DNA from: Campylobacter sputorum
GTDB taxonomy: Bacteria > Campylobacterota > Campylobacteria > Campylobacterales > Campylobacteraceae
Direction of reading: 5' to 3'
NCBI RefSeq assembly: GCF_002220775.1
Contig: NZ_CP019685.1
Coordinates: forward strand, 1 to 64,000
Length of the DNA: 64,000 bases
Positions 1-64,000 of the stretch are shown here, in pieces. The notes under the pieces are model-generated. The model saw only the letters and a list, made by a program, of their open reading frames with translations. It made no database searches and was not told the DNA's origin. The position numbers and the translations under genes are program-made. Every line of letters starts with the position of its first letter. The stretch's first letter is position 1.

Positions 1-1317
1 TTGTTAGAAAATGAAATTCTTGAATTACTAGGCAAAGAAATTCTACCATCAGAATATGAATCATACATAAAACAACTTAAATTTAGTGAAAAACTTTCAA
101 TAGATGGTAATATTGTTTATTTGGCACCAAATGCATTAGTTTCAAAATACATACAAACAAAATATACAGACAAAATTTCTTATCTTTTTGAGTTAAAAAC
201 AGGTAAAAAACCTAAAATTATAATCTCAACACCAAATAAAAATTTAGTAACAAAAACTCAAAGAGTTGAAATAAAAAATGTAAAAAAACAGAGTTCACCA
301 CTAAATCCAAATTTTACATTTGATAACTTCATAATTGGTAATTCAAATCAATATGCCTATTTTAGTGCAATTACAGCTTCTAAAAACCCTGGAGATTCAA
401 ACTGCAATCCTTTGTTTATTTATGGTTCAACTGGACTTGGTAAAACTCATCTTTTACAATCCATCGGTAATCACTGTTTAAAAAATAATAAAATAGTGAT
501 ATATGTAACAAGTGAAAATTTTATAACAGATTTTGTTTATAACCTTCATAATAAAACTATGAATAAATTTCGTGATAAATATAGAAATTGTGATGTTTTG
601 CTCATAGATGATGTTCAATTTTTAGGAAGAACAGATCAAATTCAAGATGAATTTTTTCACACTTTTAACGAACTTCACTCTAAAAATGGTCAAATTGCAA
701 TGACTTCAGATAGACCACCAAAAATGCTTAAAAATTTTACTGATAGATTAAAATCAAGATTTGAATCTCGTTTAATAGCAGATATTACGCCGCCTGAGCT
801 TGATACAAAAATCGCCATAATAAAGAAAAAATGCGAATTTGATGGAATTTCTTTAAATAACGATGTAATAAATTATATAGCAACAAATATGGGTGATAAT
901 ATAAGAGAAATAGAAAGTGCTATAATAAATTTAAACGCATATGCAAAAATGCTTCATCAAGATATAAATTTAGAATTTGCAAAAAACCTTATGCGTGATC
1001 AAATAAAAGAAAAACAAGAAAACATAACTCTTGAAAATATTATAAATTTAATATCAAAAGAATTAAACATAAAACCAAGTGATATTAAAAGCAAAAGTAG
1101 ACAAAAAAATATAGTAGAAGCAAGAAGAATAGGCATATATCTAGCAAAAAAACATACACAAAACTCTATGCCACAACTTGCAAGTTTTTTTGGAATGAAA
1201 GATCACAGTGCAGTTAGTCATAACATTAAAAAGATAAATGAGATAATACAAAATGATGAGTATTTTAAAATAAGATTAAATGAACTAGAAAATAAACTAT
1301 TAACTAAAGAAAACTAA
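1..1317 (+). CDS. dnaA: Chromosomal replication initiator protein DnaA
   Basis: DnaA binds origin boxes and melts the origin to load the helicase. The 438-residue product is of usual length. It has an N-terminal interaction domain, a linker, an AAA+ ATPase with Walker A GSTGLGKTH near residues 142-150 and Walker B VLLIDDVQF near 199, and a C-terminal DNA-binding domain with the family signature around DHSAVSHNIKKI. The start is TTG at the first base of the window, so any upstream ribosome site is outside view. The placement indicates a chromosome cut at dnaA. Identity is secure; only the exact start is unverified. Confidence 0.98.
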   Translation: MLENEILELLGKEILPSEYESYIKQLKFSEKLSIDGNIVYLAPNALVSKYIQTKYTDKISYLFELKTGKKPKIIISTPNKNLVTKTQRVEIKNVKKQSSPLNPNFTFDNFIIGNSNQYAYFSAITASKNPGDSNCNPLFIYGSTGLGKTHLLQSIGNHCLKNNKIVIYVTSENFITDFVYNLHNKTMNKFRDKYRNCDVLLIDDVQFLGRTDQIQDEFFHTFNELHSKNGQIAMTSDRPPKMLKNFTDRLKSRFESRLIADITPPELDTKIAIIKKKCEFDGISLNNDVINYIATNMGDNIREIESAIINLNAYAKMLHQDINLEFAKNLMRDQIKEKQENITLENIINLISKELNIKPSDIKSKSRQKNIVEARRIGIYLAKKHTQNSMPQLASFFGMKDHSAVSHNIKKINEIIQNDEYFKIRLNELENKLLTKEN

Positions 1318-1457
1318 ATGAAATTTGTGAAAAGATGTGAAAATAAAATATTTTTAATTCAACAAAAAAACAGCGTAAACTTGGATAGTTTCTTAACTAT
1401 TCACTTTTTAAACAATACTAATAATAATACTAATAAACATATAAAAAAGGGGAAAAG
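1318..1457. other. dnaA-dnaN spacer with origin-like features (candidate oriC)
   Basis: This 140-base AT-rich spacer holds two TGTGAAAA motifs at 1326-1333 and 1336-1343, which read TTTTCACA on the minus strand and resemble TTCAC-type DnaA boxes of this phylum. A TATTCAC-like site lies near 1399. A trinucleotide run with period 3 (AAT/ACT/AAT units) at 1414-1436 looks like the AT-rich trio element where DnaA engages single-stranded DNA. A short inverted repeat (ATAGTT/AACTAT) lies at 1384-1400. Helicobacter pylori is known to have a bipartite origin flanking dnaA, so this could be one half. The dnaN ribosome site AAGGGG lies at its end. Origin function is an inference. Confidence 0.5.
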
Positions 1458-4841
<3,384 letters not shown>

Positions 4842-4842
<1 letters not shown>

Positions 4843-6218
4843 TGCTTTATAGCCAAAAAAAAGAAAGGGCAAATTTATTTTTTTCAGCATTAAAAATTGC
4901 CCTTCCATTTATAATTATTATTATATTTTGGATTAAATTTATATCAAATGGTAACCAAAGTGATATATTTTTGCTTACCATTTTGACTTTTTTTTATGTT
5001 TATTATTCTGCATACTTAATATATCTAAGTTTAAAAACAACACTTTTAGATCCTACAACAAATGTTTTTAATAGAAAAAAAATTTATGAGCTTATATCTA
5101 AAAATTTGAAAAAAGATATGAAAGTTGTAATGTTTGATATCAAAAATTATAGTTATATAACTCAAACTTATGGTATAGAAAATTATGAAAAAATAGCAAA
5201 TAAATTTATTATAAAATTAAATAATTTTCTTGAAAAAAATGGATACAAAAATGTCGTTATTGGGATTTATAATTTTTCATATTTTTTAATGATAATAGAT
5301 GAAAAAGATACTATATTAGCACATAATCTAAGAATTTTTGAAAAAAAAATCACAAACGATGGTATAGAAAATATTGAAATAAAATTTGAATTTTCGGTAT
5401 TAAATTTATTAAATTTTAATAATCTAAAAAGTGTGATAAATCATCTTAGTTATGATTTAAATAACAACAAAGAAGAAAATTTAGTCGTATATGATGAAAA
5501 TATAAATATTATAATTCAAAGTATTAATAACTTGAAATTTAATTTCAAATTTCAAGAAACTAAAAAAAGTGATAAAAATTTAAAAAACATAGTAACAATC
5601 ATACCAAGACTTTTTGTTGAAAATTATGGAATGTATTCTAAAAACAAAATTTCAAGTTTGTTAAATAAATATAATTATGAGATAAATTATGATAAAAATA
5701 TGGTAAAAGCTTTATCAGATTATATAAATTATGATTTAGATTTTGATTATATAGTTGAAATTTCAGTAATAAGTATAAGAAATTTAGAGTTTAAAAACTA
5801 TATTTTTGAACTTGTAAATAAAAAAATTATAAATCCAAAAAATATAATTTTTGAGTTTTTTGAAGACAATTTTTATAGTGAGAAAAATCGTTTTAATGAG
5901 ATTATAAATGATTATAAAAAAATGGGTATTAGATTTTGTTTAAGCCATTTTGGCGGCGATAATGCAAGTTATTTTTATTTAAAATATTTAAATATAGATT
6001 TTTTGATATTTGATATTGAGTTTTTAAAAAATTTAAATGATAAAAAATATCTAATAATTTTAGAAAATTATATAAATATGGCAAAAAGCTTAGATATAAA
6101 AACTATATTTAAATTTATAGATAAAAAAGAGAGTTTTGATATACTTATAAATCAAAATATTGATTATTTACAAGGTTTTTATATAAAAAAACCACAAATG
6201 ACTGAAAATTTAAAATAG
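4842..6218 (+). CDS. Membrane protein with degenerate GGDEF and EAL domains
   Basis: This 458-residue protein starts on the last base of the gyrB stop, implying translational coupling. Residues about 15-65 contain two hydrophobic spans. Residues about 70-220 resemble a GGDEF fold (LDPTTNVFNRKK is like the usual LTGLxNRR entry) but no GGDEF active-site loop is present. Residues about 240-455 resemble an EAL domain: the FEFFEDN strand, SHFGGD where active enzymes have DDFGxG, and the C-terminal DYLQGFYIKKP. The missing metal-binding acidic residues argue against phosphodiesterase activity. It may be a c-di-GMP binding or structural protein. The family assignment is good; the function is unknown. 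Confidence 0.75.
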
Positions 6219-6227
6219 AGGTAAAAA

Positions 6228-6659
6228 ATGAGATATGGTGAAAAAATTATAAAAGAATTTGATATACAAAAAGATATAGAAATTTGGCCAAATAAATGGG
6301 AAAATGACTATGTTATAAGGATAACTTTACCTGAGTTTGTTTGTCTTTGTCCTCGTTCTGGTTATCCTGATTTTGCTAAGATTTTTCTTATTTATGTTCC
6401 AGATAAAAAGGTTATTGAACTAAAAGCGATAAAACTTTATATAAATAGTTTTATGAATAAAAATATAAGCCATGAAGATAGTATAAATGAGATTTATCAT
6501 ACTCTTGATAAATTATTAGAGCCAAAATATATAAGAGTTGTTGGGGATTTTAATCCAAGAGGAAATGTTCATACTGTTATAGAGCTTGATTCAAATTTAG
6601 TTAGAAAAGAGAAATTTGATATATTTGCTATTTCAAAAGAAGAATTAAGAGAGTTTTAG
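6228..6659 (+). CDS. queF: NADPH-dependent 7-cyano-7-deazaguanine reductase QueF
   Basis: QueF reduces preQ0 to preQ1 in queuosine biosynthesis for tRNA modification. The 143-residue length fits the short unimodular type. The active site is visible: Cys41 in CLCPRSGYPDF (the thioimide cysteine), Asp48, and the SHE motif at residues 81-83 that binds substrate. The usual NSFRN segment before SHE reads NSFMN here, a small variation. An AGAGG ribosome site precedes the ATG. The downstream HD-domain gene begins immediately after the stop, so the two are probably one transcript. Confidence 0.95.
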   Translation: MRYGEKIIKEFDIQKDIEIWPNKWENDYVIRITLPEFVCLCPRSGYPDFAKIFLIYVPDKKVIELKAIKLYINSFMNKNISHEDSINEIYHTLDKLLEPKYIRVVGDFNPRGNVHTVIELDSNLVRKEKFDIFAISKEELREF

Positions 6660-7904
6660 ATGTTAAAAACTGAGCTAATAGAACACATTTTTAAGGCTGC
6701 ATCGATATCAAGATGGAATGATTATCCAAGAATGACAAATTTAGTTGAACTTGATAAACAGGCTCATAAATTTATAATAGCTTATTTCATAGCAAAAATG
6801 GAAAAAAATGTAGATATGAATTATATCATAGAAGCAGGTATTTTCGAGTTTTTTTCACGAGTTGTAGTTACTGATATACGCCCTGATGTTTTTCATCAAA
6901 TTTGGCGTTCTAAAAAAGACGAAGTCAATAGTTGGATACTAAAAAAACTTGAACCACTTATAGGCGATATAGACGATGGTAAATTTTTTCAAAGATTTAA
7001 AGAGTATACAAAACACTCAAATACTAAAGAAACGCTTATATTAAGGGCTGCATCATACATAGCAACTAGATGGGAATTTGGGATAGTTTATCAAACAAGT
7101 CAGTTTTTAAGTGGTATTGATGAAGTTAAAAGAAAAATTGATGAAGAACTTGAGGATTATTATTATGAGTTAATTGGTGTTCAAAAAATCGCTATGAATC
7201 AAAAATTAGCCAAAATTATAGATTTAAGCGGCAGGCTTCGTTTTCAAAAGCGTTGGGCACAAACACCTCGTATCCCAGAAACCGCAGTTCTTGGTCATAT
7301 GCTTATAGTTGCAATTTTAAGTTATTTTTATTCATTAAAAGTAGGTGCTTGTAGAAAAAGACTTGAAAATAACTTTTATTGTGCTTTATTTCATGATTTG
7401 CCAGAAAGTCTTACAAGAGATATTATAAGTCCTGTTAAATACGGCGTTGAAGGACTAAATGATATAATTTGCGAATATGAAATAAGGCTTATTGATGAAC
7501 AAATTTTGCCATTTGTTCCACAAATTTGTAAAGATGAATTTTCTTATATTTTAGGTCTTAGAAATGAGAATTCTAAGCAGATAAAAAATGAATTTGAAAA
7601 TAGAATAAATGAAAAATATCCAACACATTTTGATGGAACTATGGATAATGTAAATGAAGATAAATTTAGTGCAATTGATGGAAAAGCTTTAAAATATTGT
7701 GATAAATTTTCAGCATTTATGGAAGCTGGAATTTCTATAAGTTATGGTGTAAAAAGCAAAGAACTTGTAGATGGATTTTATAATATGTATAAATATTTTA
7801 AAGAAAAACCAAAGATAGAAGGTGTAAATTTCTTAGAACTTTGTGATAATTTTTGTAGATATTTTAAATTAGACCTTCCCTCAGATGGCTGCGGCACACA
7901 TTAA
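6660..7904 (+). CDS. HD-domain phosphohydrolase-like protein
   Basis: This 414-residue soluble protein has an HD-type metal-dependent hydrolase core in its middle: ETAVLGHMLI supplies the first histidine and ALFHDLPESLTRDI the HD dyad, as in YfbR-like nucleotidases. The substrate is not evident. The start directly abuts the queF stop with AGAG just upstream. The last ten or so codons (DLPSDGCGTH) lie antisense to the 3' end of the SRP RNA gene, so the C-terminus is partly dictated by RNA sequence. Family membership is well supported; the cellular role is not. Confidence 0.85.
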   Translation: MLKTELIEHIFKAASISRWNDYPRMTNLVELDKQAHKFIIAYFIAKMEKNVDMNYIIEAGIFEFFSRVVVTDIRPDVFHQIWRSKKDEVNSWILKKLEPLIGDIDDGKFFQRFKEYTKHSNTKETLILRAASYIATRWEFGIVYQTSQFLSGIDEVKRKIDEELEDYYYELIGVQKIAMNQKLAKIIDLSGRLRFQKRWAQTPRIPETAVLGHMLIVAILSYFYSLKVGACRKRLENNFYCALFHDLPESLTRDIISPVKYGVEGLNDIICEYEIRLIDEQILPFVPQICKDEFSYILGLRNENSKQIKNEFENRINEKYPTHFDGTMDNVNEDKFSAIDGKALKYCDKFSAFMEAGISISYGVKSKELVDGFYNMYKYFKEKPKIEGVNFLELCDNFCRYFKLDLPSDGCGTH

Positions 7905-7978
7905 GTTTAGCTGCTCTGCTGTATTCCTACCCTGAAGCGGTTTCCAAAAATAACATTGCACAGGTCTAAGGAAAGGCG
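7869..7978 (-). ncRNA. ffs: Signal recognition particle RNA (4.5S, small bacterial type)
   Basis: Read on the minus strand, the segment contains the universal SRP domain IV core: TTCAGG, then GTA-GGAA-TAC forming the tetraloop hairpin, then AGCAG. This core lies at about 7916-7938. The ends pair: TTAGACCT at about 7969-7962 with AGGTCTAA at about 7876-7869. This gives a roughly 100-nt hairpin of the small SRP RNA class that binds Ffh during cotranslational membrane targeting. A TATAAT box lies just upstream. Exact ends are estimated to within about ten bases. The gene overlaps the 3' end of the HD-domain gene in antisense by about 36 bases. Confidence 0.9.
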
Positions 7979-7985
7979 AATAATT

Positions 7986-7991
7986 ATTATA
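7986..7991 (-). promoter_or_regulatory. -10 box for the SRP RNA gene
   Basis: On the minus strand the six bases read TATAAT, about seven to eight bases before the estimated 5' end of the SRP RNA. Campylobacter sigma-70 promoters usually lack a clear -35 box, and none is seen here. Confidence 0.55.
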
Positions 7992-8019
7992 TCAAAAATT
8001 TCTTTAAATAGGATTAATA

Positions 8020-8439
8020 ATGTTTTTGAAATTTAAATTTATAACATTTTTTCGTAATCTTTTAGTATATCATCCACACTCTTTGGAATTTCGTGCAAAA
8101 ATTTTTACGGCTATGTTATATTTTAAAAAAGAGATAACTCAAGGTGATATTCATACATTAAATGATATAGCTGCTCAAATTTATGGTGAAAAAAATCCTA
8201 GGATAGAGATATTAAAAAATGTTATAAAAGAGTATTTAACAAAAATAAAAAATGATAAATCTTTTGTTATAGATAGTTTGCTTTTAGATATAGACAAAGA
8301 GCTAAAAAATCATAAAAGATATGCAAAAAAGATAGATTTTTCACATCTTAGAATGCTTATAAGCATGGATGAAGATGAAGCTTTACTACAACAAAGAGTG
8401 TATGAATTTTTTTTAAGTGAGGTTAAAATTTATATTTAG
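8020..8439 (+). CDS. Conserved hypothetical protein
   Basis: The 139-residue product is basic and mostly helical by composition, with no signal peptide and no convincing membrane span after the hydrophobic first 15 residues. It matches no family I can name. An AGGA ribosome site sits upstream of the ATG. Its stop overlaps by four bases the stop of the convergent EAL gene, which argues that both are real genes with compact packing. It lies just beyond the divergent SRP RNA promoter, and its own promoter must lie in the same 40-base gap. Confidence 0.7.
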   Translation: MFLKFKFITFFRNLLVYHPHSLEFRAKIFTAMLYFKKEITQGDIHTLNDIAAQIYGEKNPRIEILKNVIKEYLTKIKNDKSFVIDSLLLDIDKELKNHKRYAKKIDFSHLRMLISMDEDEALLQQRVYEFFLSEVKIYI

Positions 8440-10873
8440 TTAAATAGTATAAAATCAGGTGAAATTGGCTTACCAAGGTAAAATCCTTGGGCATAATCAA
8501 CATCGTATTTTTTAACTTCATTTAGTATATTTTCATCACTTACAAACTCAGCTACTATTTCATAGTTCATTTTTTTAGCAAAGCTTACTATTGTTTCCAT
8601 AACTATTCTTGAGTTTTTATCAAAAGGCAGTCTTTTGATAATAGAACCATCTATTTTTAAAACATCAATATCAAACTCAAGCATCCTATAATAGTTTGAA
8701 TATCCGCTTCCAAAATCATCAATAGAAAGCTTACATCCGAATTCTTTTATGTGTTTTATAAAAGGATTTATAACATCATAATTATCAATACTTTCGTTTT
8801 CAAGTATCTCAACAAATAAATTTGTTGGATTTTTACAAATTTTAAGATTTTTTATGAATGTTTGACGAATGCTTAAATTAACCATATCAGAACTAGAAAG
8901 ATTTATAGAAAACTGCTTATTTGGGTATTTTTCTAAAAGATTAAATGTTATATCTATAACTTTGCTTGTTAGTGCATTATAAAGTAAAATTTGTTTTGCA
9001 ACATTTAAAAATTCACTAGGATAATGAATTTTACCTTCATCATCTAATATTCTTATTAAAATTTCATATTTATTTGCTATTTTGCTATTTGTTTTTATAT
9101 TAAATATAGGTTGACATTCAACTATAATTTTATCGTTTTTTAGTGCATTTTGTATAAGTTTTATAACATCTAAATTTTTAAAATATTGTTGCTCCATAGG
9201 GTCATTATCTTGGTAAAAATAGATTTTTTCATCCATTTTTTTAGCTTTTTTATATGCCCATATTGCTTGAGTAAGTCTATTTATATTTGAATCCATATTT
9301 GAACTAATTCCAAGAATAAGTTCTATTTTTTGTATATTTATTTTAGTATTTTCATTATTTGTTATATTTATATTACTTGTTTGAAAATAACTTTTTATAC
9401 GAGTTATATCTAAAGATATATTATTTCCATGATAAAGTATGCAAAATTCATCAAGTTGAGATCTAAATATTTCGCAGTTTATATTATATGTTTTTATGCA
9501 TAATTTTAGAGTATCTACAAAAGAAATTATAAATTCATCAATAATTTTTGATTTATAAAAATAGCTTAAATTTGAGAAATTATTTATACGCATGTATATT
9601 ATTGTACCTTGCTCATTATTATCTAGTTTTTCTATTAAAGCTACATAACTTCCTATATTAGTAATATGATCTTTATAAATTTGTCTTTTGAATGCTTGGT
9701 TTTTGATATTTAATTCTTGCATAGTATTTAATTCTCTAGTTTTATCAAGTTTTACACTAACAAAACCTTCTAATTTATTTTCATTTATATTTGGTATTAC
9801 GATTATATCTTCTACTATTATTTTGTTGTCAGATGTTTTACTTATAAAGTTATCTTTTTTCCATAGAATTTTTTATCAATTGCATTTTCAAAGTTCTTGT
9901 AATAATCTTTATTTTGAGTATAATATTTTAAAAAAGATGGATTTTTACCAATTATATCTTTTAATTTATAACCACTTATTTGTTCAAATGCTGCATTTGT
10001 ATAAGTTATATTTAATTTACTGTTTGTAAATATAATAGAATTAAATGAATTATCAGTAGCAAGTTTAAGAAAACTTATATCTTTGTTTTTATTTTTTATA
10101 TTATTTAGTAATTTTATATTCCAAAAAATAAACATTAAAGATATTATAATCATTGTAATAAATATTTTTACTAGATTATCTACTATATCTTTATGTTGTT
10201 GTGTTGTATAATCAAAAAAATTTAACAAATGTTTTTCTAAATCACTATTTAAAATGAAAAATTTATAGTCGTTTGCTTCTATTAAGTTATAAATAGAATC
10301 ATTTATTCTGTTTATAAATTTTAGTTCTTTTTTATCAAGATTTTGTTTGTTTATGCTAACTAAATAGTCTAAAAAAGTATCAATATCTGCATATGAATCA
10401 AAATTTAAGTTTAAAAATCTTGAATATATGGAATTTAAATCAGAGGATAAATTATTTTCTTGTGCATAGTTTTGCATATCTAGCATTACTGAGTAGATTA
10501 AAGCCATTTTGCCGTTATAATATCTAATTGTTTCTTTTTTATCTAAAAAATTTTCCTTGATTTTATTATAAATTTCTACTTGTTTATCTGTTTGAGTATC
10601 TTTGTTTTTTACTATATTTTTGATTATCAATAAATTGGTATCAAAATTAAAAATTAGTCTTTCTATATCATCATATTTCTTATAAAAATTTATATTTTTT
10701 AAGTTTATATCTATATTTTTATCTGCATATATTAAATTTTGTATATTAAATAAAAAATTGTTTATATATTTTAGTTTTTTGTATTCTTTTATAGTATTTG
10801 AAGTTAAAAAAGTGACAGCTAGTATAAATAAAAACATTATTAGATATTGTAGTTTTATGCTATTATTTTGCAT
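8436..10873 (-). pseudogene. PAS-GGDEF-EAL c-di-GMP protein interrupted by a frameshift
   Basis: Two minus-strand frames form one protein. The upstream part has one membrane span near residues 10-30, a long periplasmic region, a second span and a PAS domain. It ends prematurely at 9842. The downstream part, running to 8436, has a weak GGDEF region and an EAL domain with EILIR, IDDFGSGYSNY, KIDGSII and DYAQGFYLGKP, so phosphodiesterase residues look intact. Adding one base to the T6 run at 9855-9860 (A6 on the coding strand) joins them without a gap. I chose ATG 10873, which has AAAGAG upstream, over 10903. The tract could be phase variable. Cotranscribed with the upstream cytochrome gene (11-base overlap). 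Confidence 0.85.
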
Positions 10874-11696
10874 TATCGCTCTTTGTATATATTGCTTGTC
10901 CATCTAAAGTTAGTAAAAAATCGTATAAATTATCTAATTCTTTTTCACTAAGATTACTTATTAGTTTGTCATTTTTTATACGCAAAACTTCTTTTAAATC
11001 ACTTGTTCTTTTATCATAAAAATATGGTGAAGTTTTTGATATATTTCTAAGCATTGGAACTTTTTTAAATCCATCTGAGTCTTGAACTATCAAATTTCCG
11101 CCTAAATTTATACCATCATGACATGAAATGCATCCAACTAAACTAAATATTTCATAACCTTTTTTTTCACTTGCACTGAAAATTTCACTACTTCCACTAA
11201 TATAATTATCATATTTGCTATTTGGAGTTATTAAACTTTTTTCAAAATTTACAAAAGCATCAACTATGGTTTCATAGTCTAATTTTTGATAAATTTTATA
11301 AAATAGAGCATTATATTTTGGATTGCTACGCATTTTGTTAACTAAAATATCTTTTTGTGTATTTAACTCTTTTTTGCTAGTTAAGGAAATATCTACTTGT
11401 TTATATATATTATCAACTTTTCCATCTTTGAAAAATAGAAAGTTAAGTGCTGAGTTTAAAATGGTTGGAGTGTCCATTTTTGTTAAATCTGTATTTGTTC
11501 CACTAAAATTCCAATATAAATTATGACAAGTTTCGCAAGATATATTTTTATCCTTGCTTAGCATTTTATCAAAAAATAGCATTTTTCCAAGCTCAGCTTT
11601 TTGCCTATCATATTCTTGTGGTGTTATTATATTTAAAGATGAGTTAGCAAAAATAAAATTTAAAAATATGGTCAAAAATAAAAAAAGTTTTGCCAC
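10863..11696 (-). CDS. Di-haem cytochrome c peroxidase-like periplasmic protein
   Basis: The 277-residue product begins with a Sec signal peptide and carries two haem c attachment motifs, CETCH and CISCH, in the arrangement of the bacterial di-haem cytochrome c peroxidase/MauG family. Its segments such as LGKMLFFDKMLSKD and the SKYDNYI region match that family, although it is shorter than a classical peroxidase of about 320 residues. It starts at GTG with AGGAGA upstream and overlaps the start of the broken PAS-GGDEF-EAL gene, suggesting haem or redox chemistry coupled to c-di-GMP signalling. True peroxidase activity is unproven. Confidence 0.8.
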   Translation of the reverse strand: MAKLFLFLTIFLNFIFANSSLNIITPQEYDRQKAELGKMLFFDKMLSKDKNISCETCHNLYWNFSGTNTDLTKMDTPTILNSALNFLFFKDGKVDNIYKQVDISLTSKKELNTQKDILVNKMRSNPKYNALFYKIYQKLDYETIVDAFVNFEKSLITPNSKYDNYISGSSEIFSASEKKGYEIFSLVGCISCHDGINLGGNLIVQDSDGFKKVPMLRNISKTSPYFYDKRTSDLKEVLRIKNDKLISNLSEKELDNLYDFLLTLDGQAIYTKSDNAK

Positions 11697-11713
11697 TACA
11701 TCTCCTTTTTTTA

Positions 11714-12433
11714 TTAAAAAACTAATAACTTCATTTTAGAGATAATTGTTTCTATAATTATATCATCTTTATAAGTTTTTTGTAGATTTCGTTTTATTGT
11801 AAGTTCATCAATGTCTATTTTATTTATTTGCAAATGCCATAAAATATTTTCATAAGCACTATTAAAATCTCTTTTAACTTCTCTTTTTTCATCGAAAATG
11901 TGTGTTTTATAACTGATATTTTTATTTTTTAGATAATTTTCAAGTTCATTTGCTGTTGTTGCGTAGTTAAGAATTTTTCTATCTTTTAAAAATGGTTCTA
12001 TCAAAGATGAGTATCTTGGTATTTGCCAGTTTAGATATATTTTTTCTTTTCCTAAATTTGTAAATTTATCAAAATCTTTTTCATTTTTTAGCGATGGACT
12101 CATTGTTAAAAATGCTATATCAAATTTTTTTTCATTATAAAACTCATCAAAAGATAAATTTAGTATTTTTATGTTTTTTATATTAAATTCATTTGCATCA
12201 TTTTCAAGGCATTTTAACATCTCATTAGAGCTATCAAGACAAGTTACAAATTTACAAATACCGGCTAAATACAGCGAATACACACCAGTTCCACATCCAA
12301 TATCTAAAATGTTTTTGTCACTAAAATTTATTTTAAACTCATCAAGTTTATCAAATAGCTCTTTTCCAAATTTGCTTAATTTTCCATCAAATCTATTATA
12401 AGTTTTTGCTTTTTTGTCCCATAAATTTTGCAT
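11714..12433 (-). CDS. Class I SAM-dependent methyltransferase
   Basis: The 239-residue protein has the Rossmann-fold SAM-binding motif I NILDIGCGTGVYSLYLAG around residues 41-58, followed by a CLDSSNEML acidic-loop segment and an FLTMSPSLKN motif. The substrate cannot be told from sequence. The start codon abuts the recO stop, so it belongs at the end of the recO operon. No membrane segments are present. Confidence 0.8.
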   Translation of the reverse strand: MQNLWDKKAKTYNRFDGKLSKFGKELFDKLDEFKINFSDKNILDIGCGTGVYSLYLAGICKFVTCLDSSNEMLKCLENDANEFNIKNIKILNLSFDEFYNEKKFDIAFLTMSPSLKNEKDFDKFTNLGKEKIYLNWQIPRYSSLIEPFLKDRKILNYATTANELENYLKNKNISYKTHIFDEKREVKRDFNSAYENILWHLQINKIDIDELTIKRNLQKTYKDDIIIETIISKMKLLVF

Positions 12434-13048
12434 TTATAATCCTTGTAAAATTATATCATAAAGTCTGTTTATGTCATTATCATCTATAAATGATGAATTT
12501 TTTGTATCAAAGAGCTCTTTTATGTAATTTACATTAAAATCATCAGCGTGTGAGCACATTTTGTGAGATGGTAAAAATCCTCTAACTAAAGCCACATTTT
12601 CTTCTATTTTTTCATCACAAATAAAACAAATCATATCATTATGCAATCTTCCCTCATTAGCTAAAATTTCTAAATAAGCTTCGATTACTATGCGTTTTGG
12701 ATTTGTTTTATCAAATTTAAGTGCCATATTTTCTAATGTTTGAAAATAAACTTCATCTAAATCCTGAGCATCTTTTAGATGTTTGTAGACTAAATTTATA
12801 AACTGCTGCCATATTATCAGTCTATTCCTATCATAAAGCCATTTAAATCCAAGGTGCATAACGCTTCTAAGTTGTGGCAAAAATTTGATATTTGATATGA
12901 GTTCAAAATCTATTTTATATCCAAGCATAATATTTGAGTGTCTTGCGCCATAAAAACGATATGTTTTAACCAATGAGTTTTTGGTTAAAATATCAACTAT
13001 CAAATCTTCATCGCGTAATTTTTGCGTATGAATTATGTAGCCTTGCAT
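12434..13048 (-). CDS. recO: DNA repair protein RecO
   Basis: RecO helps load RecA onto gapped DNA with RecR. The 204-residue product matches the short Campylobacter form: an N-terminal OB-fold beginning MQGYIIHTQKLRDEDLIV, a helical middle, and a cysteine-containing segment (CFICDEKIEENVALVRGFLPSHKMC) resembling the zinc site of RecO. It lies four bases downstream of dus and directly upstream of the methyltransferase gene, in one minus-strand operon. Confidence 0.9.
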   Translation of the reverse strand: MQGYIIHTQKLRDEDLIVDILTKNSLVKTYRFYGARHSNIMLGYKIDFELISNIKFLPQLRSVMHLGFKWLYDRNRLIIWQQFINLVYKHLKDAQDLDEVYFQTLENMALKFDKTNPKRIVIEAYLEILANEGRLHNDMICFICDEKIEENVALVRGFLPSHKMCSHADDFNVNYIKELFDTKNSSFIDDNDINRLYDIILQGL

Positions 13049-13052
13049 GTTA

Positions 13053-13970
13053 TTAGAAAAATTCCATTATTAATTTTTGCATATCTTTTGAATTATTAGT
13101 AAAATTTATATCATTTCTAAAATTTGATGCACCATCCAATCCTTTCGAGTATTCGTGTAAATGTTTCCTAAAAAGCCCTACTCCACGCTCACCAAAATGC
13201 TCTAACATCTGCTCAAAATGATATAAGATAATCTCTTTTTTAAGTTTATTGTCTATATTTTTTCCAGTTTTTATCTCGTGAAATATCCAAGGTTTTCCTA
13301 TGCTTGCTCTTCCTATCATAAGTGCGTTGCATTGTGTAATTTTTAGTATTTCATTAGCGTTATTTTCATCTATATTTCCGTTTGCAACTAATGGTATTTT
13401 TATGCTATTTTTTGCTTCTTTTATGGCTTCATAATCAACGCTAGATGAAAATCCACCAGTTTTTGTTCTACCATGCATTGTTATAAAATCAGCACCAGCT
13501 TCCTCACAAGCTTTTGCTATGATTACTGGAATTTTCTCATCAAAACCGATTCTTACTTTTACGCTTAGATATGTTTTGTTTGATAATTTTTTTATAGTTT
13601 CTATCAATTTTTGCATTAAAAATATATTTTTTAAAAGAGCTGAACCTGCATTTTGTTTTACAACTTTTGGTGCAGGACAACCACAATTTAAATCAATTCC
13701 ATCAATATCATCAAATTTATTTAAAACACAAACAGCATTTTTTATACTATCAACATTTGATGCTTCTATTTGGACTATGAAAGGCTTTTCTAAATGCGAA
13801 TGTGTAAGCATTTTAAGAGTTTTTTCGTTTTCATAAGCTAACGCATTTGCACTTATCATCTCACTAACTGTTACATCACACCCGAAACGTTTTACAACGT
13901 TTCTTAAAGGCGGATCAGAATAACCAGCAAGAGGAGCTAAGAAAAGTGGTGATTTATTAAAATCTATCAT
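13053..13970 (-). CDS. dusB: tRNA-dihydrouridine synthase
   Basis: This flavoenzyme reduces uridines to dihydrouridine in tRNA D-loops. The 305-residue TIM-barrel protein begins with LAPLAGYSDPPLR, carries the catalytic cysteine in NCGCPAPKV, and has the FMN and tRNA-binding segments HGRTKTGG and VANGNI plus MIGRASIGKPW. It overlaps the end of the upstream membrane-protein gene by 14 bases. DusB-type is the best guess; the paralogue class was not verified. Confidence 0.93.
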   Translation of the reverse strand: MIDFNKSPLFLAPLAGYSDPPLRNVVKRFGCDVTVSEMISANALAYENEKTLKMLTHSHLEKPFIVQIEASNVDSIKNAVCVLNKFDDIDGIDLNCGCPAPKVVKQNAGSALLKNIFLMQKLIETIKKLSNKTYLSVKVRIGFDEKIPVIIAKACEEAGADFITMHGRTKTGGFSSSVDYEAIKEAKNSIKIPLVANGNIDENNANEILKITQCNALMIGRASIGKPWIFHEIKTGKNIDNKLKKEIILYHFEQMLEHFGERGVGLFRKHLHEYSKGLDGASNFRNDINFTNNSKDMQKLIMEFF

Positions 13971-14976
13971 TAAAAAATAGTTTTAATGGTGCTTTTTGTC
14001 CATTATCTCTTAAAAAGAGCATAGTTTTAAACTCTAAGTAATCATCATCCTCTGAGTTAGATATAATTTCTCTAATCTCATCAAGCATTTGTAAATCATA
14101 TAATATATATAGATAAGCTTTTTGTGCTTTTTGATTATATGAAGATAGATTTTTAAATGTTTGCATGATAGCTTCTGGTGGCATTTTGCTTTGAAAGGTT
14201 TGCGCAATTATAATAAACCCGTTTTCGCTTAAATCGCATTTTTTAAGTAAATTTAAAAGCTCATCCTGTTTTATTTCAAATTTATCATCTTGATTTATGT
14301 GTCTGTTTATCAAAATTAGAGTTTGTGCTTCTGTAAAGCTATCATTAAATTTCATAATATTTTCATAATTTCCAGTAGAAATAAGTTTTTCTTTTGCTTT
14401 TGTGATAAAAAGTGGATTTATATTTTCACTATTTGATTTTAAAATATCTAAATAATAATCTGCTAAAGTGGCTATTTTGTTTAATTCATTTTGTATATAA
14501 AGTGGATTTTCTTTTGGTAATTTGTATTTTTTTGTATCAACCACAATACCATTTTTTGCGTCTTTTACTGTATTAAAAATTTCTTTTAAATCCTCATTTT
14601 TAGAGCTTATATGATCTATATTTTTCCAAGGGGATAAAGATTTTAAAACTTCACTTGCATTATCAAAAGCTTTTGTTTTAAATTCCTTATTACTATCAAA
14701 TCCAAGCATAATTTCACTAATCATCTCATCATAAATTTTTGTATCTCGTTTTAATGCCCTATTTTGTAAGTAAATTTCAAAGTTTTGGTAAGCCATATGA
14801 AATATCGATAAAAGTATAAAAAATGCTAAAGGCACGACAAACCATGTAGCTATTAATAAATTTATATTAAAGCCCATCAAACTTAGTGCGTATTCGCCGT
14901 TGTTAAGTGTATAAACTAATACAAAAACAATGGCTGCGTATAAAATAGAATATATTATATATTTTCTCGCTTTCAT
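13957..14976 (-). CDS. Conserved membrane protein of unknown function
   Basis: The 339-residue product has two hydrophobic spans near residues 8-28 and 38-62, followed by a long soluble helical domain to the end. I recognise no catalytic motif. Its position between dksA and dus matches the gene order I recall at C. jejuni Cj0124c, so it is a conserved Campylobacter protein, not an accessory one. It starts two bases after the dksA stop and overlaps dus by 14 bases. Confidence 0.8.
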   Translation of the reverse strand: MKARKYIIYSILYAAIVFVLVYTLNNGEYALSLMGFNINLLIATWFVVPLAFFILLSIFHMAYQNFEIYLQNRALKRDTKIYDEMISEIMLGFDSNKEFKTKAFDNASEVLKSLSPWKNIDHISSKNEDLKEIFNTVKDAKNGIVVDTKKYKLPKENPLYIQNELNKIATLADYYLDILKSNSENINPLFITKAKEKLISTGNYENIMKFNDSFTEAQTLILINRHINQDDKFEIKQDELLNLLKKCDLSENGFIIIAQTFQSKMPPEAIMQTFKNLSSYNQKAQKAYLYILYDLQMLDEIREIISNSEDDDYLEFKTMLFLRDNGQKAPLKLFFNDRF

Positions 14977-14978
14977 TT

Positions 14979-15341
14979 TTATCCTTTTCGTTTTGGCATT
15001 TTTTCTAGCATTTCACTACATACTATGCAAAATCTAGCATGTGGCTTAATCTTTAATCTCTCAATACTTATCTCATCATCGCACATTTCACAAATTCCGT
15101 ATTTTCCATTATCTATTTTGCTAAGAGCCCAGTTTATCTCGCCTAAATTTTTAGCTTGTTGTTCATTGATGGCTTGAGATATTATTTGATCTGTATTTAT
15201 AGATGCTACATCTAACTCATCACTGGCACCGCTATCTCTAAGTCCGCTTAACTCTTCAGTTGATTTGTTTATGCTTTCTATGATTTTTTCTTTCTCATCA
15301 GTAAGCATTTTTTTAAAAGTAGCTAAATCTTTTTTGTTCAT
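14979..15341 (-). CDS. dksA: DksA-family RNA polymerase-binding transcription factor
   Basis: DksA enters the secondary channel of RNA polymerase and, with ppGpp, tunes rRNA and amino-acid promoters. The 120-residue protein has a coiled-coil hairpin with acidic tip region (ASDELDVASINTDQ) and the C4 zinc finger CEMCDDEIS followed by CIVC. An AAGG ribosome site precedes the ATG. It lies in the accD-rlmH-dksA operon with a nine-base gap from rlmH. Confidence 0.92.
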   Translation of the reverse strand: MNKKDLATFKKMLTDEKEKIIESINKSTEELSGLRDSGASDELDVASINTDQIISQAINEQQAKNLGEINWALSKIDNGKYGICEMCDDEISIERLKIKPHARFCIVCSEMLEKMPKRKG

Positions 15342-15350
15342 TTTTTACCT

Positions 15351-15800
15351 TTATTTATGATATGGATGCCCTGCATTTATACAAAGAGCTCTAAAAATTT
15401 GTTCAAATAACATAAGTTTTGCAATGCCATGCGATGTAGTTAATCTGCTTAAACTAATTAGTTTTTGTGCTTTTTTCTTAAATTCATCGCTAAATCCATA
15501 AGCTCCACCTATAAAAAAAGATACTTTGGTACAATTTTTTATCATTTGAGCAAATTCTAAACTATCTAACATTTTGCCATTTTCATCTAAAACGACATTG
15601 AAATTCGACACATATGGTTGATAAGCTTCATCATAAGCAATTCTAGCTTTTTTAACACCATCTGATTGTGCTTTTGAGATTTTATCATTAAAAATATTAT
15701 TTTGGGAAATTTTTGCATATTTTGATGACATTTTTATGTATCTTTTTATATTATCTTCAAAATCGTTACTTTTAGAAATACAATTTACTAAAATTTCCAC
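15351..15800 (-). CDS. rlmH: 23S rRNA pseudouridine-1915 N3-methyltransferase RlmH
   Basis: RlmH methylates the pseudouridine at 23S position 1915 on assembled ribosomes. The 149-residue SPOUT-fold protein shows [10 protein letters not shown], the [11 protein letters not shown] segment forming the SAM-binding knot, and the family C-terminus HPYHK. The start is GTG at 15800 with AAGAG about seven bases upstream. It lies nine bases from the accD stop in the same operon. Confidence 0.93.
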
Positions 15801-15809
15801 TTTTAACTC

Positions 15810-16652
15810 TTAATTATTCATTAATATTTTTAACATATCACTTACAAATTTTTTATGGTCATTTCTTTGAACTATAGCGTCTATAAGACCATGTTCTAGT
15901 AAAAACTCAGCTGTTTGAAAACCCTCTGGCAAATCAGTACCTATAGTTTGCTTTATAACTCTTCCACCAGCAAAACCTATAAGTGCTTCTGGTTCAGCAA
16001 TTATAATATCGCCAAGCCAAGCAAATGATGCACTAACTCCGCCCATAGTTGGATCTGTAAGTATTGAAATGTATGGCAACTTCTCTTTATCAAGTAGTTT
16101 TAATGCTGCACTTGTTTTACTCATTTGCATAAGGGCAAATGTGCTTTCTTGCATTCTTGCTCCACCGCTTGCTGAGATTATGATAAGTGGTTGTCTTTTA
16201 TCTATACAGCGTTTTATAGCTCTTGTTATCTTTTCTCCTTCAACTGATCCCAAAGATCCGCCCATAAAAGAAAAATCAAAAATGACTATTTGTGCGGCTA
16301 TATCATTAATCTTGCATTCTCCGCTTATAACAGAACTATTAAGACCTGTTTTTTCGTTATTTTCTATAATTCTTTTTTTATATGACTTTTTATCTACAAA
16401 TTTAAGTGGATCAGTTGGCGAGAGATCTTTGTCATATTCCACAAAACTATCTTCATCACACATAAGTTTTATACGATCTTTTGCTTTTAATCTCATATGA
16501 TGTCCACATTTTGGACAAACATTAAATTTATTTTCAACTTCTTTGTAATACATCAAAGAGTGACATTTATCACATTTTACCCAATGGCTCGGAGCATCAC
16601 TTGGAGCTGCTTGTTTTCTTCTTATCTTAGAAAATATTTCAATAAAATCCAT
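15810..16652 (-). CDS. accD: Acetyl-CoA carboxylase carboxyltransferase subunit beta
   Basis: AccD with AccA transfers the carboxyl from biotin to acetyl-CoA, the first step of fatty acid synthesis. The protein has an N-terminal C4 zinc ribbon (CDKCHSLMY then CPKCGHHM) and a carboxyltransferase domain with SASGGARMQE and PTMGGVSASFA. I place the start at ATG 16652 because GGTGAT lies just upstream; an in-frame GTG at 16664 would add four residues but has no ribosome site. It is the first gene of the minus-strand operon, divergent from mlaE. Confidence 0.95.
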   Translation of the reverse strand: MDFIEIFSKIRRKQAAPSDAPSHWVKCDKCHSLMYYKEVENKFNVCPKCGHHMRLKAKDRIKLMCDEDSFVEYDKDLSPTDPLKFVDKKSYKKRIIENNEKTGLNSSVISGECKINDIAAQIVIFDFSFMGGSLGSVEGEKITRAIKRCIDKRQPLIIISASGGARMQESTFALMQMSKTSAALKLLDKEKLPYISILTDPTMGGVSASFAWLGDIIIAEPEALIGFAGGRVIKQTIGTDLPEGFQTAEFLLEHGLIDAIVQRNDHKKFVSDMLKILMNN

Positions 16653-16805
16653 AATTATCACCAATATTTTTTAAATTTTTTCATTATATCAAAAAAATTC
16701 TTATATCAAGTTATAAAAATATATTTATAGTTTTTAATATTATTAAAGTCAAAATATGATAAAATTGGCACTTAGTAAACTTCAAACAAGGCATCTGTTT
16801 TTACA

Positions 16806-17912
16806 ATGAACGATTTTATATCCTATAAAAAAAGTAGCGAAGGCACCATCATATTTTTAAATGGAAATTGGACTTATAATATAAATAAGAAAGTTTTTTC
16901 TACTTTTGAAAATATTGTAAAAAAAAGTAAAAATATAATCCTAGATTTGCAGAATTTACAAAATATAGATTATTCTATGGCAATTTTTTTAAAATCTTTT
17001 CAAGAAAAAAATGGATTAAAATTTAAGATTATAAACTCAAATGATAAATTTAATAAAATTTTTAATCTTACAAATGATGATAAGATAGATTTTAAGTATA
17101 TTCCAAGAGTTATAAAAGAAAGTGTATTTGAAAAACTTGGAAAAAAATTGATAGATTTTTATTATGATTTTATGATGGTTTGTTCTTTTTTAGGCGAATT
17201 TTTTGTAAAATTTATAAAAGCTTTTTTTCGTATAAAAAATTTTAGATCAGCAGAAATTTCAAATCATATCAAAACAGCTGGTATAAACTCAGTGTTTATT
17301 GTTTGTCTTACTAGCTTTTTAATAGGCATAGTTTTGGTTTATCTTGGCTCAACTATGCTTTCAACTTTTGGTGCAACTATACTTATAGTTGAAATTATGG
17401 GAATGCTTACTTTAAGAGAAATTGGTCCAATGATTGCTGCTATTGTTATAGCTGGTCGTAGTGCGTCTAGCTTTACAGCACAAATTGGAGTTATGAAAAT
17501 AACAGAAGAAATTGATGCTATGAAAACGATGGGCTTTGATTCATTTTATTTTTTAACACTTCCAAGAGTTATTGCGATGATAATAGCCACACCTCTGGTT
17601 ATTTTTCTTGCTGATGCTGTTAGTATTTTTGGTCAAATGCTTGTTTGTAATATTTTGTTAGATATACCTATAGCAAGCTATATAGACAGATTTAAAGAAA
17701 TGGTTGAGATAAAACATTTTCTAGTAGGTATGATAAAAGCACCATTTTTTGGTGCAGCTATATCCATAATAGGATGTTTAAGAGGTTTTGAAATAAGTGG
17801 AAGTACGCAAAGTGTCGGTAAATTTACAACAATAAGTGTTGTAAATGCTATATTTTGGGTAATAGCAATAGACGCACTTTTTGCTATCGTTTTTATGGAG
17901 CTTGGAATTTGA
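16806..17912 (+). CDS. mlaE: MlaE-type lipid ABC permease with N-terminal STAS-like domain
   Basis: The 368-residue protein joins an N-terminal STAS-like segment (residues about 1-100, with NIILDLQNLQNIDYSMAI) to an MlaE permease domain with several spans and the family region REIGPMIAAIVIAGRSAS. MlaE proteins form the inner-membrane core of MCE systems moving phospholipids between membranes. The fused STAS part probably replaces a separate MlaB. The start ATG 16806 has only a weak ribosome site. The stop overlaps the TTG start of mlaF. Confidence 0.9.
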   Translation: MNDFISYKKSSEGTIIFLNGNWTYNINKKVFSTFENIVKKSKNIILDLQNLQNIDYSMAIFLKSFQEKNGLKFKIINSNDKFNKIFNLTNDDKIDFKYIPRVIKESVFEKLGKKLIDFYYDFMMVCSFLGEFFVKFIKAFFRIKNFRSAEISNHIKTAGINSVFIVCLTSFLIGIVLVYLGSTMLSTFGATILIVEIMGMLTLREIGPMIAAIVIAGRSASSFTAQIGVMKITEEIDAMKTMGFDSFYFLTLPRVIAMIIATPLVIFLADAVSIFGQMLVCNILLDIPIASYIDRFKEMVEIKHFLVGMIKAPFFGAAISIIGCLRGFEISGSTQSVGKFTTISVVNAIFWVIAIDALFAIVFMELGI

Positions 17913-18664
17913 GCGAAAATATCATAGAAGCAAAAAATCTTACAGTTGCTTATGGTGAAAGAATAATGCAAGATAGCGTAAATTTTAGTGTAAAAAAATC
18001 TGAAATTTATGGTTTTTTAGGCGGAAGTGGAAGTGGCAAAACAACTCTTATGAAAACCCTTTTTTATTTAAAAGAGCCAAAAAGTGGCATTGTAAAGATT
18101 TTTGATAAAGACATATGGGCGTTAGATGATAATGACAGGATGGAACTAAAACTAAAATGTGGTGTAATGTTTCAGTTTGGCGCACTTTATTCTTCTATGA
18201 ATGTATTAGATAATATTGGTGTTTTGCTTAGAGAACATAGTAAAATTCCAAATAAAATTATAGATGAAATTTCTATGTTTTGGCTTCAAAAAGTTGGACT
18301 TGATAAACAAACAGCAACACTTTATCCAAGCCAGTTAAGTGGTGGTATGAAAAAAAGAGCATCTCTTGCAAGAGCTTTGGTTCTTAGTCCACAAATACTT
18401 TTTTTAGATGAGCCAAATAGTGGACTTGATCCAATGAGTGCAAGAGGTTTTGATAAACTAATATGCGATCTTAGAGATAGTCTGGGTATTACCATTGTTA
18501 TGGTTACACATGATATTGATAGTATTTTTGGTATATTAGATCGTTTTTTGATAATAGAAAACAAAAAAATAATTTTTGAAGGTAATGTAGAAGAAGTTAA
18601 AGAATTAAAAAACAATCCTCTTGAGGATTTATTTAGCATGAGGGATAAAAATTATGGAAAATAA
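17909..18664 (+). CDS. mlaF: MlaF-type ABC ATPase
   Basis: This ATPase powers the MlaE permease. Walker A is GGSGSGKTTLM near residue 34, the ABC signature is LSGGMKKRASLARAL, Walker B is ILFLDEPNSGLDP, and the switch histidine is in VTHD. I chose the TTG at 17909, which overlaps the mlaE stop (TTGA) and follows a GGAG eight bases upstream, because the protein then starts at the conserved ENIIEAKNL strand. The end overlaps mlaD by 11 bases. Confidence 0.92.
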   Translation: MSENIIEAKNLTVAYGERIMQDSVNFSVKKSEIYGFLGGSGSGKTTLMKTLFYLKEPKSGIVKIFDKDIWALDDNDRMELKLKCGVMFQFGALYSSMNVLDNIGVLLREHSKIPNKIIDEISMFWLQKVGLDKQTATLYPSQLSGGMKKRASLARALVLSPQILFLDEPNSGLDPMSARGFDKLICDLRDSLGITIVMVTHDIDSIFGILDRFLIIENKKIIFEGNVEEVKELKNNPLEDLFSMRDKNYGK

Positions 18665-19583
18665 AAATTCCTATACAATAGTCGGCGTATTTTTTGTTGT
18701 TTGTGTTTTTTGCATATCTATGTTTTTATTATGGATGAATGCAAGAGGAAATGAGGATGTTTATAGATCATATTATATACAAACACAAGTTTTGCCAAAT
18801 GGTATAAAAGATGGTAGTGAAGTTAAATTTATTGGTGTTCCTGCTGGATTTGTAAAAAGAATATATTTTAGCAATTTACAAAATGCAACGATAGAAATAG
18901 AAGTTTTTGTAAATGATGGATTGCCAATAAAAAAAGATAGCACGGCAGTTGTGGAATCTCAAGGGATTACTGGAATTTCATACATAAATATAAGTAAAGG
19001 CAGTGATGAAGCTGAGGGTTTTAAAGATGATGAAAAAGCAGTAATAGCTTTAACACCAGGTCTTATTGATAAAATCACTTCAAAAGCTGATATGTTATAT
19101 GAAAATTTAATTAACGCATTTAATAGCATATCTTTGGTTTTAAACGATGATAATGCTAAAAAAATAAACTCTATTTTGACAATTTTAAATAGCTCTATAT
19201 CAAATTTAGGAAGTAAAGACAACATAGAAAAATTTAATTCTATTATAAATTCTTTAGATATGATTGCAAATAATTTTGAAAATGAAAGCTCTGCTATGAA
19301 TGGCTTTTTTACAAAAGCCACAAAAGCCGTTGATAGCATAGATAGACTGATTTACAATATAAATCACACTCTAGCACAGCTTAATACAAACCAAATTTTG
19401 ATTAGGCAGCGTATCGAAAGTGATGATTATAATCTTAGAGCCATAGCATTTCCAACTTTAAATCAAGCTACAAATACTATGATAGAATTTCAAGATGTAT
19501 TAAGAGAGATAAAAAGTATGTTGTTTAGATTAGAAGATGATCCATATAAATTTTTTTTTAAAAATACTCAAAAAGAAGACTAA
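18654..19583 (+). CDS. mlaD: MlaD-family MCE-domain lipid-binding protein
   Basis: The 309-residue product has one N-terminal membrane anchor (residues about 8-28) and a periplasmic MCE domain with NGIKDGSEVKFIGVPAGFV and SQGITGISYINI, which forms hexameric rings that carry phospholipids. The C-terminal half is helical. An AGGG ribosome site lies within the end of mlaF. It belongs to the mlaE-mlaF-mlaD-lipoprotein operon. Confidence 0.92.
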   Translation: MENKNSYTIVGVFFVVCVFCISMFLLWMNARGNEDVYRSYYIQTQVLPNGIKDGSEVKFIGVPAGFVKRIYFSNLQNATIEIEVFVNDGLPIKKDSTAVVESQGITGISYINISKGSDEAEGFKDDEKAVIALTPGLIDKITSKADMLYENLINAFNSISLVLNDDNAKKINSILTILNSSISNLGSKDNIEKFNSIINSLDMIANNFENESSAMNGFFTKATKAVDSIDRLIYNINHTLAQLNTNQILIRQRIESDDYNLRAIAFPTLNQATNTMIEFQDVLREIKSMLFRLEDDPYKFFFKNTQKED

Positions 19584-19594
19584 AAGGACGCATT

Positions 19595-20152
19595 ATGAGA
19601 TATATTATTTTAGCCATTTTATTTTTTTTACTAAATGGATGTAGTTTAAAGCTAAGTGAAAATACACCAAAAGAGCAGTATTATGTATTAGAGTATAGTG
19701 GTAAAGAAAAGTGTCAAAATAGTAGTGATAAGCATTTGCTTTTTATAGATTTTATAAAAGCTTCTTTAGATGTAGATACTAGATTTATAAATGTAAAAAA
19801 TGGTTATAAATTTGATAAACTCGATGGTGCTAAATTTGTGGCTTTACCTACTGAGATGGTTAGAAAAGCTGTATTTAAATCATTTTATTCTAGTTGTAAA
19901 ATAGAACCAAAAATTGTTATGAAAGATGATTCTTATATATTTAAATCAGAAATTTCGGTACTTCAAATAGACAAAAGTAGAAATGTTGCTATTTTTGAAA
20001 TGATATATTCTGTAGATAAAGAGACAAAAAGTTTGGTTTCTGATATAAAAAGAGTCGAGGTTAGTGTAAAAAAAGACGAGATAACTGCTATAAATGAAGC
20101 TATGAGTTTAGCTTTAGATGCTATTTTGCATGATATAGAAAATAAACTATAG
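19595..20152 (+). CDS. ABC-type transport auxiliary lipoprotein of the Mla operon
   Basis: The 185-residue protein has a lipoprotein signal peptide ending in LLNGC, so Cys16 is the likely lipidated residue. The rest resembles the auxiliary component family encoded beside MCE systems, including the EYSG strand start and repeated Val/Glu strands. It probably links the inner-membrane MCE ring to the outer membrane, standing in for the soluble MlaC and MlaA, which are not seen here. AAGGA precedes the ATG. Confidence 0.8.
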   Translation: MRYIILAILFFLLNGCSLKLSENTPKEQYYVLEYSGKEKCQNSSDKHLLFIDFIKASLDVDTRFINVKNGYKFDKLDGAKFVALPTEMVRKAVFKSFYSSCKIEPKIVMKDDSYIFKSEISVLQIDKSRNVAIFEMIYSVDKETKSLVSDIKRVEVSVKKDEITAINEAMSLALDAILHDIENKL

Positions 20153-20161
20153 GAGGTTATT

Positions 20162-22024
20162 TTGCCAAGCGATAAATTCTTAGATCCTATTACAATAGAG
20201 ACAAACAATATAAAAAAAGAGTTAGAAAAACTTAGTTCTAATTATGAAATTGATATAAAAAATATAGACTATGATTTGATTTCTGTTGTATGTGTTTATA
20301 AGCTTGGTACTTTAGAGCAAAAAACTATAACTGCTGATAAATTTGGTATTTTTGATGATAATAAATTTTTTAGTGACAAAAATTTGATATTAAATCAATC
20401 CTATAGAGTCGCTTTTTATGATAAAAGAAATCATATTTATCCAAAACTTCCAGATATAAAGCTTGCTGTAAATAAAAACTTTACTAAAGTTATATGTATA
20501 GTTAAGGCTATGCCTGATTTTATGTATTATGATGAATTTGGCGATGAAATGCTTAAATTTATAAATAAAAAGCTACTAACTAGTAGAATTTTAATAGGCA
20601 TTAGAAAAGAAGAACTTACTCAAAGCCTAAAAGATATAAGCGATGATTTAAGACAAAATAATGCTCTTGATAAAGATTATAATTTTACTATAACTACAGG
20701 CGTTTTACCAGTTTTAAGTGTAGATGATGATCTTATTTTTCATTATAAAAATAAAATTGTAAATACAAAAGAAGATGGAAATATTGATTATTCTGAGCGT
20801 GGATTTTTATATGGTGTTTCAAAAGATGAGGTAATTATAGAGTATATTAAGCCGCGAATGGGTATTTGCGGGAGAGATGTATTTGGTAAAACAATAGAAG
20901 TAAAAACACCAAATAGCACATTTGATCCAAATTTATCTATTAGTGAAAATATACAAAAACAAGAAGATGATAACTCTATAAAATTTATCGCAAAAAAGTC
21001 TGGATATGTCGTTGAAGAAGATGGTAAATTTGATATAAAAGAAGATTTAGAGGTTTCAAATTTAAGTTTTAAAAATACTGGTTCAGTTAGTGTTGGAACT
21101 GAAAATAATGTAAAATTAAATGTAACTCAAAAAGATGTAAATAAAGATGCAGTTGGCGCAAATATAAGTATAGAAACAAGCGAAATTATCATTTCTGGTA
21201 GTGTTGGACAAGAAGCAAAAATAAAAGCAAATATTGTAGAAGTTGGAGGAGTTACTCACTCTACTTCTTTTATACAGGCGAAAAAAGCAAAAATTGCAAC
21301 TCATATAGGAACTTTAGAGTGTGATGAGTGTGAGATAAATCGCCTTGAAAAAGGTAAAGTTTTTGGCAAAATCATACATATAGGTTCAGCACTTGGTGGA
21401 GAAATAAGCGGAGAGGAAATTTATATAGACAATCTTGTTTCAAATGTAACCATAACTGCTTCAAAACTTATAGAAATTAATCAAAATATAGGAAGTTCAA
21501 ACAAACTCATAATAGATCCAACTGCCATTCATGCTTATTTAGATCAAATTTCTAATTATCAATCAGAAATTAAAGTCCTGAATTTAGATATAGAAAAACT
21601 TCTAAAAGAGATAAAAAAGACTAAAACAACTATAAATGATTCAAAAGAATCTATTAATATAATAAAAGATCAAATCAAAAAAATGATGGAGAAAAAAAAT
21701 AAAATTCCAGCAGTTTTCATGCTAAAGTTAAAAGAATACAAAACCTTGATTAAAAATTATAATGATATGATTTCAGAGTATAAAGATAAAAACTATACTT
21801 TAGAAACGATTCATTCAAATTTAAAAAATATTCAAAATAAAATTTTTGAGGCACAGATAAAAATTAAAGGAACTTGGGAAGATATGAATGATATAATATT
21901 CGTTTTGATAGATCCTCCTAAAAAGTTAAATTATGTCACTATAAAAAATGACCTTATTAAGCTTTTTAAAGTTGAAGAGAGGATTGATGAAGAATATTAT
22001 ATTTACAAAGGTTTTGAAGAATGA
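20162..22024 (+). CDS. FapA (DUF342) family protein
   Basis: The 620-residue protein carries the DUF342/FapA beta-helical core (residues about 190-470, with repeated short Ile/Val/Gly strands such as VGTENNVKLNV and SETIIISGS-like turns) and a C-terminal coiled coil. It starts at TTG 20162, seven bases after a perfect AGGAGG. In this phylum the gene precedes ruvA, and related proteins have been tied to flagellar or cell-surface assembly, but the biochemical role is unknown. The ruvA start overlaps its stop. Confidence 0.8.
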   Translation: MPSDKFLDPITIETNNIKKELEKLSSNYEIDIKNIDYDLISVVCVYKLGTLEQKTITADKFGIFDDNKFFSDKNLILNQSYRVAFYDKRNHIYPKLPDIKLAVNKNFTKVICIVKAMPDFMYYDEFGDEMLKFINKKLLTSRILIGIRKEELTQSLKDISDDLRQNNALDKDYNFTITTGVLPVLSVDDDLIFHYKNKIVNTKEDGNIDYSERGFLYGVSKDEVIIEYIKPRMGICGRDVFGKTIEVKTPNSTFDPNLSISENIQKQEDDNSIKFIAKKSGYVVEEDGKFDIKEDLEVSNLSFKNTGSVSVGTENNVKLNVTQKDVNKDAVGANISIETSEIIISGSVGQEAKIKANIVEVGGVTHSTSFIQAKKAKIATHIGTLECDECEINRLEKGKVFGKIIHIGSALGGEISGEEIYIDNLVSNVTITASKLIEINQNIGSSNKLIIDPTAIHAYLDQISNYQSEIKVLNLDIEKLLKEIKKTKTTINDSKESINIIKDQIKKMMEKKNKIPAVFMLKLKEYKTLIKNYNDMISEYKDKNYTLETIHSNLKNIQNKIFEAQIKIKGTWEDMNDIIFVLIDPPKKLNYVTIKNDLIKLFKVEERIDEEYYIYKGFEE

Positions 22025-22593
22025 TAAAAGCCATAGAAGGTGTGATAACGAAAAAAGAACCAACTTTTTTAGTTTTAAAAACTGGAAGTGGAGTTAGTTA
22101 TGGTATTTTTGTTTCGCTGTTTACTTACGCAAAATTGGAAAAAAATCAGAAAATAGAACTTTTAATCACGCAAATTATTAGAGAAGATGCAAATTTGCTA
22201 TATGGTTTTTTGGATATTAGCGAACAAAAAATGTTTGAAATGCTTGTTAAATTAAATGGAATAGGTGTCGCGACTGCTATGGCAATTTGTTCTAGCCTTA
22301 ATGTTAGTGATTTTTCTAATGCGATAATGAATGGAAATGCAGAGGTATTTAGATCTGTTCCTGGCATTGGTCCAAAGATGGCAAGAAGAATTATCGCTGA
22401 GCTAAGCGATGCGAAAATAATTTTAGATAATGAACAAGATAGTAGCAATTCAAGAAACGAAGCTATGCAAGCTCTTGAATCACTTGGATTTAAAAGAGAT
22501 AAAATTTCAAAAGTGTTAAGTGAGTGCAAAAGCGAGGAAACAAGTGAGATTATAAAAGAAGCACTACAAATACTTGGAAAAGGCGTAAAATGA
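22021..22593 (+). CDS. ruvA: Holliday junction branch migration protein RuvA
   Basis: RuvA binds four-way junctions and positions RuvB motors. The 190-residue protein has an N-terminal OB fold, two helix-hairpin-helix motifs (LNGIGVATAMAI and VPGIGPKMARRI) and a short C-terminal domain III (NEAMQALESLGFKRDKI). The start overlaps the preceding stop (ATGA) and its end overlaps ddl by four bases. Confidence 0.96.
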   Translation: MIKAIEGVITKKEPTFLVLKTGSGVSYGIFVSLFTYAKLEKNQKIELLITQIIREDANLLYGFLDISEQKMFEMLVKLNGIGVATAMAICSSLNVSDFSNAIMNGNAEVFRSVPGIGPKMARRIIAELSDAKIILDNEQDSSNSRNEAMQALESLGFKRDKISKVLSECKSEETSEIIKEALQILGKGVK

Positions 22594-23621
22594 GATTAGC
22601 TGTGATATTTGGCGGAGTTAGTTATGAGCATGAGATAAGTATAGTTTCGGCTATAGCTTTAAAAAATGTATTGAAAACAGATTTGGAATTTATTTTTTGT
22701 GATAAATTTAGAAATTTTTATCTAATAGATAAAAAAGATATGAAAGCAAATTTTTTCAGTTCTAAAAAGTATCAAAAGGCAAAACAATTAGAGTTAAAAA
22801 ATGGTGGATTTTTTACAAAGTCTATAATGGGTAAAAAACTTGATATAACTTGTGTTATAAATTTAATCCACGGATGTGATGGGGAAGATGGTAAAATAGC
22901 GGCTTTATTTGACTTTTTTGAAATAGATTATATAGGACCAAGATTAGAAGCAAGTGTGCTTAGTTTTAGTAAAGAACTAACAAAACTTTATGCTAATAAA
23001 GTTGGCGTAAATGTGCTTCCTTACGAGGTTATAAAAAGAGGTGAAATGCCAACTCTTGAGCTACCAATAATCTTAAAACCTCTTAGATTAGGCAGTTCAA
23101 TAGGTGTAAGTATGGTGCACGATAAAAGTGATTTGGAGTATGCTTTGGATGTGGCTTTTGAGTTTGATAATGAGGTATTGGTTGAGCCGCTTATAGAAAA
23201 TGTAAGAGAGTTTAATCTAGCTGGTTGTAAAATAGAAGATAAAATCATTCATTCCATAGTCGAAGAGCCTAAAAAAGAAAAGATGCTTGATTTTGAGCAA
23301 AAGTATATGAGTTTTTCAAACGAAAATAGAAGCAAAAAAGCAGATATAGCATTAGAGCTTGAAAATGAATTTCAAGCTACTTTTGATAAGATTTATAACA
23401 CAACTTTTGATGGTGCACTCATAAGATGCGACTTTTTTTATTACGAGGGTAAAATTTATCTAAATGAGATAAATCCAAACCCTGGAAGTTTGGCAAATTA
23501 TCTTTTTAATGATTTTGAAGATATTATTTTAAAATTGGCAAAAAATACTCCAAAAAGTAAGCAAATAGATATAGATTATAAATTTATAAACTCTATAACA
23601 TCTGCAAAAGGTAAGCTTTAA
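22590..23621 (+). CDS. ddl: D-alanine--D-alanine ligase
   Basis: This ATP-grasp ligase makes the D-Ala-D-Ala dipeptide for peptidoglycan. The 343-residue product has the N-terminal FGGVSYEHEIS motif, the central ATP-grasp region with LKPLRLGSSIGVS, and the metal-binding EINPNPGSLANY near the end. AAGG precedes the ATG. It is encoded beside murF, another step in the same pathway, with two small genes between. Confidence 0.95.
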   Translation: MRLAVIFGGVSYEHEISIVSAIALKNVLKTDLEFIFCDKFRNFYLIDKKDMKANFFSSKKYQKAKQLELKNGGFFTKSIMGKKLDITCVINLIHGCDGEDGKIAALFDFFEIDYIGPRLEASVLSFSKELTKLYANKVGVNVLPYEVIKRGEMPTLELPIILKPLRLGSSIGVSMVHDKSDLEYALDVAFEFDNEVLVEPLIENVREFNLAGCKIEDKIIHSIVEEPKKEKMLDFEQKYMSFSNENRSKKADIALELENEFQATFDKIYNTTFDGALIRCDFFYYEGKIYLNEINPNPGSLANYLFNDFEDIILKLAKNTPKSKQIDIDYKFINSITSAKGKL

Positions 23622-23681
23622 CGATAAATTAATTAAATTATTGCTAAATTTTACATATTATTTTATGTAAAGGTTTGATTT

Positions 23682-23912
23682 ATGCCGTCGTTTAATAAAG
23701 ATGAAATTTACACAGCAACAGAAGTTGTAAGGAATTTTGCATCAGTTATGAAAAAAGTCGATACTGGAGAATTAGGGCGAGTAATTATCGTAAAAAATAG
23801 CAAATTTCAAGCCGTGCTTCTTAGTATGAAAGAGTATGAAAGACTGCAAAATGCTGTTACTTTGCTAGAACAAATTTACTCTAATAGAAAAAGGGATGAA
23901 ATTGGCAGTTAA
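23682..23912 (+). CDS. Phd/YefM-like antitoxin-family protein without a toxin partner
   Basis: The 76-residue protein resembles Phd/YefM antitoxins: an N-terminal DNA-binding fold (IYTATEVVRNFASVMKKV), then VIIVKNSKFQAVLLSMKEYERL. No toxin gene follows; the next gene is an alpha/beta hydrolase that begins inside its last codons. I recall a similar gene at the same place in C. jejuni (Cj0797c), so it is probably a conserved regulator or domesticated antitoxin and not a mobile module. AAAGG precedes the ATG. Confidence 0.8.
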   Translation: MPSFNKDEIYTATEVVRNFASVMKKVDTGELGRVIIVKNSKFQAVLLSMKEYERLQNAVTLLEQIYSNRKRDEIGS

Positions 23913-24633
23913 AGAGATAAAATTTGGTTTTAAAAAATATAACATAAGCTATGAAATTTTAAATCAAAATAATCAAAAAGATATAGTTTTTTTACACGGC
24001 TGGGGTGCTAATAAAGAAATAATGAAAAAAGCATTTGGTTCTAAATTTAGCGAATTTAGACATATTTATGTAGATTTGCCTGGATTTGGCAAAAGCTCTA
24101 TACATTCAGCGATAAATACTAAAGATTATGCAAAAATTATATCTAGATTTTTAAAAGAGATAAACTCAACTAAAGATATAGTTGTAGGACATTCTTTTGG
24201 TGGAAAAGTTGGCGTTTTGCTAAACCCAAATACTCTAGTTTTATTAAGCAGCGCTGGTATTGTGGTTAAAAAAAGAATAATTGTGAGACTAAAAATAGCT
24301 ATTTTTAAGTTTTTTAAGATGCTTGGATTTGGATTTTTATACAAGCTTTTTGCTTCAAAGGATGTTGCTGGTATGAGTAAAGAGATGTATGAGACGCTAA
24401 AAAAAGTTGTTGATGAGGATTATAGCCCTTATTTTGGTGCTTATAAGGGTAGGGCATTGATATTTTGGGGAAAAGAAGATAGAACTACGCCTTTAAAATG
24501 CGGTGAAAGGATAAATTCTTTGATTAAAAATAGTGAACTTTTTGCGTTAAGTGGAGATCATTTTTTCTTTTTGCTTCATGGCGAGTTTATAAATAATGTA
24601 GTTTTGAGTGATTGCACGCAGAGTCATTTTTAG
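23896..24633 (+). CDS. Alpha/beta hydrolase
   Basis: The 245-residue protein has an alpha/beta hydrolase fold with the oxyanion segment FLHGWGANKEI near residue 30, the nucleophile elbow GHSFGG near residue 95, an acid in WGKEDRTTP and the catalytic histidine in SGDHFFFLLHGE. The substrate is unknown. The listed ATG touches its only ribosome site (AAGGG), so an in-frame TTG two codons later (23902), with six bases of spacing, may be the real start. It overlaps the antitoxin-like gene by 17 bases and lies ten bases upstream of murF. Confidence 0.85.
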   Translation: MKLAVKEIKFGFKKYNISYEILNQNNQKDIVFLHGWGANKEIMKKAFGSKFSEFRHIYVDLPGFGKSSIHSAINTKDYAKIISRFLKEINSTKDIVVGHSFGGKVGVLLNPNTLVLLSSAGIVVKKRIIVRLKIAIFKFFKMLGFGFLYKLFASKDVAGMSKEMYETLKKVVDEDYSPYFGAYKGRALIFWGKEDRTTPLKCGERINSLIKNSELFALSGDHFFFLLHGEFINNVVLSDCTQSHF

Positions 24634-24642
24634 GGTTAAAGT

Positions 24643-26082
24643 ATGGATGTTTTTATATTTATAACAATTTTTCTTTTTACGCTTTTGCTTGGATTTTATC
24701 TTATTACAACGCTTCAATGGTTTTCTTATAAATTTGAAAGAGTAATTTTTCACTTTACAAAACCAATTTGGCACCTTTTCTTTTTGATAGTTCCTATTTT
24801 GTTTTATTATGCTTTAAGTTATGTAAATTTCATATATTTTGCTGTGTATTTTTACATAATTTTTATCCCTACTTTGTATTTTTGGCACAAAAAACTTGAT
24901 AAAAAGCTTGTTTTTACATCAAGAGTTAAAAGATTTTTTGTTATTTTGTGTTTAGTAACGCTTTTTATAGATATTTTTCTTATCAAAAAAGTCGAGATTT
25001 TACCGATATTTTTGCCACTAATAATATCTTTTTTGATAAGTTTTATTTTTGAGAGTTTTAACTCAAAGCTTTTTATAAAATCTGCTTGTGAAAAATTAGC
25101 TAGTATGCCAAATTTAACTATCATTGAAATCACCGCAAGTTATGGTAAAACTAGCATTAAAAATTTTTTATATCAAATTTTGCAAAGCGAATTTAAATGC
25201 TATAAAACGCCAAGAAGCGTAAATACTTTAATGGGATTAGTAAAAGATATAAATGAAAATTTAAGCCCTGAGACCGAGATTTACATAGCTGAAGCAGGTG
25301 CTAGAAAAAATGGTGATATCGCCCAAATCACGCAGTTTTTAAAACCTAGTATCATCATAGTTGGAGAGATAGGAAAGCAACACATTGAGTATTTTAAAAC
25401 TATAGAAAATATAAGAAATACTAAGCTTGAAGCTTTAAATTCACCAAATTTAAAGGTTGCTTTTGTACATAGTTCTACGCAAAAGATAGAAGATGAAAAA
25501 ACTCAAATTTATGATAAAAATTTGAGTAAGATTACTTCAAATTTAGAAGGCATCAAATTTGAAATGAAGTTAAATTCTAGGGATTATGAGTTTGAAACGA
25601 AGCTTTTAGGCGAGTTTAACGCTTCAAATTTAGCAGCTTGTATAAATGTGGCTAACTATCTTAAAGTTGATATTAAGACTATACAAAATAGTGTTTTAAA
25701 TTTAAAAAGCGTAGAGCATAGGTTAGAAAAAATTGAGGCTGGTGGCAAATTTATCATCGATGATAGTTTTAATGGAAATTTTGAAGGAATGAGCAAAAGT
25801 TATGATTTAGTAAGAAGTTTTGATGGTAGAAAGGTTATCGTAACACCAGGTATTGTGGAAGCTACTAAAGAGATGAATGAAAGTTTAGCTAAAAAAATAG
25901 ATGAAATTTTTGATTTAGTCATTATAACAGGCGAGTTAAATGCTGAAATTTTTAAAAGCATTATAGATGAAAACAAGCTTATTTTAGTAAAAGATAAAAG
26001 AGATTTAACTCAAATTTTAGGTGAAAAAACTAGAGCAGGGGATTTGATACTTTTCTCAAATGACGCACCAAGTTTTATATGA
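24643..26082 (+). CDS. murF: UDP-N-acetylmuramoyl-tripeptide--D-alanyl-D-alanine ligase, membrane-extended
   Basis: MurF adds D-Ala-D-Ala to the UDP-MurNAc tripeptide in the cytoplasm. Residues about 1-140 are strongly hydrophobic with several membrane spans, which replace the usual MurF N-terminal substrate domain. The Mur ligase core follows with ITASYGKTSIKNF (P-loop) near residue 163, AEAGARKNGDI, and a C-terminal domain with GEFNASNLAA, VEHRLEKIEAGGKFIIDDSFNGNFEG and a terminal SNDAPSFI. A membrane-extended MurF is, as I recall, usual in Campylobacter. AGGG precedes the ATG. Confidence 0.92.
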   Translation: MDVFIFITIFLFTLLLGFYLITTLQWFSYKFERVIFHFTKPIWHLFFLIVPILFYYALSYVNFIYFAVYFYIIFIPTLYFWHKKLDKKLVFTSRVKRFFVILCLVTLFIDIFLIKKVEILPIFLPLIISFLISFIFESFNSKLFIKSACEKLASMPNLTIIEITASYGKTSIKNFLYQILQSEFKCYKTPRSVNTLMGLVKDINENLSPETEIYIAEAGARKNGDIAQITQFLKPSIIIVGEIGKQHIEYFKTIENIRNTKLEALNSPNLKVAFVHSSTQKIEDEKTQIYDKNLSKITSNLEGIKFEMKLNSRDYEFETKLLGEFNASNLAACINVANYLKVDIKTIQNSVLNLKSVEHRLEKIEAGGKFIIDDSFNGNFEGMSKSYDLVRSFDGRKVIVTPGIVEATKEMNESLAKKIDEIFDLVIITGELNAEIFKSIIDENKLILVKDKRDLTQILGEKTRAGDLILFSNDAPSFI

Positions 26083-26165
26083 AAATGCATGGAAATATAT
26101 TTTGCTTTGATTTTTTTAAATTAAAACTGGTTTGTATATAATTTTATTAAAAAGAAAGGTTGGTT

Positions 26166-26816
26166 ATGGATAAAAATTTAAAAAATACATATATCAAATT
26201 TGTAAATTTTTTAGCCGAAATTTTAGGTGAAAATTATGAAATTGTTCTTCACGACATAAGTGATGAGGGGTCAAAGATTGTAGCTATTAGAAATTCTCAT
26301 ATAAGTGGAAGAAGTATTAATTCTCCTATGACAGGTTTTGCTTTAGAATTAATACAATCAAAAAGATACTTAGAATGTGATTATTTAACTAATTATAAAG
26401 CTACCACTAGATTAAATTTAGGAATTAGTGGTTCTACATTTTTTATAAAAAATGGTGATAAATTAGAAGGTATGCTTTGCATTAATTATGATGGTAGTAA
26501 ATATGCAAAAATAGTAAATGAAATTTTATCTCTTGGAAATATAAATCCATTTTTAGATCCAAAAATGTTTATGGAAGATGCTGTAGAACAGTTAAGCGAT
26601 AGCATTGATGAGATTATAGAAAATATTTTGTCAATAAAATCTAGTGATACTAAAAATTTAAAACCAAAACAAAAAGCACAATGCATTAGTAAGCTTTATG
26701 AAAAAGGTATATTTAATATTAAAAACGCTATTCCCGTGGTTGCAAAATATTTAAATTTATCAGAACCAAGTGTTTATAGATATTTGCAAAAAATACAAAC
26801 TTCAAAGAATTTATAA
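26166..26816 (+). CDS. YheO/DauR-family transcriptional regulator
   Basis: The protein (about 216 residues) has an N-terminal PAS-like ligand domain of the YheO type (GENYEIVLHDISDEGSKIVAIRN, ISGSTFFIKNGDKLEGMLCIN) and a C-terminal helix-turn-helix (FNIKNAIPVVAKYLNLSEPSVYRYLQ). Relatives include DauR, a repressor of D-arginine catabolism. It lies directly upstream of a D-serine cluster and in the same direction, so it probably senses a D-amino acid or product. I chose ATG 26166, which follows AAAGG by six bases, over an in-frame TTG at 26160. Confidence 0.88.
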   Translation: MDKNLKNTYIKFVNFLAEILGENYEIVLHDISDEGSKIVAIRNSHISGRSINSPMTGFALELIQSKRYLECDYLTNYKATTRLNLGISGSTFFIKNGDKLEGMLCINYDGSKYAKIVNEILSLGNINPFLDPKMFMEDAVEQLSDSIDEIIENILSIKSSDTKNLKPKQKAQCISKLYEKGIFNIKNAIPVVAKYLNLSEPSVYRYLQKIQTSKNL

Positions 26817-26896
26817 TAAAATAATATTAAAAAATATAAAATTTAGAAAATATTTTATTATTTTTTAAAAAATTCAATAAAAATTTATATTATTTA

Positions 26897-26905
26897 TGCT
26901 ATATT
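26897..26905 (+). promoter_or_regulatory. Candidate -10 promoter upstream of the ridA-permease-dsdA genes
   Basis: The sequence TGCTATATT has the form of an extended -10 (TGn then TATATT at 26900-26905) and lies 40 bases before the ridA start in the AT-rich spacer after the regulator gene. It would give the three downstream genes their own transcript, separate from the regulator. No clear operator palindrome was found beside it. Confidence 0.35.
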
Positions 26906-26944
26906 TTCTCAAATATAATAATTTTTTATTAGAAAGGAGAAAAA

Positions 26945-27290
26945 ATGCATAAGTTACCTTACGGCTCTTACAGAACTTGCGGTGAGTTTATTTTTATCTC
27001 AGGACAGCTTCCAGTTGATCTAGAGAGTGGAGATATATGCGGTGATATTAAAACCCAAACCAGAAATTCTCTTCTTAATATCAAAAAAATACTATCTTCT
27101 CTAAATTTGGATATAAGTAGTGTTGTTAAAACAACTGTGTTTTTGCAAGATATGAAAAATTTTGATGCAATGAATGAAGTATATGCTGATTTTTTTTGCT
27201 AGTCCATATCCTGCTAGAAGCGCTTTTGCGGTAAAAGAACTTCCAAAAAACGCATTAGTAGAAATAGAAGCTATTGCATATAAAGGATAA
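26945..27290 (+). pseudogene. ridA: RidA-family enamine/imine deaminase, frameshifted
   Basis: RidA hydrolyses reactive 2-aminoacrylate released by PLP-dependent serine dehydratases. Residues 1-83 match the family (RTCGEFIFISGQLPVD, TRNSLLNIKKIL, VVKTTVFLQDM). The frame then breaks in the T8 run at 27190-27197. With seven Ts it would continue [20 protein letters not shown] and [10 protein letters not shown] to a stop at 27290, giving a normal protein of about 115 residues. As written, the product lacks the C-terminal strand with the substrate-binding arginine (PARSAF). It starts at ATG with AAGGAG upstream. The tract may be phase variable or a sequencing artefact. Confidence 0.85.
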
Positions 27291-27293
27291 GAT

Positions 27294-28613
27294 ATGAGTG
27301 ATTTTGGACTAATTTTGACACTTATTGTAGCGATACTTTTGATTGTATTTATGATAAGTAAGTTAAAAATTCATGCGTTTTTAACACTTAGTTTAGCAAG
27401 TGCATTTGTTGCCATAGTTACTGGTGTAAAACTAGATGTAATAACAGCTAGTTTAGAAAAAGGCGTTGGCTCTACACTAGGTTTTTTAGCTATTATTATA
27501 GGTTGTGGAACTATTTTAGGTAAAATGCTAGAAATTTCAGGTGGCGCTAGGGTAATAGCAGACTTTTTGCTAAACAAACTTGGAAAACAAAGAGTGAATT
27601 TAGTAATGGTTTTGGTTGGTTTTATAGCCGGCATTCCAGTATTTGTTGAAGTTGGTTTCGTGCTTTTAGTTCCGTTGGTTTTAGTTGTAGCAAAAGAATT
27701 AAAAATAAATCCTGCAACCATAGGTATCTCACTTGCTACTTCGTTGATGACGGTTCATTGTATAGTTCCACCACATCCAGCGGCTACCGCGATAGTTTCT
27801 ACGCTTAAAGCTGATATGGGTATGGTAATTATGTTAGGACTTTTTACTGGTTTAATTTGTGCTTTTGTAGGTGGTGTAGTTTTTATGAAATTTGTAAAAC
27901 TTCCTTTAAATACCGATATTAAGCTAGTTAAAACCGATGACATAAAAGATATGCCAAGTTTTGGTATATCGCTATTTACTATATTGTTGCCACTTATTTT
28001 GATGCTTTCTAAAACTATTTTTTTACCGTTAGTGGAACAAAGTTCAAGTTTATCAGTGATTATAAAATTTATAGGTGACCCGATAATAGCACTTTTGATA
28101 TCTGTTTTTGTGGCTTATTATACTTTGGGTATAAAAAGAAATTTAAATATGGATAATATATTTGATATCACATCAAGTTCTTTTTCACCAATTGCAGGAG
28201 TACTACTTATTATAGGTGCAGGTGGAGCTTTTAATGAGATTTTAGTTATCAGTGGTATAGGAGAAGCACTAAAAAACACACTTTCTACTTTACCTATAAG
28301 TCCTATATTTTTAGCTTGGCTCATAGCTTTGATACTTCACTTAGCCATAGGTTCGGCAACTGTTGCTATGCTAAGTGCAGCTGGTATTGTCTTACCACTT
28401 CTTGGAAGTAGCTCGATAAGTCCTGAAATAATGTGTATAGCAGTAGGCAGTGGTGCAATAGGTGCTACAATTGTTACAGATAGCTTATTTTGGTTAGTAA
28501 AAGAATATCTTGGTATAAGTGTATCGCAAATGCTAAGGTATTTTACGACAGCTACTACGATAGCATCCATTACAGGTTTAGCAGTTAGCTTTATTTTATC
28601 TTTTGTATTTTAA
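27294..28613 (+). CDS. GntP/DsdX-family permease
   Basis: The 439-residue protein is a multi-span transporter of the gluconate/DsdX family, with typical segments GCGTILGKMLEISGGA near residue 75, GIPVFVEVGFVLLVPL, PPHPAATAIV and GSATVAMLSAAGI. Between ridA and dsdA it most likely imports D-serine, as DsdX does in Escherichia coli; substrate is inferred from context. The reading frame is intact although both flanking genes are interrupted. Confidence 0.9.
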   Translation: MSDFGLILTLIVAILLIVFMISKLKIHAFLTLSLASAFVAIVTGVKLDVITASLEKGVGSTLGFLAIIIGCGTILGKMLEISGGARVIADFLLNKLGKQRVNLVMVLVGFIAGIPVFVEVGFVLLVPLVLVVAKELKINPATIGISLATSLMTVHCIVPPHPAATAIVSTLKADMGMVIMLGLFTGLICAFVGGVVFMKFVKLPLNTDIKLVKTDDIKDMPSFGISLFTILLPLILMLSKTIFLPLVEQSSSLSVIIKFIGDPIIALLISVFVAYYTLGIKRNLNMDNIFDITSSSFSPIAGVLLIIGAGGAFNEILVISGIGEALKNTLSTLPISPIFLAWLIALILHLAIGSATVAMLSAAGIVLPLLGSSSISPEIMCIAVGSGAIGATIVTDSLFWLVKEYLGISVSQMLRYFTTATTIASITGLAVSFILSFVF

Positions 28614-28623
28614 GGAGGATAGA

Positions 28624-29892
28624 ATGCAAGATGTTATGCAAAATTTAAAAAACAAAACTGAGTTTTTGTGGATAAATCCAAAAAATTCAGACCAAGACAA
28701 TAGTAAATTTAGTATAAGTGATATATAGGATGCAAGGGCTAGGCTTGATAGATTTGCACCTCTTTTAGAAAAGCTTTATGCACAAAGTAAAAAAACTAGA
28801 GGCATTTTAGAAAGTCCTTTTGTTGCGGTTAAGGATTTACAAGATGAGTTAGAAAAAAGATATAGCACAAAACTTTATGGAAAACTATATTTTAAACTAG
28901 ATAGTCATTTGCCAATTAGTGGATCTATAAAGGCTAGAGGTGGAATTTACGAGGTCTTACAGCACTGCGAAAATTTACTTCTAAAAGAAGGGCTTTTAAA
29001 AATTGATGATGATTATTCAAAGATAGCAAATGATGATATAAAAAGTTTTTTATCTAAATTTAAAGTCGCTGTTGGTTCAACTGGAAATTTAGGTCTTAGT
29101 ATAGGTATAATGAGTGCAAAACTAGGATTTAAGGCTAGTGTTCATATGTCAAGTGATGCAAGAGAGTGGAAAAAGGAGATGTTAAGAAGTTATGGGGTTA
29201 ATGTGGTTGAGTATGAAAGTGATTACTCAATAGCAGTAGCAAATGGTAGAAAAGAAGCACAAGGTGATCCACAGAGTTATTTTGTGGATGATGAAAACTC
29301 AAAAAGTCTGTTTCTGGGATACTCGGTAGCTGTCAAAAGGCTCACTGGGCAGTTAAAATCACTAGATATAAAAATAGATGAAAACCATCCGCTTTTTGTC
29401 TATCTGCCTTGCGGTGTTGGTGGTGGACCAGGCGGTGTTGCTTATGGTATAAAAAAGGAATTTGGCAAATACGCTCACTGCTTTTTTGCAGAGCCAACGC
29501 ACAGCCCTTGTATGCTTCTTGGTATGCATACTCAAAAACACAATGAAATAAGTGTCTTTGATATAGGGCTTGATAACAAAACAGCAGCAGATGGGCTTGC
29601 CGTTGGTAGAGCTTCATCGCTAGTGGGAAAAATAATGGATACTATGTTAGAGGGTATTTATACTATAAGTGATGATGAAATGTATAAACTTTTGTATCTA
29701 GCTTATGAAAAAGAGGATTTAAAGCTAGAACCATCAGCACTCGCTGGTGTTAAAGGAATTTATCACATAAATAAATTATATGATAAAGAAAAGTTAAAAA
29801 ATGCTACACATATAGCTTGGATTACTGGTGGTTCTATGGTTCCTGATGATGAAATGCTAAAATACATAAATGCTGCAAAAAAGTTAATATAA
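28624..29892 (+). pseudogene. dsdA: D-serine ammonia-lyase DsdA with an in-frame amber stop
   Basis: DsdA converts D-serine to pyruvate and ammonia. From ATG 28624 (after AGGAGG) the frame runs 34 codons to TAG at 28726-28728 and then continues open to 29892. The whole reading matches DsdA: after the stop come [16 protein letters not shown], the PLP-lysine motif [32 protein letters not shown], and [14 protein letters not shown]. The stop sits where E. coli DsdA has Gln in VQDAHARL, so CAG to TAG is the likely change. A TTG re-start at 28909 would lack the N-terminal domain. Probably non-functional unless the stop is read through. Confidence 0.9.
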
Positions 29893-29905
29893 CATCCTAA
29901 TTTTT

Positions 29906-29941
29906 CTCTGTTAGAGTTTAAGAACACTCTAACAGAGTTTT
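29906..29941 (+). terminator. Rho-independent terminator after dsdA
   Basis: A perfect 12-base-pair stem (CTCTGTTAGAGT pairing with ACTCTAACAGAG) with an eight-base loop is followed by TTTTG. It lies 14 bases after the dsdA stop and closes the D-serine cluster. Confidence 0.85.
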
Positions 29942-30042
29942 GTGAGGTTAAATTTTGATTTTATAAATACACTAAGCTTTTTTGGTGTAAAACAAAAATA
30001 TTCAAACAACACTTTTGTTATATCACTTTCACCAAGACTATT

Positions 30043-30297
30043 ATGCACTTCATCTGCGAATTTATACCACTTTTATTAGTTATATCCATAATACTAGGGA
30101 TAAAAGCTAATAAAGTCTTGCGAGTAAAACAACAAAAATTTAGCTTTTATTATGCAATTATTGGCTTTCTAATTATGATAGTAGCAAATATCATAGCTTG
30201 GGTTATTGTTTATATAAATATATCTGAAATAATACCTATGGAACTTTTGAATTCTTTATATTTTGATATTATGGCTAAGTATGGTTGTTTTATTTGA
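30043..30297 (+). CDS. Possible small membrane protein or gene remnant
   Basis: An 84-codon frame encodes two hydrophobic spans (LLLVISIILGI and FYYAIIGFLIMIVANIIAWVIVY). It has no ribosome site, and the frame is open back to about 29957. I recognise no family. It occupies the otherwise empty 520-base gap between the dsdA terminator and atpB and may be the tail of a decayed membrane gene. Confidence 0.25.
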   Translation: MHFICEFIPLLLVISIILGIKANKVLRVKQQKFSFYYAIIGFLIMIVANIIAWVIVYINISEIIPMELLNSLYFDIMAKYGCFI

Positions 30298-30413
30298 TAT
30301 ATTTTAATTTAATGGTTATTAATTTAGAATATCAAATAATATTTAAAACAAATTTAACAAATTTTTAGCTACAATTAGCCCAAATTTATTATTTTTTATT
30401 AAGAGGTTTTTTT

Positions 30414-31091
30414 ATGAGAGATTTGTTTTTATTTGCTGGGACTATATCACACGATCACAATTTTATTTATATATTTCACCTATGTTTAGTAGCTTTGATT
30501 ATAGTTTTTCTTGCAAGAATGTCGACAAAATCTATGCATTTAGTGCCTAGAGGATTTCAAAATTTAATGGAAACTTACCTTGGTTTTGTTATCACAATGG
30601 GAAAAGAAACTCTTGGAAATGAAGAGTTATCAAGAAAGTATCTGCCTCTTGTAGCAACTATAGGCTTGGTTGTATTTTTTAGTAATATGATTGGCATAAT
30701 TCCAGGATTTGAGTCCCCTACAGCAAGTCTTAATCTAACTTTGACTCTTGCTTTGTGTGTATTTTTTTACTATCATTACGAGGGCATAAAAGCAAATGGA
30801 TTTTTTAAATATTTTGGGCATTTTGCTGGTCCTTCAAAATATCTTGCACCACTTATGTTTCCTATAGAAATTATTTCTCATATTTCACGCATTATATCCT
30901 TATCTTTCCGTCTTTTTGGAAATATAAAAGGTGATGATTTATTTTTGCTTGTTATGTTAACACTTGCACCTTGGATTATTCCAATTGTTCCATATACACT
31001 TCTATTTCTTATGGGTGCTTTGCAGACATTCATTTTTATGACACTTACTCATGTTTATTTAGCAAGTGCGGTAATCATAGACGAACATTAA
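30414..31091 (+). CDS. atpB: F-type ATP synthase subunit a
   Basis: Subunit a forms the proton half-channels of the membrane Fo sector. The 225-residue protein has about five membrane spans and the essential arginine in [14 protein letters not shown] near residue 166, plus the C-terminal [19 protein letters not shown] precedes the ATG and a TACAAT promoter-like box lies about 45 bases upstream. It stands alone, away from the other ATP synthase genes, as is usual in this phylum. Confidence 0.96.
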
Positions 31092-31186
31092 TATAATTTT
31101 GCATAAAACCTTTGTAGTTTATAAAATTTAAAAGAAATTTTAGGTAAAATCATTTTTACTTTACAAATTTACAAAGGTTTATCATT

Positions 31187-32605
31187 ATGTTTGAAACAGT
31201 TATCGGACTAGAAGTTCATTGTCAGTTAAATACAAAAACAAAAATTTTCTGCTCATGTTCTACTAGTTTTGGAGATGAGGCAAATACTCATGTTTGTCCA
31301 GTTTGTTTAGGGCTTCCTGGTGCATTGCCTGTTTTAAATAAAGAAGCTGTAAAAAAAGCTATAAGTTTCGGTTCGGCTATAAATGCAACTATAAATAAGC
31401 GTTCAATGTTTGATAGAAAGAACTATTTTTATCCAGATCTTCCAAAAGCTTATCAAATTTCACAATTTAACATTCCGATAGTAGAAAAAGGCGAACTTTT
31501 TATAAATGTTAATAATGAAACAAAGAAAATAGGCATAACAAGGGCACATCTTGAAGAGGACGCTGGCAAAAATACACATGAAGACTCTAGAAGTTTGGTT
31601 GATTTAAATAGAGCTGGAACACCACTTCTTGAGATAGTAAGTGAGCCTGATATGAGAAGTAGTGATGAAGCTGTTGCGTATCTTAAAAAGCTGCACTCCA
31701 TTTTGAGGTTTTTAAATATAAGTGATGCAAATATGCAAGAAGGTAGTTTTAGGTGTGATGTAAATGTTAGCATTAGACCAAAAGGCGATGAAAAATTCTA
31801 CACCAGAGTTGAGATAAAAAACTTAAATTCGTTTAGATTTATACAAAAAGCTATAGAATTTGAAGTTGATCGCCAAATAGCAGCTTGGGAAGACGGTGTT
31901 TATGATAAAGAAGTTGTTCAAGAAACTAGACTTTTTGATACCATAAATTTAACAACTAGATCAATGCGTTCAAAAGAAGATAGTGCAGAGTATCGATATT
32001 TTCCAGATCCAGACTTGTTACCACTTATAATACCTGATGAAATTTTAGAAGAGTGTAAGAAAATACCCGAACTTCCTGATGAGAAAAAACAAAGATATAT
32101 TAATGAGCTTGGAATAAAAGAAAGCGATGCCGAGGTTCTTATAAGCGAATATGAAATGGCTCTTTATTTTGAAGATCTTATCAAAGCAGGGCATGAGCCA
32201 AAATTATGTGTTACTTGGCTAAGTGTTGAGCTTCTTGGTAGACTTAAAAATGGTGCTACAATTGCTACAAGTCCAGTTAATAGTGCAAAAATGAGTGAGT
32301 TATTATCTAAAATAGAAGATAACACAATATCTCAAAAAGCCGCAAAAGAGATACTAGATGAACTTATGCAAAATGGTGGAAATGTAGATGATATCATAGA
32401 TAGGCTTGGCTTAAAACAAGTTAGCGATGATAGCTCGATTTTAGCTGCCATAGATGAAGTGTTAGCACAAAATAGTGATAAAGTTGATGAGTATAAAAGT
32501 GGTAAAGATAAGCTTTTTGGCTTCTTTGTAGGGCAAGTTATGAAAGCTGGAAAAGGTGCATTTAATCCAGCTAAAGTTAATGAGCTTTTAAAACAAAGAC
32601 TATGA
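31187..32605 (+). CDS. gatB: Aspartyl/glutamyl-tRNA(Asn/Gln) amidotransferase subunit B
   Basis: GatB with GatA and GatC converts misacylated Glu-tRNA(Gln) or Asp-tRNA(Asn) to the amide form. The 472-residue protein shows the family start [21 protein letters not shown], cysteines of the zinc site (CSCS and CPVCLGLPG), [10 protein letters not shown], and the C-terminal YqeY-like tail ending [23 protein letters not shown]-type sequence. AAAGG precedes the ATG. It overlaps gpsA by four bases. Confidence 0.97.
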
Positions 32606-33495
32606 AAATAGCAGTTATAGGTGCGGGAAAGTGGGGAAGTGCACTTTTTAATGCACTTAGCAAAAAAAATGATTGTGTTATAACTTCAAGAAGTGCTAGA
32701 GATATTTCAAATTTTGTTAGTATAGATGAGGCACTAAATGCTGAGATTCTTGTTTTTGCACTTTCTAGCCAACACACAAGAGAATTTTTACAAACTCATT
32801 TTGTAAATAAAAATCAAAAAATTTTAGTTGCTTCAAAAGGTATAGAAGCCGGTAGTGGAATGTTTTTAAATGAAATTTTTGAAAATTTTATGGATGCTAA
32901 AAATTTAGCATATCTTTCCGGTCCTAGTTTTGCTACTGAGGTTTTAGCTGAACTTCCTTGTGCTTTAGTGATTAGTTCACAAAATTTAAGTTTGTGCAAT
33001 AAACTTGGCGAGTTATTTCCAAGTAAATACATGAAAATTTACTCATCAAATGATGTAGTAGGTGCTGAAATTTGCGGAGCGTATAAAAATGTATTAGCTA
33101 TAGCAAGCGGGGTTTGTGATGGCTTAAAACTTGGCAATAATGCAAGAGCTAGTCTTATATCAAGAGGTTTAATAGAAATGTCAAGATTTGGCAAATTCTT
33201 TGGTGCAAAAGATGAAACATTTATGGGACTAAGTGGAGCTGGAGATCTGTTTTTAACTGCTTCGAGTGTGCTTTCAAGAAATTATAGAGTAGGTATGGGT
33301 TTAGCTTGTAAAAAAGACATAAAAACTATTTTAAATGAGATAAATGAAGTTGCAGAAGGAGTTGAAACTGCTAAAGCTATACAAAATATAGCTCAAAAAT
33401 ATTGTATTTACACACCTATAGTAAATGAAGTAGTTTCAATGATAAATGGTAAAAGTCCAACAGAGTGTCTTTGTGATTTGTTAAGAAAAAAATGA
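32602..33495 (+). CDS. gpsA: Glycerol-3-phosphate dehydrogenase [NAD(P)+]
   Basis: GpsA reduces dihydroxyacetone phosphate to sn-glycerol 3-phosphate for phospholipid synthesis. The 297-residue protein has the N-terminal Rossmann motif [11 protein letters not shown], the [10 protein letters not shown] segment, the catalytic lysine region [17 protein letters not shown] and [10 protein letters not shown]. The start overlaps the gatB stop (ATGA) and the end overlaps the NagZ-like gene. Confidence 0.96.
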
Positions 33496-34463
33496 GAATA
33501 ATTTTTATATTTTTGCTTATTTTATCCCTCTCTTTTTGTGATCAAAATAATACAAAACCATCATTAAAGCGAATGATTGGACAAATGATTGTCGTGGGTT
33601 TTGACGCTACAAGTGTGCATTCCAAAGAGTTTAAACAGCTTTTAAAAGATTTATCTTATGGGCGAATTGGCGGGATAATTTTACTTGAAAAAAATTTTCA
33701 AGACAAAGAGCAGTTATTAACTTTAATAAACAAAATTAGACATATTTCAACAACTCTTCCGCCATTTTTAGGCATAGATGAAAAAACTATTTATAAACTA
33801 AACTCAAACTACATTGGTTATGATATGCTAGAAAATATGGCTATAAACTCAAAACCAGTAAAAACTCTATATTCAAATATTGCTAATGATATAAAAAGCT
33901 ATAGTATAAATTTAAATTTAGCGCCAAATGTTAATACAAAAAATAAAATTTTAAAAAATAATCAAATTAGTGCATATGCAAATGAGTTTATAGATATTTT
34001 TACTCAAAAAAATATAATTCCTGTTATGAAATATTTTCCTAGCGATGATAGTGCAAAAATTTATGATTATAGTGATTTAAAAGTTTACTTTGATATGATA
34101 TCACAGCGAAAAATAGATATTATAATGAGTTCAAGTGCTAAATTTTCAAATTTAGATCCAAATAATGAAGCTTGTTTTTCAGATATCATTTTAGATGGTA
34201 TTTTAAGGAAAGAACTTGGGTTTAATGGAGTGATAATGAGTGATGATTTGCTAAAAACTGGCAATATTACTCAAAATGTTCTAAAAGCCCTAATAGCTGG
34301 AAATGATATAGTATTTGTAAGCTCAAATTTACACAATAATAAAATCTTAGCAAATGAGATGGTAAGTGCTATAAATAAAGCTGTGATTAATGGCAAAATT
34401 TCAAGCAAACAGATAGAAAGCTCATATTTGCGTATCAAAAAATTAAAAGAAAATTTGAGATAA
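33492..34463 (+). CDS. Diverged NagZ-like glycoside hydrolase family 3 protein
   Basis: The 323-residue product starts with a Sec-like signal (ends near SLSFC), then follows the family 3 barrel: MIGQMIVVGFD, YGRIGGIILL and FNGVIMSDDLL, where the last motif keeps the nucleophile Asp. Two hallmarks are altered: the substrate loop IDQEGGxVxR reads IDEKTIYKLNS, and KHFPGHG reads KYFPSDD, losing the acid/base histidine. It may be inactive on muropeptides or have a new substrate. It shares an operon with gatB and gpsA and faces the next gene with a nine-base gap. Confidence 0.75.
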   Translation: MRIIFIFLLILSLSFCDQNNTKPSLKRMIGQMIVVGFDATSVHSKEFKQLLKDLSYGRIGGIILLEKNFQDKEQLLTLINKIRHISTTLPPFLGIDEKTIYKLNSNYIGYDMLENMAINSKPVKTLYSNIANDIKSYSINLNLAPNVNTKNKILKNNQISAYANEFIDIFTQKNIIPVMKYFPSDDSAKIYDYSDLKVYFDMISQRKIDIIMSSSAKFSNLDPNNEACFSDIILDGILRKELGFNGVIMSDDLLKTGNITQNVLKALIAGNDIVFVSSNLHNNKILANEMVSAINKAVINGKISSKQIESSYLRIKKLKENLR

Positions 34464-34472
34464 ATTTTATTT

Positions 34473-34889
34473 TTACATCTCTTTTTTGTAAGTTAGCATT
34501 AGATTATTTCTTAATCTATCGGCATTTTTTTCACCATTTTTTGTATTAGTGCTTATAAATTTATCAATTTTATCTAAAAAAGTAAAAAGCGAGTTTTCCC
34601 AAATTTTACTATCTTTACGATTTGTATTCATAGTTTGTATAAATTTAAGCTCTTTTATAAAATCATCTATTTTTTCATCAAATTCGCTTTTGCTTATTAA
34701 ATTTAAACTCTCATCATTTAAAAACTGCTCTTTAAAGCCCATAAGCTCGTTATTTATAGCTTCACAGAATTTATTATACATGTTAGTATCGTTTGGATCT
34801 TCATCTATTTTTTTGGTTAATTTATTTATCTGTATATACATAACTATGGCAACCATTATGGCTATTGTTATCATTAGTCCTAAATTCAC
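34473..34889 (-). CDS. Small membrane-anchored hypothetical protein
   Basis: The 138-residue product has one N-terminal span (MITIAIMVAIVMYIQI) and an acidic-basic helical remainder with coiled-coil character. I recognise no family. Its start overlaps the rarD stop by four bases, so it is translationally coupled to that transporter. Confidence 0.65.
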   Translation of the reverse strand: MNLGLMITIAIMVAIVMYIQINKLTKKIDEDPNDTNMYNKFCEAINNELMGFKEQFLNDESLNLISKSEFDEKIDDFIKELKFIQTMNTNRKDSKIWENSLFTFLDKIDKFISTNTKNGEKNADRLRNNLMLTYKKEM

Positions 34890-35764
34890 TCTTTTTTCCT
34901 TTTTATCCCATCAAAGCTTACTATAAAAAGTCCAAGCCAAATAAGGCTAAAGCTTATTATTTTACTAATTCCAAGATTTTCATTATACAAAAAAACAGCT
35001 ATTAGCATGCTTAGTGTTGGAGAAATGTATTGCATATAACCAATTGTGGATAATTTTAATCTAATTGCGGCTGAGTTGAATGTAAGAAGCGGTAGAATTG
35101 TTACTATGCCACATATCATTAATAAAATTCCATTTACATTAAAAGCAAAAGAACTTTGATTGTTTATGCCTAAATATGTTAGATAAATTATACCTATTGG
35201 AAATATTAGCATAGTTTCTACAAAAAGTCCTTCAAGAGATGGAACACTTATTTTTTTGTGAAGTAAACCATAAATTGCAAATGAAAGTGGTAAAGCTATG
35301 GAAATTATAGGTAATTCTCCCATATCAATAACTTGTATGCAAATTGCAATAAAGACTAAAAATACTGAAAATTTAGCAGCTATTGATAATTTTTCTTTTA
35401 AAAAAATAGCAGCAAGGAGTATAGACAAAAGCGGATTTATAAAATACCCTAAACTTGTTTGTAAAATTCTATCTGTTGTTATAGCGTAGATAAAAATTCC
35501 CCAGTTTGTTGCTATTAGTAATCCACATAAAAATAGCATTAAGACTATTTTTTTATCACGAAGTATGATTTTTAAATTTAAAAGCCTATTTTTTACTCTA
35601 AGAAGTATTATTAAAATAACAAAAGACCATATTATCCTATGGGCTAAAATTTCAACAGCACCAATATTTTCAAGAAGTTTAAAATATATAGGAAAAACTC
35701 CCCACATTACAAATGTAGAAAGCCCGTATATAAAGCCTTTTGTAGTTTCGTTTTGTATTTTCAT
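34886..35764 (-). CDS. rarD: RarD-type EamA-family transporter
   Basis: The 292-residue protein has about ten membrane spans in two EamA repeats and the RarD hallmarks GLSTFVMWGVFPIYFKLL at the N-terminus, HRIIWSF and ATNWGIFIYAI. RarD proteins are permeases of the drug/metabolite superfamily with uncertain substrates. It is the first gene of a two-gene unit with the membrane-anchored protein. Confidence 0.88.
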   Translation of the reverse strand: MKIQNETTKGFIYGLSTFVMWGVFPIYFKLLENIGAVEILAHRIIWSFVILIILLRVKNRLLNLKIILRDKKIVLMLFLCGLLIATNWGIFIYAITTDRILQTSLGYFINPLLSILLAAIFLKEKLSIAAKFSVFLVFIAICIQVIDMGELPIISIALPLSFAIYGLLHKKISVPSLEGLFVETMLIFPIGIIYLTYLGINNQSSFAFNVNGILLMICGIVTILPLLTFNSAAIRLKLSTIGYMQYISPTLSMLIAVFLYNENLGISKIISFSLIWLGLFIVSFDGIKRKKE

Positions 35765-35799
35765 TTTTGAATTTTAAACTAAATTTATAAATATTTTAT

Positions 35800-36864
35800 C
35801 TATCTACTTATAATTTTATTTCTGCCTTTTTTCTTAGCCTCATAAAGCAGTTCATCTACTCTTACTAAGCATTTATCTATATCATCATCTTTCATGTATT
35901 GAGTTAATCCTATGCTAGTAGTTATTGGTTTATTATTTGGTAAAAATAGCTGTTTTTCGGTATTTTTTATAATTCTGTCTGCTACTTTTTGTGCTTTTTC
36001 TAAAGTAGCTCTAGGAAGTATTATTAAAAATTCTTCTCCTCCGTATCTTATACAAATATCATTTTCGCGACAAGAGTTCTTTAAAATTTTTGCGAATTTT
36101 ATAAGGATTTCATCGCCAACTTTATGACCATATGTATCATTTACTTTTTTAAAAAAGTCTAAATCAGCCATCAATACGCAAAATTCTACACCCTTTTCCT
36201 TAAAAAGATTGCTAAAAAATTGCATTTCATCAATTAAAATAGAGCGTCTATAAAGTCCAGTGAGAAGATCTAATTTAGAGTTTTCTTCTATTATTTTATT
36301 TGTGATTTTTAACTTGTTTATAGTTTGGGTTAACTCTACTTCTATCTGTTTTTCTCTTGTTATATCCACAATTTCACCTATTAATCCTCTTTGATGAGAG
36401 TTATTTATATGAAAACCCTTACTCCAACAAAGCGAAATTTTTGATTCGCCTGTTTTCATTTTAAATGTTGTGCAGTAGTGATGAATGCTTGCGTTTTCTA
36501 TAAGTTTTAAATCTTCTTTTTGATAAGCCTCTTTTGCGCTAGGTGCTAAATGATCAAGTTCTAAAACGCTTTTTGATATAAAATTTTCTTTTTTTATACC
36601 AAAAAATTTTTCATAAGCTTTGTTGAAAAATATAAATTTAGCATTTTTATCTTTTATGAAAACTGGATTTGGTAGATAATCAATTGCATTTTTGTAAAAT
36701 TCTAAATCTTCTTTGGTTTTTATTAGATCTTGTGAAATTTGTTCAAATTTATTTTTTAGAGGTTGCAAAATTTCTAAAATTTCTTCATCTAAATCATTCC
36801 AATTTATGGTTTTTGATTTATCTATCTTTTGAGACCATAATTTGAGGCTTTTTAAAGGTTCCAC
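35800..36864 (-). CDS. PAS-GGDEF diguanylate cyclase
   Basis: The 354-residue cytoplasmic protein has a helical N-terminus, a PAS domain (residues about 60-180, with YLPNPVFIKDKNAKFIFFNKAYEKFFGI) and an active-looking GGDEF domain with LTGLYRR, LMADLDFFKKVNDTYGHKVGDE and RYGGEEF near residue 270, so it should make c-di-GMP. The only plausible start is GTG 36864, whose first G is the last base of a G10 tract; an in-frame TAA lies just before the tract and no upstream ATG reads through it. The tract therefore sits in the leader, where its length could set expression. Confidence 0.9.
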   Translation of the reverse strand: MEPLKSLKLWSQKIDKSKTINWNDLDEEILEILQPLKNKFEQISQDLIKTKEDLEFYKNAIDYLPNPVFIKDKNAKFIFFNKAYEKFFGIKKENFISKSVLELDHLAPSAKEAYQKEDLKLIENASIHHYCTTFKMKTGESKISLCWSKGFHINNSHQRGLIGEIVDITREKQIEVELTQTINKLKITNKIIEENSKLDLLTGLYRRSILIDEMQFFSNLFKEKGVEFCVLMADLDFFKKVNDTYGHKVGDEILIKFAKILKNSCRENDICIRYGGEEFLIILPRATLEKAQKVADRIIKNTEKQLFLPNNKPITTSIGLTQYMKDDDIDKCLVRVDELLYEAKKKGRNKIISR

Positions 36865-36873
36865 CCCCCCCCC
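36864..36873 (-). repeat. G10 homopolymer tract at the start codon of the diguanylate cyclase
   Basis: Ten consecutive C on the plus strand (G on the coding strand) are followed by eight T (A8 on the coding strand, 36874-36881). It is the only G/C run of this length in the window. Tracts of eight to eleven G are the classic contingency loci of Campylobacter. Here the tract ends in the GTG start codon and can also act as the ribosome site, so slippage would alter leader length and not reading frame. Confidence 0.9.
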
Positions 36874-36883
36874 TTTTTTTTAT

Positions 36884-36889
36884 ATTATA
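36884..36889 (-). promoter_or_regulatory. -10 box of the diguanylate cyclase, immediately upstream of the A8G10 tract
   Basis: On the minus strand these bases read TATAAT. Transcription starting about seven bases downstream would begin inside the A8 run, so the entire leader would be a few A followed by G10. The remaining spacer up to the DAHP synthase start at 37165 is very AT-rich and must hold the divergent promoter, but I see no further structure in it. Confidence 0.5.
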
Positions 36890-37164
36890 TGTATTTTTAC
36901 ATATTAGCCCTTTATGTATGATTAAATTAGAAATTAATATATTTTTTTATCAATACATTAAATATATTTGTAAATTTACTATATTTTTTAAATTTATCAA
37001 GATTTTAATCAAATTACTAAACTTTTTTATTCATAAATCTAAATTAAAGTTTAAAAAAACTAAGTATAATATTAAAGTTTAAAAAATGTAGTAGAAAAAT
37101 AAATTATTATTTTTTTATATGAGCAATACAGCATATAAATAAAAATTATTTTTAAAGGAATTTT

Positions 37165-38502
37165 ATGAGTTGGACAATGAATAGTTGGAGAAATTTTAGG
37201 GCACTTCAACAACCACAATATGACAATATAGATGAATTAAAAGCTGTTGAAAAAAAGCTAAATTCCCTTCCTCCTTTAATATTTGCAGGTGAGGTTAGAA
37301 ATTTAAAAGAAAATTTAAAATATGTAAATAATGGAAATGCTTTCTTGCTTCAAGGTGGTGATTGTGCTGAGAGTTTTTTAAATTTTAGTGCGGTAAATAT
37401 CAGAGATATGTTTAAAGTTATTTTGCAAATGGCTATAGTTCTTACTTATAGCGGTGGTAAACCAGTTGTTAAGATAGGTAGAGTTGCTGGGCAATTTGCA
37501 AAACCAAGAAGTAGCGATTTTGAAGAACAAAACGGCATAAAACTCCCAAGCTATAGAGGAGATATCATAAATGGTTTTGATTTTGATGAAATTTCAAGAA
37601 TTCCTAATCCAAACAGAATGATAGATGCGTATAATCAAAGTGCGGCAACTTTGAACTTACTTAGAGCATTTTCACGCGGTGGTTTAGCAGATTTGCACGA
37701 GATACAAAAGTGGAATGTCGGTTTTATAGCTAAAACTGATCTTGATAAAAAATATCATGATTTATGTGAAAATTTATCTCAAACTCTTAAGTTTATGGAA
37801 GCTTGTGGAATAAATTCAAAAAATACCCAAGCAATAAATGAAACTATACTATATACATCCCATGAGGCACTTTTGCTTCCTTACGAAGAAGCACTTACTA
37901 GAGTTGATAGTTTAACTGGCGAAATTTATGACTGCTCTGCTCATATGCTTTGGATAGGAGAAAGAACTCGTGGGATAGATGATGCGCATGTTCATTTTTT
38001 AAGCGGTGTTAAAAATCCAATTGGTGTAAAAATAGGACCTGATGGAAGTAGTGATGATATTTTAAAACTCAGTGATATTTTAAATCCCCAAAATGAAGCT
38101 GGTAAATTTAATATTATCATTAGAATGGGTTCTGATAAGATAAATGATAGACTTCCAAAGATATTTAAAAATATCGCTAAAGAGAAAAGAAATATAATTT
38201 TTAGCATTGATCCAATGCATGGAAACACTGTAAAAACAACAAATAATTATAAAACTAGGGAATTTGATAAAATTTTAAGCGAAGTAAAATCATTTTTTGA
38301 AATTGCAAAAAGTGAAGGTATAAATCCAGGAGGAATTCATTTAGAAATGACAGGACAGGATGTTACAGAATGCACGGGCGGTATATTTAAGCTAACGCAA
38401 GATGAGTTAGCTAGTAGATACGAAACCCAGTGCGATCCAAGATTGAATGCAAATCAAGCTTTAGAGCTTGCATTTTTGATAGCAGATGAGCTAAAATCAT
38501 AA
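37165..38502 (+). CDS. aroG: Class II 3-deoxy-7-phosphoheptulonate (DAHP) synthase
   Basis: The enzyme condenses phosphoenolpyruvate with erythrose 4-phosphate, the first step to chorismate. The 445-residue protein is of the plant-like class II type: QGGDCAESF near residue 67 with the metal-binding cysteine, RVAGQFAKPRSSDFE, SHEALLLPYEEALTR, GERTRGIDDAHVHF and the C-terminal EMTGQDVTECTGG. AAAGGA precedes the ATG. Confidence 0.95.
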   Translation: MSWTMNSWRNFRALQQPQYDNIDELKAVEKKLNSLPPLIFAGEVRNLKENLKYVNNGNAFLLQGGDCAESFLNFSAVNIRDMFKVILQMAIVLTYSGGKPVVKIGRVAGQFAKPRSSDFEEQNGIKLPSYRGDIINGFDFDEISRIPNPNRMIDAYNQSAATLNLLRAFSRGGLADLHEIQKWNVGFIAKTDLDKKYHDLCENLSQTLKFMEACGINSKNTQAINETILYTSHEALLLPYEEALTRVDSLTGEIYDCSAHMLWIGERTRGIDDAHVHFLSGVKNPIGVKIGPDGSSDDILKLSDILNPQNEAGKFNIIIRMGSDKINDRLPKIFKNIAKEKRNIIFSIDPMHGNTVKTTNNYKTREFDKILSEVKSFFEIAKSEGINPGGIHLEMTGQDVTECTGGIFKLTQDELASRYETQCDPRLNANQALELAFLIADELKS

Positions 38503-38503
38503 A

Positions 38504-38570
38504 TTTATCAATTTCAAGCAAATTTTCTTTTTCTTAAAAAGTAAAAGTTTTCTTGCTTGGAATTGATAAA
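38504..38570. repeat. Long inverted repeat after the DAHP synthase gene
   Basis: TTTATCAATTTCAAGCAA at 38504-38521 pairs with TTGCTTGGAATTGATAAA at 38553-38570 with one internal mismatch, and the intervening bases can extend the stem imperfectly. There is no good T-run on either side, so it may be a terminator of weak type or an RNA-processing hairpin. It sits between the DAHP synthase stop and the phosphoesterase start. Confidence 0.6.
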
Positions 38571-38613
38571 AAGAGTGATTTTGCTTTATAATAACTTTAT
38601 ATGAGGTTATATC

Positions 38614-39168
38614 ATGTTAATCTTGCATGCAAGTGATATCCATTGTGATAAATTTCTTATGGAAAAAATTCTTGATTTAAAATACGATGCTTTGTGTATA
38701 AGCGGAGATTTACTTGATGAGCCTTGTAGAATATCTATAGATCTACAAATAAAAACTTTTAAAAAGTTTTTCAAAAAACTAAGCAAGCCTATTTTGATAT
38801 GTAGTGGAAATCATGATTTAGATGCAAAATGGATAAAAGACATAAAAAAAGTTCATTGTGACGATATCAAGGATGTTAAAAAACTGAAATTTGGCTGTGT
38901 TCCTTTTGGTTGTGAAGATTTTTCTAAATTTAAAAAATGCGATGTTTTAGTAACACATGTGCCTCCATTTGGTTCTTTATGTTCATTTGATACTCATAAT
39001 TCAAAAGATTTAGGAGATAAATTTTTAACAAACGCATTGGGAGATGGAGTAATAAAACCTAAATTTATACTTTGCGGACATATTCATTATCCAAAAGAGA
39101 GATATGAAAAATTTCTTGGTGTGGAAATTTTAAATTCATCGTGTAATGTTTATGATATAAACATATAG
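38614..39168 (+). CDS. Calcineurin-like metallophosphoesterase
   Basis: The 184-residue protein shows the five metallophosphoesterase motifs in order: DIH near residue 8, GDLLD, GNHD, THVPP and GHIH. The substrate is unknown. It is close to the minimal length for a single domain. GAGG precedes the ATG. It is a single gene between the DAHP synthase and the TMAO reductase unit. Confidence 0.88.
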   Translation: MLILHASDIHCDKFLMEKILDLKYDALCISGDLLDEPCRISIDLQIKTFKKFFKKLSKPILICSGNHDLDAKWIKDIKKVHCDDIKDVKKLKFGCVPFGCEDFSKFKKCDVLVTHVPPFGSLCSFDTHNSKDLGDKFLTNALGDGVIKPKFILCGHIHYPKERYEKFLGVEILNSSCNVYDINI

Positions 39169-39340
39169 ATATATTAATTTTTAATACTTTTACTTTAATA
39201 AACTAAAATTATTATCAAAGCTTTGATTTTTGCGTATTTTATAATACTAATCTTCTATTTTTATTTGATTATCCATATTGTAAAGCTTAATTTTTTATTC
39301 TAAATTTAAAAATTATGCTATACATTAGTTTAAGTAATAT

Positions 39341-39352
39341 TAGTATATACTA
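39341..39352. promoter_or_regulatory. Palindrome TAGTATATACTA upstream of the cytochrome-TorA unit
   Basis: A perfect 12-base palindrome lies 41 bases before the cytochrome start codon in a gene-free, AT-rich 224-base spacer. It could be an operator or part of the promoter region of the respiratory operon; a palindrome of this base composition can also arise by chance. Confidence 0.3.
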
Positions 39353-39392
39353 TTTGCTAAATGATTTAATATATTTTTTTAAAGGAGAATTA

Positions 39393-39958
39393 GTGAAAAA
39401 ACTTTATTTGTATTAGTAATGTTAGTTAGTAGCTTATTTGCTAAAGATACTGTGTATTCAAACAAAGTAAAGTCAGTGTATCTTTCGCCAAATGATACAA
39501 AAGTTGCAGGAAGGCTTCTTCCAACAAATGCAATTAATATCTTAGAAGACAGCGAAAAGTTAGTTAAATTTGAGATTAAAGGTTTCGCAAATTCATCTAG
39601 TCCAAATATAATTTATCATAGCGATGGAGTTAGAATTTTAGCTCTTGCTTTTTCTAAAACATCAAAACCTGATATTAAAATCATAAAAACAGGCAAAGAT
39701 GGTGCGTGGAATGAAGTAAAAGTTGTTGCTTATACAACAAAAGGGGATTTTGAAAAAGATTTAAAACCTATGTTTGAAAAAGCATCTAGCCTTTATAAAA
39801 GTAACTGCTCTATGTGTCATGCTCTTCATGATATAAATCAATATAATGCAAATCAATGGCCATCTCTATTTAGATCTATGGTAAATAGAACCCCTATACA
39901 AAAAGATGATCACTGGCTTGTGATTGAGTATTTGCAAAAACATACGACCAATAAATAA
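39393..39958 (+). pseudogene. Monohaem cytochrome c of the TMAO/DMSO reductase unit, signal peptide frameshifted
   Basis: The body of this protein is open to 39958 and carries one haem c motif, CSMCH, near its end; it resembles the cytochrome encoded beside the TorA-type reductase in C. jejuni (Cj0265c, from memory). The GTG start at 39393 follows AAAGGAG, but the frame breaks after the A6 run at 39396-39401. With A7 the protein would begin MKKTLFVLVMLVSSLFA, a textbook Sec signal. From the first in-frame ATG (39419) the signal is truncated to about eight residues, so export and haem attachment should fail. The tract could be variable or misread. Confidence 0.8.
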
Positions 39959-39969
39959 GGAGGATAAAT

Positions 39970-42486
39970 ATGCAAAGAAGAAGTTTTTTAAAATTTAGTG
40001 CAGCTCTTAGTGGAGCAAGTATGGTGCCTAGTTTTGTTTTTGCAAAAGATTTAAATAAAAGCTTAGTAAAAACTGGCAAAGTTAAAACAGCTGCTCATTG
40101 GGGTGTATTAGAAGTTGAAACCAAAAATGGCAAAATTGTAAGCTCAAAATCAGCTCTAAATATAAGTCCATATCCAAATCCATTACAAAATTATACAAAA
40201 GATTTGGTTGAAAATTCTCGAGTAAAACATGTTTATGTTAGAAAAAGTTATCTAGCAAATCCAGATAGTCCAAAACCTGAACTTAGGGGAACAGAAGAGT
40301 TTGTAAAAGTTAAATATGAAGATGCTATAAAATTAGTTGCAAAAGAACTTAAAAAAACTAGAAAAGCTTTTGGTGCACAAGGTGTTTTTGCTGGAAGCTA
40401 TGGTTGGAAAAGTAGTGGAAATGTTCATAATTCGCGAATTTTACTTCATAGGTTTATGAATATGAGTGGCGGATTTGTAGGAAGCACTGGGGATTATTCA
40501 ACAGGAGCAAGCCAAATAATAATGCCTCATGTTGTTGGAAGTATAGAAGTTTATGAACAACAAAGTTCATGGAATGATGTTTTAGCAAATTCAGAAGTTG
40601 TTGTTTTATGGGGTGCAAATCCATACTCAACTCTTAAAATTTCTTGGACTTCAAACGAAGAAGAAGCACAAAAATATCTAGAGGATTTAAAAAATAGTGA
40701 TAAACAAATTTATATGATAGATCCGTATCTAAATGAAACAGGACGCTATTTTGGCGATAAAATAAAATGGATACCAGTCCGCCCAAATACTGATGTTTCT
40801 ATGATGTTAGCAATGTGTCATTATCTTTATATTACAAATAATTATGATAAAGATTTTATAGAAAACTATACTTATGGTTTTGATAAATTTGTGCCATATC
40901 TTTTAGGTAAGATTGATGGTGTAGTAAAAGATGCTAAATGGGCATCTAAAATATGTGGAGTTGAAGCAAAAGTTATAGAGAATTTAGCTAAAACATTTAA
41001 AGAACATAAAACAATGTTAATGAGTGGATGGGGTATGCAAAGAGCTGATCATGGAGAACAACCACACTGGGCTCTTGTAACGTTAGCTTCTATGATAGGA
41101 CAAATCGGACTTCCTGGCGGTGGGTTTGGACTAAGTTATCACTATAGTGGCGGTGGTGTTCCTACTGCAAAAGGTGGTATAGTTGGTGGAATTAATGCTG
41201 GAAGTATTGGAAATTATGATGAAAATGGTAAATTTCTAGGACTTGCAAAATCTGATTTTGACTCAAAAGGAACTGGTCAAAGTTGGTTACAAAAAGCTAC
41301 AAATTATTCTTTTCCTGTCGCTAGGATAGCTGATGCTCTATTAAATCCTGGAAAAGTTATTGATCATGATGGTAAAAAAATAACATATCCTAAAATTGAT
41401 TTTATTTATTGGGTAGGTGGAAATCCTCTTGTTCATCATCAAGATACAAATACTTTGGTAAAAGCATTTAGAAAACCAAGAACTATAGTTGTAAATGAAC
41501 CGTATTGGACTCCAACTGCAAAAATGGCTGATATAGTTTTCCCTGTTACAACTCAGTATGAAAGAAATGATATTACAATGGTAGGAGATTATTCAAATAT
41601 GTATATAGCTCCTATGAAACAAATTGTTGAAAAAGTAGCTGATTCAAAAGATGATTATCAGATTTTTACAGATCTTTGCAAGGCTTATGCAGACGGCTTG
41701 GCTGAGGTTTATACAGATGGTGGCAAAGATGAGTTTGATTTTATAAAAGAGTATTATGAAAATGCTAGAAAACAAGTTCTTGCTGTGCCAGATCTTGGAA
41801 TAGATATAAAAGAATTTAATGAGTGGTGGGAGAGCAATGAACCTATTAAATTTAATTCTACAATGGAAAGTGATAGTTGGGTGAGATTTGCTGATTTTAG
41901 GGAAGATCCTATTTTAAATGCTCTTGGAACTCCAAGTGGTCTTATAGAAATTTATTCACAAAATATTGAAAAAATGGGCTATGATGATTGTAAGGCACAT
42001 CCAACTTGGTTTGAACCAATAGAATGGCTTGGAATGGATAAAAAACCAGCTAGATTTCATATGATGAGTGTTCATCCAAATGATAGACTTCATTCTCAAC
42101 TTAGCCAAACAAGCCTTAGAAATAAGTATGCAGTAGCAAATAGAGAACCACTTTTAATAAGAAGCGATGATGCAAAAGAACTTGGTATCAAAGATGGTGA
42201 TTTAGTTAGAGTATTTAATGATAGAGGCGAGGTTTTAGCTGGAGTTAAAATTTATGATAACCTTGCAAAAAATGTTATAGTTTTAAGAGAGGGTGCGTGG
42301 TATGATCCGCTTGATCCTACTAAAAAAAGCATTTGTAAAAATGGTTGTGCGAATGTTTTAACCATCGATAAACCGACCTCAAAACTTGCAAATGGCAATA
42401 TCTCACACACCGCACTTGTAAATATAGAAAAATATACAGAAAAAGCACCTAAACTTACAGCATTTGAAGCTCCAAAAGGTGCGTAA
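39970..42486 (+). CDS. torA: TorA/BisC-family molybdopterin reductase (TMAO/DMSO reductase)
   Basis: The 838-residue protein has a twin-arginine signal (QRRSFLKFSAAL) and a molybdopterin oxidoreductase body with the molybdenum-ligand serine region GDYSTGASQ, VVLWGANP, GWGMQRADHGEQPHWA and YWVGGNPLVHHQDTN. It lacks an N-terminal iron-sulfur motif, as in the TorA/DorA/BisC group. It should reduce TMAO or sulfoxides in the periplasm using electrons from the adjacent cytochrome. AGGAGG precedes the ATG. It remains intact although the cytochrome gene is broken. Confidence 0.92.
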   Translation: MQRRSFLKFSAALSGASMVPSFVFAKDLNKSLVKTGKVKTAAHWGVLEVETKNGKIVSSKSALNISPYPNPLQNYTKDLVENSRVKHVYVRKSYLANPDSPKPELRGTEEFVKVKYEDAIKLVAKELKKTRKAFGAQGVFAGSYGWKSSGNVHNSRILLHRFMNMSGGFVGSTGDYSTGASQIIMPHVVGSIEVYEQQSSWNDVLANSEVVVLWGANPYSTLKISWTSNEEEAQKYLEDLKNSDKQIYMIDPYLNETGRYFGDKIKWIPVRPNTDVSMMLAMCHYLYITNNYDKDFIENYTYGFDKFVPYLLGKIDGVVKDAKWASKICGVEAKVIENLAKTFKEHKTMLMSGWGMQRADHGEQPHWALVTLASMIGQIGLPGGGFGLSYHYSGGGVPTAKGGIVGGINAGSIGNYDENGKFLGLAKSDFDSKGTGQSWLQKATNYSFPVARIADALLNPGKVIDHDGKKITYPKIDFIYWVGGNPLVHHQDTNTLVKAFRKPRTIVVNEPYWTPTAKMADIVFPVTTQYERNDITMVGDYSNMYIAPMKQIVEKVADSKDDYQIFTDLCKAYADGLAEVYTDGGKDEFDFIKEYYENARKQVLAVPDLGIDIKEFNEWWESNEPIKFNSTMESDSWVRFADFREDPILNALGTPSGLIEIYSQNIEKMGYDDCKAHPTWFEPIEWLGMDKKPARFHMMSVHPNDRLHSQLSQTSLRNKYAVANREPLLIRSDDAKELGIKDGDLVRVFNDRGEVLAGVKIYDNLAKNVIVLREGAWYDPLDPTKKSICKNGCANVLTIDKPTSKLANGNISHTALVNIEKYTEKAPKLTAFEAPKGA

Positions 42487-42492
42487 TTCTAC

Positions 42493-42526
42493 AAATCTAC
42501 CAAATTTTAATTTGGTAGATTTTATT
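42493..42526 (+). terminator. Rho-independent terminator after torA
   Basis: A perfect 14-base-pair stem (AAATCTACCAAATT with AATTTGGTAGATTT) closes over a two-base loop and runs into TTATT. It starts seven bases after the torA stop. Confidence 0.75.
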
Positions 42527-42531
42527 AAATT

Positions 42532-42675
42532 TTAAAATTTTATAAATTTATTTGCATTTATTAAAATTCTTTTACGGATATTTGCCATAACTTCATAAAT
42601 TGGCTTTTTGGAATGTCTTATGTATGTTAAATTTAATTTTTGTAATATTGCTATAAGATTGATAATTTTTTCCAT
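42532..42675 (-). CDS. Possible 47-residue protein in the torA-infA gap
   Basis: The 384-base gap between torA and infA holds a minus-strand frame starting MEKIINLIAILQKLN and rich in Lys/Ile, without a convincing ribosome site. It matches nothing I know. The rest of the gap (42676-42858) is AT-rich with no gene; the promoter for the infA-ribosomal operon is presumably there. Confidence 0.2.
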   Translation of the reverse strand: MEKIINLIAILQKLNLTYIRHSKKPIYEVMANIRKRILINANKFIKF

Positions 42676-42870
42676 AGCTTTTGCATTTATATAAAAATTT
42701 GGTGAAATTATAAATTATAATGATAGATTTATAATGCTAGCACAGATAAAAAATAAATCATTTCAAATTCTAAACTAAAATATAGCTTATTTTAAATTTA
42801 ATTTAAGTAAATTTAAATCTTAAATTTTGTAAAATAAAAGCTTTCAATAAAATTTATAGAAAGGGGAGTA

Positions 42871-43089
42871 ATGGCTAAAGATGATGTCATAGAAATAGAT
42901 GGAAACATCGTAGAAGCATTGCCAAATGCGACATTTAAAGTTGAGCTTGACAATAAGCATGTAATTTTATGTCATATTGCCGGCAAGATGAGAATGCACT
43001 ATATTAAGATTATGCCAGGAGATAGAGTAAAAGTTGAACTTACGCCTTATAGTCTTGATAAGGGTCGCATAACTTATAGATATAAGTAA
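42871..43089 (+). CDS. infA: Translation initiation factor IF-1
   Basis: IF-1 occupies the ribosomal A site during initiation. The 72-residue S1-type OB-fold protein is nearly canonical: [28 protein letters not shown]-like [13 protein letters not shown], and [27 protein letters not shown] precedes the ATG. It starts the ribosomal protein cluster that ends with rplQ. Confidence 0.98.
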
Positions 43090-43147
43090 ATTTAAAGCAT
43101 TATTTTAGTAAAATGATAGCTTTTGCAACTAAGCTGTAGGAAGAAGT

Positions 43148-43176
43148 GTTTTTAAAATCACCACTATTTTAAAAAC
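43148..43176. repeat. Hairpin in the infA-rpmJ spacer
   Basis: A perfect ten-base-pair inverted repeat (GTTTTTAAAA with TTTTAAAAAC) surrounds a nine-base loop in the 172-base spacer between infA and rpmJ. There is no T-run after it, so it is not an ordinary terminator. It could be an attenuation or RNA-processing element for the ribosomal operon. Confidence 0.5.
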
Positions 43177-43261
43177 AGTTGGTTTGATACTTTCTTAGAA
43201 ATTTCATTAAACCTAAGTGCAGTTTGCGTAACAAAGTGGAATAATTTTTTAGGAGACTAAA

Positions 43262-43375
43262 ATGAAAGTTCGTCCTTCTGTAAAGAAGATGTGTGACAAA
43301 TGCAAGATCATTAAACGCAAAGGCGTGATTCGTGTAATTTGTGAAAATCCAAAACATAAGCAAAGACAAGGATAA
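43262..43375 (+). CDS. rpmJ: 50S ribosomal protein L36
   Basis: A 37-residue frame starts [19 protein letters not shown] and ends KHKQRQG, the standard L36 with its C3H zinc site (CDKC, C in RVICENPKH and the His). TAGGAGA precedes the ATG. It lies three bases before rpsM. Confidence 0.98.
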
Positions 43376-43378
43376 AAG

Positions 43379-43747
43379 ATGGCTCGTATTGCAGGTGTAG
43401 ATTTACCAAAGAAAAAAAGGGTTGAATATGGGCTTACCTATATTTATGGTATAGGTCTTTTTTCATCAAGAAAAATTCTTGATGCAGTTGGAATTTCTTA
43501 TGACAAAAGAGTTGCTGATTTGAGCGAAGATGAAGCTGCTGCTATAAGAAAAGAAATTCAAGAACACTATATGGTTGAAGGTGATCTTAGAAAAAGCGTA
43601 GCAATGGATATAAAAGCTTTGATGGATTTAGGTAACTATAGAGGTTTAAGACATAGAAAAGGTCTTCCTGTTCGTGGTCAAAAAACTAAGACAAACGCTA
43701 GAACTAGAAAAGGTAAGCGTAAAACTGTCGGTGCAGCGGCTAAATAA
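43379..43747 (+). CDS. rpsM: 30S ribosomal protein S13
   Basis: The 122-residue protein begins [19 protein letters not shown] and has the S13 C-terminal basic tail ([21 protein letters not shown]). It contacts 16S head and tRNAs in the ribosome. It follows rpmJ with a three-base gap, so is coupled to it. Confidence 0.98.
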
Positions 43748-43757
43748 GGATTGAAAT

Positions 43758-44150
43758 ATGGCAAAACAAAAAGTAACTAAGAAAAAAGTTGCAAAGAAAA
43801 ACATTGCTAAAGGTATAGTTTATATTTCTGCAACTTTTAATAATACAATGGTAACAGTAACTGATGAAATGGGAAATGCTATTGCATGGAGTAGTGCTGG
43901 CGGTTTAGGCTTTAAAGGTAGTAAAAAATCAACTCCTTATGCTGCACAACAAGCAGTTGAAGATGCCATGAGTAAGGCAAAAGAACACGGTATCAAAGAA
44001 GTTGGAATTAAAGTTCAAGGACCTGGTAGCGGAAGAGAAACAGCAGTTAAGAGCGTTGGTGCTATAGAGGGAATAAAAGTAACATTTTTAAAAGATATTA
44101 CTCCACTTGCACATAATGGTTGTAGACCACCAAAACGCCGCCGCGTATAA
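43758..44150 (+). CDS. rpsK: 30S ribosomal protein S11
   Basis: The 130-residue protein has the S11 core ([39 protein letters not shown]) and the invariant end [13 protein letters not shown] lysine-rich N-terminus of about 15 residues precedes it. It lies in the rpsM-rpsK-rpsD-rpoA order. Confidence 0.98.
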
Positions 44151-44172
44151 TTAAATAACTAGGAGAATTATT

Positions 44173-44799
44173 ATGTCAAGATATACAGGACCTGTTGAGA
44201 AAATTGAAAGACGATTAGGTGCAAGTTTGTCTATGAAAGGCGAGAGAAGACTTGCTGGGAAAAGTGCTTTAGAAAAAAGACCATATGCTCCTGGTCAACA
44301 TGGACAAAGAAGAGCTAAAGTTAGTGAATATGGTTCACAGCTTAGAGAAAAACAAAAAGCTAAATTTATGTATGGTATCAGTGAAAAACAATTTAGAGGT
44401 TTGTTTAAAGAAGCAGCTAGAAGAGAAGGAAATACTGGTTCGTTATTACTTCAACTTTTAGAGCAAAGACTTGATAATGTGGTTTATAGAATGGGATTTG
44501 CAACAACTAGAAGATTTGCTAGACAACTTGTAACTCATGGACATGTATTAGTTAATGGAAAAAAATTAGATATACCATCTTATAGAGTAATACCTGGAGA
44601 AAAGATAGAGATTGCTGAAAAAACTAAAGATAATGCACAAGTTAATAGAGCACTTGAGCTTACAAATCAAACAGGTATTGTTGCTTGGGTTGATGTTGAA
44701 AAAGATAAAAAATATGGTATTTTTACTAGAATTCCAGAAAGAGAAGAGATAGTTATTCCTGTTGAGGAAAGATTTATAGTAGAGCTTTACTCTAAATAA
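44173..44799 (+). CDS. rpsD: 30S ribosomal protein S4
   Basis: S4 is a primary 16S-binding protein. The 208-residue product starts [19 protein letters not shown] and has the S4 RNA-binding domain ([19 protein letters not shown]). It does not carry the N-terminal C4 zinc site of the cysteine-containing S4 form. AGGAG precedes the ATG. Confidence 0.98.
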
Positions 44800-44814
44800 T
44801 AGCGAGGTAAATTC

Positions 44815-45822
44815 ATGAGAAAAATTACCACAACAGCTTATATGCCAACAGAGATAGAGGTTGTAAATGTAAGTGAAAATGTTGCAAAAATTATTGCTTA
44901 TCCTTTTGAAAAAGGTTATGCGGTAACTTTAGCACATCCATTAAGAAGACTGCTTTTTACAAGCACAGTTGGTTATGCGCCAACTGGCATAAAGATAGAA
45001 GGTGTAACGCACGAATTTGATAGTATGCGTGGTATGCTAGAAGATGTTGCTCATTTTATTCTAAATCTCAAAAATTTACGCTTTAAGATTAAAAGTGATG
45101 CTCAAAGAGTCGTTGTTGAGTATTCTTTTAGTGGTCCAAAAGAAATTATTGGATCTGATTTGAGCAATGATGAAGTTGAGATTGTAAATCAAGATGAATA
45201 TCTGGCTACTATCAATGAAGATGCTGGATTAAAATTTAGTGTTATAGTTGAAAAAGGCATAGGATATGTTCCAAGTGAGCTTATAAGGGATGATATGCCG
45301 TCTGATTATATAGCAATAGATGCTTTCTTTACTCCTGTAAAAAAAGCAGTTTATGATATAGAAAATGTTTTGGTTGAGGATAATCCTGATTTTGAAAAGA
45401 TTATCTTAACTATAGCAACAGATGGACAAGTAACACCGATAGAAGCATTTAAGAATTCACTAGAATCTATGTATAAACAAATGTCTATATTTAATAAAGT
45501 TTTGGATTTAAATATATCAGATGTAACAGCTGGTTCACCTTATGGATCAGAACATTCAAAACTTTTTGAAGGTATAGAAAGTTTAAATTTAAGTGCAAGA
45601 AGTTCCAATTGTTTGGAAAGAGCTGAGATAAAATTCATTGGCGAGATTGCTTTAATGGATGAAGATGAATTAAAAGATCTTAAAAATTTAGGTAAAAAAT
45701 CTCTTGAAGAGATTAAAGCTGTAATGGCTGAAATAGGCTATGCAATAGGTAGCAATGTTCTTGATGGAAACAAAGATCAGCTTAAGAAAAAAATTCAAGA
45801 TTTAAAGAAAAAAGAAGGATAA
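44815..45822 (+). CDS. rpoA: RNA polymerase subunit alpha
   Basis: Alpha dimerises to scaffold RNA polymerase and its C-terminal domain contacts promoters and activators. The 335-residue protein has the N-terminal domain ([17 protein letters not shown]) and a C-terminal domain with the helix-hairpin-helix [20 protein letters not shown]. It is standard length. GAGGT precedes the ATG. Confidence 0.98.
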
Positions 45823-45825
45823 TAC

Positions 45826-46182
45826 ATGAGACATAAACATGGTTATAGAAAGCTTGGAAGAACATCGTCTCACAGAAAAGCAACTTTAAAAAATTTAGCA
45901 ATAGCTATAATAAATTGTGAAAAGATAGAGACAACGCTTCCTAAAGCTATGGAACTAAAAAGTTATATAGAAAAAATGATAACAAGGGCTAGAAAAGGCG
46001 ATTTTAATGCTGATCGTGCTGTTTTTGCTTTGTTGCAAGATAAAGTAGCTACAAAAAAATTAGTTAGCGAAATAGCCCCAAAATATGCAAATAGAGCTGG
46101 TGGATATACAAGAGTTGTAAAAACTCGTCTAAGAAGAGGTGATGCTGCACAACTTGCCTATATAGAATTAATCGGCGAATAA
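45826..46182 (+). CDS. rplQ: 50S ribosomal protein L17
   Basis: The 118-residue protein begins [19 protein letters not shown] and ends with [24 protein letters not shown], matching L17. It is the last gene of the ribosomal cluster and is followed by a strong terminator. Confidence 0.98.
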
Positions 46183-46184
46183 AC

Positions 46185-46213
46185 TATAAAGTGCCTTTTG
46201 GCACTTTATATTT
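46185..46213 (+). terminator. Rho-independent terminator after rplQ
   Basis: TATAAAGTGCC pairs perfectly with GGCACTTTATA over a TTTT loop and is followed by TTTC. It begins three bases after the rplQ stop. The remaining 240 bases to the chemoreceptor start are AT-rich with no gene seen. Confidence 0.85.
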
Positions 46214-46454
46214 CAAACTTTTTATAAATTTATATTTTTCATATTTCAATATAAGTTCTTATTTATTTTTTTAATCTTTACTAAATACTAAAATATTGCC
46301 AAGCATAAAAAATAATATAATTTTAAAATATATTTTATGAATATTTTCGTAGAGATAATCATACAAGATAATATTTTTTATTAAATAATTAAGTATATTT
46401 TTATTAATTATGTGTTTAAATTTTATAAATTAAAAAATTTAAGAGGAGTTTTAA

Positions 46455-48199
46455 ATGCTTTCTTTTTATAGGTTGTTTCAAAAGATATTAATTGTTTTAT
46501 CTATTATTTCGGTTTTTTAGCACTAGGATATATTTTTTATAGTCTAATTGTTGCTTCAAACGATCTTAAAGCGTCTGGTGATAGACAACTTATATCTTAT
46601 AAATTGGCAGATGAGCTAAGGCAAAGTTCTGATGATTTAACAAGATTGGTAAGAACTTATGCTATTACTGGCGATAAATCTTATAAAGATCAATACTTTG
46701 CAATACTTGATATAAGAAATGGTAAAAAATCAAGACCACAGGATTATCACAGAGCATATTGGGATTTTGTAGCTGGTGGAAATCTTAAGCCTAGACCATA
46801 CGATTTAACTATCTCTTTAAATGATTTGATGGAGCAAAATGGTTTTACTCCACAAGAATTTGAAAAACTAAAACAATCAAATGCAAAATCAGATAATTTG
46901 GTAGTTTTAGAAACAAAAGCAATGAATGCTGTTGAAGGTCTTTTTGAAGATTCTAGTGGTAAATTTAGTATAAAAGGTGAGCCTGATTATAAACTAGCAT
47001 CAAATTTAGTAAATAGTAAAGATTATCATAAATTTAAAGCAGAAATAATGAAGCCACTTGATGATTTTTTTGTGCTTATGGAAAATAGAACAAAAGATGA
47101 AGTTAGTAAAGCAAATTCTACTTTAAAAATGTTACAAGTTATATTTGTCATCGTTTTAGTTATAACAGTTGTTTGTATAGGACTTCTTGTATATGTTGGT
47201 TCAAAGATAACATATGGAATTTTAGGCGGTAAACCATCTGATCTTGAAAAAGCTGTTTCTGAACTTGCTAATGGAAATTTAGCCCAAGAAGTGAAAACAA
47301 AAAATCCAAATAGTGCTATGGGGCTTTTAAAAACAGCTAATGAAAATTTAAGAAAATTGATAGATGATGCAAAACATTTATCATCCGAAAACTCATCAAT
47401 TTCAGAAGAGTTATCTTCAACATCACTTCAAGCTGGTAAAAGGATAGAAGATTCCGCTTCTTTTGTATCTCAAACAACTCAAAAAGTTGGAGATATTCAT
47501 AAGACTGTATCTTCTGGAATTGAAGATGCTAGAGGTGGAAAAGAAGATCTAACAAAAGCAAATGAGTATATAGTAGAAACAAATAACTCAATTATATCTT
47601 TAACTGAGGAAATTCAGCAAAATGCCACAACTGAGATTGAGCTTGCACAAAGAATGGATCAATTGTGTAAAGATGCAGAGCAAGTAAAATCTGTTTTAAT
47701 TACTATAAATGATATCGCAGATCAGACAAATTTACTTGCCTTAAATGCAGCTATTGAGGCAGCTAGAGCAGGTGAACATGGTAGAGGATTTGCTGTTGTT
47801 GCAGATGAAGTTAGAAAACTTGCTGAAAAAACTCAAAAAAGTTTAGTTGAGATTAATGCTACAATAAATGTTATTGTTCAATCAATTATGGATTCAAGCG
47901 AAAAAATGAATGAGAATGCAAAAGGTATGGATAATCTTACAAATATTGCAAATCAAGCAAGACAACAAATGTTAAATATGAAAAAAGCAATGGAAAATGC
48001 TATTAAGGTTTCTGAAAAAACAGTTGCTAGTTATATATCAAATGGCGAAAACATTGATGATATAACAAAAAGTATAGAAAGTATTAATGAAATATCAAAT
48101 AAAAATGCTAGAAGTATAGAAGAGATAGCAAGTGCTTGCGAACACTTAAATAAAATGACAGAGACATTAAATAATAAACTATCTCAGTTTAGAACATGA
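46455..48199 (+). pseudogene. Methyl-accepting chemotaxis protein with N-terminal frameshift
   Basis: The receptor starts at ATG 46455 (AGAGGAG upstream) as [20 protein letters not shown] and then hits a stop in the T6 run at 46513-46518. With seven Ts it continues [19 protein letters not shown] into the main frame. The rest has a periplasmic sensor region, a second span near [19 protein letters not shown], a HAMP-like segment and a signalling domain with [27 protein letters not shown]. The open part, starting at TTG 46604, lacks the first membrane span, so the receptor should be mis-inserted. Could be phase variable. Confidence 0.88.
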
Positions 48200-48200
48200 T

Positions 48201-48231
48201 AAACTATTAGGCAAATGCCTAATAGTTTTTT
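48201..48231 (+). terminator. Rho-independent terminator after the chemoreceptor
   Basis: AAACTATTAGGC pairs perfectly with GCCTAATAGTTT over a four-base loop and runs into TTT. It starts just after the receptor stop. Confidence 0.85.
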
Positions 48232-48361
48232 GATTTAAAATAACACTCTCTAATCTTACTTATATTTATTACTGAAGATTTTATAATAAATTTTTGTTGC
48301 ATTGATTTTTCAAAATTACTCATTTTATATATAAATTTAAATATTTTTTTAATTATCTATT

Positions 48362-48396
48362 TTTTGTGAGAGTTTTGTGAGATTTATAAATATAAT
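48362..48396 (+). promoter_or_regulatory. Promoter region of assT with an 11-base-spaced direct repeat
   Basis: TTTTGTGAGA occurs at 48362-48371 and again at 48373-48382, a period of 11 bases. Eight bases further is TATAAT (48391-48396), about 38 bases before the assT start. Tandem sites with 11-base spacing beside a -10 box are the classic layout for OmpR/PhoB-family activators replacing the -35 region. The minus-strand form (CTCAC, six bases, CTCAC) resembles the TTCAC-N6-TTCAC box I recall for C. jejuni DccR. Confidence 0.55.
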
Positions 48397-48433
48397 ATCA
48401 GGACATATAAATATTTTGTAAAGAGGAGAAAAA

Positions 48434-50280
48434 ATGAGAAAAATTTTAAGTTCAGCACTTGTTGCTGGTATACTTCTTGGTGTTGGAGCTACATCTGCTT
48501 TAGCAATTGGTGGTGCAAGTGGTCCAAAGACTGACTATACTGTTCAGGGAAAAATTGGCGAAGTAGTTGTAAATCCATATGATGTAGCACCACTTACGGC
48601 TGTTATTAAAAATGGTGGATATAACCTAAAAGATGTGAGTGTTAGAATTGTTCCAAAAAAAGGCGGTCAAGAGATTAAATACAAAGTAGCAGATGGAGAG
48701 TTAAAAACACATGGAGGTATCCCAGTGTTTGGTCTTTATCCTGATTATGTAAATACAGTAGAGGTTGAATATACTAGAATTTATAAAGGCAAAGATGAAA
48801 AAATTAAAGAAGACTATAAAATTTACGCAGCCCCAGTTTTCTTAGATGCATCTGGATCACGCGGACAAAAAGGTGTGCTTTTTGATAAAATAGAAGTTGT
48901 AAAAGCTCCAGATCCTGAATTTAAAGATAGACTATATTTTGTAAATAACTTTCAACCAAAAACAGGAAAAGGCACAAAAGTTGTTTGGAATAACCCTATG
49001 GGCGGTGCATTAGAGTGGAACTATAATCCTCAAAATTTTATCATTGATACAACAGGTGAAGTTAGATGGTATTTAGAGCCAAGCAAAATTTACAATCTTA
49101 AATCAGCATTTAACGCTGGTGTTATGATGGGCTTTAAACAAAATGATGATGGTGCTTTAACTTGGGGATATGGTCAAAGATATGCTAAATATGACATAAT
49201 GGGTAGAGAAATTTGGAATAGAGAACTTCCTGCTGGATATGTTGATTTCTCGCACTCAATGGATGATAGCCCAAATGGTCACTATTTCTTAAGAGTTGCA
49301 AACGCAAATTTAAAAAGACATGACGGTAAAAATGTAAAACTGTAAGAGATGTTATCGTTGAAGTTGATGAAAACGGTCAAGTAGTAGATGATTGGAGGCT
49401 TTATGAGATTTTAGATCCATATAGAGATAATGTTTTAAAAGTGCTAGATCAAGGTGCAGTTTGTCTAAATATCGATGCCAAAGCCGGTGGACAAACTTTA
49501 AGCGAAGATGATTTAGCAGCTATGGATACAAATGATCAATTTGGAGACATTGTAGGAAGTGGACCTGGTAGAAACTGGGCTCATGTTAATTCAGTTGATC
49601 ATGACGCTGAAGATGATAGTATTATAATCTCATCAAGACACCAAAACGCTATTATTAAAATCGGTAGAGATAAACAAGTAAAATGGATACTAGGAAATCC
49701 GGTTGGCTGGAAAGATAAATTTAAAGATAAACTTTTAACTCCAGTTGATAGCAAAGGTAAAAAGATTAGTTGCGGTGAAGATGGTGCAAAATGCCCTGGA
49801 TATGAAAATGAAAAAGGTGGATTTGACTATACTTGGACTCAACACACTGCATTTAAAATAGATGAGAAAAGCAAAGGCAATATCATCTATGTAAGTGCGT
49901 TTGATAACGGCGATAGTCGTGGTATGGAGCAACCAGCACTTCCTAGTATGAAATATAGTCGTGCTGTAATTTATAAAATAGATCAAAAGAAAATGACTGT
50001 TGAACAAGTTTGGGAATATGGAAAAGATAGAGGATTTGACTGGTATAGCTCAGTTACAAGTTTAGTTGAGTATCAACCAGATAAAAACTCAGTTATGGTT
50101 TACTCAGCAGTTGCTGGTATGCAGTTTGATATCGCAACGGGTAATCCTACAGGGCTTCCTAGTCCACATATCAATGAGTTTAAATGGGGTGCAACAAAAC
50201 CTGGTATAGAGATTAAAATGACAAATGCTATGGGTTACCAAGCATGGCCATTTAATGTTGAAAAAGCTTTTAAAAGATAG
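48434..50280 (+). pseudogene. assT: Aryl-sulfate sulfotransferase AssT, frameshifted
   Basis: AssT moves sulfate between phenolic compounds in the periplasm. A Sec signal peptide (to about residue 24) is followed by the beta-propeller enzyme. The first frame stops at 49345; a second resumes and runs to 50280. Adding one A to the A4 run at 49336-49339 joins them as HDGKNVKTVRDVIVEVDENG. The downstream half holds the catalytic-histidine motif SSRHQNAIIKI and the cysteine pair in CGEDGAKCPG that forms a disulfide in this family. Neither half would be active alone. GAGGAG precedes the ATG and a terminator follows. Confidence 0.92.
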
Positions 50281-50281
50281 A

Positions 50282-50316
50282 AATTTAGTGCCTTTTTGGC
50301 ACTAAATTATTTTTTT
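50282..50316 (+). terminator. Rho-independent terminator after assT
   Basis: AATTTAGTGCC pairs with GGCACTAAATT over a T5 loop and runs into ATTTTTTT. The stem shares the AGTGCC/GGCACT core with the rplQ terminator. Confidence 0.88.
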
Positions 50317-50462
50317 GTCTTTTGCAACAACTTTCTATTTAATTTTTATATTATATTCTGACTAATGCAGTTATAAATTTATTCAAAATTTAATATATTA
50401 GATTAAGCTTTATATATTTAAAATTCCATTAACTATTTTAAAATTTTTGCTACAATTTAATT

Positions 50463-52109
50463 ATGAGGGAAAAATTAATTAAAAAATAATTATTCATCTA
50501 TCTTTAAAGATTTTGACAATGTTAGAATTTATGTAATACTTATCATATTTTCTATACTTGTATGTGTTATAGGGATTATGAGTTATTACCAGATTAAAAA
50601 TGAAGTTTCTAAAGTTGGTAGAGATTTTAGAACATCTATATCAAAAGAGATAGCCTTTAGTGCTAATGATTGGTTAGATTCTAGGATAAAATTTATAAGT
50701 TTTTTGAAAAATAAATATATTAAGATTGATAATGAAGATACAGCACTTAATTATATATATTTTATGAAAGTAAATGGTATATTTGATCATTCTCAGATGT
50801 TTTTAAACTCAAAAGAGATGATTTTTGATGATAAAGTTGTAAATCTTGATAAAGAACTTACCGAAGATATTAAAACTAGATCTTGGTATAAAAACACGGT
50901 TGATACAAATAAAACCACAATAAGCGTTTTTGATGTCCATCATGTATTAAAAAACAAAACTATACATATTTGTTCTCCTATATATAGCAGTAAAGATGTA
51001 TCTGTTTTTTGTGGCATTATAATTTCAAAAGATTTTTTTAAAAAAATTAGATCAAAAATTCATTCATTTGTAGATAATGTCTATCTTTTTGATGAAGATG
51101 GTGATATTATTTCTAGTATAGATTATGTAGCAAATCAAACAGGGCTTAAAAAATCTTTTTTAAATTTTATAAAAAATTCTAACGGCAGTATTTTTGAGCA
51201 CGATTCAAAACACATTGAAATAACAAAGCTTAAAAGTGGTAATTTATATATTGGGGTTAGTATTGATGAACAAAAAATTGTTTTAAAACCGCTTCAAATT
51301 TTGCTTAAAAATGGAGTTATTTTACTTATAGTTTTTATGTTTTTGATTGCAATTTCAAATTTACTTCATACATTTATCCATGAAAAAATATTGAAAAAAC
51401 AAAAAGAATATGAGTTTATTTTATCTCATGAGCTTAAAATGTCTGAAACAGGTGAGCTAATCTCAGACATCGCACATCAGCTAAAACAGCCCATAAACTC
51501 ATCAATGCTTATTTTAAGCAATGTATAAATCTTAAAAAATCAGGAGAGCTTAGTGATGACGAGCTTTATGAGAGTATAAATTTATGCATAAAATCAAATC
51601 AAATGATGGATAAAACAGTTGAAAGTTTTAGAAAATTTTATAAATTTGATGATGAGATAAAAACATTTGATCTTCGCACTAGCATACTTAGTCTAAGCAA
51701 TATTTTGCATACAACTTTTAGTAGGTATAATATAAATTTAAAAATGGATAATTTCAATATAGAGTTGCGAAATAATGAGAGTTTTTTACAACAAGTTTTA
51801 CTTGTTTTACTTCAAAACTCAAAAGATGCATTAAAAACTAAAAAATCAGATAAGCTTATAGAGATAAAGGCCAATGTTATTTATAATAATGTTGAAATAA
51901 TGATTTGTGATAATGGAAGCGGGGTAAAATACCCAAAAGATATATTTTTAAAATACAAGAAAAGCACTAAAAAAGATGGAAGTGGTATAGGCTTATATTT
52001 ATCAAAACTTATAGCACAAAATAAACTTAGTGGCGATTTAGAGCTATTTAGCCCAAAAAATCCTACTATTTTTAAGCTTAGTATAAAACAAAATTTGGAT
52101 ATAGCATGA
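50463..52109 (+). pseudogene. Cache-type sensor histidine kinase with two frameshifts
   Basis: The complete reading starts at ATG 50463, breaks in the A6 run at 50481-50486 (A5 restores MREKLIKNNYSSIFKDFDN), continues through a first span, a periplasmic Cache-like sensor (residues about 50-270), a second span and the H-box SDIAHQLKQPIN, breaks again at 51525 (one A inserted restores SNVINLKKSGELSDDELY), and ends with kinase boxes QNSKDAL, DNGSGV and GSGIGLYLSK. Open pieces are 50578-51528 and 51603-52109. A TACAAT box at 50451-50456 places +1 close to the ATG, so the mRNA may be leaderless. The response regulator start overlaps its stop. Confidence 0.85.
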
Positions 52110-52786
52110 ACAATAAATTTGATGTATTAAAAGATCGTAGCATTATGGTTGTAGATGATGATGAACTCACAAGAATGGCTGTAAGTGGTGGGTTAAAAAG
52201 GTATTGTGAGAATTTTTATACAGCTAGTGATGGTTTAGATGGGCTTGAAAAATTTAAAAAAAATCACATTGATCTTATCATTACAGATATTCATATGCCA
52301 AATTTTAATGGTCTTGATATGATGAATGAGATTTTAAAGCTAAAGCCAGATCAAACTTTTATAGTTGTAACTTCTTTTGATACTGATGAAAATTTATTTG
52401 AGAGTATGAAAAAAGGTGCCATATCTTTTATAAAAAAACCCATAATGATGGAAAATTTACAAAATGCCGTTGTAATGGCACTTTTTAAGATTGAAGACAA
52501 GGTTATAAAGTTAAATGATTGTATTATAGTTAATGTTACAAAGGAAAAAATTTATAAAAATGGTGAAGAAGTATATCTTTCAAAGCTTTAAAATGCTATA
52601 TTTTGGCTACTTTGTTTTAATATAGAAAATTTAGTTAGTTACGATATGATTGAAGATTTTGCTTATGATGGCAATAGTGTAAAAATAGGCACAATTCATA
52701 CTGTTATAATGCGTATAAAAAAGCAGTTAAATGATATAAATTTAAGTAATATTTCTGGTAGCGGGTATGTTCTTAAAAAAGCTTAA
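52106..52786 (+). pseudogene. OmpR-type response regulator with an in-frame stop before its DNA-binding domain
   Basis: The receiver domain is intact (VVDDDELTRMAV, phospho-acceptor Asp in LIITDIHMPN, Lys in FIKKP). TAA at 52589-52591 ends the frame after YLSKL. The same frame then continues NAIFWLLCFNIENLVSYDM and on through MRIKKQLNDINL to GSGYVLKKA at 52786, a winged-helix DNA-binding domain. One base change (for example GAA or CAA to TAA) therefore separates receiver from DNA binding. The short product could still accept phosphate but should not bind DNA. The likely target is the repeat upstream of assT. Confidence 0.85.
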
Positions 52787-52796
52787 ATTAAAAAAT

Positions 52797-53390
52797 TTAT
52801 AATAAAATGATTTTCTCATCTAAATAAGAATAAAAAAGTTCAAATTTATGCATATCTAAAATTCTTTTTGCCAAATTTAAGCCCTGCCATATCTTTTTGA
52901 ATTTACTTCTTGTAAGAAATTTTGAGTGTAGAAATTTAGTGGCTTTGATAGTTTTTCGTCGCCTGTTATCATAAATTTTAATCAAAATTTTACTTTGTTT
53001 TGAAAAATCATTATATTTTAGTGTATTTTCTAGTATATTTTTTATAGTTATACTTAGTAGTTTGCGTCGCCTAAAACTTTAAAATTTTGCTTTATTTCTA
53101 AATCAAATTTATTCTCATCATTTATTAATTTTTCCATTCCTAAAAGCAAAAACTCAACTATAAACTCATCTTTTAATCTAACTTTATGTGATTTAGCTTT
53201 TCACCGCTAAAATCTCATTTGATAAGCTATCTTATGTTTGAAGCACTTTGTAAAATTTCTTTATATTTTGAGTTTTGTATAAAACTTAGTGCTATAAAGA
53301 CTTTTTAAAATCTGCATTCTAAGCTCATAACTTATGTATATTTTTCATCGATAATATCGTGACTTAAGCTAATTATTTAGAGTTTAAGTT
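52797..53390 (-). pseudogene. Remnant of a second sensor histidine kinase
   Basis: Minus-strand frames in this stretch carry pieces of a kinase C-terminus in order, split by several stops and shifts: DEFIVEFLLLGMEKLIN, then FDLEIKQNFKVLGDANY, then the N-box-like IKNILENTLKYNDF, ILIKIYDN, and GLNLAKRILDMHKFEL near the end. These resemble the ArsS/RacS-type kinases of Campylobacter. No intact domain is left; the longest open piece is 62 codons (52797-52985). The stretch from 53390 to the mfrA promoter holds no gene that I can see. Confidence 0.6.
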
Positions 53391-53452
53391 CCGCTGAGCC
53401 AAATAAATGTAAAATCTTTGCATTATCAAAATTTTAAAATATTTTTTACATA

Positions 53453-53483
53453 AATAATGATAATATTCTTAAAAATAAGAATA
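53453..53483. promoter_or_regulatory. Fur-box-like half site and palindrome upstream of mfrA
   Basis: AATAATGATAATATTCTTA at 53453-53471 matches the left half of a Fur box (ATAATGATAAT) exactly but not the right half. It overlaps a palindrome, TATTCTTA-AAAA-TAAGAATA, at 53464-53483. Both lie about 125 bases upstream of the mfrA start. A regulator binding here is plausible; which one is a guess. Confidence 0.35.
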
Positions 53484-53606
53484 ATTTATAAATATAAGTT
53501 TATTTTTATAAAATTCTATAATATAGATTTAAATTTATAAATTAAAACCCGCTTTGTGTAGTTTTATACACCAAATTTATTTTCTTATAAATTTAGGAGA
53601 ATTTAG

Positions 53607-55439
53607 ATGAAAGAAAATTTTACAAGAAGAGAATTTTTGCAAACAGCTTGTATAGGTATAAATGCACTTAGTGTTGCAACTGTTCCTACAAATGTTTTTG
53701 GATCTAATGGAGATCAAAAAAATAGCTCACTTCCATCTTGCGATGTAGTTGTCATTGGTTCTGGTGGTGCTGGTCTTAGAGCAGCTGTTGCAGCTAAGGC
53801 TGAAAATCCAAATTTAAGCGTTATTGTTGTTACGAAATCAATGCCATCAAGAAACGCAACTTCTATGGCAGAAGGTGGAATAAACGGCGTTACTGATACC
53901 AGTAATGGTGATTCTTATGAGCTTCACTCTTTTGATACGATAAAAGGAGGGGCATATTTATCAGATCAAGATAGTGTTATAAAATTTTGTGAATTAGCAG
54001 GAAAGGCCATCCATGAGTTAGATTATCTTGGAATGCCTTTTTCAAGAGGAAAAGATGGCAAGGTTACTAGAAGAATGATGGGTGGGGCATCTAAAAAAAG
54101 GTGCAATTATTCTGCCGATAAAACAGGTCATATTGTTATGCATACCTGTTTGGATGACGCAATAACAAATGGTGTTAAGTTTTTAATGGATTATGAGCTT
54201 TTAGATATCGCCACAAATGATACAAAAGCAGAAGGTGTAGTTGTTAGAAATATACGAACAGGTGACATTACGCCTATTTTAGCAAAATCTATAATCATAG
54301 CAACAGGCGGTTATGCTCGTATTTTTTGGAATAGAACTTCAAACCCATACTCAACAACAGGAGATGGTGTAGCAGCAGCCCTAAGAGCTGGAATTGCTTT
54401 TAAAGATGCTGAAATGGTTCAGTTTCACCCAACTGGTGTTGTGCACGGAGGTGCTTTGATTACAGAAGCTGCAAGAGGTGAGGGTGGTTATCTTATAAAC
54501 AATCAAGGCGAACGCTTTATGGCAAAATATGCAAAAGAAAGAATGGAATTAGCCTCTAGAGATATAGTTGCAAGAGCCATAGAAACTGAGATTAGAGAAG
54601 GAAGAGGTTATGGAGATGGCATAGAAGCCCATGTGCTACTAGATGTAAGACACCTTAGAAAAGATAAAATCATCAAAAAACTTCCTCAGATAAGACATAC
54701 TGGACTTTTGTTTGAAAATTTAGATTTAACAGATAGTCCTATAGGTATTAGACCTACGGCTCATTACTCTATGGGTGGAATTGATGTTAAAAGTATAGAT
54801 GATATGGCTACAACTATGCCAGGAATTTTTGCAGCAGGAGAGGCATCTTGTATATCAATACACGGCGCAAACCGCCTTGGTGGAAACTCTTTAGCAGATG
54901 CTGTTGTAACCGGTAAGCTCTCTGGCATTGGAGCAGCCAAATACGCAAGTAAAGCCAAATTTACAGACAGCGGCTTGCTTGAAGAGATTGCTAAAAAATG
55001 GCGTGAAAAAATAAAAAATGTTGCTAATGGAGAGGGATCACCAAATGATTTATATGCCATAAGAGAAGAGCTTGGTAAGCAAAACTGGGATAATATGGGA
55101 ATTTACAGAACAGGCGATAAGCTGGAGAGTTTGTATAAGAAAATTTATGAGCTTCAAAAAAGGTATGATGCTTTGCATATACAAAATACAAACCCTATTT
55201 ACAACACAGCTATTACTGATTATATAGAGCTTGGAAATTTGCTTTTGCTCTCTCGTGCTGTATGTTTTGCAGCAATAAATCGCAAAGAAAGTCGTGGTGC
55301 ACATACAAGAGAAGATTATCCAAAAAGAGATGACGCTAATTTCTTAAAACATAGTCTTGTAACGCTTGAAAATAATGAGATGAAACTATCTTGGAGAGAT
55401 GTTAGTATAAGCAAATTTCCAATTAAGGAAGGAAAATAA
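53607..55439 (+). CDS. mfrA: Methylmenaquinol:fumarate reductase flavoprotein subunit
   Basis: MfrA is the catalytic FAD subunit of a periplasmic fumarate reductase using methylmenaquinol. The 610-residue protein begins with a twin-arginine signal (TRREFLQTACIG), then the FAD-binding VVVIGSGGAGLRAAVAA near residue 48, the TSMAEGGINGV segment containing no covalent-FAD histidine context typical of SdhA but similar to MfrA, HPTGVVHGGALITEAARGEGG and the active-site arginine region ANRLGGNSLADAVVTG. The Tat signal separates it from cytoplasmic FrdA/SdhA. AGGAG precedes the ATG. Confidence 0.93.
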   Translation: MKENFTRREFLQTACIGINALSVATVPTNVFGSNGDQKNSSLPSCDVVVIGSGGAGLRAAVAAKAENPNLSVIVVTKSMPSRNATSMAEGGINGVTDTSNGDSYELHSFDTIKGGAYLSDQDSVIKFCELAGKAIHELDYLGMPFSRGKDGKVTRRMMGGASKKRCNYSADKTGHIVMHTCLDDAITNGVKFLMDYELLDIATNDTKAEGVVVRNIRTGDITPILAKSIIIATGGYARIFWNRTSNPYSTTGDGVAAALRAGIAFKDAEMVQFHPTGVVHGGALITEAARGEGGYLINNQGERFMAKYAKERMELASRDIVARAIETEIREGRGYGDGIEAHVLLDVRHLRKDKIIKKLPQIRHTGLLFENLDLTDSPIGIRPTAHYSMGGIDVKSIDDMATTMPGIFAAGEASCISIHGANRLGGNSLADAVVTGKLSGIGAAKYASKAKFTDSGLLEEIAKKWREKIKNVANGEGSPNDLYAIREELGKQNWDNMGIYRTGDKLESLYKKIYELQKRYDALHIQNTNPIYNTAITDYIELGNLLLLSRAVCFAAINRKESRGAHTREDYPKRDDANFLKHSLVTLENNEMKLSWRDVSISKFPIKEGK

Positions 55440-55441
55440 CT

Positions 55442-56401
55442 ATGAAGATGATAATAGATCGTTTTGATGGCAAAAAATCATACACTCAAACTTATGAATT
55501 AACTAGTGATGAGATGGCTGGTAAAACTCTGCTTTCTGTGTTTAAATTTATAAAAGAAACAAAAGATATTTCATTAAATTTTACAGCTACTTGTCGTGCT
55601 GCTATATGTGGAGCTTGTGGCGTTAGGGTAAATGGTCATGCAGTGCTTGCTTGTGATACAAAGATGAAAGATTTGCTACAAACATATGACAATCCAGATA
55701 CTTTGCATATCTCTCCTCTTGCAAATTTTAAAGTTATAAGCGATTTGGTTGTTGATTGGGAGCCATCCATAGAAAATTTAAGAAAAATAAAGCCAACCAT
55801 AACGCCAAAAGATGAATTTTCTAAAGAAAAAGGCTGTATCCAAAGCGAAGAAGATAATGAAAAAGTCTTAAAGCAGTGGGATTGTATTTTATGTGGATGT
55901 TGTGCTTCTGAGTGTAATAAATTAAGTGCTGATAGAACTGATTATATGGAGCCATTTGTATTTACTCATGCTTATAGGGCTGCAAATGACTCAAGAAGCA
56001 AAGATTCTATGATACATGTCAAGCCTTCTGTAAATGGTGGCTTGTGGAATTGTGTGCATTGTCAAGAGTGTGCGGATCGCTGTCCTAAAGGCATAAGTTC
56101 TGCTGATGATATATCTCATCTTAGTGTTATGGCTTTAAATGGTGGTTTAAGTTCTGGCGAAGGTCCAGCTCATGCAAAAGCATTTTATACTGATCTTGTA
56201 GAAGGAAGTGGAAGATTAAACGAGATATATTTAGGACTTAGAACAGAAGGAGTTGGCTCGGTTGCAAGAACTGGTATGGCAGTAGATTTAATCCGTGCTG
56301 GTAAAATGAATCCAATGGCTATATTTGGCGAAGAAAAGATAAAAGGCCATGAAGATTTGCAAAAAATGATAAAAGCAGCAAAAGCTGCGAGTAAGGAGTA
56401 G
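55442..56401 (+). CDS. mfrB: Methylmenaquinol:fumarate reductase iron-sulfur subunit
   Basis: The 319-residue protein has a plant-type [2Fe-2S] motif (CRAAICGACG near residue 55 with a later Cys in AVLAC) and two ferredoxin-like cysteine clusters (CILCGCCASECNK and CVHCQECADRCPKG), wiring electrons from MfrE to MfrA. It starts two bases after the mfrA stop and is followed three bases later by mfrE. Confidence 0.93.
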   Translation: MKMIIDRFDGKKSYTQTYELTSDEMAGKTLLSVFKFIKETKDISLNFTATCRAAICGACGVRVNGHAVLACDTKMKDLLQTYDNPDTLHISPLANFKVISDLVVDWEPSIENLRKIKPTITPKDEFSKEKGCIQSEEDNEKVLKQWDCILCGCCASECNKLSADRTDYMEPFVFTHAYRAANDSRSKDSMIHVKPSVNGGLWNCVHCQECADRCPKGISSADDISHLSVMALNGGLSSGEGPAHAKAFYTDLVEGSGRLNEIYLGLRTEGVGSVARTGMAVDLIRAGKMNPMAIFGEEKIKGHEDLQKMIKAAKAASKE

Positions 56402-56404
56402 AAA

Positions 56405-57253
56405 ATGGAATTTGCATTTTTCCCAGGATGTGTGCTTTCTCAAGCTGCAAAAGAATCTAAAATGTCAATAGAAGCAATAGCACCGGTTTTAGGCATGAAA
56501 CTAAATGAGATAGAGGGCTGGAGCTGTTGTGGAGCATCGCAAGCACAAAATGTCGATCCAAAAGCTACTCTTGTTGCAAATGCCAGAAATTTAGCCCTTG
56601 CTGAAAAGATGAATATGCCACTTTTAACAACTTGTAGCACCTGTTTTCTTGTGCTAACTCGTGCTAAAAAAGAGCTTGATAGTGGTAAAAAAGATGAAAT
56701 CAATAAATACTTAGCGGCTGGAAATATGAGTTATAAAGGCACGAGTGAAGTTACTAGTTTACTTTGGGTTTTGGCTGAAAATTTAGATTTATTAAAATCA
56801 AAAGTAGTTAAACCTCTTTCAAATTTAAAAGTAGCACTTTTTTATGGATGTCATAGCTTAAGACCCCAAAAAATCTTTGGCAAAGAAAGCTCTGTAAATC
56901 CAAAAAGCTTTGAAGCTGTTGCCGCTGCACTTGGTGCAAGTGTAGTTCCTTTTGAAAAAAGACTTGATTGTTGCGGTTTTCATGCGTGTTATCCTGCTGA
57001 AAATTCAGTTAAGAAAATGACAAGTGAAATTGTAAATAATGCTGATATAAACAAGGCCGATTGTATAGTTACGCCTTGTCCGCTTTGTCAAATGCAACTT
57101 GACATTTTTCAAGATGGTGCACAAAAATTTACGAACTCAAAAGCAAGAGTTCCAATTATACATCTCTCACAGCTTGTTGGATTAGCTCTTGGGCTTTCAA
57201 AAGAGCAACTTGGCTTAGAGCACAACATAATAGACGCTACAAAGTTAGGTTAA
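56405..57253 (+). CDS. mfrE: Methylmenaquinol:fumarate reductase membrane-associated subunit (CCG-domain protein)
   Basis: The 282-residue protein has two cysteine-rich CCG domains like heterodisulfide reductase subunit B: WSCCGASQAQ and CSTCFLVL in the first, LDCCGFHACYP and CPLCQMQLD in the second. SdhE/MfrE-type subunits anchor the complex and pass quinol electrons. It completes the mfrABE operon and is followed by a terminator. Confidence 0.92.
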   Translation: MEFAFFPGCVLSQAAKESKMSIEAIAPVLGMKLNEIEGWSCCGASQAQNVDPKATLVANARNLALAEKMNMPLLTTCSTCFLVLTRAKKELDSGKKDEINKYLAAGNMSYKGTSEVTSLLWVLAENLDLLKSKVVKPLSNLKVALFYGCHSLRPQKIFGKESSVNPKSFEAVAAALGASVVPFEKRLDCCGFHACYPAENSVKKMTSEIVNNADINKADCIVTPCPLCQMQLDIFQDGAQKFTNSKARVPIIHLSQLVGLALGLSKEQLGLEHNIIDATKLG

Positions 57254-57257
57254 ATTT

Positions 57258-57284
57258 TAGCCCACATTTTTTGTGGGCTAGTTT
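57258..57284 (+). terminator. Rho-independent terminator after mfrE
   Basis: TAGCCCACA pairs perfectly with TGTGGGCTA over a five-base T loop and is followed by GTTT. It lies four bases after the mfrE stop. Confidence 0.75.
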
Positions 57285-57334
57285 ATAAATTTTGATATAA
57301 TTTTGAAATATTAAAAAATTCAAAAGGTTTTTAT

Positions 57335-58228
57335 ATGAATAAATTTATAATAAATTTGCTTGATTCTAATAAAGAATCAGACAAAATAATTATAGATAAG
57401 ATAAAACAGGAAAAATCATCTCAATATTATAAAACCTATAATTGTAGACTCATTAATGCAAATATTGATGTATGGGATACATTTGTTATTTTTAACAACA
57501 ATCAATTTTTTACTTTAAAAAGTGTTGATAATATTGATTATAAGTATAAAAAAAATATATTTTGTTTTACAAACAATGTTAAAGATTTTAATGCTATTTT
57601 AGATAAATATACTATTGTAAATATATTTGATAGAAAAAATCCAAAATGTGATTATAAGGTTGGTTTTAGTGATAATATTTTTGTCTGTTTTAGTGAAATT
57701 TCAACAGATTCTAATTTAAAATCACAAAATATTTTTAAAATTTTATTTTTACAAATAGTTTGTATTGAATATAAAAAATTAAATGAGCAATTTTTAAATG
57801 AATACAAAAAATTAAGTAGTGAATTAAATAAACAAGATCTTTTAAATTTAACAGATAAAATCAAGGATTTTAGATTAAAGCAAATTAATCTTAATCTTTA
57901 TAAAAATCATATCGGTGATGAAACATATCAAATTTATATGTTGCTAATGGATTATTTTGAGTTTAAAAAAACTTTTGAGGATATTTCAAAAAGTTATGAA
58001 ATATTTTTTGCACTAAAAACTAAAGAATATGAAATAGATAATGCAAATTTACAAACAAAAATAAGCAAAAATATTGAAAATTTATTAGAAAAAGAAAATG
58101 AAGCAAGAGAAATTCAAAATAAGCAAGATATAAAAATAAGATTAATAACAATTTCAATAGCAATTTTAACCATTATAAGTATAATTGCAGATGGATTAAG
58201 TATTTTTGATAGATTCTTTAGTCATTAA
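57335..58228 (+). CDS. Orphan coiled-coil protein with a C-terminal membrane anchor
   Basis: The 297-residue product matches no family I recognise. Residues about 1-130 look like a mixed alpha/beta domain rich in Asn, Asp and Lys. Residues about 130-260 are helical with coiled-coil character (long stretches without Pro or Gly). One span lies near residues 270-290 (LITISIAILTIISIIADGL), so the protein is tail-anchored with the bulk in the cytoplasm. Codon use is even more AT-rich than neighbours. It interrupts otherwise conserved metabolic genes, which suggests an acquired accessory gene. AAGG precedes the ATG; the stop faces pyrF with a nine-base gap. Confidence 0.75.
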   Translation: MNKFIINLLDSNKESDKIIIDKIKQEKSSQYYKTYNCRLINANIDVWDTFVIFNNNQFFTLKSVDNIDYKYKKNIFCFTNNVKDFNAILDKYTIVNIFDRKNPKCDYKVGFSDNIFVCFSEISTDSNLKSQNIFKILFLQIVCIEYKKLNEQFLNEYKKLSSELNKQDLLNLTDKIKDFRLKQINLNLYKNHIGDETYQIYMLLMDYFEFKKTFEDISKSYEIFFALKTKEYEIDNANLQTKISKNIENLLEKENEAREIQNKQDIKIRLITISIAILTIISIIADGLSIFDRFFSH

Positions 58229-58237
58229 GTAAATTCT

Positions 58238-58918
58238 TTAAATCTCTTTTAAAATTTTCTCTACAATTTCTCGTGAATTTTTTGCTTCATAAATAGGTCT
58301 TCCAACTACTATAAAATCGCTTTTCATCTCTTTTGCTATTTGGAGATTTGCAACTCTTTGTTGATCATCACTACTTTCGCCAAATGGGCGAATTCCTGGA
58401 GTTAGTGTTATAAAATCACTACTTGTATTTTCTTTTATGATTTTGCTTTCAAAAACAGAACTTACCATCCCATCAAGCCCAGCTTTATGTGCTATTTTAG
58501 AAAATTTAATAACTGAGTTTTGTATGTTGTCTCTGTAAATTTCGTTAAATTCACTCTCGTTAAAACTAGTTAATGCAGAAACCGCTAAAACAAGTGGGCG
58601 ATTTTTAATATTTGAAAGTCTATCCATAACCATTTTCATCGCTCTTAAACCTGCACTTGCGTGGAGGTTTATCATATCCACGCCACTTTTTGCTATAACT
58701 TCTGCTGCATCTGCCATAGTATTTGGTATATCGTAGAGTTTTAAATCTAAAAACAGATTAAAATTACTTATATTTTTTATTTCATTTATTATTTTAACGC
58801 CGTCTCTTAGATAACTTCTAAGTCCAACTTTAAGCCAAATGTCAAGTCCTTTTAGCTCTTTTGCTAAATTTATGTTATCTTCAAAATTTGCCATATCAAG
58901 GGCGACGCAAAGTTTCAT
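58238..58918 (-). CDS. pyrF: Orotidine 5'-phosphate decarboxylase
   Basis: PyrF makes UMP from OMP. The 226-residue TIM-barrel has the catalytic [14 protein letters not shown] with Asp-Lys-Asp charges, [11 protein letters not shown] and [10 protein letters not shown]. It overlaps nusB by four bases and ends the minus-strand group from the EamA gene. Confidence 0.96.
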
Positions 58919-59304
58919 ATTTTAATACCATCTAAAATAGCATTTATAAACTTAGGCGCAGAATCATTTCCAAGCTCTTTTGCAAGCTCTATGGCTTCAT
59001 TTATGATAACGGCATTATCTGTATCTGTAAATAAAATTTCATAAGCCCCAAGTCTTAAAATAGATCTTTCAACGATGCCTATTTGAGAAATATCTCTTTG
59101 TTTTAAGAGATTATCTAATTTTTTATCAATTTCGTCTAAATTATCATTTACTCCAAAAAACAAACTTTGTGTAAATTTCTTTTGATCATTTCTTATCTTT
59201 TTTTCTTCTAAAAACTCTTTTGAAAACTCTTCCATTTCACTACCCATTTCTTTTGCGTAAAGTAGTGAAACTACAGCTTGTCTAACTTGATGTCTTGTAG
59301 CCAT
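58915..59304 (-). CDS. nusB: Transcription antitermination factor NusB
   Basis: NusB binds boxA RNA with S10 in rRNA antitermination. The 129-residue helical protein begins [21 protein letters not shown] and has [14 protein letters not shown] and [15 protein letters not shown]. One base separates it from ribH and it overlaps pyrF. Confidence 0.95.
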
Positions 59305-59305
59305 T

Positions 59306-59776
59306 TTATGCCTTAAAATTTTTATAAAGGTTGATTAATTCTATTACGCCAGTCATTGCTTCAAAGCCTTTATTTCCAGCTTTGCTTCCAGCACGCTCGA
59401 TAGCTTGCTCTATAGTGTCAGTTGTTAAAACACCAAAAGTTACAGGCTTTGAGTATTTTAAAGTGATATTTGCAATTCCTTTTGTTGTCTCAGCTGAAAC
59501 ATAATCAAAATGTGGCGTACTTCCGCGAATTACAGCTCCAACGCAACAAATCCCATCAAATTTACCGCTTTTAAGAAGCCTATCAAGAACCATTGGTATT
59601 TCAAAAGCACCAGGAACCAAGATAAGACTTAGATTTTCTTCATTACCGCCGTGTCTTAAAAACGCATCTTTTGCGCCCTCAACCAATCTATCTGTTACTA
59701 TGTGATTAAATCTCGAGTTAATTATCGCAATTTTTTCATCGCCATTTAAATTTAGTTTTCCTTCTATGATTTTCAT
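59306..59776 (-). CDS. ribH: 6,7-dimethyl-8-ribityllumazine synthase
   Basis: RibH makes the lumazine precursor of riboflavin and forms icosahedral shells. The 156-residue protein shows the active-site segment [14 protein letters not shown] with its catalytic histidine, [11 protein letters not shown], and [24 protein letters not shown]. It leads into nusB and pyrF. Confidence 0.97.
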
Positions 59777-59785
59777 TTTTTTCCT

Positions 59786-60109
59786 TTATAAAATTTTTAG
59801 TAAAATAACACTAACTACCACTAAAAAAAGGCTTAATGACTTTAGAATTGTAAATTTTTCATTATCCAAAATCATGCCTATAAATACAGCCCCAATAGCA
59901 CCAATCCCTGCCCAAATAGTATATGCCACGCTCATTGGCATCGCTTTCATAGCATATCTTAAAAATAGAAGCGATAATCCAAAATTTAGCATAATAGCCC
60001 AAAAACCTATAAATTTCTTAAATCCATCAAATTTAGAAAATCTAGAATTTAGATAAATTCCAAAAACTTCTAAACCCCCTGAAATTATAAGAGATAATGT
60101 ATAAATCAT
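59786..60109 (-). CDS. SMR-family transporter, subunit of a pair
   Basis: The 107-residue protein has four membrane spans with the conserved Glu in SGGLEVFGIYL near residue 14 and AYTIWAGIGAIGAVFIG. It is translated with a four-base overlap from the second SMR gene, so the two probably form an asymmetric heterodimer like other paired SMR exporters. Substrate (guanidinium or a cationic drug) cannot be told. The pair lies between ribH and kdsA, which are adjacent in C. jejuni as I recall. Confidence 0.88.
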   Translation of the reverse strand: MIYTLSLIISGGLEVFGIYLNSRFSKFDGFKKFIGFWAIMLNFGLSLLFLRYAMKAMPMSVAYTIWAGIGAIGAVFIGMILDNEKFTILKSLSLFLVVVSVILLKIL

Positions 60110-60420
60110 ACCTTAGCCCTATTTAAGCCATAAATTCCAACCATCAGCATAGCAATGCAAATTAGTCTTAAAATTTCAAGCTCTTTTGTTGCTATGATTT
60201 CAACTATTACCACAAAAAGCGTTCCAAGTCCAACATATAAAATATATGCTAAACTTGTTGGCAAAAATTTAAATGAGTTTAAGAAAAAATATGTGCTTGA
60301 TAAAACAAAACACGCTGTTAAAGCATAATCTAAATTTGAATTAGCAAATTTAAGTCCATAAACCCACCCGCACTCAAATATCGCTCCAATTATAACAAAA
60401 GCTAAGCCTTTTTTATTCAA
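60106..60420 (-). CDS. SMR-family transporter, partner subunit
   Basis: The 104-residue, four-span protein has the key Glu in [13 protein letters not shown], closer to the Gdx/SugE guanidinium-exporter motif (GxxExxWxxxLK) than to EmrE, and [17 protein letters not shown]. It overlaps kdsA by eight bases upstream and its partner by four bases downstream. The pair appears to be an insertion in the conserved ribH-kdsA order. Confidence 0.88.
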
Positions 60421-61213
60421 ACAAAGCCTTTTGTATTTTTAAAGTTTGCTCAACTACTTTTTCAAATTCATCTAAATTTAACATATTTGGTCCATCGCAA
60501 AGTGCCTCACACGGATTTATATGAGTTTCGTAAAAGAATCCATCTACGCCAACTGCCGCTGCCGCTCTTGCAAGATATGGTACAAATTTAGCATCTCCTC
60601 CACTTTTTCCATTCAAAGCCCCAGGCATTTGAACTGAGTGAGTTGCATCAAATATAACTGGTGCAAATTCTCTCATTATAGGCAAACTTCTCATATCCAC
60701 AACTAAATTTGAGTATCCAAAAGTTGAACCCCTTTCAGTTAGCCAAACGCCACTATTTAAAGCAACTTTATAGCCAAACTCATTAACGCCTCTAGTTTCT
60801 AAAACCTTTTTAACACTATGTTTCATCTGATCTGGTGCTAAAAACTGCCCTTTTTTAATATTTACAATAGACGAAGTTTTTGCAGCTGCAACCAACAAAT
60901 CAGTTTGCCTACATAAAAAAGCTGGAATTTGTAAAATATCAGCCACCTCGCTAACAGGTTCTGCTTGATAACTTTCGTGAATATCGGTTAAAATTTTGTA
61001 TCCAAATTTTTCTTTAACTTCAGCTAAAATTTCACAACCTTTTTCAAGTCCAGGTCCGCGAAATGAGTTAATGCTTGTGCGATTTGCCTTATCAAAACTT
61101 GATTTAAAATAAAAATCTATCCTATCATCTTTTGCAAAACTCTCTAATCTTTTTGCTATTTCAAAAACTAACTCTTTGCTTTCTATTACGCATGGTCCAG
61201 CTATTAAAATCAT
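60413..61213 (-). CDS. kdsA: 3-deoxy-8-phosphooctulonate synthase
   Basis: KdsA makes KDO 8-phosphate for lipid A core. The 266-residue TIM-barrel shows AGPCVIES at the start, [29 protein letters not shown], and [18 protein letters not shown]. The cysteine in AGPC is consistent with the metal-dependent class of KdsA. It follows the EamA gene by nine bases. Confidence 0.96.
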
Positions 61214-61221
61214 ATATTCTC

Positions 61222-62115
61222 CTATTTTTGTGTAGCTACTATCACACCACTGATAATCACTATTATTATACCAAAAAATGCCATTAAATTTGGCAAACTA
61301 TCTCCCATTATAAATCCTATTATCATTGTAAAAATAACATCGCAATATCCAATAGCAGCCACTGCTCCTGCGTATCTTGAAGCAGCATATGCTTTTGTCA
61401 TATAAGTTTGAAAAAGCAAGCCTCCAACTCCCATTAAAACAATGAAAACCCACATATTTGGCGTTGGCATAATAAATTTAGCAAACATAAAGTTAAAAAA
61501 TGGTGGAGTTTGTATAAACTGAGCTACTAGCATACAAACTATCGGTATTAGTGTGCCAGAGAGCATAAAAGATAAAACTATGGTTTTTGTGTCGTAGTAT
61601 TTTCTTAATTCATGCACACTAAGATAAGCAACTGCTGCTAAAAGCCCGTTTATAAGCCCCATTGCGTGTCCCATTTTAAACCCTAAATTTGGTTGCATGA
61701 TGAGTAAAATGCCAATAAATCCAAAAATAATACCAAACCAAGATAATAAATTTAACCTTTCTTTAAAAAGAATTACTCCAAATATTGCTAAAAACATCGG
61801 TGACATTTTTGTAAATGTAAAAGCCTCAGCAAGCCCTATATGAGCGATATTGTGAAAAAAAGCAAGCATTGAGATTGTGCCTAAAAATCCCCTTAAAAAA
61901 AGTATAAATGGCTTTCCGCCTTTATTGTGAGCTCCGTATTTATAGATAGTTACAACAATTATTGCAAGACCGACAATATTTCTAAAAAATGAAACTTCAA
62001 CAGAGCTCATCGAAGAGCTTAAAAGCTTCGCAAAAGCTCCTGTCAAAGCAAAATAAAATGAAGCTAAAACCATGTAATACGCACCAAGGTTTCGCATTAA
62101 AAAACGGTGTAGCAT
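61222..62115 (-). CDS. EamA/DMT-family transporter
   Basis: The 297-residue protein has about ten membrane spans in two EamA repeats ([40 protein letters not shown]). The substrate is unknown. It occupies the position of an integral membrane gene between kdsA and der in C. jejuni from memory. It is divergent from der. Confidence 0.85.
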
Positions 62116-62148
62116 ATACTTCCTTTAATAAAGCTATTATTGTATTAT

Positions 62149-62164
62149 AATCTTACTTAAGATT
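62149..62164. promoter_or_regulatory. Palindrome in the divergent EamA-der promoter region
   Basis: AATCTTA and TAAGATT flank two bases in the 102-base spacer between the divergent genes. A TATAAT overlaps its left edge (62145-62150). It may be an operator or a chance palindrome in a promoter. Confidence 0.3.
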
Positions 62165-62217
62165 TACAAATTTAGCTAAATTTATGTATAATGTAGTTTT
62201 AAATTTAAGGATATTTA

Positions 62218-63606
62218 GTGCAAAAAGTCATACTAATAGGCAGACCAAATGTCGGTAAAAGCTCACTTTTTAATCGTTTAGCTTCTAAAAGAATTGCTAT
62301 AACTAGCGATATTAGCGGAACTACTAGGGATACAAATAAAACTAAAATTGAAATTTTTGATAAAAATTGCATTTTGATAGATTCTGGCGGATTAGACGAT
62401 AGTAGCGAGCTTTTTAAAAATGTTGCAAAAAAAACATTAGATGAAGCAAAAAATGCAGATATTATCGTATTTATGGTTGATGGAAAGTTTATGCCACAAG
62501 ATGAAGATAAAATGCTATTTTACTCACTTTGCAAGTTAAATAAACCTATAAGTTTAGTTGTTAATAAAGTTGATAGCAAAAAAGACGAAGAGCGTAGTTG
62601 GGAGTTTGATTCATTTGGATGTGTAAATACATTTTGTATATCCGTTAGCCATAATGCTGGAGTTGATGAGTTAAAAGAGTGGCTTTACAAACTTTTAGAT
62701 AAAGTTCAAAAGATTGACGATGAAGAGAGTTTTGATGACTTTTTGGAAAATTACTGCACAGATGAGGGCGAAATACTAAAAGAAAAAAATGAAGATTATA
62801 ATCAAAAAAATATAAAAGTAGGCATTATAGGTCGTGTAAATGTCGGTAAAAGCAGCCTTTTAAATGCTCTTGTGAAAGATTCTCGCAGTGTAGTAAGCTC
62901 AGTTGCTGGAACTACGATAGATCCTGTAAATGAAACTTATATTTATAATGATAGAGTTTTTGAATTTGTTGATACTGCAGGCATTAGAAAGCGTGGAAAG
63001 ATAGAAGGTATTGAGAAATTTGCGTTAAATAGAACTGAAAAAATACTAGAAAATACAGATATCGCACTTCTAGTTCTTGATAGTAGTGAGCCTTTAAGTG
63101 AGCTGGATGAACGCATAGCCGGCGTTACTTCTAAATTTGAGCTTGGTATAATCATAGTTTTAAATAAATGGGAAAATAAAAATGAGAAAGAATTTGATGA
63201 GATAAGCTCTGAGATAAGGAATAAATTTAAATTTTTAAGTTATGCCCCAATTATAAGCGTTTCAGCGCTTGGTGGAAAAAGAGTTCACAAGCTTTATGAT
63301 TTGATACTTGAAATTTATAAAAATTTTACACAAAAAATTCAAACATCCAAGTTAAACGAAGCTATAGCTAATGCCATAAAAGAGCACCCAATTCCGAGGG
63401 AAAAAGGCAAAGTAGTGAAAATTTACTACGCAGTTCAGTTTGATAGTGCTCCGCCAAAAATAGCTCTAGTGATGAATAGACCAAAGTCTTTGCATTTTAG
63501 CTACAAAAGATATCTTGCAAACAAACTACGCGAAAACTTTGATTTAGCTGGTGTTCCAGTAATTTTAATTCCAAAGAATAAAAATAAAGATGAAGAAGAA
63601 AAATAA
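62218..63606 (+). CDS. der: Ribosome-associated GTPase Der (EngA)
   Basis: Der is an essential double GTPase for 50S assembly. The 462-residue protein has G1 motifs [14 protein letters not shown] near residue 7 and [15 protein letters not shown] near 204, DSGGL and DTAGI G3 motifs, NKVD and NKWE G4 motifs, and the KH-like C-terminal domain ([16 protein letters not shown]). The start is GTG at 62218 with AAGGA upstream. It overlaps aroK by 17 bases. Confidence 0.97.
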
Positions 63607-64000
63607 TATAATTTTAATCGGATTTATGGGTGTTGGCAAAGGAAGTGTGGCTAGAGCTTTGTATGAAGAAACGGGACTTTTTGCATTAGATTGTGATGAT
63701 ATGATACAAAGCATTGCAAATATGAAAATAAGACAGATTTTTGAAAAATTTGGCGAAGAGTATTTTAGAAAACTTGAAAGTAATTTGGCAAATTTTTTAC
63801 TTAATAGTGTAGATAATGCTATAATCTCAACTGGCGGAGGATTTTATAAGGTTGAGAATTTAAATGAGCTTGGTATTGTTGTGTATTTAAAAGCGGAATT
63901 TGATTATATTATAAAGCGTCTTGAAAATAGCAAAAATGCGAGTGCTAAATTTAAAAAAAGACCGCTTTTACTAAATTTAAAAAATGCTAAAAAGATACAT
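63590..64000 (+). CDS. aroK: Shikimate kinase (5' part, cut by window end)
   Basis: AroK phosphorylates shikimate on the route to chorismate. The visible 137 codons start [27 protein letters not shown] and contain [20 protein letters not shown], and the STGGGFYK shikimate-binding motif. In the P-loop the residue after GK is Gly followed by Ser, while the usual form is GK-Ser/Thr. The ATG at 63590 lies inside der. The gene continues beyond the window. Confidence 0.92.

What the first reader, a model, noticed from the sequence alone, without database searches (positions are those of the whole stretch)
36862..36900. G10 contingency-type tract fills the leader of a diguanylate cyclase
On the minus strand, TATAAT (36889-36884), A8, G10 and the GTG start codon follow one another with nothing between. 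An in-frame TAA precedes the tract and no upstream ATG reads across it, so it is a leader tract and not a coding one. Slippage would change leader length and the ribosome site while the frame stays fixed, giving graded c-di-GMP output and not on/off switching. Coding or intergenic poly-G phase variation is known in Campylobacter; a tract that is both the ribosome site and part of the start codon of a c-di-GMP synthase is, to my knowledge, not described.
Basis: partly seen in the sequence, partly recalled or inferred. Interest (0 to 1): 0.8.

Follow-up and report, generated by a model that had tools for sequence, protein, structure and literature searches.

The report
Poly-G tract as ribosome-binding site
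In a Campylobacter sputorum-type bacterium, a slippage-prone run of ten Gs takes the place of the ribosome landing site of a gene that probably makes the second messenger c-di-GMP, so copying errors in the run should tune how much enzyme is made; the parts are each of known kinds, but this combination was not found in the papers searched.

Summary
On the minus strand TATAAT (36889-36884), AT, A8 (36881-36874), G10 (36873-36864) and GTG (36864-36862) follow each other. It is the only G/C run of 6 or more in the window (about 0.0008 runs of 10 expected). No upstream ATG/GTG/TTG in any frame reaches the tract. The gene is an intact PAS-GGDEF protein. The 1742-base 16S gene points to C. sputorum. 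The only ortholog among 153 family genomes (82% identity) has an ordinary Shine-Dalgarno (AGAGGAGG, 5 bases, TTG) at the same point, so the tract sits where the ribosome site sits and is lineage-specific. A chemoreceptor gene of this genome shows the same replacement (A8-G9-T-ATG for AGAGGAG...ATG). Pairing with the genome's own 16S tail suggests a lopsided rheostat: 8 Gs or fewer nearly off, 10 on the shoulder, more Gs level or a few-fold higher. The genome has 20 G>=8 tracts, 11 at chemoreceptor or GGDEF genes, several in leaders or promoter spacers. Length variation and expression were not testable. Leader poly-G control (H. pylori tlpB, M. tuberculosis espR) and phase-variable c-di-GMP enzymes (C. 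difficile pdcB) are known; a tract fused with ribosome site and start codon of a GGDEF gene was not found in the papers searched.

The parts
36864..36873 (-). G10 tract (C10 on + strand); last G is the first base of the start codon
36874..36881 (-). A8 run; with the 5' Gs forms AAAGGGGG, complementary (8 pairs, one G-U) to the genome's 16S tail CACCUCCUUU
36884..36889 (-). TATAAT, candidate -10 box; a start about 7 bases downstream would fall in the A8 run (inferred)
   Evidence: exact hexamer, weak by itself in AT-rich DNA
36862..36864 (-). GTG start codon
   Evidence: aligns with the TTG of the ortholog; next in-frame ATG/GTG/TTG is TTG at codon 33
35800..36864 (-). PAS-GGDEF protein, 354 aa, predicted diguanylate cyclase with GGEEF active-site motif and RxxD I-site
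34886..35764 (-). EamA-family transporter, downstream on the same strand (35-base gap), possibly cotranscribed

Best explanation
The tract is a simple-sequence contingency tract that has replaced the Shine-Dalgarno of a predicted diguanylate cyclase gene. Transcription probably starts in the A8 run, giving a leader of about 12-17 bases made almost only of A and G. AAAGGGGG at the 5' edge of the tract pairs with the 16S tail, and the remaining Gs form the spacer to GTG. Slipped-strand mispairing would add or remove Gs, changing SD-to-start spacing but never the frame. Predicted result: 8 Gs or fewer nearly silent, 9 reduced, 10 on the shoulder, 11 or more equal or somewhat higher, partly offset by stronger leader folding. 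Shown: anatomy, start position, absence of any reading-frame switch, replacement of the SD relative to the sister genome. Inferred: TSS, length variability, effect on enzyme amount and on c-di-GMP.
For: Tract and frames. Ortholog has AGAGGAGG-ACAAG-TTG where this genome has A8G10-TG. 16S tail CACCUCCUUU; pairing -9.5 kcal/mol for AAAGGGGG against -10.5 for the ortholog SD. Length model under two spacing conventions and five TSS choices. Same replacement in a chemoreceptor gene: AAAAAAAAGGGGGGGGGTATG against AAAAAGAGTAGAGGAGTTAAAGATG. A third gene starts G9-TT-ATG. 20 tracts of G>=8 against about 0.8 expected. Orthologous tracts differ in length between the two genomes (G10/G11 at one chemoreceptor, G9/G10 at another locus), and four near-identical promoter copies carry G10, G10, G8 and G11. 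GGDEF gene under purifying selection, dN/dS 0.21.
Against: No reads and no second strain with the tract, so variability at this locus is unobserved. The one ortholog lacks the tract, so no conservation supports function. TSS not mapped. The pairing model is a simple ungapped energy sum with spacing parameters taken from memory of the E. coli RBS Calculator, and its threshold shifts by one G with the spacing convention.
Confidence: 0.6

Rival explanations
1. The length effect is mainly transcriptional: the A8/G10 run lies in the first transcribed bases and changes start-site choice, reiterative transcription or promoter escape, not ribosome binding.
For: The candidate -10 box puts +1 inside A8. 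Poly-G length in promoters is seen elsewhere in this genome (TTGACA-AC-Gn-AGTGA-TATAAT before chemoreceptors).
Against: Here the tract is downstream of the -10 and cannot alter -35/-10 spacing; the SD-replacement pattern points to translation.
Confidence: 0.15
2. A C/U-rich small RNA pairs with the G tract and represses translation, as RepG does on tlpB in H. pylori, with tract length setting the strength.
For: Same phylum; in H. pylori a leader G-repeat of 7-12 G is the repressed range (PMC8295292).
Against: No such RNA was looked for here; in tlpB the G-repeat is drawn apart from the ribosome site, here it is the site itself.
Confidence: 0.1
3. The tract is a neutral or decaying replacement of the SD without regulatory role; G10 simply works as a ribosome site.
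For: Tract absent from the sister genome; the sister gene itself is off its SD-TTG frame through an A7 run, hinting that loss is tolerated.
Against: G>=8 runs are about 25-fold over expectation, and 11 of 20 lie at chemoreceptor or GGDEF genes; dN/dS 0.21.
Confidence: 0.15

Closest known systems
H. pylori tlpB/hp0102 leader G-repeat with RepG sRNA (PMC8295292)
   Same: Variable G run in a leader of a signalling gene in the same phylum; output set by length, gradual, frame untouched
   Different: Needs a small RNA; the repeat is separate from the ribosome site and start codon; targets are a chemoreceptor and an LPS gene
M. tuberculosis espR 5' UTR homopolymer (PMC11898584)
   Same: Poly-G in the 5' UTR; one extra G changes translation
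   Different: Proposed to act through leader folding over separate SD sequences; tract 144 bp upstream of the gene
C. difficile pdcB/pdcC (PMC9286219)
   Same: Phase variation of a c-di-GMP enzyme
   Different: By DNA inversion upstream of phosphodiesterases, not by slippage at a GGDEF gene
Promoter-spacer homopolymers (N. meningitidis porA, from general knowledge; chemoreceptor genes of this same genome)
   Same: Homopolymer length would tune amount, not frame
   Different: Act on -35/-10 spacing; here the tract is downstream of the -10

Membership tests
Poly-G contingency (phase-variable) locus of Campylobacter | G/C tract of 8 or more, far over chance | tested here: met
Poly-G contingency (phase-variable) locus of Campylobacter | Tract length varies within or between strains | not testable with these tools
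   no reads, no second strain; the sister genome lacks the tract. Other tracts do differ between the two genomes
Poly-G contingency (phase-variable) locus of Campylobacter | Length changes expression | not testable with these tools
   model only
Coding (frame-switching) poly-G tract | Tract lies inside a reading frame with an upstream start | tested here: not met
   no ATG/GTG/TTG in any frame reads into the tract
RepG-type sRNA-controlled leader G-repeat | C/U-rich sRNA partner | not tested
   none searched
Promoter-spacer homopolymer | Tract between -35 and -10 | tested here: not met
   tract is downstream of TATAAT
Active diguanylate cyclase | GGDEF domain with GG(D/E)EF motif | tested here: met
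   Pfam GGDEF 4e-39; GGEEF, RxxD I-site
Active diguanylate cyclase | Makes c-di-GMP | not testable with these tools
   needs an assay

The most novel reading that the evidence does not exclude
In C. sputorum, A8-9/G9-10 runs have repeatedly replaced ordinary Shine-Dalgarno sequences of signalling genes (this GGDEF gene and the chemoreceptor of L124, possibly the gene of L121), making a class of slippage-tunable ribosome sites that sets c-di-GMP and chemotaxis levels cell by cell with a threshold near 8-9 Gs.
Probability: 0.35. Interest if true: 0.65.

Novelty: new variant of a known kind. Interest (0 to 1): 0.5.

Why it matters
If the tract varies, a second messenger that controls motility and attachment would be diversified at the translation-initiation step by a single mutable ribosome site, giving cells different c-di-GMP levels without changing the protein. 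It also gives a clean case for measuring how SD-to-start spacing drives phase variation, because the frame never changes. It fits a wider pattern in this genome: chemoreceptor and GGDEF genes, rather than surface structures alone, carry many of the slippage tracts.

Tried and rejected
The genome-contig scan returned only distant GGDEF domains. The ortholog is absent from 151 of 153 family genomes at E 1e-40, so tract length could not be compared across species. A family-wide search for G8-N(0-7)-ATG looked like enrichment (266 against 151 in the first 61 genomes), but most of the 30 sampled places are coding tracts with a chance out-of-frame ATG; about 4 of 30 (L177, L188, L201, L202) look like true leaders, so the raw count is not evidence. 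Frame switching by an upstream start was tested and rejected. C. iguaniorum and C. ureolyticus were considered as the source and rejected on G+C, genome size, or lack of tracts and chemotaxis genes. The 2017 comparative paper on C. sputorum and the first RepG paper are not held.

Full report
Observation. The minus-strand sequence reads TATAAT (36889-36884), AT, A8 (36881-36874), G10 (36873-36864), TG, with GTG at 36864-36862. It is the only G or C run of 6 or more in 64 kb; a first-order Markov model from the window expects about 0.0008 runs of 10 or more. The ORF (354 aa, 35800-36864) is PAS + GGDEF with GGEEF and an RxxD I-site.

Frame. Translation of the three upstream frames shows no ATG, GTG or TTG that reads into the tract; the one nearby ATG is followed at once by TAA. 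Tract length therefore cannot switch the frame. The first alternative in-frame start is TTG at codon 33.

Source. G000 is 1,681,311 bases in one contig; its 16S genes are 1742 bases, the length given for C. sputorum with its intervening sequence (PMC12453555), and window G+C of 28.6% is close to the 29.2-29.7% reported. The related genome G001 is 87-96% identical in the neighbouring genes, compatible with a second C. sputorum lineage. The name rests on these marks, not on a record title.

Relatives. Only G001 among 153 family genomes has the ortholog (82% aa). There the leader reads ACAAAAAGAGGAGGACAAG-TTG, a normal SD, aligned with A8G10-TG here. The N-termini MEPLKSLKLW and MQTLKNLKLW match only if one base of an A7 run in G001 is passed over; as assembled, the SD-TTG frame of G001 stops after 15 codons, so that gene is switched off, decayed or dependent on slippage. 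dN/dS between the two is 0.21.

Other tracts. G000 has 20 tracts of G>=8 (about 0.8 expected). Contexts: ribosome-site or leader type: this gene; L124 chemoreceptor, A8-G9-T-ATG, where G001 has AGAGGAGTTAAAG-ATG; L121 long exported protein, G9-TT-ATG; L122; L129 chemoreceptor with CZB domain, G10 here and G11 in G001. Promoter-spacer type before chemoreceptors: L123, L126, L130, L131, L139 (TTGACA-AC-G10/10/8/11-AGTGA-TATAAT in four; 14 matches of the general pattern in 10 genomes and none for the reversed control). Coding: chemoreceptors L127 and L135, hemerythrin-GGDEF L128, and surface or sugar genes. In all, 11 of 20 lie at chemoreceptor or GGDEF genes. Orthologous tracts differ in length at L129 (10/11) and L133 (9/10).

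Mechanism. The genome's 16S ends in CACCUCCUUU. AAAGGGGG pairs with it over 8 positions (-9.5 kcal/mol) against -10.5 for the ortholog SD. With RBS-Calculator-type spacing terms, relative rates are G8 0.02-0.07, G9 0.08-0.38, G10 1, G11 1.5-2.9 on pairing alone; leader folding holds longer tracts to about 0.9-4.5. The threshold moves by one G with the spacing convention. This is a lopsided rheostat: steep below 10, flatter above. TSS, slippage and c-di-GMP effect are inferred.

Known kinds. Leader G-repeats with gradual output are known in H. pylori (PMC8295292) and a 5' UTR poly-G acting on translation in M. tuberculosis (PMC11898584); c-di-GMP phase variation by inversion is known in C. difficile (PMC9286219, listed, start of abstract only). 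Eight literature searches found no slippage tract serving as ribosome site of a diguanylate cyclase; the library is open-access only, and the main C. sputorum genome paper is not held, so the tract may have been listed there. Verdict: new variant of a known kind.

Noticed in passing
L126, L130, L131, L139, L123 (G000): Five chemoreceptor genes have poly-G as the -35/-10 spacer; four share TTGACA-AC-Gn-AGTGA-TATAAT with G10, G10, G8, G11 (spacers 17, 17, 15, 18).
   Followed up: partly
L128 (G000:681679-681687): A hemerythrin-GGDEF gene carries an in-frame coding G9 that its G001 ortholog lacks.
   Followed up: partly
L153 (G001:1721369-1721378): A PAS-GGDEF gene carries A9G10 near its 3' end.
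   Followed up: no
L002 (G001), start of the ortholog: An A7 run puts the SD-TTG start out of frame by one base: off, decayed or slippage-dependent.
   Followed up: partly
L203-L210 (another genus of the family): TTGACA-(G9 to G16)-TATAAT promoters before GTPase-like and other non-chemoreceptor genes.
   Followed up: no
L150 (G001:1551410-1551425): A G16 tract, the longest seen in the two genomes, downstream of a 430-aa ORF.
   Followed up: no
G000:582077-582535 and 1476631-1477089: Two GGDEF genes with identical scores, apparently a duplicated pair, each within a few kb of an rRNA gene.
   Followed up: no
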